Source: Vicinamibacterales bacterium
Lineage (GTDB): Bacteria > Acidobacteriota > Vicinamibacteria > Vicinamibacterales > UBA8438
Length of the DNA stretch: 36,027 bases
NCBI GenBank assembly: GCA_029940535.1
Contig: JAPYUM010000027.1
Location: 9,732-45,758 of the forward strand
Direction of reading: 5' to 3'
The notes beneath the pieces were generated by a model. It worked only from the letters and a program-made list of their open reading frames with translations. It had not been told where the DNA came from and searched no databases. Each line of letters starts with the position of its first letter. Position 1 is the first letter of the stretch. The position numbers were made by a program, and so were the translations under genes. Below, one piece after another: positions 1 to 36,027 of the stretch.

Positions 1-3000
1 GTCCCTGCTGGCCCTGACCCTGCTGGCCCTGACCCTGCTGGCCTTGCCCCTGCTGGCCCTGACCCTGCTGACCGTCTTGGCCCTGCTGACCAGACTGACC
101 CTCCTGGTTCGACGCCTGCTCGCTACCCTGCTGAATCCGCTGTTCGAGCGACTCGAGGCCCCGCATCAGGTCCCGGGTCCCCTTGAGCGCCTGTTCCAGC
201 CCTGTGCCCTCTGAGTTCCCCACCGCGTCAGCCGCCTCGGCCAGCCGCTGTTCGAGATCCTCGATGTCGCCGCCGATCTCCTGTTCGAACTGTTGCGCGT
301 ACTCTGGCGAACGGGCCCGAACCAAGCCACGCGAATACCTGATCTTCTCTTTGAGCTTGCTCTCGCGAATACCATTCGCCGCCTCTTGTAACGCGCGCGA
401 GGCACTCTGTTCGTCGCGACGGAATTCGGCCGACGTGGAATCGAGTTCGCGCTCGAGGTCAGCCACCTGCCCGAACATCTCGTCCTTCCGCTCCGACAGC
501 CGGCGAGCGCGGTCCTGCCGATCTTCGTCCGACAGGTTGGCCAGATTGCCGACCTGGTCGGCAATGTCAGCTTCTTCCGCCGCCAACTCGGCCGCCCGTC
601 GCTGGGCCTCTTGGATGTCACGCGACAACCGGCTGCTCTGCTCGCCCTCCAGCTGACGCTGCACCTCCCGCAGCCGATCCAGCGCCGCCCCCGCCTCGGC
701 GAAGCCCTGGTTGTCGGCGTTCGCGGCCGCTTCCCGCATGGCGTCAGCTGCTTCTTGCAGTCGCCGGGCGGCCTGCATCATCTGCGGCGACTGTTGCTCA
801 CGGGCCAGACGCTCAAGGCGGCGCGCCGCCTCCTCGGCTTCTTCGGCCAGGGCGCGCTGCGATGCCCCCCCACCGGCCTGCGCGGTCTGTCCGCCACGCG
901 ACCGGCGACGCTGCCGCTCCGCCTCTTGTTCCTGGCGACGGGCCAGCTCCTTCAAACGCTCCATCAATTCGTCGATCTGGTTGTCCGACGACTGCTGCTC
1001 ACCTCGCTGCACCGTCTCGTACTGGTTTTGCAGTTTGTCCAGCTCCAGCTCGAACAGGTCAGCCAGGTCTTCGGCGGAATTCTGTCCGCCACCACCACCG
1101 CCGCCGCCACCCTGCTGCTGCTGGACCCGCACCTCGTCGTAGGCCTCTTCCGCCCGCTGCAGATGCTGGAGGGCGCGTTGTTCGGCCGGAAGCGCGGTGT
1201 CGACGTCTTGCTCCTGCAGCGCGGTCTCCGCCGTGGCCATCTCCTCTGCCGCCCGCGGCAGGATTTCCAGAATGGAGCGGAACGCCGGGTCGGCCGGCAT
1301 GACGCGGCTGTTCATCCGACGCAGCAACGTATCGACCTGTTCGCGCAACCGCCCCTGCGAGAGTGTCAGAAAGACGAGGTTCTCGCGATACTCATCCTCG
1401 GTGAACGTGTCCCGATCACGGACCACGTTGAAGGTGGCCGAAATGACCTGCCGCTGGGCTTCCGAAAGCGCCCGGGCGTCACCGCCACCGCCACCGCCAC
1501 CACCGCCGCCACCGCCTTGTGACTGCTCCGCCCGGAAGTCGCGACGAAACGCGCGAATCTGGACGAAATACAGGTCGCTCATGACCTCCCGGGCCGTACC
1601 CGACTGGTTGTCGCCGGCCGTGCCGTAGTAGGACACGAAGTCGCCCGGTTCCAGCTCGAACTCCTCGAGGAACAAGGTGTGACCGGCCGAGACCTCTTTG
1701 AGACCGCCTTCTTCGGAACTGAACAGGCTGACCGTCTCTTCCGGCCCGCCGTTGACGGAGTAGGTCAGACTCAGCGACCGGACCCCAAAGTCGTCGTCCG
1801 CCCGGGCCTCGAGATAAACCTCTTCGATGGCGTTGGCCGTCGTATCGCGCCCCGGCTTCACAAACATGACAGAGGGCGGCTGGTCGGTCAGCACGTCGAT
1901 GGTGTAGCGCGGAGAGGCATCCACCGCTTCTCCACTGGGTCCTTCCAGCTCGACCTGGTAGAAGCCATCTTCATCGACGACAAAACTGGCCGTGAGCACG
2001 CCGTCAGCGCGCGGGGTCAACGTGGCCGCGTGCGTCTCGTCGAACACCAACCGGCCGGCCGGTGTGCTCATGGTCGGAAACACGGCCACGCGCACTTCGG
2101 TCCCCTGCAGCACCGCGATGTCGCCGCCGTCCTGGATAATCCGCGGCTCAAGACCGGTGTAGGCCGGGAAGTGATACTCCAGCTCGAGGTGCTCGGCATA
2201 CGGCAGGTCGATGACCTCGAGCGTAAAGTTCCCGGACTGCACGCTGTCCGCTTCGATGAAGTAGTTGGTCTCGTCTCGCACATCGAACAAGAGGGTCTCG
2301 AACTGGCCGACCACCGGCTCCTCACCCCCCAACGCTTCGACCGGGATCAGTGGGACACGCTCGTACGCATCGCTGGAACTGGTCCGCATGAACAGGTTCA
2401 CGTCGTTGGTCTCGAACCCCACCAACCGGGCCGTGACGGCAAGGTCGGAGCCGCGCGCGATGGTTGCGTCGCCCGGCAAGACCTCGATGCTGTACGGGCT
2501 TGCCGCCTGCAAGCTCCCGGTCGGCGTCATCAGCGCCGTGGCCCCGTGCCGCAGATACGACGGCCCAAACAGGAACATCAACAGCGCCACGACGGCGACG
2601 CCGACCAGATAGCTCGATGACTGCTTAATCTTGTCCCGCTCGACGGCCGACCCCATATCCAGCCCACGACACCGCTCGACCGCAGACTGGATGAGCTTCT
2701 CGACGAGCGCCGGAGAATAGTTTTCGCTGTCGGACTGTTCCCCGCGTTTTGCCTCTTCGAGCGCGCTCAGCACCGCCGCCTGTAGCGTCGGGTCGTGCTC
2801 TTCGAGATAGAGCGCCACCTGTTCGTCGGGTATCGGGCGCACGAGCGGCCGAATCAGATACCAATAGGTCAGCCCCGCCAGCGCGAGATAAGTGAGCACC
2901 CGGAACACGATGACCGAACCGCCCGAGAACTTGAAGACCTCGAGTCCGTAGGAGGAGACGAGGAACGCCCCCAGGGCGGCCGCGGCCAGAATCGCTACGC

Positions 3001-3106
3001 CCCGCATCGCGATCCGTAACCGCCAGCGGTTTCGCACGCGGCGGATGACCTCGACAAGATCGTGCCGACCGCCGGAGGAGGATGACGACCAGGAATCACT
3101 CAACAT
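1..3106 (-). CDS. DUF4175-like membrane/coiled-coil protein, 3' end cut by window edge
   Basis: The frame is open for 1035 codons from an ATG at 3106 to the left edge, so the C-terminus is missing. A GTGAGG-like ribosome site lies just before the ATG. The N-terminus has membrane segments near residues 34-55 and 60-82, and a third near 165-185. Next come beta-rich segments resembling Ig-like domains, then a long Glu/Gln/Arg/Ala-rich region expected to form coiled coils. Within it are a run of 12 glycines (1481-1516), a Gln4-Gly8 tract (near 1085-1123) and Gly-Gln repeats at the edge. This architecture matches the DUF4175/TIGR02302-type proteins found beside MoxR/vWA genes; the function is unknown. 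It follows the BatA-like gene after 140 nt and is probably the last gene of the cluster. The long open frames on the opposite strand here are shadows of GC-rich coding DNA. Confidence 0.8.
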   Translation of the reverse strand, partial: MLSDSWSSSSSGGRHDLVEVIRRVRNRWRLRIAMRGVAILAAAALGAFLVSSYGLEVFKFSGGSVIVFRVLTYLALAGLTYWYLIRPLVRPIPDEQVALYLEEHDPTLQAAVLSALEEAKRGEQSDSENYSPALVEKLIQSAVERCRGLDMGSAVERDKIKQSSSYLVGVAVVALLMFLFGPSYLRHGATALMTPTGSLQAASPYSIEVLPGDATIARGSDLAVTARLVGFETNDVNLFMRTSSSDAYERVPLIPVEALGGEEPVVGQFETLLFDVRDETNYFIEADSVQSGNFTLEVIDLPYAEHLELEYHFPAYTGLEPRIIQDGGDIAVLQGTEVRVAVFPTMSTPAGRLVFDETHAATLTPRADGVLTASFVVDEDGFYQVELEGPSGEAVDASPRYTIDVLTDQPPSVMFVKPGRDTTANAIEEVYLEARADDDFGVRSLSLTYSVNGGPEETVSLFSSEEGGLKEVSAGHTLFLEEFELEPGDFVSYYGTAGDNQSGTAREVMSDLYFVQIRAFRRDFRAEQSQGGGGGGGGGGGGDARALSEAQRQVISATFNVVRDRDTFTEDEYRENLVFLTLSQGRLREQVDTLLRRMNSRVMPADPAFRSILEILPRAAEEMATAETALQEQDVDTALPAEQRALQHLQRAEEAYDEVRVQQQQGGGGGGGGGQNSAEDLADLFELELDKLQNQYETVQRGEQQSSDNQIDELMERLKELARRQEQEAERQRRRSRGGQTAQAGGGASQRALAEEAEEAARRLERLAREQQSPQMMQAARRLQEAADAMREAAANADNQGFAEAGAALDRLREVQRQLEGEQSSRLSRDIQEAQRRAAELAAEEADIADQVGNLANLSDEDRQDRARRLSERKDEMFGQVADLERELDSTSAEFRRDEQSASRALQEAANGIRESKLKEKIRYSRGLVRARSPEYAQQFEQEIGGDIEDLEQRLAEAADAVGNSEGTGLEQALKGTRDLMRGLESLEQRIQQGSEQASNQEGQSGQQGQDGQQGQGQQGQGQQGQGQQGQGQQG
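5..79 (-). repeat. 15-bp tandem repeat coding for Gly-Gln units
   Basis: Four consecutive 15-bp copies of a CTGCTGGCCCTGACC-type unit lie at about 5-64, followed by a diverged copy to 79. The repeat is in frame with the DUF4175-like gene and encodes GQGQQ-type units on the minus strand. It may continue beyond the left edge. Such in-frame repeats can vary in copy number by slippage. Confidence 0.8.
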
Positions 3107-3134
3107 GCTTGGCCTCACTTTGGGGGTTTGCCCC

Positions 3135-3140
3135 ATTTTA
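3135..3140 (-). promoter_or_regulatory. possible -10 element ahead of the DUF4175-like gene
   Basis: Read on the minus strand, the 140-nt gap between the BatA-like gene and the DUF4175-like gene contains TAAAAT about 30 nt before the ATG. A short GGGG/CCCC hairpin follows it. No convincing -35 box is visible, so an internal promoter is only a possibility. Confidence 0.25.
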
Positions 3141-3246
3141 TCTCACCGACGCGCCCGTTCCCCGAGCATTCCGCCACCTCGCCGCATCGGCGCGGCAAGC
3201 TCGATGCAACACCCGAGTGTCGTGTCCCAGAAGTTGGAGCCCCACA

Positions 3247-5319
3247 CTAGTCGAGATCCAGCTCCGCTCGCGACAACCGGTTGGACATCACCGTTTCGGT
3301 GGCGAGAAACCCGAGCGCCCCGATCAGGAGATACCACCACAGGGTTTGACGACGCTCCAGATCTTCCGGCCGTATCTCGCGCTCTTCCCCGATGGCCCGA
3401 TCGCCCGCCGCACGACCGGTGACAATCGCCACCAACTCCTGTGGATCGACCTGTTCCAGATTCGATTCGGCGAGGTCGACGTTGACCGCCACCAGCACCG
3501 GCTCGGTGTCTCCCGCGTCGGTGTCGCGAATTTCGTAGAAGCCCTGCTCCTGCAGACCGATAAACCCGGGCCGACCGTCGCTCCCCGCCTCGACGCGGTC
3601 TTCGGACGGATCGCGCACCACGAGGTTGGGACTCGACAAGTCGAGTTCCGACGCACCGGGATACGCTGACAGGTCGAGCACCTGCCCGGCGGTCAGCGCC
3701 GAGGTTGGCGCGGTGTAGTCGGCCAAATACTCCACCGCCCTGTGTACGAACGGCAGATAGATCCCGTTGCGGGCGAAATCGTTCCAGAAGGTGTCGAGGG
3801 TCGAGGTCCAGACCAACACCCGCCCCTCGCCGAACCGATGCTCCGCCATCGCGGCATCACCGTTGTCGAACCGAGCGAGGACCGATGTTTCGGGACCGAC
3901 ACTCAGAGGCCGATAGCGGAAGAAACGCGGCGCCGTGAGGTCGCCACTGCGTGGGGTGCTGAACGCAGCGAACACCGGATGGCTGTAATCGACGAAGCCC
4001 AGCGAACCGCCGCGACCGTCACGATCGGCCGGTCCGTCAATCGGTCCGGGCAACAGATCGAGGTTGTCGCCGGGCCAGCGCACGCCTTCACCCAACGCAA
4101 TCCACAAGCCACCGCCGGCCTCGACGAACCGGGTGATGGCCGCACCGATCGGCCCGTCGGGGAGCCCGACGTCATTCAACACCACGACCCCGGCCGCCGT
4201 CACATCAGCGGCCGTGACCTGGTTGACCGCTCGCTCGGTGACGGCGAACGAGGGGCTCGTTCCAATCGCCAGAGCCTGTCGCACATACAGATTGCCCTCT
4301 GCGCCCGCGGTGCCCGGTTTACCGACAATCAACACCGGCACGATGTCGCCAGGCGCGACGGTGAAGTGGTACACGTCGTCCTGCGGCAACCGGTCCGTGG
4401 CGGCCCGCACAGAGATCGGCATCGCCGAGTCCTCGAGCGTGAACGGGTCGAAGGTCACCGTGGCCGGGCCATTCGCCTCTATCGAGACTCGCAACGACTG
4501 CAGTTCGCGGCCGTTCAACTCGAGCGACACGAGCAGGCCTTCGACCGGCTCGTTCCCACGGTTAGCCAACCGCGCCGTCACCGTGGCTCGCTCGCGCTCC
4601 GCAAACAGATCGCGCTGCACCGAAGCGCCGGCCACGCTGATATTCGGGGTCGGGTCGTCGTCGGCCACCGAGACCGGTGTCAGCACGGTGCCGGGCGGCA
4701 AGAGAATGCTGCCGGCACTGTCGACCCCCACACGTTGAAAATCGCTGATGAGCACGACCTCGAGCAGGGGTTGGTCCGAGTCTTCGAGAATCCCCTGGGC
4801 CAGTTGCAGGGCGGGACCGTATCGCGTGGTCCCGGTGCTCAGCTCGACGTCATCGATCGCCGCCAGCAAACTCGCGCGATCCGTGGTCGACCGTGTGCTC
4901 GATTCGGCTCCACTGTCGAAAAAGACGACCGTGGCCTCGTCGTCCGCAGCCAGATCACGCACCACCCCGCGGGCGATGTCTCGCGCCTCCTCCCAGCGAC
5001 CACCGTAGCCCATGCTGTAGGAACGGTCGACCAGCACCACGACCTCGCGCGAGCCGCCGGTCACCGCCGCCAGCGCGGTCGAACGGAGGAAGGGACGCGC
5101 GAACGCCGCGATGAGCAACACCAGGGCGGCGCATCGCATGAGCAATAGCAGCCAATGACGGACGCGCTGGCGTCGGAGGGAATGAAACGGGATCCGGCGA
5201 ACGAACATCAGCGACGGGAACTCGACCACCTCGGTCCGCTGGCGCTGAATCATGTGAATCAGCACCGGCACCCCGAGGGCCGCAATCGCCGCGAAGAACA
5301 GTGGGGCCAGAAAAGACAT
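3247..5319 (-). CDS. BatA-domain / von Willebrand factor A membrane protein
   Basis: The protein has 690 residues. It begins with the BatA-type double-membrane N-terminus: a TM segment at about 4-22, a basic linker with the typical EFPSLMF stretch, and a second TM at about 56-74. A vWA domain follows, with the metal-binding MIDAS motif D98-R-S-Y-S102. The middle and C-terminal parts are beta-rich and resemble a glutamine-amidotransferase-like fold. A last TM lies near residues 660-678. The vWA domain should face the outside or the membrane surface and bind a divalent metal with a partner protein. I chose the ATG at 5319, which overlaps the DUF58 stop as TGATG, over the TTG one codon upstream; this indicates translational coupling. 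BatA proteins work with MoxR ATPases in envelope or stress functions. The exact role here is unknown. Confidence 0.88.
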   Translation of the reverse strand: MSFLAPLFFAAIAALGVPVLIHMIQRQRTEVVEFPSLMFVRRIPFHSLRRQRVRHWLLLLMRCAALVLLIAAFARPFLRSTALAAVTGGSREVVVLVDRSYSMGYGGRWEEARDIARGVVRDLAADDEATVVFFDSGAESSTRSTTDRASLLAAIDDVELSTGTTRYGPALQLAQGILEDSDQPLLEVVLISDFQRVGVDSAGSILLPPGTVLTPVSVADDDPTPNISVAGASVQRDLFAERERATVTARLANRGNEPVEGLLVSLELNGRELQSLRVSIEANGPATVTFDPFTLEDSAMPISVRAATDRLPQDDVYHFTVAPGDIVPVLIVGKPGTAGAEGNLYVRQALAIGTSPSFAVTERAVNQVTAADVTAAGVVVLNDVGLPDGPIGAAITRFVEAGGGLWIALGEGVRWPGDNLDLLPGPIDGPADRDGRGGSLGFVDYSHPVFAAFSTPRSGDLTAPRFFRYRPLSVGPETSVLARFDNGDAAMAEHRFGEGRVLVWTSTLDTFWNDFARNGIYLPFVHRAVEYLADYTAPTSALTAGQVLDLSAYPGASELDLSSPNLVVRDPSEDRVEAGSDGRPGFIGLQEQGFYEIRDTDAGDTEPVLVAVNVDLAESNLEQVDPQELVAIVTGRAAGDRAIGEEREIRPEDLERRQTLWWYLLIGALGFLATETVMSNRLSRAELDLD

Positions 5320-6233
5320 CAACGCACTTTCGTCATCTTGTGCCGCATGGCGAGATACTTGAACAACGCATGGTCCAGCGGCACCTTGGTGTTCAGGAAG
5401 GCGTAGTCAATACGGTTCCGGCTGAACAGCTGACTCAACGACCGGATGTGGTCCTGCACCAGCGCGCGATACTCGTCCCGCAGCTTGTCCGGCACCACCG
5501 CCATCTTCCGGCCGGTTTCCATATCCTCGAAGCTGCTCGAGTCGTCGTAGGGAAAATCCACCTCGGCCGGGTCGAGGACGTGAAAGACGATCACGTCGTT
5601 GCCGGCGAAACGGAGCGGCTTGATCGCGTCAAGGATCTTCTCCGGCTCCTCGTAGAAGTCGGAGATGACAACCAGGATGCTGCGACGCTTGAAGAACTCC
5701 GTCGCCTTGAAGAGCGGCGGCCCCAGGGCGCCTGGGCGCCCCGCGACGATCTTGTCGAGCGTGTGCAACGTCACGTCGAAATGTTTGGCCGAGGGGGGGA
5801 CGCGTTCGACGATATCGTCGTCAAACGTCACGATGCCGATCCGGTCGCGCTGCCGGCTGCTGAGATAGCTCAAGCAGGCCGCGAGGTAGCGGCCATAGTC
5901 CAGTTTGGTGACGCCCCGGCTGCCAAAGCTCATGGACTTCGACACATCGAACAGCACCGAGAAGTTGGTATTGGTGTCCGCTTCAAACTGCTTGACGTAA
6001 AAGCGGTCCGTCCGCGCATACAGCCGCCAATCGATACGCCGGATGTCGTCCCCCGGCATGTAACCACGGTGCTCGGCGAAGTCTACCGATATACCGAGAT
6101 ACGGAGCCTTGTGCAGCCCGTTGATGAACCCCTCGACCACGAAGCGCGCCGCCAGTTCGAGGCTGCCGATACGCACCAAGACCTTGGGGTCGATGAAGCG
6201 TGCGCCGGGCGAGGCGGTGGCGGCCGTGGACAT
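5319..6233 (-). CDS. DUF58 domain protein with vWA-like metal site
   Basis: The protein has 304 residues and no signal peptide or membrane segment, so it is probably cytoplasmic. The DUF58 signature GDDIRRIDWRLYART is present near residues 61-75. A complete MIDAS-type DVSKS motif follows at 96-100. The rest has the alternating strand/helix pattern of a vWA fold, including FDDDIVERVPP and ISDFYEEPE segments. DUF58 proteins are almost always encoded next to MoxR ATPases and are thought to be their adaptors or clients. Here moxR lies 22 nt upstream and the BatA-like gene overlaps its stop codon. The ATG at 6233 is the natural start. Confidence 0.92.
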   Translation of the reverse strand: MSTAATASPGARFIDPKVLVRIGSLELAARFVVEGFINGLHKAPYLGISVDFAEHRGYMPGDDIRRIDWRLYARTDRFYVKQFEADTNTNFSVLFDVSKSMSFGSRGVTKLDYGRYLAACLSYLSSRQRDRIGIVTFDDDIVERVPPSAKHFDVTLHTLDKIVAGRPGALGPPLFKATEFFKRRSILVVISDFYEEPEKILDAIKPLRFAGNDVIVFHVLDPAEVDFPYDDSSSFEDMETGRKMAVVPDKLRDEYRALVQDHIRSLSQLFSRNRIDYAFLNTKVPLDHALFKYLAMRHKMTKVR

Positions 6234-6255
6234 GGTGACGGGGGTCCTTACACCC

Positions 6256-7290
6256 CTACATCTGGGAGGTCGGAACCGGCACGGCCTCGAGCAACTGGTC
6301 GACGATCTGATCGGCGGTGATGCCCTCGGACTCGGCGTGGAAATTGAGCAGCACGCGGTGACGTAGCACCGGGTGCGCCAGCGCGCGAATGTCTTCGAAG
6401 CTGACGTGGTAGCGCCCCTCTGTCAGCGCGCGGGCCTTCCCACCCAGAATCAGATACTGGGCCGCACGGACACTGGCCCCGTAGGCGACCCACTTCTTAA
6501 AGTCGGGCGCGTCGTCCCCCTTCATGCGGCTCGTGCGCACGATGCTCAGGGCGTAGCGCATGACCGCGTCGGACACCGGCACACGCCGCACCAGCCGCTG
6601 GAACCCGACCAGATCGGCTCCCGTCACGGCATGCTTGAACTCCGGCTCCGCGTTGCCGGTCGTGGACCGCACGACCTCGAGTTCCTCGTCTTCCGGCGGG
6701 TGCTCGATCACGATGTGAAACATGAACCGGTCGAGCTGGGCCTCCGGCAACGGGTAGGTGCCTTCGAGCTCGATCGGGTTCTGGGTGGCGAACACGAAGA
6801 ACGGCTCCTCGAGCGTGTAGGTGCGCCCCTGGACGGTGACCCGATGTTCCTGCATCGCCTCAAGCAACGCCGACTGGGTCTTCGGCGGCGTCCGGTTGAT
6901 CTCGTCCGCCAGCAGGACGTTGGTAAACACGGGACCGGGCGCAAACACCATCTTGCGTCCGCCAGTCTCGGCATCCTCCTGAATGATGTCCGTGCCGGTG
7001 ATGTCGGACGGCATGAGGTCCGGCGTGAACTGGATACGGGAGAACTTGAGGTCGAGCACCTGCGCCATCGTCTGGATGAGTAGGGTCTTGGCCAGCCCTG
7101 GCACACCGATGATGAGGCTGTTGCCGCCGACGAACAGCGTCAGCAACGTCTCGTTGATGACCTCCTGCTGGCCAATGATTTTCTTCCGGAGCTCGACGAG
7201 AATCTGCTCGCGTCCGGCCTTCATGTTGTCGGCCAGAGCTATGTCGTCTGGGTTATCCAGGTCGGTCGGTTCTTGTGCGAATGCGTCCAC
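6256..7290 (-). CDS. MoxR-family AAA+ ATPase
   Basis: The protein has 344 residues, normal for MoxR. It shows Walker A GVPGLAKT at about 62-69, Walker B LLADE at 126-130, followed by INRTPPKTQSALLEAMQE, and sensor 1 FATQNP. The C-terminal lid region carries HPVLRHRV. MoxR ATPases form hexameric cytoplasmic machines that act as chaperones for metal-binding vWA proteins. I start it at the GTG at 7290, preceded by GGAG at suitable distance. The frame stays open upstream, but a longer start would run into the DUF4159 gene and add low-complexity sequence. The gene sits between the DUF4159 gene and the DUF58 gene, in line with a single operon. Confidence 0.92.
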   Translation of the reverse strand: MDAFAQEPTDLDNPDDIALADNMKAGREQILVELRKKIIGQQEVINETLLTLFVGGNSLIIGVPGLAKTLLIQTMAQVLDLKFSRIQFTPDLMPSDITGTDIIQEDAETGGRKMVFAPGPVFTNVLLADEINRTPPKTQSALLEAMQEHRVTVQGRTYTLEEPFFVFATQNPIELEGTYPLPEAQLDRFMFHIVIEHPPEDEELEVVRSTTGNAEPEFKHAVTGADLVGFQRLVRRVPVSDAVMRYALSIVRTSRMKGDDAPDFKKWVAYGASVRAAQYLILGGKARALTEGRYHVSFEDIRALAHPVLRHRVLLNFHAESEGITADQIVDQLLEAVPVPTSQM

Positions 7291-7320
7291 GATTCCGCTC
7301 TCCTTGCAGCTTTGCTTCCG

Positions 7321-7335
7321 TGGGGCGCTGCCCCA
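7321..7335. repeat. short perfect hairpin upstream of moxR
   Basis: TGGGGC and GCCCCA form a six-base-pair stem around a three-base loop, about 30 nt before the moxR GTG. It lies in the 128-nt gap between the DUF4159 gene and moxR. It could affect mRNA processing or translation. There is no U-tract, so it is not a standard terminator. Confidence 0.5.
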
Positions 7336-7391
7336 CAACCCCGGCTCGGTCGCTCGCGGGGACCCCGGATACCCCGCTCCGCTTCCTCGCG

Positions 7392-7409
7392 GGCGCGCAT
7401 GTGCGCGCC
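7392..7409. repeat. 18-bp perfect palindrome after the DUF4159 stop codon
   Basis: GGCGCGCA and TGCGCGCC are exact reverse complements with a two-base centre, ten bases downstream of the DUF4159 stop on the minus strand. The RNA hairpin would be very stable. Without a run of U it is a candidate attenuator, processing site or mRNA-stabilising element rather than a full terminator. Confidence 0.5.
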
Positions 7410-7418
7410 GTGCCATCC

Positions 7419-8195
7419 TTAATGTGTCATCGCGTACATGATGTAATTCACGCCAAACTTGAACGACTCGTTCGAGATGTCGATCGGGATCCACCCGGTC
7501 ATGGAAAACTCCCACGACTCGCCGATGTCATTGTTGTGGTTGGCCACGACGATCAACCGGCCATTCGGATTATTGTTCTCAAACAGCCCGAAGAAGATCG
7601 GTATCTCCGGGTATTGCGGCGGATAGTCCAGAGAATCGATATCGAAGAACGAGTGATAGACCGGCATGCTGGCATCGAGTTCGATCCAGTTCAGGTCGGG
7701 CAACACCTTCTTCATCTGGGTTTCCAGGTTGTACCAGTGGTCGTCGGCGTGGAAGTCGTCGAAGATCAGGAACCCGCCCTTCAGCAGATAGTTCCGCAAG
7801 CCCTCCTCTTCCGCCTCCGACAGCGTCCAGTAGCCCGGCTCCGACATGTACGCGAACGGATACTTGAACAGATTTGGATCGTCAAGCATCAAAATGGTGC
7901 CGCCATCCTCACCCAGATACGGATCGATGAGTGTGACCTCGTCGAGAATCCGCATCAAGTTCTGCTCGGCGCGCGGATAGTCATGGGCCCAGGGCAGGTC
8001 CTGTCGATAGAAGAACCCGCCGCCCGCGTATCCGTCGGCATACCGGATGCGGGCGAACACGAAGCGGCCGTCAAAGGCGGCCGGACCGGACACCGGGGCA
8101 GTGTCCGCACGCGCGGTGACCGCCGCCGAGGCGCCGCCCGCCAGCAGCACGGCTAGCAGCAGCCCCGTCGTCAACCGTCGCGTGATGGTCCTCAT
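7419..8195 (-). CDS. DUF4159 domain exported protein (copy 2)
   Basis: The protein has 258 residues. A basic start and the hydrophobic stretch LLLAVLLAGGASAA form a signal peptide. The remainder is a DUF4159 domain, recognisable from RIRYADGYAGGGFFYRQD, the GGFLIFDDFH motif and the family-typical ending NYIMYAMTH. The fold is thought to resemble glutamine amidotransferase/flavodoxin-like domains; no catalytic function is established. The gene begins 11 nt after the caspase-like gene. It is a paralogue of the DUF4159 gene at 11614-12462, with the same organisation and the same YAM-[TS]-H end. The product is expected in the periplasm or attached to the envelope. Confidence 0.9.
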   Translation of the reverse strand: MRTITRRLTTGLLLAVLLAGGASAAVTARADTAPVSGPAAFDGRFVFARIRYADGYAGGGFFYRQDLPWAHDYPRAEQNLMRILDEVTLIDPYLGEDGGTILMLDDPNLFKYPFAYMSEPGYWTLSEAEEEGLRNYLLKGGFLIFDDFHADDHWYNLETQMKKVLPDLNWIELDASMPVYHSFFDIDSLDYPPQYPEIPIFFGLFENNNPNGRLIVVANHNNDIGESWEFSMTGWIPIDISNESFKFGVNYIMYAMTH

Positions 8196-8206
8196 CGCCC
8201 TGGTGT

Positions 8207-9253
8207 CTAGCGCGGCTCGGCCGCGTCCTCTTCCGTGGTTCGGATTTCGCGGGTTTTCAGCGCCATGGCGACGAGCAGTTTTTCCATTTCCGCGTCATAA
8301 CTCGCCGCATCCGTCCCACCGCGAGTCGCGCGGAGCCCTTCGATCTGCTCCTGTAGCAGCAACCGCTCTTCATACAGGGCACGTATCGCGGGGTCATCCG
8401 GCAACCCGGCCAGCCCGGAACCGTCGCCGGTCGTAATGAACAAGCTGCGGGCCATGGCGCCGTCCGTGGTCAACGGGTCGGGCTCGCGTGTCCCCTCGCC
8501 ATCGCCGTTGTCATCGAGCAGGGCATGCTCTGTCTGGAGGCGTCCGTCCGACTCGTAGACACGGGCCACCTGCACCACCGCGTACTCAAACGCTTCGAGC
8601 ATCGAGACGCGTCCGTCCTTGTTCTGGTCGGAGTCCTCTTCGCCGTCCGCGAACGCAGCCACGAAATGGCCGCCGAACACGGTCTCGTTCCACTGACCGC
8701 TGCTGCGGGTAGCCGTCATCACGGTGCGTCCCTCACCCGACAGCGCTTCGATGAATCCACCGCTCGAGGTGGCCGCGTTGACGAACGTGACTCGCTGGGG
8801 GCTCAGCGTGCTGAGGAGGACCGCGTAGTCCCCGGCGGTCAAGTCGCGGCCGGGCAGATTAAAGCGCGACTCGCCGCTGTTGTGGCTCCCGTGTCCGATC
8901 AGCAGCACCAGCACATGGTCGTTCGGCTCGGCCCGCTCGGAGATGTCGGCAAACGCCTGTTCGACGTTCTCCTTGGTCGACCGCCCGTCGATTCGCTCGG
9001 GATCAAGCTCCACCTTTTCAGCCAGGTAGGCAACCTGTTCTGGCGGCACCTCGTAGCGCTCGATCGCGGCGTCAATGAGCGTGGTGGCCCACTCGTGGAA
9101 CTGCTCGGCGTACGCCGGCTCGCCGCTCAACCCGGTGAGCACGAGAATGTGGGTCTGTTGCGCCGCCACGGGCGCAGCGAGCCACGCTGTCGTCGTGACC
9201 GCGACCGCCACCACCCTCGCCCTCATGCGCGTCCGAGCCTGGAGTCGGATCAT
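8207..9253 (-). CDS. exported caspase-like fold protein lacking cysteine, with EF-hand loop
   Basis: The protein has 348 residues. The start is the ATG at 9253, which overlaps the upstream stop as ATGA; a longer frame would lie inside the upstream gene. A signal peptide ends around VAA|QQ (residues 31-32). The core resembles caspase/legumain (clan CD) proteins: beta strand HVLVLLIGHGSH with the conserved Gly-His-Gly (H121), then RVTFVNAATSSGGF at 154-167 where active members have an Ala-Cys dyad. Here the position is Ala-Ala-Thr, and the whole protein has no cysteine, so it cannot be a cysteine protease. A canonical EF-hand loop, DQNKDGRVSMLE, occupies 209-220, and a second partial one (DDNGDGEG) follows near 247. 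The C-terminal part is helical. It is probably a non-proteolytic binding domain of the vWA/MoxR cluster. Confidence 0.75.
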   Translation of the reverse strand: MIRLQARTRMRARVVAVAVTTTAWLAAPVAAQQTHILVLTGLSGEPAYAEQFHEWATTLIDAAIERYEVPPEQVAYLAEKVELDPERIDGRSTKENVEQAFADISERAEPNDHVLVLLIGHGSHNSGESRFNLPGRDLTAGDYAVLLSTLSPQRVTFVNAATSSGGFIEALSGEGRTVMTATRSSGQWNETVFGGHFVAAFADGEEDSDQNKDGRVSMLEAFEYAVVQVARVYESDGRLQTEHALLDDNGDGEGTREPDPLTTDGAMARSLFITTGDGSGLAGLPDDPAIRALYEERLLLQEQIEGLRATRGGTDAASYDAEMEKLLVAMALKTREIRTTEEDAAEPR

Positions 9254-11529
9254 GCGAGTCCTCGCGACCGGCGGTAACCCCACTCGCCGAGAACCAGTAA
9301 CAGAAACAGAAACAGGAAGACCGGCATGTCCCACAGGTCGCGCTCTTCGACCACGGTGACGCCACCCCCGACCGTCTGGATGTCGTCGACGAGGGAGTCG
9401 ACCGTGTCGGTGGTGTAGAACCGGCCGCCAGTCTCTTCGGCCACTCGTTCGAGCAACGGCGCCTGCATGGTGGAGTCGTAGAACTCTGAATCGCTCGGGG
9501 CCACGCGAATATACGCGGTGTCACTCCCCAGTAACTCGCCGTCGCTCGTAGCCTCCATCCGAACCTCGTACAGCCCTTCCTTCCTCGGCACGAAGCTGGA
9601 GACATACTCGCCGTCCCGGTCGGCGGTCCAGTCCATCGGGACTTCGATCAGCTCGTCATCCGGATCCGTGATCCAGGCCGAGACTTGACTGTTGTTGATT
9701 TCTTCGTAGTTGGCGTCGTCGACCTCGGCCCGCAGCGACAACGGTTCGTCGAGCTCGATTTGATCGGTGGGCAAGTCGGCGACCACCTGATCCGGCACCC
9801 CGTCAACCATCCACCGCAACAAGCGACGCCACAGCGTCTCGTGCGTCTGGTCATCAACCGCGATGTCGGCGTGCATCTGCCACATCCACGAATCTTGGAC
9901 GGGGAAGGAGAGGGCCTTGCCGGCTCCGTAGCGCTGAAAAGCGAGCACGACAAAGGATCCGTCGCCACTTTCCAGCAGCTTGGTCGCACCTGGCTTCACC
10001 TCCGTGATCCGATTGACCAGGGTAATCGGGGGCAATTCGAGCCACCGCGCGGCTGAAGCCTCCTCCGTCTCGGCGATCTGGGTGGCCGGATGCGTGGCGC
10101 CGGCGCGGGTCGGCCGCACATCGGTCTCGACGAAGAAACCGTCCTCACCGTCGCCGGCGGTCGGGTTCAGCAGCACCGGCAGCACATCGGCCACCGGCGT
10201 ACCGGCATACCCGCCCTCGGCGTACGACCGCTGGCCGCCGAGCATCAACAAGCTGCCACCCCGTTCGCTGACAAAGTCGGCAATCATCCGAAGCTGGTCG
10301 GGCGTGAAGAAATTCGCCTCGATGCTCCCCAGGATGATCGCGCGGTACTTGAACAGCTCTTCGCGTGTCCGGGGGAATCCGCCGATCAGATCCTCGGCGT
10401 CCTCGACGCCGATCCGCATGAACTTGTTTTCGGCCGTGCGCTGAAGCATGGCGACCTGGAGGTTCTCGTCGTCCTCCACCGCCCGCCCGATGAACTTGAG
10501 CTCCCAACGCGGCTCGCCCTCGAAGTAGAGGATCTTCTCGCGTGTATCCTCGACGACGACCAGGGCGTTCCGCTCGTTGTTCTGGGTGACCATTTCATCC
10601 GGGCGCGGCGACACCCGGAAACTGAACAGACGCGCACCCGCGTCCGCCGCGGTGAACCGTACCCGCACCGTGGCTGGCTCGCCGTCGGCCGGCAACGTCA
10701 CCGCCTGGTCGGCCACGATCCGGCCTTCGTCCTCCACCTGCACGCTGACGGTCTCGCCGGCATATCCGTTCTGCGTCAACAGGATGTCGACCACCAACGC
10801 GGCGCCCTTGAGCACCGATCGTGGCGTGTCCACTCGGCTCAACTGAATGTCGCGACTGTACTCTTCGCGGCCGAGTCCAACCGTGAACACTGGCACCCCC
10901 GCCGCTTCGAGCGGCACGAGCGCATCGGACAGCTCGACCCCGGCGTTGTCAGCGCCGTCGCTCACCACCACCATTCCAGACAGCGGCACCCCGGCCAATT
11001 CCTCGTGGGCGCGGGTCAACGCCTGCCCCAGATGGGTCCGCGTGCCGTCAAAGGCCAGATCGTCGACCGAGGTGATGCGATTGGTGGCGGACGAAAAGCT
11101 GAACAGCCGCAGCGCGAAGCGGTCCGCCAATGCGGTGAGCAGCGGGCTCTCTTCCCCACCGAACTGCTGCGTCACGAAGTCCGCGCGGGACTCACCGTCG
11201 CGGTCGGCGATGGCCATGCTGCGTGAGTCGTCGATCAAGACACCCAGGAAGTTCTGCTGGGCGACCACCTGCGACAGCACGAGCACCGGTCGGAAGAGAC
11301 AGAGCAGCAGGACGGCCAGAATGGTGAGACGCACCCCCGTCAGCACGACGCGATCGAACGGCCGCGTGTTCGCCCGCACCCGTTGATAGGTCTGGAACGT
11401 CACCACGCCGATGGCGACCACGACCACGGCCGCCACAAACGTGGCCGCCGTCGGCCGGAAGGCCAGGGCGCCCTCGTCGAAGACGATCGGACGGTACTTG
11501 AAGAAAAACTCGAACACCGATTCAAACAT
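9250..11529 (-). CDS. membrane-anchored vWA / glutamine amidotransferase-like protein
   Basis: The protein has 759 residues. It has two N-terminal TM segments (about 28-46 and 63-87) and a MIDAS vWA domain with D100-D-S-R-S104 and SDGADN further on. A CARDB- or Ig-like beta region comes next. Then follows a class I glutamine-amidotransferase-like domain, seen in KILYFEGEPRWELKF, ILGSIEANFF and SLLMLGGQRSYAEGGY. A final TM near 735-752 (FLFLFLLLVLG) ends in a basic tail. This architecture is common in MoxR/DUF58 clusters of Acidobacteria and Planctomycetes. The amidotransferase-like part shows no catalytic Cys in the expected place, so it is probably structural. The stop codon overlaps the start of the caspase-like gene, indicating coupled translation. 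Confidence 0.87.
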   Translation of the reverse strand: MFESVFEFFFKYRPIVFDEGALAFRPTAATFVAAVVVVAIGVVTFQTYQRVRANTRPFDRVVLTGVRLTILAVLLLCLFRPVLVLSQVVAQQNFLGVLIDDSRSMAIADRDGESRADFVTQQFGGEESPLLTALADRFALRLFSFSSATNRITSVDDLAFDGTRTHLGQALTRAHEELAGVPLSGMVVVSDGADNAGVELSDALVPLEAAGVPVFTVGLGREEYSRDIQLSRVDTPRSVLKGAALVVDILLTQNGYAGETVSVQVEDEGRIVADQAVTLPADGEPATVRVRFTAADAGARLFSFRVSPRPDEMVTQNNERNALVVVEDTREKILYFEGEPRWELKFIGRAVEDDENLQVAMLQRTAENKFMRIGVEDAEDLIGGFPRTREELFKYRAIILGSIEANFFTPDQLRMIADFVSERGGSLLMLGGQRSYAEGGYAGTPVADVLPVLLNPTAGDGEDGFFVETDVRPTRAGATHPATQIAETEEASAARWLELPPITLVNRITEVKPGATKLLESGDGSFVVLAFQRYGAGKALSFPVQDSWMWQMHADIAVDDQTHETLWRRLLRWMVDGVPDQVVADLPTDQIELDEPLSLRAEVDDANYEEINNSQVSAWITDPDDELIEVPMDWTADRDGEYVSSFVPRKEGLYEVRMEATSDGELLGSDTAYIRVAPSDSEFYDSTMQAPLLERVAEETGGRFYTTDTVDSLVDDIQTVGGGVTVVEERDLWDMPVFLFLFLLLVLGEWGYRRSRGLA

Positions 11530-11613
11530 TGCTACAGACGCGACCGGGCCGGCGGCGTAGAGAGTGAATGAGTCAATCGACCCGCTCGCCGCGCCTCGGC
11601 CCGTCTCCTCTTC

Positions 11614-12462
11614 TTAATGACTCATCGCGTAGACGATGATGTTTACGGTTATTTCTATCGCGTACGTCGAGTACCTCAATGGATAGTATGGGCTTTCGGC
11701 CCACTCCCATGCATCGCCGATGTCCGTATTCCAGTTGATGACCACCATCAACCGGCCGGTTTCGTCGAAAATTCCCTTCACCTGCGCTTCGTAGCCGTCA
11801 CGCTCCCAGGTCGGTCCCCCCTGCGCGTTGCCGATGGACGGAACCTGAACGATCTCCTCAATGTTATAGACGGTGTTGAATATCGGATGGTTGAGGGATA
11901 AATCCACGATTGGGTATTCAGGCAACACTCGCTTGATCTCGGCCTCGAAATTCTGCCACTCGTAGGTGCCCCAGAAATCGTCGATCATCAAGAACCCGCC
12001 GGCCAGCAGATACTCGCGGAGCCCTTTGACTTCCGCCTCGGTCATGTACATGTTCCCGACCTCCAGCGCGTAGAGGAACGGAAATCGGCGCACGGCCGGA
12101 TCGTCGAGTTGGATGGCGTTCTCCATCTCGTAGGCATCCATGTCGATCAGACGGTCGAGGATGGTCAAGAACTGGCGATCGGCTTTGGGGAAATCTGTGG
12201 CCCAGGCGCCCCAGCGCCGACCACCACCGTTGTAGATAGCGCGGGTGAAGAAGAACTCCCGCGCATTGGCGCTTGGATTCTTGAGCGTCGGACGAATGTC
12301 TTCGCGCCGAAAAGTGGGTCGGCGTTGGGCGGCCACCGGGCCGGCGGCTCGGGAGCCCAGAACCGGGAGCTCCGTGGGTTCCGTCGGCCACGCCGCGCCC
12401 CCTCCGGCACCCATGAGTGCCGTCGCGATCACGCCCGCGCGGACGAAGAACCGTGGCCGCAA
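11614..12462 (-). CDS. DUF4159 domain exported protein (copy 1)
   Basis: The protein has 282 residues and starts at a TTG at 12462 with a GGGAG ribosome site eight bases upstream. The N-terminus is basic then hydrophobic and probably serves as a signal sequence or membrane anchor, followed by a linker. The DUF4159 domain covers most of the rest: TRAIYNGGGRRWGAWATDFP, then GGFLMIDDFWG, and the ending NIIVYAMSH. It is probably the first gene of the vWA/MoxR cluster: 84 nt separate it from the large vWA gene, and 206 nt lie between it and the cytochrome gene upstream. No promoter stands out in that gap. Confidence 0.87.
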   Translation of the reverse strand: MRPRFFVRAGVIATALMGAGGGAAWPTEPTELPVLGSRAAGPVAAQRRPTFRREDIRPTLKNPSANAREFFFTRAIYNGGGRRWGAWATDFPKADRQFLTILDRLIDMDAYEMENAIQLDDPAVRRFPFLYALEVGNMYMTEAEVKGLREYLLAGGFLMIDDFWGTYEWQNFEAEIKRVLPEYPIVDLSLNHPIFNTVYNIEEIVQVPSIGNAQGGPTWERDGYEAQVKGIFDETGRLMVVINWNTDIGDAWEWAESPYYPLRYSTYAIEITVNIIVYAMSH

Positions 12463-12668
12463 GCAACCGCTCCCAGGACAAGGCCCGTCTGAAAAACCGG
12501 AAGGACACTCCGGTGCATTCGAAGGCCGCTGTATTCCGACTGCCGATGTTGCGCCGTGCTAGCAAAACTTCCCGGTTTTACGGGCCGGCCCGCCCGACGC
12601 AGTCAAGACGGTCCCGGCAGCATAGCACAGGGCCGAGCCCTCGACGGCCGACCGATAGAGCCGGCCGA

Positions 12669-13052
12669 CTACCGTGGATCCGGGGCCGCCCCATCCCCCT
12701 CCTCGCACCGGGAATCGGCTCGAATGACCGTGACCAGGCGCCAAATGTCGTCGTCGGGCAGAATGCCCCCGAAACCTTGCATTCGAGTGTCCGGAACCCC
12801 CTCGCGGATCACGCCGAACAGATCCGTGTCGGTGTCGCCGTGCCACCACTCGCAATCGAGCAGATCCGGGGCATCGGTCGCCTCACCCTCGGTGGTGGCG
12901 TGACAGTAGCCGCCACACACCGCCCCCATCAAAGCGCGGCCTTCCTCGACCGCAGCGACGTCGCCAGTGAACGGATTCTCAGACGCCTGGCCCGCCCCTG
13001 TCAGCGCCACGGCCGCCAGAAGGAGCGGGACCAATAGGCCGAAACGGTTCAC
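12669..13052 (-). CDS. small periplasmic cytochrome c with CX3CH motif, partner of PQQ dehydrogenase
   Basis: The protein has 127 residues. The GTG at 13052 overlaps the dehydrogenase stop codon as GTGA, so the two are translationally coupled. A signal peptide covers about residues 1-23. The haem-binding site reads C46-G-G-Y-C50-H51, three residues between the cysteines instead of two. Two further cysteines, C67 (LLDCEWW) and C116 (DSRCEEG), give four in the mature protein. The C-terminal half, GVPDTRMQGFGGILPDDDIW, is typical of class I cytochromes; M91 is the likely sixth haem-iron ligand. It probably accepts electrons from the PQQ enzyme and passes them to the respiratory chain. Four-cysteine cytochromes next to PQQ dehydrogenases are known; I cannot confirm the exact subfamily. 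Confidence 0.85.
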   Translation of the reverse strand: MNRFGLLVPLLLAAVALTGAGQASENPFTGDVAAVEEGRALMGAVCGGYCHATTEGEATDAPDLLDCEWWHGDTDTDLFGVIREGVPDTRMQGFGGILPDDDIWRLVTVIRADSRCEEGDGAAPDPR

Positions 13053-14791
13053 GATCCCTCCAACGCAAACACCAGCAGCGAGCTTCCGAGCGGCATCGAC
13101 GCCGGACTTCCGCTGACCTGCTGGACCACACCACCGCCGCCCGATCCCACCGCGAGATAGACGACGCCGTCGAGCTCGTAGGCCACGGGATGACTGCGGA
13201 TGCCGGACCCCGTTTGGACCCGCCACACCTCGTCACCCGTGCGCGCGTCGAACCCCAAGATGTCGCCCCCGGCGTTGCCGGTGACCACCAGCCCCCCGGC
13301 GGTGCTCAACACGCCGGCCATCATGGGATAGGGATCCCGATACTTCCACCGGGTCTCGCCAGTGGCCAGATCGATCGCGCTGAGGTGCCCGTAGGCGGAC
13401 CCATCACCCTGATCCACCGGAGCCGGTGAGCCGCCGAAATAGGGGATACCGGGCAGGAGGACCGCCCGGGCCTTGCGGAACATCATGCAACTCTCAATCA
13501 CCGGCACGAACGCCAGGCCCAGGTCAGGATTGACGGCCCCGGAGTAGGCGGCGTTGTTCCCTCCGGCCAACCCGGGACACACGCGCACTTCTGGATTCTC
13601 AGCCGGCATCATCGCCGGGTCGACAGTCGCGTGTCCGTCAGCACCGACGGTCCCCCAGTTGACCTGGTCGGCGTATTGAGTCGCCCGCAAGAACCGCCCG
13701 TCCCGGCGGTCCAGCAGATACAGGTACCCGTTGCGGTTGGCCTGGGCGAGGGCCGGGACTGTCTGGCCGTCGATGGAGACGTCTACGAGCCAGATCTCGG
13801 AATTGCCGTCGTAGTCCCACACATCGTGCGGCGTGAACTGGAAGTGCCACTTGCGCTCGCCGGTCGACGGATCGACCGCAAGCACCGAGTCGCTATACAA
13901 GTTGTCGCCCAACCGGTCGTCACCATTCCAGTCCGGGCTGGGATTGCCGGTGGTCCAGAACAAGGTGTCGGTCTCGGCATCGTAGCTGCCGGTCGACCAG
14001 GTGGCGCCGCCTCCGTGCAGATAAGACTCGCCGGCCCAGCTCTCGATACCCGGCTCACCGGCCGCCGGAATCGTGTAATGCCGCCAGCGGCGTTCGCCCG
14101 TCGCGACGTCGTACCCGTCGAAGTAGCCTCGGACACCATACTCGCCGCCACCGACACCGATGACCGCGACGTCACCGATCACCAGTGGTGCGGACGTGGC
14201 GCTGAACCCCGCCGCATGGTCGTCGATTGTCGTTTCCCAGGCGATGGTGCCGGTGCGACGGTCAAATGCCACCAGCTTGGCGTCGAGGGTGGCCATGATG
14301 ACCACGTCGCCGGCAATCGCCACGCCCCGGTTGGCCGGTCCACAACACAACCGCAGGTCGTCGGGTAGCGGGTGGTCGTAGCGCCAGTGAAGCGCCCCGG
14401 TCTTGGCGTCCAGAGCCAGCAGTCGATTGCGGGCCGATGTCAAATAGAGGATGCCGTCGTAGATGACCGGCGACGCCTCGAGCTGGCCCGGCACCCCCGT
14501 CTGCGCCATCCACGCCAGCTTCAGATTCCCGACCGACTGCGGGGTCAACTGCTCGATCGGACTATGGCGCCAACCTTGGTAGTTGCCGCCGTAGTGCAGC
14601 CATTCGGCCGAGTTGGCGGGCGCCGCTTTCAGCGCCTCGTCATCGACCGGGCCGTCGCCGCGCCCGACGTCCGTATCGGTCGTCCAGTGGTTGCGGTTGG
14701 GTCGTTGGGCGTTGGCGGGCGCGACCGACGCCACCGTCAGCGCCACCGCAAGTGCCAACACGACCGGAGCAAACCTCGCTCGTCTCGTCAT
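13049..14791 (-). CDS. PQQ-dependent alcohol dehydrogenase, predicted lanthanide type
   Basis: The protein has 580 residues with a signal peptide ending APANA|Q (28/29). Repeated beta-propeller blades are visible (LALDAKTGALHW, VAFDRRTGTIAW, LAVDPSTGERKW). The vicinal disulfide C149-C150 (RLCCGPANRG) typical of quinoprotein alcohol dehydrogenases is present. Metal/PQQ residues by family alignment are E217, N283 (TTGNPSP) and D326, with W265 as the likely stacking tryptophan. D326-Y-D328 lies in PHDVWDYDG. The second Asp of this motif marks lanthanide-dependent XoxF/PedH-type enzymes, while calcium enzymes carry Ala or Ser there. The product oxidises alcohols in the periplasm and passes electrons to the coupled cytochrome. 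The true substrate cannot be read from the sequence. No PQQ synthesis genes lie in the window. Confidence 0.9.
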   Translation of the reverse strand: MTRRARFAPVVLALAVALTVASVAPANAQRPNRNHWTTDTDVGRGDGPVDDEALKAAPANSAEWLHYGGNYQGWRHSPIEQLTPQSVGNLKLAWMAQTGVPGQLEASPVIYDGILYLTSARNRLLALDAKTGALHWRYDHPLPDDLRLCCGPANRGVAIAGDVVIMATLDAKLVAFDRRTGTIAWETTIDDHAAGFSATSAPLVIGDVAVIGVGGGEYGVRGYFDGYDVATGERRWRHYTIPAAGEPGIESWAGESYLHGGGATWSTGSYDAETDTLFWTTGNPSPDWNGDDRLGDNLYSDSVLAVDPSTGERKWHFQFTPHDVWDYDGNSEIWLVDVSIDGQTVPALAQANRNGYLYLLDRRDGRFLRATQYADQVNWGTVGADGHATVDPAMMPAENPEVRVCPGLAGGNNAAYSGAVNPDLGLAFVPVIESCMMFRKARAVLLPGIPYFGGSPAPVDQGDGSAYGHLSAIDLATGETRWKYRDPYPMMAGVLSTAGGLVVTGNAGGDILGFDARTGDEVWRVQTGSGIRSHPVAYELDGVVYLAVGSGGGGVVQQVSGSPASMPLGSSLLVFALEGS

Positions 14792-14880
14792 GCCTCCGAT
14801 CTTACTGCAGGGTCCGAAGGCGCTCGGTTACGTCGGGCGAGGAACAGCGGAGCCTGGGGGATGTTGCGGCCGGAGTCGGG

Positions 14881-15846
14881 TTACTCGACAAACCGGACTT
14901 CGAACATCTTTGGCCACCACTTGCCGGTGATGTAGAACGTCTCGGCGTCGGGGTCGTACGCAATGCCGTTGAGCACCTCGGATCCCATGAGATCGTCACC
15001 TTTCAGCAGCCCCGCGGCGTCGATGTAGTCGGTGACAAACCCCGTGTCTGGATCGATACGGACGAGGAAGTCATCTTCCCAGACGTTGGCGTACACCGCG
15101 CCGTCGACACACTCCAGCTCATTCAACTTGTAGAGCGGCTCGCCGCGCAGTTGTACCCGTTGTTCGCCGATCGGCTCGAATGTGACTGGATCGCGGAACG
15201 TCAACCGGTCGGTCCCGTCGCTCATCACCAGACGGTTCCCGTCCAGGCAGAGGCCCCACCCTTCACCCTGATACCGAAACGTCTCCAAGGCCTCGAACGA
15301 ATCACGGTCGTAGGTAAACGCGCGTTCCGCGCGCCAGGTCAGCATGATCAGGCGCTCGTCGACCAGGGCCAGCCCTTCGCCAAAATACTGCGGGGCAATG
15401 TCGATGCGTTGGCGCACCTCGCCCGTCTGGGGATCGAGTCGTCTCAGCGTGGAGTCGCCTACACGCCCGGTGCTCTCGAAGAGCTGGTCCTTCCACCACA
15501 GGAGACCTTGCGTATAGGCGTCACGCTCGTGCGAGAACTCGCGGAGAACATCGACTCGAAGCGTTCGCACCTCCGGCGCCGCAGACGCCGGGGCGGGGGA
15601 TGTCGATGAGGCAACCGCTGCGGTGATCGCAGAAGGCAGTGCGGCCGGCGCGGCTTCCGAGAAACGACCGGAACGGGACGTCCACAGCCCGACCAGAGCC
15701 AGGGTGGTCACCGCCACCGCCACGATCCACCCGCGAGACGCACCCAGACCGCCCGGCCTCGGCGACGTCGATCGCGTTTTCGAGCGCGTCGCGCGTCGGG
15801 TCGGGGCCGGGGGCCGAGTCTGTTTCGTTCGTTGTCTTCGACCCAC
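14881..15846 (-). CDS. membrane-anchored glutaminyl-peptide cyclotransferase (plant/bacterial type)
   Basis: The protein has 321 residues from a GTG start at 15846. A basic 38-residue tail precedes one TM segment (about 39-56), then a Pro/Ala linker, then a beta-propeller domain from about residue 95. Family signatures are visible: DAYTQGLLWW, STGRVGDSTLRRLDPQTG, GEGWGLC, LNELE and VLNGIAYDP. The enzyme converts N-terminal glutamine of exported proteins to pyroglutamate. The orientation (basic N-terminus inside) puts the catalytic domain in the periplasm. It lies 89 nt upstream of the PQQ dehydrogenase gene, whose mature protein is predicted to start with Gln. Confidence 0.9.
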   Translation of the reverse strand: MGRRQRTKQTRPPAPTRRATRSKTRSTSPRPGGLGASRGWIVAVAVTTLALVGLWTSRSGRFSEAAPAALPSAITAAVASSTSPAPASAAPEVRTLRVDVLREFSHERDAYTQGLLWWKDQLFESTGRVGDSTLRRLDPQTGEVRQRIDIAPQYFGEGLALVDERLIMLTWRAERAFTYDRDSFEALETFRYQGEGWGLCLDGNRLVMSDGTDRLTFRDPVTFEPIGEQRVQLRGEPLYKLNELECVDGAVYANVWEDDFLVRIDPDTGFVTDYIDAAGLLKGDDLMGSEVLNGIAYDPDAETFYITGKWWPKMFEVRFVE

Positions 15847-15917
15847 GGTGTGTCCTGGCTGTCGGGCGCGCTAGGTGTCTGGTCCTGCGAATTATACGCT
15901 TCGCGCGGCCTCGAACA

Positions 15918-18900
15918 TCAGACCCGCATCAACACGGACCGGGCTGGCTCACCGGTGGCTCGAGCCACCATGTGCGCATACAGCTGAACCTGGCGGCGAT
16001 ACACGGCGAGCGTCTGCCCCAACTCTCGGTCGGTCTTGAAGTCGACGACGACCCAGGTGCCGTCCTGCTTGAACGCCAGGTCGACGATGCCCTCGACGAG
16101 CAGCCCATCGTCGTGTTGCATGGTGACCGGCGTCTCCCGGCGGCATTCCCCCACAGCGAGAGCCTGACGGGCCGCTACCAACAGAGGATGCGCCAGGGCC
16201 GCGGCCACCGACCTCGCGGCGGCGGTCATCTCGGCATCGTCGGCACCAAGGAGCCGACCTTCGAGCCCCGTGACCCCGCTCACTTGTTCGGCCGTCGCGT
16301 CGAGTGGAGTCACGGCCAGAACCGCGTGCACCAGGGCGCCGAAACGACGCCCGGACGGGCGGTCAGGATCGACAGGCGGCCGGCCGACATCCTCCAGCGT
16401 GACCGATTCGACGAGCTCCACCACTTCCACGTCGTCTACATCCGGTGGTGCCGGCTCGCCGTCGGCGACGAGACGCTGGGCCAGCTCGGTCACGGTGCGG
16501 ACGCGCAAACTGGGCACTTCCGCCGTGATGACGGTCTGGTCACGTTGGTCGCGCCAGACACGGTACCGGGTCAGGTCTGCCTCGACCACCGCCGGTGGCG
16601 TCTCTTTCGACAACAGTTCCGCCTGGCGGATGCCGAACTTGGCCTCGACACCCAACCGCAGCGTCGGCGAATTGGGGTCCCACCAGACGACCTCGTAGCC
16701 GATCGACGGACCGGTCTGCTCAGCCGCCGCCGCGGCACCATCGTCGGCGTCCGGGGACGGTTTGTCCTGAAAGGGCAGCACCTTCGCCCTGCCGGAGATG
16801 TCCGGCTTGAATGAATAAAGACCAGGGGCCACGGTGTCGGGCCGGGCCGGGTCGCCGTCGGGCCGGTCGACCACGCTGTCACGACCGAACGCCGGGCAGC
16901 CCGGAGCGGCCGCCGGGTCGCGCCGTACCGCCACCGGCGGATAGATCGCCTCATCGAGCGGTCCCAGCCACCCCCCCTGGAATGGCCCGTCGCCAACCGC
17001 CGGCACGACCAACAGGTCACGCGCGCGCGTCGCCGCCACATAGGCCAGTCGGATCCCTTCCTGGCGGTCGCGTTCGACTTCGATGTCTTCGTGGTCGAGC
17101 AGGTCAAGGGGTGCCCAGCCCGCCAGTCGGAGGGCACACAGCCGACGGTCCGGATCGAGAAAGCGCCCGGCGGTTTTTCTGTGCAGCTTGCACGTCGGGT
17201 CGGCCAGGATCACCACCGGAAACTCGAGGCCCTTGGCCCGATGCACCGTCATGAGACGGACCCCGTCGCTGCCCTCCTCGAGAATCGGGGCCTCGCCAGC
17301 CTGGCGCACCTGCGCTTCGTCTTCGAGCTGTTCCACAAACCCCCGAAATGACAACCCGCCGCTGGCCTCATAGCGACGTGCCATTTCGGCAATCTGCATG
17401 ACGTTGGCCAGCGCTTGCTCACCGCCGGGGCGCATCACGAAGCCAGCATGGGCTCGAGTGACTTCGAGCAAGCCGCCGATGGTCTCCGCCACCGGCACCT
17501 CATTCCGATGGCGGTGCGCCTTGCGCAGGACCTCCAGCGCCTCGACGATCGGGCCCAGGCGGGTGTGAGCCGGATCCTGCTCGCGGTTGACGGTCGCAGA
17601 CGCATGGTCATTACGCAACTCGGCCGGAATCCGAAACGGGTGAAGCCGGTGGAACCGCTGGTGATATTCCAGCAGGGCCGCATCGTCGATGGAAAACAAC
17701 GAGCCACGCAACGTGGCGAACACCGACAACTCGTCGTCCGGATACTCGACGGCCGACAGCGCGGCCCGCATCGTCGTGACCTCCTCCCGGTCGTGGAAGG
17801 TACGTCCGCCGATCAGGAGATGCGGCAGCTCGCGCGCCTCGAGCGCCTCGACATAGCCACGGGTCATGTCGGTGCCAAAGCTCTCGAACCGGCGGAACAG
17901 GAGACAGACGTGACGCGCGGCGACCGGAACCAGGGTCGTCGTCGACCCCGATCCGGCGTTGGCGTCAACGTCATCCTCCGGCACGCGCTCGGTCACCTGC
18001 CATCCACTCTCGTTCACCAGCCAACTCACGAAGGCCCCGACCGCGTCGGGGAGCGACCGTTCGATCGCGGACGCCGCCATGCGACGCACACCATAGGGAC
18101 GCGGTACCGGAAGGACCACCAAGCTCGGCTGACCGGTCATCTCGCTGCGATGCGGCGACAGCGGCACATACTCCGCCTGCGGCGAAGCGGGCTGAGCGGA
18201 TCTCCGGGACATCAGCGGTGAGAAGGCGTGGTTGACCAGCCGTTGAATCGACGGCACCGCGCGGAAACTCGTGGTCAACGCGAGCGACGCGATGCCGCGG
18301 TCGACCAGTTGTGTCTTGACCTGTTCATACACGCCGACATCGGCACGCCGGAAGCGGTAGACCGACTGTTTGGGGTCACCGACGATAAACAGCTTCCCCG
18401 GTGTCGGCCGGACACGCCGCCAGTCCTGCTGGGTCGCGTCATCGGCCGCCAGCAGCAACAGGATCTCTGCCTGCAATGGGTCGGTGTCCTGGAACTCATC
18501 GACAAAGATGTGCGTGAAGCGCCGCTGGAAGTCGGCCCGAACCGACGCGTGGTCGCGCACCAGATCTCGCGCCTGCAGGAGCAGATCGACGAAGTCGAGC
18601 CGTCCGGCATCCCGTTTGAGACCGTCGTATGCCTTGATAGGAGCCCAGAGCTCCGCCTGTAACAGGGCCGCCAGGTCGGCGTCGGCAACGCGTCGGAAAT
18701 TTTGCAGCACCTCGGCGATCTTGCGATGCTGCTCCAGGACGGTGGCGCGAGTGATGCCGTCGCCATAGTTGGCCCCTGACCCGCTCCGTGGATTCGCGAA
18801 GTCACGATTCGCCGCCAACTCGACGAGCGAAGCTTCGATGCCGTCGTAGTCGCGCCGGCGGGGACGCACGTCGTCGTGGGTCTGGATGGCCCGCGCGGTC

Positions 18901-19649
18901 AACAGTGCCGGCCGAACATCGAGATACAGCCGATCGCTTCGACGATTCGACACGCGGTCGGCTAGTTCGGCGAAATCGATCAGGTGGGCGACGATCTGGT
19001 CGATGACCACCTTTCGTTCGAACGTCTCCCGACGCCACGCGGTCGGAAAGTCTCGCCACTCGCTCAGATCCGCTGCCGCTTTCTTCAGCCGTTCGGTCGG
19101 CCGTTGCTTGTCTTCCCGGTCGCCGAACCCACCCGCGGTGCGTCGGCGCAAGGCCCGTCGGACCCCGTCGGGCGGGTCGGCCAGCGCGCGCTGGAGCCAA
19201 CCGTCGAACGCCTGGCTGAAGGTGCGCCCCGCGCCGTCCGCCAAGACGTCGAACTGGGGGTCGACGCCGGCCTCCACCGGACGTTCATGGAGCAGGTCGG
19301 CGCAGAATCCGTGGATGGTGCTGACCTGCGCTTCCTCGAGGTGCGCGATGGCGTGCTCGATGTTGGGCCGTTGCCGGTCGATGTCGGCGCCAGCGGCTCC
19401 GTCCGTCAGGTCGTGCCGCGCCTGTTCAAGGCCCTCCCGGAGTCGGAGCTTCAGCTCGCCCGCCGCCTTCTCAGTAAAGGTGACCGCGAGCATCTGGTCG
19501 ACGCGCGCCCGCCCGGTCGCGAGGACGTTGACGATACGAGTTACCAACTCCGTCGTCTTCCCGGTGCCCGCGGCCGCTTCGATCAGCAACGACTCGTCGA
19601 GCGAATGACGAATGCGCTCCCGCTCCGGTGCATCGACGAGTGCAGTCAT
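15918..19649 (-). CDS. addA: AddA/RecB-like UvrD-type helicase-nuclease
   Basis: The protein has 1243 residues. The ATG at 19649 overlaps the addB stop codon (TAATG); upstream extension would lie inside addB. Superfamily 1 helicase motifs are in order: Walker A AAAGTGKT (25-32), [11 protein letters not shown] (Ia), [15 protein letters not shown] from residue 384 (II), [14 protein letters not shown] (III), TTSFR (IV), [14 protein letters not shown] (V) and YVAATRARD (VI). The C-terminus has a RecB-type nuclease domain: [15 protein letters not shown] and D1203-FKTD, then QVQLYAHM. It should unwind and resect double-strand breaks together with AddB before RecA loading. The AddA rather than RecB name rests on the AddB partner and the absence of recC and recD. 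Confidence 0.88.
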
Positions 19650-22600
19650 TACGGCAGCCGGCGCAAGACCTCTAGGTCGGCCAGTTTGGTCGAGTCTTTG
19701 CGCTTCACTCGGGTTTCCTCCCAGGGACCACACACCGGGCGGAAATCACACCACGTGCAGGCTCCTTGGCGGGGGGCTGGCAGCACGACGCCGGTCTCGA
19801 TCGCGCGGTCGACGATCTCCAGCACCTCCAGGCCGTGCCGACGCTCCGTCTCGCCCAACGACACGGACCGGCTGACGTAGCCGCCGGCGACCGTCGAAAA
19901 GAACAGCCGTGACTCTTTCACCGGACGACCCAGCGCCTGCTCGACCACGAGCCCATAGAGCACCGGTTGCAGCACCTCGCCGCGCCCGACGATCATCCGA
20001 TCGCGGGTGCGATTCTTCCCGGTCTTGTAGTCTGTGACCCGGAGCTCGCCCTCCGCGGTCGGTCGCCCCCGCGCCTCGACGAGATCGACGATGCCGTGCA
20101 GCTTCCACTTCCCATCGATGACGGCCGGCTCGGCCAGGCTGCGTGGGTCGCGCCCAGGCCCAGAAGGGAAACCGAACCCCAGCTCGGCCCGCACGGGCAC
20201 CCACTCTCCCTCTTCGTTCGCGACGTGGTGGACCCAGCCCTTGAGGTCGGTGCGCATCGCTTCCACCTCGTCGGTCCAGACCCGGTCGATGGCAGGGGCC
20301 AGATCTTCGCGATACCGCGCGGCCAGCCGATCGAGCGTGTCGTCGAGGAGCGTCTCCGTATCGGCGAGCCGGTCGCGGGTCAACGGCAGCGCGTCGCGCG
20401 CTTCCAGTGCCCGCACGAGCTCGGCCTGGACTTCGTGAAACATCCGACCGCGAGTCAGCGGGTCGAGCCGCTCCAGCGACTCAATCTCATCACGCGGGTG
20501 CAAGCGGAAGATGGTGGACAGCAGAAACTGATACGGACACATGGCAAACCGTTGGAGGGCCGACACCGAGTAGGGACGAGCCGACAATCGGTGCTGGTCG
20601 AGCGCGTCGCGCGCCGGCGGGTCGGGCCGGTAGATACCGTCGTACTTCGTCCAGGCGGGCATCCACCGGGCCCAACGTGTCAAGAGCGAGCGCCGGAGAC
20701 CGCGATTCAATTGCAGCAGATACCGGGCTCGCCCGGTCAGATCGGGTGACACCCGGCGACGCAGGAGCGGACCGAGAACCGACAGGTCGTGCTCGGTGTC
20801 GTCGATGGCCAGGTCGGGGTCGGGAGGCGCCGGCCACGCCAGCCGCGCACCGACACGGGCGAACGCCTGCCGTTCGGTCATGGCAAAGTCAGGGACATGT
20901 CCGGTCCGGGCGCGCTCCAGGTCCAGCGCGTAGAAGGACGGCACACCGGGGCGTGAATCGCCAAGCTGGAGCCGTGGATATGACAGATACAGCTGTCGTG
21001 TCGCGGCCCCGACGGCCAATCGCAGGAGCAGACGCTCGTGGGCCGCCCGATCGTCAAGCAACCGCAGGCCGACGCGCTCGCCAGGGATGTCGTCGCTCGA
21101 TACCTGCGACGGCGATGCCGCGTGGTTCAGAACGCGGCGGTGATCGTCAAGCAGCAGTGGATCTTGGCGCTGCTTCTGCGGGAAGACCCGCTCGGCCAGT
21201 CCGGGCACGAACACCACGTCGAAGACACGTCCCCGGACGTGTTCTGGGGCCCCGACGAAGACACGTCCATACCGCTGAGACGGCGGCTCTTCCTGGAGCT
21301 GGGTGAGACGTTCGGCCAGCACGTTCTGTACTTCTGCGAGCGGAACCGGGCCGACCCCGGCCATCGGTCTGAGCTCGCCGAGCACCGCCAGAACCCTGTC
21401 CGGCCTCTCGAGCACCATCGGGACCAACGCCTCGAGTCGGTCGAGCCACTCGCCCCAGGTGGCCTCACCCGGGAACCCACCAAGTCGGTCGATGACCGGC
21501 AAGGCGAATCGGCGCAGGTGGCCCAGATTGATCAGATCGCTCTCGAGCCGGCTTACCCGCGAGGAGTGGGGATCCTCTCGTTGCTGCGACTGGAGGCGAA
21601 GCTCCAGTTCCCGCTCGAGCCCGGTCAACCGTCGAGCCCAACGGTCGTGCCCGCCGATGACGGCAGATTCGACGAGCAGACGGTCCCAGCGCCATGGGGC
21701 ACGGAGGGTCCCATCGACCACCGGCTGTTGGTCGCCATCCTCGATCGGGTCGGATGCGGAGGCGGTCAACGGCTCCGCCTTCGCGAGATCGAACAACGAC
21801 GGCTGTTCCGGCCGCACCCGAGCCGGGAGGAGCTGGTCACCGTCGTCGGGCGGCACCCATCGCCCGCGGTCAAGCGGCGGGGCCCCGGCGGAGTCGGGCC
21901 GCGGCACCTGCCCGAGCGACAGGTACTCCGAAAACCGCCGCGCGGACAGTCGCTCGGCCGCGCAAGCCAGTAGCGCGAGAAACGCGCGACCAGTGGGGTC
22001 TGGGGCACGGGTGCCGCGAACGAACCACGCCTCGACGCCGGCCCGGCGCAGGGCTGTTTCCAGGAGCGCGGCGTAGATCTGGGGGGCCCGCAGCACCACC
22101 GCCATCTTGTCCAACGGAATCCCGCGACGCGCCTGCTCGTGCACCGCGCGCGCGATCTCCACACATTCACGCGTCTCTCCTGGCGCGGAAAACAACGACA
22201 CGTCGGGCTCGTCAGTGTGATCGGGCCGGTCCTCATCGCCGGATCGGTCGCCTGCGTCCGGCACGCTCGCCACCGCCGCGATCGGCTCAAAGAGCCGCTG
22301 TCGCACGCGGGCGAGCGGACCGGCTTTGGACGGCGAGGTCTCATCTGGCTCGATGAGAGTGGACCACCCGGCGAAGGCACCGAGCGTCCGGTCGTCACCA
22401 ACCGGCACCGTGGCCAGGAACCGGTTGGCGCGCCCGGCCAGCGCCCGAACCAGGGTGCGGGTGGCCTCGTCGTGAACCGGCACGTCGACCAGCACCACCG
22501 GCACGTCGAGCCGCAGTCCGCCCGCGGAGTCGGTCTCCAGCATGCCCGCACGGTGCGCGTTGGTGGTCGAAGCAATGGTGCTGGCCGCCAGGCGATACAG

Positions 22601-23110
22601 GCCCGGCATGTCGATCAGCCGGGCTTGCTCGAGGTGTTGCCCGTAGCGAGCGGCGAGCAACTCCAGGTCGCCGCCCACGACGCCACATTGGTCCAGGCGG
22701 TCCGTGTCGACATCACTGAGCCGCAACTCGTCAAGTGTCGAGGCCAGCGTGCGCCCGAAGCTCCGCAGACGGGCAATTGGCGACACGTAGGACAGCGTGC
22801 CCTGCTCCAGCTCGTCGAAGGCGGCGCGCGCGGCAACCGCTTCGGCCCCCAGCCGCGTGGATGGCGCCAGACCCCGCTCGGCGAGGTGGGTCGCGGTCAC
22901 TCGAACCGCGAGCTGCCGCAGGCTGAAGCGATGCAGACCGAAGGTGGCGCCGCGGCGCACGGACTGCTCACGGACCAGGTCGTCGACCGCTTCCCGCGTC
23001 GCGCCGACCACCAGGGCCTCAGTCGCCGGCGAGAGCGCATCCAGAAAGCGGTGTGCGGCGGCCAGTCGAGTTGCCGCGGCGGCGGACCGATGAAGCGTGA
23101 CGTGGCCCAT
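19649..23110 (-). CDS. addB: AddB-like PD-(D/E)XK nuclease subunit with Fe-S cysteines
   Basis: The protein has 1153 residues from the ATG at 23110. The frame is open further upstream, but that part overlaps the pspC gene on the other strand. The N-terminal half is an inactivated helicase-like region: no Walker A motif is visible. The C-terminal nuclease domain has [10 protein letters not shown] and D1027-YKTG. Four cysteines in the AddB iron-sulfur arrangement are present: C858 ([10 protein letters not shown]) and C1118-x2-C1121-x5-C1127 ([10 protein letters not shown]). Together with AddA it should process double-strand breaks, cutting one strand while AddA cuts the other. The order addB-addA with overlapping stop/start codons is as in many bacteria. 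Confidence 0.85.
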
Positions 23111-23231
23111 GTGAGAGAGAAGCGGAGGCAGCCGGGACCTGCGCCGGTCGATGCTACCACGCGGCACGAGACACGGTTGGGGAACTGTTGCTCCGGTCCA
23201 CCCGTAGTGGAATAGCGAAGGAGTTTCTGTC

Positions 23232-23582
23232 ATGGACTGTAGACGCTGTATGCGGGAGATCGATGCCGACGCAGCCTTCTGCGCCTTCTGCGGTGCCAGC
23301 CAACGGGCAACTGGCGACACGCCCTTCGCGAGCAAACGGCTGGAGCGCTCGATCTCCGATCGGCGGCTGGCGGGGGTGTGCGGCGGCCTGGCCGTGTACT
23401 TCGAGGTCGACTCCACACCGGTCCGGCTGCTCTGGGTCGTGCTGTCGATCTGCCCTGGTGCGATCATCGGCGGGGTCGTCGCCTACGGCGTGGCCTGGCT
23501 GGTGATGCCGGTGGCGAACCGTCCGGTCGTGCCGGAGACTCCGCCCACGCCACCGCAGGCCCCAGCGGCCGAATCGGCCTGA
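23232..23582 (+). CDS. PspC domain protein with N-terminal zinc ribbon
   Basis: The protein has 116 residues and is the only complete gene on the plus strand besides the GGDEF gene. AAGGAG lies at good distance before the ATG. The N-terminus is a zinc ribbon with two CxxC pairs: CRRC at residues 3-6 and CAFC. The PspC domain starts near residue 37 with the classic RSISDRRLAGVCGGLAVYF, followed by one long TM region (about 65-93) and a Pro/Ala tail. PspC proteins sense envelope stress or modulate membrane integrity. This short zinc-ribbon form is widespread outside enterobacteria and not part of a psp operon. It is divergent to addB, with 121 nt between the two starts. Confidence 0.93.
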   Translation: MDCRRCMREIDADAAFCAFCGASQRATGDTPFASKRLERSISDRRLAGVCGGLAVYFEVDSTPVRLLWVVLSICPGAIIGGVVAYGVAWLVMPVANRPVVPETPPTPPQAPAAESA

Positions 23583-23669
23583 AGGACGGGCTGGGACGCC
23601 GCCCAAGGCTTCGGACTTCGGAGTGTCGGTGCGTGGGAGTCGGCCCACGTCGACCGACACCGATCTCAT

Positions 23670-23721
23670 TGTGGCGCAAGGCTTTAGCCGTGCGATCGCA
23701 GGCCTGAAGGCCTGCGCCACA
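23670..23721. repeat. REP-like imperfect palindrome between converging genes
   Basis: The left arm TGTGGCGCAAGGCTTTAGCC and the right arm AGGCCTGAAGGCCTGCGCCACA (first and last bases complementary) form an imperfect stem about 20 bp long around a short GTGCGATCGC-type spacer. It lies between the converging pspC and thrH genes, a place typical of repetitive extragenic palindromes. It may end transcription from one or both sides, although no U-tract follows. Confidence 0.65.
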
Positions 23722-23764
23722 GGGCCTAGGGGACGCCCAGGGCGGTTTCCTGTCGGCAGGAGAC

Positions 23765-24367
23765 CTAGCTGCTGACGCTGTCTATCAGTTGGCGCAGCTC
23801 GTCGTACTCGTCTGTGTGTCGATACTGAGGAAAGACTTCAATCACGTTGGCTGGTGATCGAAACAGGAAACCGTGGTCCGCCTGCGCCAGCATCGCGGTG
23901 TCGTTGTACGAATCGCCGGCTGCGATCACGTTGAAATTGAGTGACTGCAGCGCCGCCACAGCACTGTTCTTGGGCTCTGGTTGGCGCATCGTGTACCCGC
24001 TCACCTGGCCGTCGGCCTCGACCACCAGGTGATGACAGAAGAGCGTGGGCCAGTTGAGTTGCGCCATCAGCGGACGTGAGAACTCATAAAAGGTGTCGGA
24101 CAGAATCACTACCTGATACCGCTCCCGCAGGCCATCAAGAAACTCGGCCGCTCCGTCAAGTGGAGACATGGTCTGTATGACGGACTCGATCTCGCGAAGC
24201 CCCAGCTTGTGCCGCCGTAACTCATCCAGCCGAAACCGCATCAGCTCGTCATAGTCCGCCACGTCACGTGTCGTCTTCTTCAGGGCGTCGATGCCGGTAG
24301 CCTGCGCAAACTGAATCCAAATCTCCGGTACCAGAACACCTTCCAGGTCCAGGCACACAACATCCAT
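23765..24367 (-). CDS. thrH: ThrH, phosphoserine phosphatase/homoserine phosphotransferase (HAD family)
   Basis: The protein has 200 residues, the normal size for ThrH. The HAD motif I reads DLEGVLVPEIWI with D7 as nucleophile and E9 in place of the usual second Asp, a ThrH hallmark. Motif II is VILSDTFYEFS, the Lys motif is in PEPKNSAV, and motif III is AAGDSYNDTAML. The sequence follows the Pseudomonas ThrH pattern along its whole length. It removes phosphate from phosphoserine and can pass it to homoserine, linking serine and threonine synthesis. It is cytoplasmic and stands alone, 234 nt from the lipoprotein gene. Confidence 0.93.
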   Translation of the reverse strand: MDVVCLDLEGVLVPEIWIQFAQATGIDALKKTTRDVADYDELMRFRLDELRRHKLGLREIESVIQTMSPLDGAAEFLDGLRERYQVVILSDTFYEFSRPLMAQLNWPTLFCHHLVVEADGQVSGYTMRQPEPKNSAVAALQSLNFNVIAAGDSYNDTAMLAQADHGFLFRSPANVIEVFPQYRHTDEYDELRQLIDSVSS

Positions 24368-24548
24368 ACAGAACCATCCTCATTGAGCAGCGCGCTGTTC
24401 TGTCACGCTGAAGCGGACCATGAGCCGACCGACGATCTTTGAGTGAGAACGAGTGTGGTCCGAACACAAGACGCGGGGCTGACCGACGAATTATTGATCG
24501 AACATCGGACGCCCGGGCCTGAACGGCAGTCTCAGAGCGGAACGAGGC

Positions 24549-24598
24549 GATTGCCGGACGGGTGGGTCCACGTCACGGTCCCTACCCGCCCGGCGATT
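24549..24598 (-). terminator. long inverted repeat just after the MBL-fold gene
   Basis: GATTGCCGGACGGGTGGG and CCTACCCGCCCGGCGATT are near-perfect reverse complements, 14 bases apart. They begin a few bases past the stop codon of the minus-strand lipoprotein gene. The transcript would fold into a strong GC-rich stem about 18 bp long. No run of U follows, so termination is likely but not proven by sequence. Confidence 0.5.
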
Positions 24599-24601
24599 TG
24601 A

Positions 24602-26077
24602 TTACAGTGCCTGCGCCTCTTGTTCCACTGCGGTTTCCAAGTCTTCGAGAGTGGCGATCTCGCCATGCAGCGGCACGATGGTCTCGACCCGCAGCTCGCG
24701 GTCCTCGATGTTGCGCAACAGGGTCTCGGCGAACGGCGACGCTGCCGCTGACGGCGAGAACGCGTCGACTTCGAACAGGATCCGCTCGCGCGGCAGATAC
24801 GCCATGAGCATCCCCTCGGCATGGGGGTCATCGACGACAGTGGCGATTTGGAGCGTGCGTGACCCGTCCGTGATTTCGAAGGGCTCCTCGCTCGACACCG
24901 CCTCGAGCGTAAGCGGCTGGGCATTGCGGGTCAGCGCGTCCTGCACGATGGAGTGCCGGCGGGCGACCATGTCTTCGTAGAACGACTGATTCGTCCGATG
25001 CGTCACGACGGTCAATCCCTCGGACACCGCGGCTCGAATGCCGGCCGAGTGGTCGAAGTGGTGATGCGTGTTGATCACGTAACGCAGAGGCTTGTCGGGC
25101 CGCAGCTCGCGCGCGCTCTCGATCACCGCCAGGGTCCGTGCCTCGCTTTGCGGTGCCTCGATCAACACGAGGAAATCTTCGAACTCCAACAGCGCGCTGT
25201 GGTGCGACTGTCCGGCCAGACGCCAGACGCCGTCCGTGACTTCGTCGACGTCCACCGTCACCGTCGCCATCGGCGCGGAGGCCGCACGCACATCCGCCGG
25301 GGCCGACAGATCACCGACGTCGGCGTTGGTGTCGGCCGTGGTGCTGTACCTGGAGATCGTGAACCGGTCGAGGTTGGTCGTGTAGTTACGCGGCAAGGTC
25401 AGCCGCGCCTGGAACCCTCCCAGGCCGCCCATCTCCTGGTAGCCGTCGAACAGGGTCTCTATCGCGACGTCGCCCAGGTTGGGATGGTACGACGAAGACA
25501 CCACCTTGCTCGGCAGCCCGGTCTCCGCGCTGACGTGCAGCGTGAACTGAGTGCCGTTGGCGGCCACGACATCCACCACGCGCTCGGCTCCCTCCTCCCG
25601 AAGGTTGCTCACGGTTGATGTCTCGTCGAGGCCCAGCAGGACGATGCCGAGCGGGTTGCGATACATCTCGGCCCAACGATCAGCCGCCACCTTGTCGGAC
25701 GCCCGCGCGGCGTCGTCGTAGGCCACGTCACCATCCAGACCATATGTCTGTCGCGCACCATAGAGAGGCCCTCCGGTCAGGAAGGTCGTCGTGCGGTCTT
25801 GACTTAGCCGCCACCGCTGATTCGCGTAGTCGACCTGGAGCAGGTAGTTCTCCACCTGGTAGTAGGGCAGATCGGCACGCGGGCGGGTGTTCTGACCCAG
25901 ACGAAAGGTGCGCCCCTCGCCTTCCACGGTCAGCGCCGTGGTCTGGCTCACGCTGCGGAGACCACCCATCGCCTCCGCGGCGTCCTCAATCAGTTGTAAT
26001 TCGGGGGTTGCTGCCCCTCCGCAGGCGACGGCGAACAGAACGGAAAACACGATCAGACAGCGCGGCCTTCTCCTCAT
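24602..26077 (-). CDS. lipoprotein with metallo-beta-lactamase fold hydrolase domain
   Basis: The protein has 491 residues. The N-terminus (MRRRPRCLIVFSVLFAVAC) looks like a lipoprotein signal with C19 as the lipidated residue. Residues 25-265 form a beta-rich domain similar to outer-membrane lipoprotein carrier-like folds. A metallo-beta-lactamase domain follows, with H338-H-H340-F-D342-H343 (INTHHHFDHSAG), H419 (DDPHAEGML), D438 (LFEVDAF) and H471 (VPLHGE), the full set for a two-metal site. The substrate is unknown; esters or lactones are typical for this class. It faces the periplasm and is transcribed divergently from the GGDEF gene. Confidence 0.87.
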   Translation of the reverse strand: MRRRPRCLIVFSVLFAVACGGAATPELQLIEDAAEAMGGLRSVSQTTALTVEGEGRTFRLGQNTRPRADLPYYQVENYLLQVDYANQRWRLSQDRTTTFLTGGPLYGARQTYGLDGDVAYDDAARASDKVAADRWAEMYRNPLGIVLLGLDETSTVSNLREEGAERVVDVVAANGTQFTLHVSAETGLPSKVVSSSYHPNLGDVAIETLFDGYQEMGGLGGFQARLTLPRNYTTNLDRFTISRYSTTADTNADVGDLSAPADVRAASAPMATVTVDVDEVTDGVWRLAGQSHHSALLEFEDFLVLIEAPQSEARTLAVIESARELRPDKPLRYVINTHHHFDHSAGIRAAVSEGLTVVTHRTNQSFYEDMVARRHSIVQDALTRNAQPLTLEAVSSEEPFEITDGSRTLQIATVVDDPHAEGMLMAYLPRERILFEVDAFSPSAAASPFAETLLRNIEDRELRVETIVPLHGEIATLEDLETAVEQEAQAL

Positions 26078-26440
26078 GAGCCCTCACTCCTTCCTGCCGG
26101 TCGGGCAAACTTTCACCGTGGACGAAGACGAGCAGGCGCGGCCTCCTTCCACGAACTCCGGGTCGAAGAGCGACGCGACGACGGGAAGCATTTCCGTATC
26201 GCCAACGGTGGCGCGACGGCTGATTGTCTGAACGTCAATGACGAGCGGCGCCGGGCGAACCCGACGCTGTTCTCAGGCATTCTGCCGCAGACCCGCGCCT
26301 GACGCAACCGACAACAGAGGATAAGCGCAGGAGGAAGCGGCTGATATCGAGCGGAGCGCCGCCGGCAGCACGTTGTCTGGGACGTATGCGAGAATGCGGG
26401 TGCGAGATGACTCTCCCCTGGGGGGTACTGGATCGCCCTG
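26078..26440. other. intergenic region between divergent genes, with possible coding remnant
   Basis: This 363-nt region holds the promoters of the lipoprotein gene (minus) and the GGDEF gene (plus), but no clear -35/-10 pair. On the plus strand the frame ending with the TGA near 26301 is open for about 60 codons without a plausible start. It reads as ordinary protein (RVEERRDDGKHFRIANGG...) and may be the tail of a decayed gene. I do not recognise it. Confidence 0.3.
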
Positions 26441-27112
26441 TTGGCGCCGCTGTGCGGTCTGGTCTATCTGTGGATGGAATATCGCGCGCTGAGCGCCACC
26501 GCAACCGAGCTATCGACCCATCTGGAGCGACGAAACACCGAGCTTCTGGAGGCGCGTCAATCACTCAGCCGGTCGGCCGGGATCGACCCCCTCACTTCGC
26601 TCGCGAGCCACAGCGCGTTTCAGGAGTTCCTCCAGGCGGAGTGGCGACGCGCGCTCCGCGAAGCGTCATGCATCAGCGTGATGATGGTCGATGTCGACCG
26701 CTTCAGCGAGTACAACGACCGACTGGGGTATCAGGCCGGCGACGAGTGCCTCGCGCAGATCGGCAGTACGCTCAAGGAGATGCTGGGGCGACAGGGTGAC
26801 CTCGTGGCGCGGTACGGAGGAGGGGAGTTCGCGGTCGTGATGTCACGGACCGACCGGCAGCACGCATCACGCGTAGGGCATCGAATCTGCGCGGCGGTCG
26901 AAAACCTGGCCATGGCGCACCCGGACTCAGACGTCTCGTCGTGCGTGACCGTCAGCGTAGGGGTCTGCACCTCCACCCCGGCCACCGATTCGAACTGGGA
27001 AGAACTGGAACTGGTCGCCGGGGCGAACAAGGCCCTCACGCTGGCGAAGAAACAGGGTCGGAACCGAATCGATGCCGTCGAGGGCCAACCAGAAAACCCC
27101 AACCTTGAATAG
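26441..27112 (+). CDS. GGDEF-domain protein with degenerate GGGEF motif
   Basis: From the TTG at 26441 the protein has 223 residues. It has part of a TM segment at the very N-terminus, a short coiled coil (about 20-45) and a GGDEF domain (about 48-210). VDVDRFSEYNDRLGYQAGDE fits the family. The signature reads GGGEF (126-130) where active cyclases have GGDEF or GGEEF. The inhibitory I-site R117-Q-G-D120 is intact. It may bind c-di-GMP rather than make it. An ATG at 26407 is one base out of frame. Removing one G of the run at 26420-26425 would join it and give a complete TM segment (YWIALLAPLCGLVYLW), so the true start is probably 26407 with a frameshift. The ATG at 26474 is another possible start. 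Confidence 0.8.
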   Translation: MAPLCGLVYLWMEYRALSATATELSTHLERRNTELLEARQSLSRSAGIDPLTSLASHSAFQEFLQAEWRRALREASCISVMMVDVDRFSEYNDRLGYQAGDECLAQIGSTLKEMLGRQGDLVARYGGGEFAVVMSRTDRQHASRVGHRICAAVENLAMAHPDSDVSSCVTVSVGVCTSTPATDSNWEELELVAGANKALTLAKKQGRNRIDAVEGQPENPNLE

Positions 27113-27154
27113 CAGACCGAGAGGCCCGCTCCCACCGCCCGCCCAGGACAACCC

Positions 27155-27679
27155 TCACAGAAGGCCGAGTTGTAATTTGGCGGCGTCGGTCATCTTGCTC
27201 ATTTCCCAGGTCGGCTCCCAGACGACATCGACCCAAGCGTCGGTCACGCCGGGCACTGACTTCGCTTTCGCCTTGACCTCTCCTGGCAGGCTCTGCGCGG
27301 CCGGGCAACCGGGCGACGTCAGGGTCATGCGGACCCCGACCAAGCCCTTGGCATCCACATCGATGTCGTAGATGAGACCCATCTCGTAGATATTGACCGG
27401 GATTTCAGGGTCGTAAACCGTCGAGAGCGCCTCGATCAGCTTCGGTTTCAACTCGAGGGTCTTCAGAGGATCCGAGTCGATCGGGTCGTGTTCCGTCGCT
27501 GGGGGTGGCGCCGGCGGCTGGTGCGCCAGCCCCGCTGCCGGTGCTTCCACCCGCGGTGGCGTCATCTCGGTGACGACGTCCGGGGTCGACGGCTCGCCGG
27601 TCAGCGCCGACGTGTCCAGTCGGTCGTCGTCGTCATCGTCGTCAGTATCGGGCAAGGTGTTCAGATTGAAGATTCCCAC
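27155..27679 (-). CDS. sufT: SufT, DUF59/MIP18-type Fe-S maturation protein with acidic N-terminal extension
   Basis: The protein has 174 residues from the GTG at 27679, preceded by GGAG. The upstream part of the frame overlaps sufU and is rejected. Residues 1-72 form an unusual low-complexity extension: seven Asp in a row (13-19) and a Pro/Ala-rich stretch. The DUF59 domain follows with VYDPEIPVNIYEMGLIYDI and the conserved C125 in TLTSPGCPAAQ. SufT proteins help to mature iron-sulfur proteins, mostly when iron or sulfur demand is high. It is the last gene of the suf operon, four bases after sufU. Confidence 0.9.
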   Translation of the reverse strand: MGIFNLNTLPDTDDDDDDDRLDTSALTGEPSTPDVVTEMTPPRVEAPAAGLAHQPPAPPPATEHDPIDSDPLKTLELKPKLIEALSTVYDPEIPVNIYEMGLIYDIDVDAKGLVGVRMTLTSPGCPAAQSLPGEVKAKAKSVPGVTDAWVDVVWEPTWEMSKMTDAAKLQLGLL

Positions 27680-27683
27680 GGCT

Positions 27684-28130
27684 TTACTCCGTTGAGACAG
27701 GGTCCTGGGTGTCGTCGACCGCGGCGAGCAGGGTGTGCCACGCCAGAATCGCGCACTTGACGCGGGCCGGATAGTCGCGCACGCCGGCAAATACCCTCAG
27801 CTTCCCGAGACTGTCGTCAGGCGGTGCGGTCCGGTCGGTCACCAGTCGGTGAAAATGGTCGAAGAGCGTTCGCACGTCGTCGAGCGTCTTCCCTTTGATG
27901 CCCTCGGTCATCAGGGACGCCGACGCCTTGGAAATGGCGCAACCGGACCCTTCGAACCGGATGTCGGACACGATTCCCGCGTCCACCTTGACGGCAACCC
28001 TCAGCTTGTCTCCGCACAGCGGGTTGTGACCATCCGCGTGTAGGTCGGCATCCTCAAGGGGTCCGAAATTGCGCGGACTCCGATTGTGGTCGAGGATGAC
28101 CTCCTGATAGAGCTCTCTCAGATCCGACAT
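27684..28130 (-). CDS. sufU: SufU, iron-sulfur scaffold / sulfur-transfer protein
   Basis: The protein has 148 residues. The ATG at 28130 overlaps the sufS stop codon (TAATG). All three ligand cysteines are present: C39 (HNPLCGDK, with D41), C64 (GSGCAISKAS) and C126 (RVKCAILAWH). The insert between the second and third cysteines is typical of SufU rather than IscU. In Gram-positive bacteria SufU is a zinc protein that takes sulfur from SufS. The same role is expected here since no SufE is visible. Confidence 0.93.
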   Translation of the reverse strand: MSDLRELYQEVILDHNRSPRNFGPLEDADLHADGHNPLCGDKLRVAVKVDAGIVSDIRFEGSGCAISKASASLMTEGIKGKTLDDVRTLFDHFHRLVTDRTAPPDDSLGKLRVFAGVRDYPARVKCAILAWHTLLAAVDDTQDPVSTE

Positions 28131-29395
28131 TAGCCGAATACCTCGCGCACTTTGGTCAATGCCGCCACGAGCTGATCGATCTCCGTCGTCGTGTTGTACA
28201 TCGCCAGCGACGCCCGGGCCGTGGCCGGCACGCCGAACCGCTCCATGACCGGCTGGGTGCAGTGGTGGCCTGTGCGAATGGCCACGCCTTCGGTGTCGAC
28301 GATCGTGCCGATGTCGTGCGCATGCACCCCGTCGAGCACGAACGACAGAATGCTCGCTTTGGCGGACGCCGTACCGATGAGTCGGAGCCCCGGCACGGTT
28401 TCGAGGGCCGCGGTTGCGTACTGCAGCAATGGACGCTCGTGCGCGGTGATCGCCTCGAACCCCACGCCCAGGATGAAGTCCACCGCCGCACCAAGCCCGA
28501 TGGCGCCAGCGATATGCGGCGTGCCGGCCTCGAACTTGTGAGGCACGTCGTTGTAGGTGGTCCGCTCGAAGGTCACCGAGCGGATCATGTCGCCACCGCC
28601 CTGGTACGGTGGCATGGCGTCGAGCAACGCTCGACGCCCGTAGAGCGCACCGATGCCGGTCGGACCATACAGCTTGTGGCCCGTGACCACGTAGAAATCG
28701 CAGCCAAGCGCCTGCACATCGACCGGCATGTGATACGCCGCCTGCGACCCGTCGACCAAGACCGGCACGCCCTGCGCCTGGGCCAACTCCACCACCCGGC
28801 GCACCGGATTGATGGTGCCGAGCGAGTTCGACATGTGCACGATGGACAGCAGCTTGGTGCGGGGACCGAGCAACGACGCCAGCTCGTCCAGCATCAGCTC
28901 GCCGGTATCGGTGATCGGCACCACGCGAAGCCGGGCACCCTTCTCCTCGCAGAGCATCTGCCACGGGACGATGTTGGAATGGTGCTCCATCGTCGAGATG
29001 ACCACCTCGTCACCGTCGCCCACCTGCCGGCGCCCAAACGTCTGCGCCACCAAATTGATACCCTCCGTGGCGTTGCGCGTAAAAATGATCTCGGCCGGTT
29101 CGGCGGCATTGAGAAAACGCGCCACCTTCCCGCGCGCGCCCTCGTACGCCTCGGTCGCCTGCTGGCTCAGCGCATACACGCCACGATGGATGTTCGCGTT
29201 CTCGGAGGCGTAGTACCTCGACAGCGCCTCGAGCACCGGGCGCGGCTTCTGGGTGGTGGCCGCATTGTCGAGATAGACAAGCGGCTTGTCGCCGACCCGC
29301 TGGGCGAGAATCGGAAATAGCTCGCGCAGCCGTCCGACGTCGAACGTTCGGTCGGTGGCTGTGGGGTCCGTGGTTGGCACGCTCGGTGTTGTCAC
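28130..29395 (-). CDS. sufS: SufS, cysteine desulfurase (PLP-dependent)
   Basis: The protein has 421 residues and starts at a GTG at 29395. It shows YLDNAATTQKP near the N-terminus, the PLP lysine K241 (VTGHKLYGPTGIG), H138/H139 in STMEHHSN and the active-site C379 in RTGHHCTQP. It removes sulfur from cysteine as an enzyme-bound persulfide for cluster assembly and passes it to SufU. It follows sufD after 23 nt and overlaps sufU. The length is slightly above average because of an N-terminal tail. Confidence 0.95.
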   Translation of the reverse strand: MTTPSVPTTDPTATDRTFDVGRLRELFPILAQRVGDKPLVYLDNAATTQKPRPVLEALSRYYASENANIHRGVYALSQQATEAYEGARGKVARFLNAAEPAEIIFTRNATEGINLVAQTFGRRQVGDGDEVVISTMEHHSNIVPWQMLCEEKGARLRVVPITDTGELMLDELASLLGPRTKLLSIVHMSNSLGTINPVRRVVELAQAQGVPVLVDGSQAAYHMPVDVQALGCDFYVVTGHKLYGPTGIGALYGRRALLDAMPPYQGGGDMIRSVTFERTTYNDVPHKFEAGTPHIAGAIGLGAAVDFILGVGFEAITAHERPLLQYATAALETVPGLRLIGTASAKASILSFVLDGVHAHDIGTIVDTEGVAIRTGHHCTQPVMERFGVPATARASLAMYNTTTEIDQLVAALTKVREVFG

Positions 29396-29418
29396 GTCAG
29401 CGTCACTTCGACAGCACG

Positions 29419-30753
29419 TTAATGGTGATCGGTCTCACCTGCGCCAACCGGCAACCGCTCCGTGAGCAGCGTGTCGAGCTGATGTCGGACGGCGTCGACT
29501 TTGATGTGGCTCAGCAAGTCAGCCGCGAACGCATGAATCAACAGCTGTCGGGCCTGGGCCTCGGACAGCGCGCGCGACCGCAGATAGAACAGCGATTCTT
29601 CGTCGAGCTGGCCGACCGTGGCCCCGTGGGTGCACTTCACGTCATCGGCGAAAATCTCGAGTTGCGGCTTCGTGGTGACCTGTGCCTGTTCGGACAGCAG
29701 CAACGCTTTGTTTGACTGCTTCGCATCGGTTTTCTGCGCGTCGAGACGCACGATGATCTTACCGTTGAACACCGCGCGGCTCCGACCGTCGAGGATGCCC
29801 TTGTAGAGCTCGTGGCTGTCGCAGTGGGGTTGAGCGTGGTCGATGGTGGTCTGGTTGTCGACCAACTGCCGACCATGGCCCAGATACAGGCCGTTCAAGG
29901 TGCACACACCACCTTCCCCGTTCATCACGACCCCGGCTTCGTGTCGCACGATGGCGCCGCTGAGGGTGATGGCATGCGACGAAAAGTTACTGGCGCGGCC
30001 CAGTGACGCGAACAGCCCGCCGATCCGAAACGCCGTGTCCGCTTCGCGCACGACGGCATAGTGATCGACAACGGCTCCGTCACCCACCACGACCTCGGTC
30101 AGGGCGTTGTTGAGATACGGCGTCTCGCTCTCGCCGGCATGACTTTCGACCACTCGGACCTGGCTGTTGTCTGCGGCCAGCACCAGGGCTCGTGGCTGAC
30201 TCAGGACCGGCCCGTCGCTCCCGGTGGTGACGAACTGCAAATGTATCGGCGCGTCGACCACCACCCCCTCGGCGACCTCGATCACGCCGCCGTCTCGCAG
30301 AAACGCGGTGTTGAGCGCCGTGAAGGCATGGTTCTCGATACGAGCCAGACGTCCGAGATGCGGCTGGACCGTCTCCGGGTCATTGACCAGCACCTCGGAC
30401 AGGCTCCGAGTTCGCACACCGGGCGGTAGTCCCTCGGTCGAAGACAGCGTCGGGATGAACAGCCCGTTCACGAACACCAAGCGCGGACCGTCCAGCTCGG
30501 GCAAATGCAGCGCGTCGAGTGCGGCTTGGCCGTAGGACGGCGCCGTCACCGAGGCGACAAACGGCGTGTCGGCGATCGGAGTCACATTCGAAAAACGCCA
30601 CTCCTCGAGCCGCGTCGTCGGAAACCCGAGGCGGTCGAAACAGTTGAAGGCGTCGTCACGCAACGACGCGAGCGCACTTGGGAGAGGCGTCGACTGCGCG
30701 AACGCGGCGAACTGAGCGGCGTAACTCTTGGCGCCGGTGGCGATTTGCGTCAT
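29419..30753 (-). CDS. sufD: SufD, Fe-S cluster assembly complex subunit
   Basis: The protein has 444 residues. The central part is the right-handed beta-helix of the SufB/SufD family. The C-terminal signature reads CTHGATVGQLDEESLFYLRSR, with the conserved His that takes part in cluster building at the SufB-SufD interface. The ending LLIHAFAADLLSHI is also typical. It starts at ATG 30753, nine bases after sufC. It forms the SufBC2D complex. Confidence 0.95.
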   Translation of the reverse strand: MTQIATGAKSYAAQFAAFAQSTPLPSALASLRDDAFNCFDRLGFPTTRLEEWRFSNVTPIADTPFVASVTAPSYGQAALDALHLPELDGPRLVFVNGLFIPTLSSTEGLPPGVRTRSLSEVLVNDPETVQPHLGRLARIENHAFTALNTAFLRDGGVIEVAEGVVVDAPIHLQFVTTGSDGPVLSQPRALVLAADNSQVRVVESHAGESETPYLNNALTEVVVGDGAVVDHYAVVREADTAFRIGGLFASLGRASNFSSHAITLSGAIVRHEAGVVMNGEGGVCTLNGLYLGHGRQLVDNQTTIDHAQPHCDSHELYKGILDGRSRAVFNGKIIVRLDAQKTDAKQSNKALLLSEQAQVTTKPQLEIFADDVKCTHGATVGQLDEESLFYLRSRALSEAQARQLLIHAFAADLLSHIKVDAVRHQLDTLLTERLPVGAGETDHH

Positions 30754-30762
30754 ATGGTCCGC

Positions 30763-31524
30763 CTATGCCGAAGCCGCGGCGGGCTCGGTCTCGGTCCAGC
30801 CGTAACCCTTCTCTTCGAGCTCGAGGGCCAGTTCCTTCCCGCCGGACTTGACGATGCGGCCGCCCGACAGCACATGCACGAAATCGGGGACGATGTAGTT
30901 CAACAGCCGCTGGTAGTGGGTCACCACCACCAGCGATCGGGCGGGATCGCGGAGCGCGTTGACCCCGCCGGCGACGGTCTTCAACGCGTCGATATCGAGC
31001 CCCGAGTCGGTCTCGTCCAGTATCGCCAGGGTGGGTTCGAGCACCGCCATCTGGAAGATCTCGTTGCGCTTTTTCTCTCCCCCGGAGAACCCTTCGTTGA
31101 CGGGCCGACTGAGGAGCGTGTCGTCCATCTCCAGCAGCTTCATCCGTGCTCGGATCAACGTCATGAAATCCATGGCGTCGAGCTCCGGCTCACCGCGGTG
31201 TTTCCGCACCTCATTCAACCCGGCCTTGAGCAGGTAGGCGTTGTTGACGCCGGGGATCTCCACTGGATACTGGAACGCCAGAAAAACCCCTTCCCGCGCG
31301 CGCTCCTCGGGTTCGAGATCCAGCAGGTCCAGTCCCTTGTAGGTGACGGTCCCCGCCGTGACCTCGAGTCCGTCGCGGCCTGCGAGCACACCGGCCAGCG
31401 TGCTCTTCCCGGAGCCGTTCGGCCCCATGATGGCGTGGACCTCGCCCGCGTTCACGGTCAAGTTGATGCCGTTGAGAATCTGGCGATCGCCCGCCGCGGC
31501 ATGTAAGTCACGAATTTCGAGCAT
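30763..31524 (-). CDS. sufC: SufC, Fe-S assembly ATPase
   Basis: The protein has 253 residues, normal for SufC. It is a soluble ABC-type ATPase: Walker A GPNGSGKST (34-42), signature FSGGEKKRNEI and Walker B LAILDETDSGLD, then the H-loop VVTHYQRLL. I start at the ATG at 31524 (LEIRDLHAA...) since the longer frame would run into sufB. SufC drives conformational changes of SufB-SufD during cluster assembly. A 28-nt gap separates it from sufB. Confidence 0.96.
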   Translation of the reverse strand: MLEIRDLHAAAGDRQILNGINLTVNAGEVHAIMGPNGSGKSTLAGVLAGRDGLEVTAGTVTYKGLDLLDLEPEERAREGVFLAFQYPVEIPGVNNAYLLKAGLNEVRKHRGEPELDAMDFMTLIRARMKLLEMDDTLLSRPVNEGFSGGEKKRNEIFQMAVLEPTLAILDETDSGLDIDALKTVAGGVNALRDPARSLVVVTHYQRLLNYIVPDFVHVLSGGRIVKSGGKELALELEEKGYGWTETEPAAASA

Positions 31525-31552
31525 GTGCTTCTGCTTTCCCTTCGACGCTGCT

Positions 31553-32995
31553 TTATCCGACGCTGCCTTCGAGACTGATGCCGAGCAGCTTCTGCGCCTC
31601 GACCGCGAATTCCATCGGCAGCTCACGGAACACTTCTTTGCAGAACCCGTTGACGATGAGGTTGACCGCGTCCTCGGTCGAGAGCCCTCGCTGGCGGCAG
31701 TAGAAGATCTGGTCTTCGCCTATTTTCGACGTCGACGCTTCATGCTCGACCTGCGAGGAGGTGTTCTTGACCTCGAGATACGGGAACGTGTGCGCGCCAC
31801 AGCGGTCGCCGATGAGCAACGAGTCGCACTGGGAGAAGTTGCGCGCACCCCGCGCGCCTTTCCCGATCCGCACCAGCCCGCGATACGTGTTCTGACCTTT
31901 CCCGGCGGAAATCCCCTTGGAGATGATGGTGCTGCGGGTGTTCTTCCCAAGATGGATCATCTTGGTCCCGGTGTCAGCCTGCTGGCAGTTGTTGGTCACC
32001 GCCACCGAGTAGAACTCGCCCACGGAGTTGTCGCCCTGGAGGATGCAACTGGGGTACTTCCAGGTAATCGCGGACCCGGTTTCAACCTGGGTCCAGGTCA
32101 CCTTCGCATTGGCGAAGGCCTTGCCACGCTTGGTCACGAAGTTGTAAATGCCGCCCTTGCCGTTCTCGTCGCCGGGATACCAGTTCTGGACCGTCGAGTA
32201 CTTGATGGTGGCGTTGTCCAGCGCCACGAGCTCCACGACCGCCGCATGCAGCTGGTTCTCGTCGCGCTGCGGTGCCGTGCAGCCCTCGAGATAGCTGACC
32301 TCGGCGCCCTCGTCAGCGACGAGCAGGGTCCGTTCGAACTGACCGGTGTTGGCCGCGTTGATACGGAAATAGGTCGACAGCTCCATCGGGCACTTCACCC
32401 CCTTGGGGATGTAGGCGAAGGACCCGTCGCTGAAGACCGCCGCATTGAGGGCGGCGAAGAAATTGTCCGAGTGGGGCACCACGGAGCCCAGATACTGCCG
32501 GACGAGCTCCGGATGCTCTCGCACCGCCTCAGAGAACGAACAGAAGATGATGCCCAGGTTCGCCAGGGTGTCCTTGAACGTCGTCGCCACCGACACACTG
32601 TCGAACACTGCGTCGACGGCCACCCCGGACAGCCGTTTCTGCTCATCGAGCGAAATCCCGAGTTTGTCGAACGTCGCCCGCACCTCCGGGTCGACGTCGT
32701 CCAGGCTGTCGAGTTTGACCTGCTTCTTGGGTGCGGCGTAGTAGCTGATGGCCTGGTAGTCGATCGGCTTGTAGTGGACGTTGTGCCACTCCGGCTCGGT
32801 CATCTTCGACCAGATGCGAAAAGCGGTGAGACGCGACTCCAGCAGCCACTCCGGCTCCTCTTTTTTTGAGGAAATCAGCCGAACCACGTCTTCGCTCAGC
32901 CCGACCGGGATGGTTTCGGTCTCGACATCGGTGACAAAACCGTACTTGTATTCCTGCTTGGCAAGATCTTCAACGGTTTGGGTCGCAGTACTCAT
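31553..32995 (-). CDS. sufB: SufB, Fe-S cluster scaffold
   Basis: The protein has 480 residues. The ATG at 32995 has AGGAG four bases upstream. Family features include [48 protein letters not shown] (the conserved Cys on the sulfur tunnel path), and the C-terminal [21 protein letters not shown]. It is the first gene of sufBCDSUT. The complex with SufC and SufD builds clusters on SufB using sulfur from SufS/SufU. The upstream palindrome suggests iron-sulfur-dependent control. Confidence 0.96.
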
Positions 32996-33067
32996 GACGC
33001 TCCTGAGCGGTGACGTGGAACCGGCGGCCGCGCGGCGGCGGTCAGGTCCGTTGAGTGGTCTGGGTCT

Positions 33068-33092
33068 ATTCCCGACCGAATAGGTCGTATAT
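33068..33092 (-). promoter_or_regulatory. candidate IscR/Rrf2-type operator in the suf promoter
   Basis: On the minus strand the site reads ATATACGACCTATTCGGTC followed by GGGAAT. It is centred on the perfect inverted repeat CGACC-TATTC-GGTCG and begins 73 nt upstream of the sufB ATG. It agrees with most positions of the Escherichia coli IscR type 1 site (ATASYYGACTRWWWYAGTC, then RRSTAT). A TTGATA box that overlaps its upstream edge and an AATAGA box at its downstream edge could be the -35 and -10 elements, which would put the operator in the spacer as expected for repression. No Rrf2 regulator gene is in the window. Confidence 0.5.
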
Positions 33093-33185
33093 CAACATAC
33101 CACGCGACAAAGGCATCAGGGAACCCCCTCGATCGGCGACGGCATCGCGGAAGGGGAGCGTTACCGGTTATGGATGAAGGAGTTG

Positions 33186-34880
33186 TCAGGCCTCGACGGG
33201 AGATGGCGTCAGGAAACTCAGGATGCATCCTACCGCCACCACGGCCAGGGCGCCGACCACGTTGTACCAAATAAAGGAGATCTCGCTTGTCGCCTCGACC
33301 AGCCCGACCACGGCCATTCCGGCCAGCAACCCCCAGAAGGCCCCATTCGCCGTCGCCCTCGGCACCGCGATCGCGAGCACGAAGACCCCGAGCAGCGACC
33401 CATAGAAATAGGACCCGACACGATTGACGACCTCGATGAGCGACCCCAAATTGGCGGCGTACAAGGCAAAGCCGGTGGCAAACACGCCCCAGAACGCGGT
33501 GGAGACCTTCGACACGAAGAGGTAGTGCCGGTCCGTGGCGTCCGGTTTGAAGTGGCGCCGATAGAAGTCCATCACGGTGGTGGCGGAGAGCGCGTTGAGT
33601 TCTGCCGCGATACTCGACATGGCTGCCGCCAGCACCGCGGCGATCAACAATCCGACCAGTCCGACCGGGAGCCGTGTCGTGATGAACGTCGGAAACACGT
33701 AGTTGACGTCGGTGTACGCGGTATCGCCGCTAACCTCTCGCACCAGATCGATCGCGCCGGCCCGGACCTCCGTCAGCTGCGCTTGGCTATCGACAAAGTG
33801 TCCCCGCGTGTCGACGATTGCCGCGGCGTCCCCCGACCGACGGGCCGCAATCATTTGATCGGCGGCATCCCGGCGGTCCTCGAACGCGGTGTGGAACCGC
33901 GTCTCCAGCTCGGTGAACTCCGTCGCGCGAGCGCCGGCACGGATTTCGCCCTCGTGCGCAGCGTTGAAGAGCATCGGAGGTTCATGGAACAGGTAGAACA
34001 CAAACACGAGGACGCCGGTGAGCAGGATCAGCGCCTGCAGCGGGATTTTCCAGAACGCACTCATCAGCAGCGACCGACGGCCCGCGTCGACCGACTGGGC
34101 GGTCAGGTAGCGCTGCACCTGACTCTGATCGCAGCCGAAGTACCCCAACATGAGGAAGAGGCCGCCAACCACACCTGACCAGAAGGTGTAGGTCTCGGTG
34201 AAATCGAGGCTGAAATCGATGGTGGTCAGTCGTCCCGTGGCTCCGGCCACGTGGAGGGCCTCACCCACCCCGACGCCGTCGGGCAAACTGAGGATCAGAA
34301 CCAGGACGGCGGCGCCGACCCCGCCGACAATCACCACCATCTGCTTCACGTCGGCCCAGGTGACTGCCTGCACGCCGCCGAACATGGTGTACAGCGTCGT
34401 CGGCACCCCAATGGCGAGGGCGGTGAAAACCAGGCTCCACCCCAGCACGATCGACAGCACGACGGCCGGGGCGGAGACGATGACGCCAACCGCCAGGCCG
34501 CGGGAGATCAGAAACAACAGCCCGGCCAGCGCCCGGGTTTTCGCGTCGAACCGACGCTCGAGGTATTCGTACGCGGTGAACACCTTCGCCCGGTAGAAGA
34601 ACGGTACCAGGGTGACTGACAGGATGATCATCGCCACCGGCAGCCCAAAGTAGAACTGCACAAACCGCATCCCGTCGTCGTATCCCTGGCCAGTGGTCCC
34701 CACCAGCGTGATGGCACTCATCTGGGTCGCCATGACCGACAACCCCACGGCCCACCACGGCAGCGACCGACCGGCCAGGAAATACCCCTCCACCCCGTCG
34801 GTGGCCTTCGAACGTTTGAGCCCGTCGTAGATCACCCACGTCAGGTAGACCCCGATGATGAGCCAATCGATCGGATGCAT
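33186..34880 (-). CDS. sodium:solute symporter (SSS family) with large extra loop
   Basis: The protein has 564 residues with about 12-13 hydrophobic segments. The N-terminal signature [26 protein letters not shown] is clear (split here: residues 31-40 [10 protein letters not shown]; 41-55 [15 protein letters not shown]). The sodium-site helix [20 protein letters not shown] lies at about 418-437. A hydrophilic, mostly helical stretch of about 90 residues (300-392, rich in Ala, Arg, Glu) interrupts the transporter between two membrane segments; most relatives have a short loop there. The substrate cannot be predicted; sugars, carboxylates, amino acids and others are possible. A 50-residue TM protein is encoded 45 nt upstream on the same strand. 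Confidence 0.9.
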
Positions 34881-34925
34881 GGGACTGTCAGGAGAGACGA
34901 ACGGCGAGGAACGGAACTACGTGCA

Positions 34926-35078
34926 TCACCCCGAGAAATACTGAGAGAACCACCAGAGCCCCGTGAGAACCACCACTTCGGTGGCCACGACAGCCAGGTA
35001 GAGAAACCCGAACGGTTCCTCGCCCCGGGTATCGATCACCGGGTGCCGCTCGCGAACGTCGCCAGAAGTCGGAGTCAT
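34926..35078 (-). CDS. small single-TM protein upstream of symporter
   Basis: This 50-residue frame begins at the ATG at 35078. After a polar start (residues 1-22) it has one strong TM segment, FGFLYLAVVATEVVVLTGLW (about 24-43), and an aromatic end WWFSQYFSG. The ribosome site is weak, but TATACT lies about 20 nt before the ATG. It ends 45 nt before the symporter start, so both are probably one transcript. It may be an accessory or stabilising subunit, as known for several symporters, though it does not match the two-TM DUF4212 small subunit. I do not recognise the family. Confidence 0.55.
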   Translation of the reverse strand: MTPTSGDVRERHPVIDTRGEEPFGFLYLAVVATEVVVLTGLWWFSQYFSG

Positions 35079-35492
35079 GGTCGCCAGCTGGCAGTATACC
35101 CGTCCGAACGCGCAGCACGGCTCGGAGCCAGCGGCCGTACGGGTGACGCGGATACGTAGCGGCCGGTCTGCAGATTCGCTGAACCTGTGCTGCCGAACGG
35201 ACGCCTCGCCGGGAAACCGGGGTTGCACCGGAGGGGCCGCGTCGGTAGAATTGCGCGGGCGTTAGAGCGCTTGTGAAATAATGCACGTTTGCGGGAGTCG
35301 TGTCCGCACGGTTCCGGTGTGCGCCGTCGTGTCGGTGAGTACAGCTCAGTGACATCGACGTGCCTCTAGGGTCGCCGTCGCCCGGCACCCCGAGAAGTCG
35401 CGGGCTACCGCACGAGAGATTGCTGTTCTGGCCGGACCGTCGCGTCACGCGGCCGGTCAGTATCCGGGAAGGTCAAGAAAGGAGTCACGACG
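35079..35492. other. 414-nt intergenic region between divergent transcripts
   Basis: No protein-coding frame with a credible start or composition, no tRNA and no large repeat is visible. It must hold the promoters for ctaD (plus) and for the small protein/symporter pair (minus). A run that includes GTGAAATAATGCACG at about 35273-35287 is the only AT-rich patch. Confidence 0.5.
35274..35282 (+). promoter_or_regulatory. possible extended -10 element for ctaD
   Basis: TGAAATAAT-type sequence (TG, one base, AATAAT) fits an extended -10 box with five of six matches to TATAAT. It lies about 210 nt before ctaD, which would leave a long 5' leader. No matching -35 box at the usual spacing is present. 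Confidence 0.3.
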
Positions 35493-36027
35493 TTGGACAA
35501 CGTGACCACCGCAGAAGAAATCGCGCACGCCGAACACGGGCACGAAGAGCACGAGCTGAGCTTCCTGCAGACCTACGTCTTCTCGCAGGACCACAAGGTG
35601 ATCGGCATCCAGTACGCCATCACCGCGATGCTCTTCCTGCTGTTCGGTTTCACCTTGATGATGATCATGCGGTGGCAGCTGGCCTTCCCGTTCAGGCCGG
35701 TCCCAGTCATTGGCGGTCTCCTGGGTGCAAACAATGCACAACTGATGGCACCGGAGTTCTATAACTCCCTGGGCGCCATGCACGGGACCATCATGGTCTT
35801 CCTGGGTGTCGTGCCGCTGGCGGTGGGCGGTTTCGGCAACTATGTGCTGCCGCTGCAGATCGGCGCTCCCGACATGGCGTTTCCGCGGCTGAACATGGCC
35901 AGTTACTGGTCGTTCTTCCTCGGCGGCATCGTGATGATCGCCAGCTTTTTCGTCCCGGGCGGCGCGGCCAACTCGGGCTGGACCTCATACGCCCCGTTGT
36001 CGGTCATCGCGACCGAGGGCCAGACCT
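35493..36027 (+). CDS. ctaD: cytochrome c oxidase subunit I, 3' part cut by window edge
   Basis: The first 178 codons are in the window. The best start is the TTG at 35493, with AGGAG eight bases upstream; a GTG at 35502 is the alternative. After a His/Glu-rich tail (AHAEHGHEEHE) comes the family start SQDHKVIGIQY, then TM1. Next are GAMHGTIMVF, whose His is a low-spin haem a ligand, and VGGFGNYVLPLQIGAPDMAFPRLN. Subunit I contains the catalytic haem-copper centre that reduces oxygen and pumps protons. Often ctaC precedes ctaD; here the upstream side is intergenic and then a divergent transcript, so ctaD appears to be first in its operon. Confidence 0.9.
   Translation, partial: MDNVTTAEEIAHAEHGHEEHELSFLQTYVFSQDHKVIGIQYAITAMLFLLFGFTLMMIMRWQLAFPFRPVPVIGGLLGANNAQLMAPEFYNSLGAMHGTIMVFLGVVPLAVGGFGNYVLPLQIGAPDMAFPRLNMASYWSFFLGGIVMIASFFVPGGAANSGWTSYAPLSVIATEGQT

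Follow-up and report, generated by a model that had tools for sequence, protein, structure and literature searches.

The gene on the minus strand at positions 8207-9253 of the window, the whole 36,027-nucleotide stretch that was analysed, encodes a probably exported protein with a legumain-like (family C13) predicted fold of protease clan CD and without the catalytic cysteine. We propose, with a probability of roughly 60%, that this protein, here called pseudo-legumain, is a secreted pseudo-protease that serves a MoxR/Bat (vWA) membrane assembly as a non-catalytic subunit with a binding or scaffold role outside the cytoplasm. It belongs to an ancient, operon-locked family found in two phyla, and living relatives that still bear the cysteine pin the lost residue to one alignment column. 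The family opens to test which role a clan CD fold takes on once it no longer cuts, as well as which extracytoplasmic ligands the little-understood Bat/MoxR assemblies have.

Translation from 9253 to 8207 gives a protein of 348 aa that starts MIRLQARTRMRARVV and contains no cysteine, as the initial annotation had said without giving the strand. At a cysteine frequency of 0.7%, about 9% of proteins of this length would be cysteine-free by chance, so the absence over the whole protein was set aside as the main signal. While the cysteine-free state is unremarkable for one protein, it is remarkable across the family, where the mature region lacks any cysteine in 133 of 139 relatives. The N-terminus, MIRLQARTRMRARVVAVAVTTTAWLAAPVAAQQ, was judged by eye to be a probable Sec signal peptide (approximately residues 1-32, ending AAPVAAQQ; 9158..9253, on the minus strand like all features of the gene and operon given here), and the AlphaFold2 model has a low-confidence helix at residues 9-24. 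The Gly120-His121-Gly122 motif (8888..8896), which aligns with the catalytic His motif of the Cys-bearing relatives described below, and the strand FVNAATSSGGF (residues 157-167; 8753..8785), which both a gapless alignment with those relatives and an alignment with metacaspase-4 place where the catalytic Cys is expected, were found where the initial annotation had put them, with VNAATSSGG at residues 158-166; the same is true of the EF-hand-type loop at residues 209-220. A second acidic DxNxDG motif, DDNGDG (residues 247-252; 8498..8515), is less conserved in the alignment, and a C-terminal helical hairpin (residues 288-345; 8219..8392) lies outside the legumain core in the model.

Sequence profiles place the protein near legumains at the edge of detection. 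The Pfam model for C13 (PF01650) gave 20.0 bits, below its cut-off of 22.8, while four homologues in related genomes exceed the cut-off with 24.5-31.4 bits, and 30 of 65 relatives match at E<=1e-3; NCBIfam returned no name for the protein. A PDB search with the single sequence had no reliable match, and a profile of 20 sequences was needed to reach plant metacaspase-4 (E=1.8e-7). The AlphaFold2 model, built with 65 natural sequences, has a mean pLDDT of 86.5. Legumains rank first when Foldseek is run on it (E 6e-9), and VIA-align superposes it on prolegumain 4nol with a Z of 21.9 over 205 residues at 2.4 A, on metacaspase-4 with a Z of 20.6 and on PIGK, the catalytic subunit of GPI transamidase, with a Z of 19.2. 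By Z, legumain and metacaspase-4 are almost level, with the top ranks filled by legumains. On this predicted structure, clan CD identity is well supported, and the nearest modelled fold is that of legumain and family C13 rather than caspase. The description of the protein as caspase-like in the initial annotation holds at the level of the clan, but a caspase is not its closest counterpart.

The fold shared with legumains, or asparaginyl endopeptidases, and with PIGK/GPI8 spans residues 31-283 (Z up to 21.9), and the VIA alignments stop at about residue 283. Pseudo-legumain resembles these enzymes in its His-Gly motif, in the Ser-Gly that follows the Cys position and in its predicted export, but it has no nucleophile, is only about 8-15% identical in the structural alignments, and carries the additional C-terminal helical hairpin and EF-type loop. 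Judged against what defines a peptidase of family C13 or clan CD, the alpha-beta fold (in the predicted model) and the His-Gly motif are present, whereas the core strand that follows does not end in a catalytic Cys and the PF01650 score stays below gathering level, and the protein should not be classed as a peptidase. Annotation by a weak C13 score would mislabel members of the family as such.

Conservation was counted over 139 distinct intact relatives from Acidobacteriota and Gemmatimonadota. Not one has a Cys at the catalytic site, while Gly120 and Ser164 are invariant (139/139 each) and His121 is kept in 138. Residue 162 is Ser in 95, Thr in 18, Ala in 10, Glu in 7, Gly in 7 and Pro in 2, within a site consensus of N-[TA]-[AST]-[STAGEP]-[AS]-S; the Ala-Ala-Thr whose conservation the initial annotation had proposed to examine is not conserved as such, and Thr162 is the residue at the Cys position. 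Deep members of the family, taken from whole genomes, likewise lack Cys at 162, and two of them (L195 and L197) read GHA instead of GHG. The single relative with Asn for His, reading GNG, is from Acidobacteria bacterium RIFCSPLOWO2_12_FULL_66_21 (L142). Two deep Acidobacteriota proteins have a Cys at 163, adjoining the lost nucleophile: L200 5905-6927 (NGTSCSG) and L202 6004-7176 (NATNCSG).

The same phylum holds four C13 relatives that bear the Cys (L185, L186, L191 and L203). L185 and L203 score 34.8 and 36.1 bits against C13, clearly above the cut-off, and L186 has a partial match at 25.3 bits. Across the site these proteins align with pseudo-legumain without a gap (QMKQCFSGGF against VNAATSSGGF), which identifies the lost Cys as residue 162 (8768-8770) and makes Ser164-Gly165 part of an inherited Cys-x-Ser-Gly motif. 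The Cys-bearing proteins share the core and the EF-type loop with pseudo-legumain and carry Asp-His-Gly and Gln-Cys-x-Ser/Gly-Gly-Phe motifs; they differ in keeping the Cys and in being multidomain proteins of about 590-750 aa, with L191 and L203 cut by contig ends. No Bat or MoxR neighbours of their genes were detected within the short stretches examined. L186 (719-2959) and L191 have an insert between the core and the EF-type loop, and DUF7910/fascin-like repeats at the C terminus. A query with L186 turned up few additional Cys-bearing relatives, with some matches only to its unrelated C-terminal domain. Among the low-scoring matches in the phylum, from which the four Cys-bearing relatives also came, three long proteins (L187, L188 and L189) with a Cys-bearing caspase-like domain are only distantly similar and were rejected as true C13 relatives, as was L190, which gave a partial alignment without a clear site.

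In a maximum-likelihood tree the four Cys-bearing sequences split from all the Cys-less ones with an SH-aLRT of 99, but on long branches. The simplest reading is a single loss of the nucleophile at the base of the family, before it spread through Acidobacteriota and Gemmatimonadota. Pairwise dN/dS is 0.05-0.11 within the genus and family, and pseudo-legumain is under strong purifying selection. Catalytic death of the family is well supported. The initial annotation had called the protein a pseudo-protease or a calcium-responsive binding domain and had named, as outcomes that would speak against this, a structure without the clan CD fold or relatives that mostly keep the Cys; the predicted structure has the fold and none of the 139 relatives kept the residue, so the pseudo-protease designation stands.

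A comparable loss at the level of a family has been described in bacterial clan CD proteins. Pseudo-orthocaspases are C14 proteins of cyanobacteria and Alphaproteobacteria in which Tyr-Ser usually replaces the His-Cys dyad (PMC6426788). Pseudo-legumain differs from these C14 p20 proteins in keeping the His, in being C13-like and probably exported, and in being locked to an operon; with the His retained, and no match to C14 (PF00656) in the window's whole genome, it was ruled out as a pseudo-orthocaspase. The study of these proteins (PMC6426788) makes no reference to Acidobacteria. Our literature search, which left subscription journals mostly outside its reach, found nothing on bacterial C13 pseudo-proteases or on dead caspase folds in Acidobacteria, no paper describing a Cys-less C13-like family in a Bat-type operon, and none mentioning DUF4159, a domain of two neighbouring proteins. 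Pseudo-proteases are a known kind, and with no paper found, a C13-like, His-keeping, probably exported family fixed in a Bat operon appears undescribed.

The EF-hand-type loop DQNKDGRVSMLE (residues 209-220; 8594..8629) has ligand residues at positions 1, 3, 5, 9 and 12 of its 12-residue sequence, and these are nearly invariant among the relatives: D209 139/139, D/N211 139/139, D/N213 138/139, S217 139/139 and E220 139/139. The 12-mer pattern matches only once in pseudo-legumain. A strict PROSITE-like 13-mer occurs in 0.17% of shuffled sequences, and pseudo-legumain itself does not match it; the protein departs from PROSITE PS00018 because residue 13, hydrophobic in that pattern, is Ala221, and 2 of the 139 relatives match the pattern. 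In the AlphaFold2 model, helices 193-202 and 218-235 flank the loop, with a six-residue, lower-confidence linker before it. The same loop occurs in the Cys-bearing relatives outside the operon, as DTNNDGRISIVE in L186 illustrates; it therefore arose before the Cys was lost and was not recruited together with the vWA/MoxR cluster, contrary to the recruitment that the initial annotation had suggested. We infer from the sequence that the loop is a putative structural Ca2+ site.

The loop could instead be a sensor, with Ca2+ switching the pseudo-protease between states and gating the MoxR/Bat assembly. Conservation of every ligand position and the helix-loop-helix arrangement in the model are in keeping with this idea, and several clan CD enzymes, including metacaspases and RgpB, require Ca2+ (PMC4357240). 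However, the loop is found equally in the Cys-bearing relatives outside the operon, suggesting a structural site; six residues lie between the loop and the helix before it, and Ala at residue 13 departs from PROSITE PS00018. Extracytoplasmic Ca2+ is also usually high enough to saturate EF-type sites. We regard a sensor role as unlikely.

Conservation at the former active site raises a different question, namely whether the protein is still an enzyme, with Ser/Thr162 or Ser164 acting together with His121 as a serine/threonine hydrolase or acyl-transferase on a legumain fold. His121 and Ser164 are conserved as described above, and since 113 of the 139 relatives carry Ser or Thr at residue 162, weak Ser/Thr activity is formally possible. 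Yet Ala, Glu, Gly or Pro occupy residue 162 in 26 of 139, across both paralogue groups, the His motif is altered in the two GHA members and in the GNG relative, and Ser164 is conserved already in the Cys-bearing relatives (CFSGGF), indicating that it was inherited from Cys-x-Ser-Gly. Retained catalysis is given only a slim chance here.

Pseudo-legumain is encoded in an operon that Pfam assignments resolve in the order DUF4159 protein b (11614..12462), a BatB-like membrane vWA protein of 759 aa (9250..11529), pseudo-legumain, DUF4159 protein a (7419..8195), a MoxR AAA+ ATPase (6256..7515), a DUF58 vWA protein (5319..6233) and a BatA-type membrane vWA protein (3247..5322). The listed GTG start of MoxR is probably too far upstream because it overlaps the gene for DUF4159 protein a. 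The ATG of pseudo-legumain at 9253 shares 4 bp with the end of the BatB-like gene upstream, including its stop codon (ATGA on the minus strand, 9250-9253), as expected for translational coupling. MoxR, DUF58, BatA and a second vWA membrane protein, the set that defines a Bat operon, are found together and in order; relative to a Bat operon, the operon described here adds the two DUF4159 proteins and pseudo-legumain. The full order recurs in about 80 named loci of Acidobacteriota and Gemmatimonadota, read as far as the contigs extend. Deep Acidobacteriota preserve the operon too, some with a gene for a TPR and peptidase-MA (HExxH) protein after pseudo-legumain and before the DUF4159/MoxR genes (L195 7090-9537; L192 3803-5998); this gene is absent from the window's operon, and Gemmatimonadota loci have a gap of similar size. 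Among sampled genomes of the phylum, whose relatedness keeps a Fisher test from giving a fair probability, 113 of 396 have strong matches to the pseudo-legumain family and all 113 have DUF4159, while 13 of the 126 genomes with DUF4159 lack the pseudo-legumain gene, so either the system can run without pseudo-legumain or those assemblies are incomplete. The strict linkage of pseudo-legumain to the operon is well supported, and the tie to a vWA/MoxR cluster drawn in the initial annotation is borne out.

MoxR and vWA neighbours also characterize MoxR-vWA conflict systems, where some 70% of the caspase effector domains have lost their activity and where inactive caspase domains fused to vWA have been reported (PMC7159879). 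An inactive effector of such a defence system would account for a dead caspase-superfamily domain beside MoxR and vWA proteins with precedent in the same study, and PADLOC gave a weak caspase match of 18.5 bits, along with only a weak bpMoxR score for MoxR. No third core component (VMAP, iSTAND, FtsH or beta-propeller) was found among seven operon proteins searched with Pfam and six with PADLOC, however, nor was a variable effector found in the operon. Whereas the dead caspase domains of PMC7159879 are vWA-fused, variable effectors accompanied by VMAP, pseudo-legumain is a constant, separate and probably exported protein without vWA fusion, in a fixed gene order with no swapping. We consider a defence role very improbable. 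Decay of one isolated gene copy, or a likeness to clan CD that arose by chance without relationship, could be read into the sub-threshold Pfam score of the window protein alone, but is refuted by the 139 intact relatives, the low dN/dS and the fold match, and we give it practically no credence.

Returning to the scaffold reading, we hypothesize that pseudo-legumain is exported by Sec and that the EF-type and DxNxDG loops, as judged from their residues, would hold Ca2+ and stabilize its fold. The former substrate cleft, where the His motif, Ser164, Arg176 and the 180-191 loop are conserved, may bind a peptide, a protein segment or a partner subunit. Docking to periplasmic parts of BatA and BatB could run through its C-terminal hairpin together with both Cys-less DUF4159 proteins, and cytosolic MoxR with DUF58 may supply ATP-driven remodelling, by analogy with NorQ/NorD, a well-studied case in which a MoxR ATPase and a vWA protein remodel partners (PMC13036017). 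These placements follow a predicted orientation and membrane topology of the operon proteins. A periplasmic complex has been proposed for Bat proteins, and deletion of the bat genes in Leptospira biflexa gave no phenotype (PMC3557215), so the Bat assembly is without a settled function.

Several extracytoplasmic domains of the operon look like abandoned hydrolases. The model of DUF4159 protein a (pLDDT 85.7) has a glutamine-amidotransferase-like fold, with a Z of 22.7 to 4i66 and of 9.4 to HisH-type structures, and no Cys, and it is likely a second class of pseudoenzyme in the operon. DUF4159 protein b is also Cys-free, and in the BatB-like protein the GATase1-like domain spans residues 377-575, with Cys77 the sole Cys of the protein. 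A tentative picture, which we hold with less than even confidence, is that the operon encodes an ATP-driven envelope machine whose extracytoplasmic side consists largely of abolished hydrolases, with MoxR and the vWA proteins reading or remodelling their ligands. The abolished hydrolases would, just as tentatively, be pseudo-legumain, the two Cys-less amidotransferase-fold DUF4159 proteins and the Cys-less GATase1-like domain.

Paralogues with at most about 40% identity form a separate group within the bacterial order of the window, and their genes adjoin that of a different BatB-like protein. One such paralogue, a second pseudo-legumain, is present in the window's own genome (L039 3000-10942, contig C25), in a cluster of DUF4175, BatB-like, pseudo-legumain and FHA-GAF-SpoIIE phosphatase genes. 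Elsewhere in the window, two adjacent long genes at 15918-23467, encoding 1271 and 1272 aa, resemble by eye an AddA/AddB helicase-nuclease pair.
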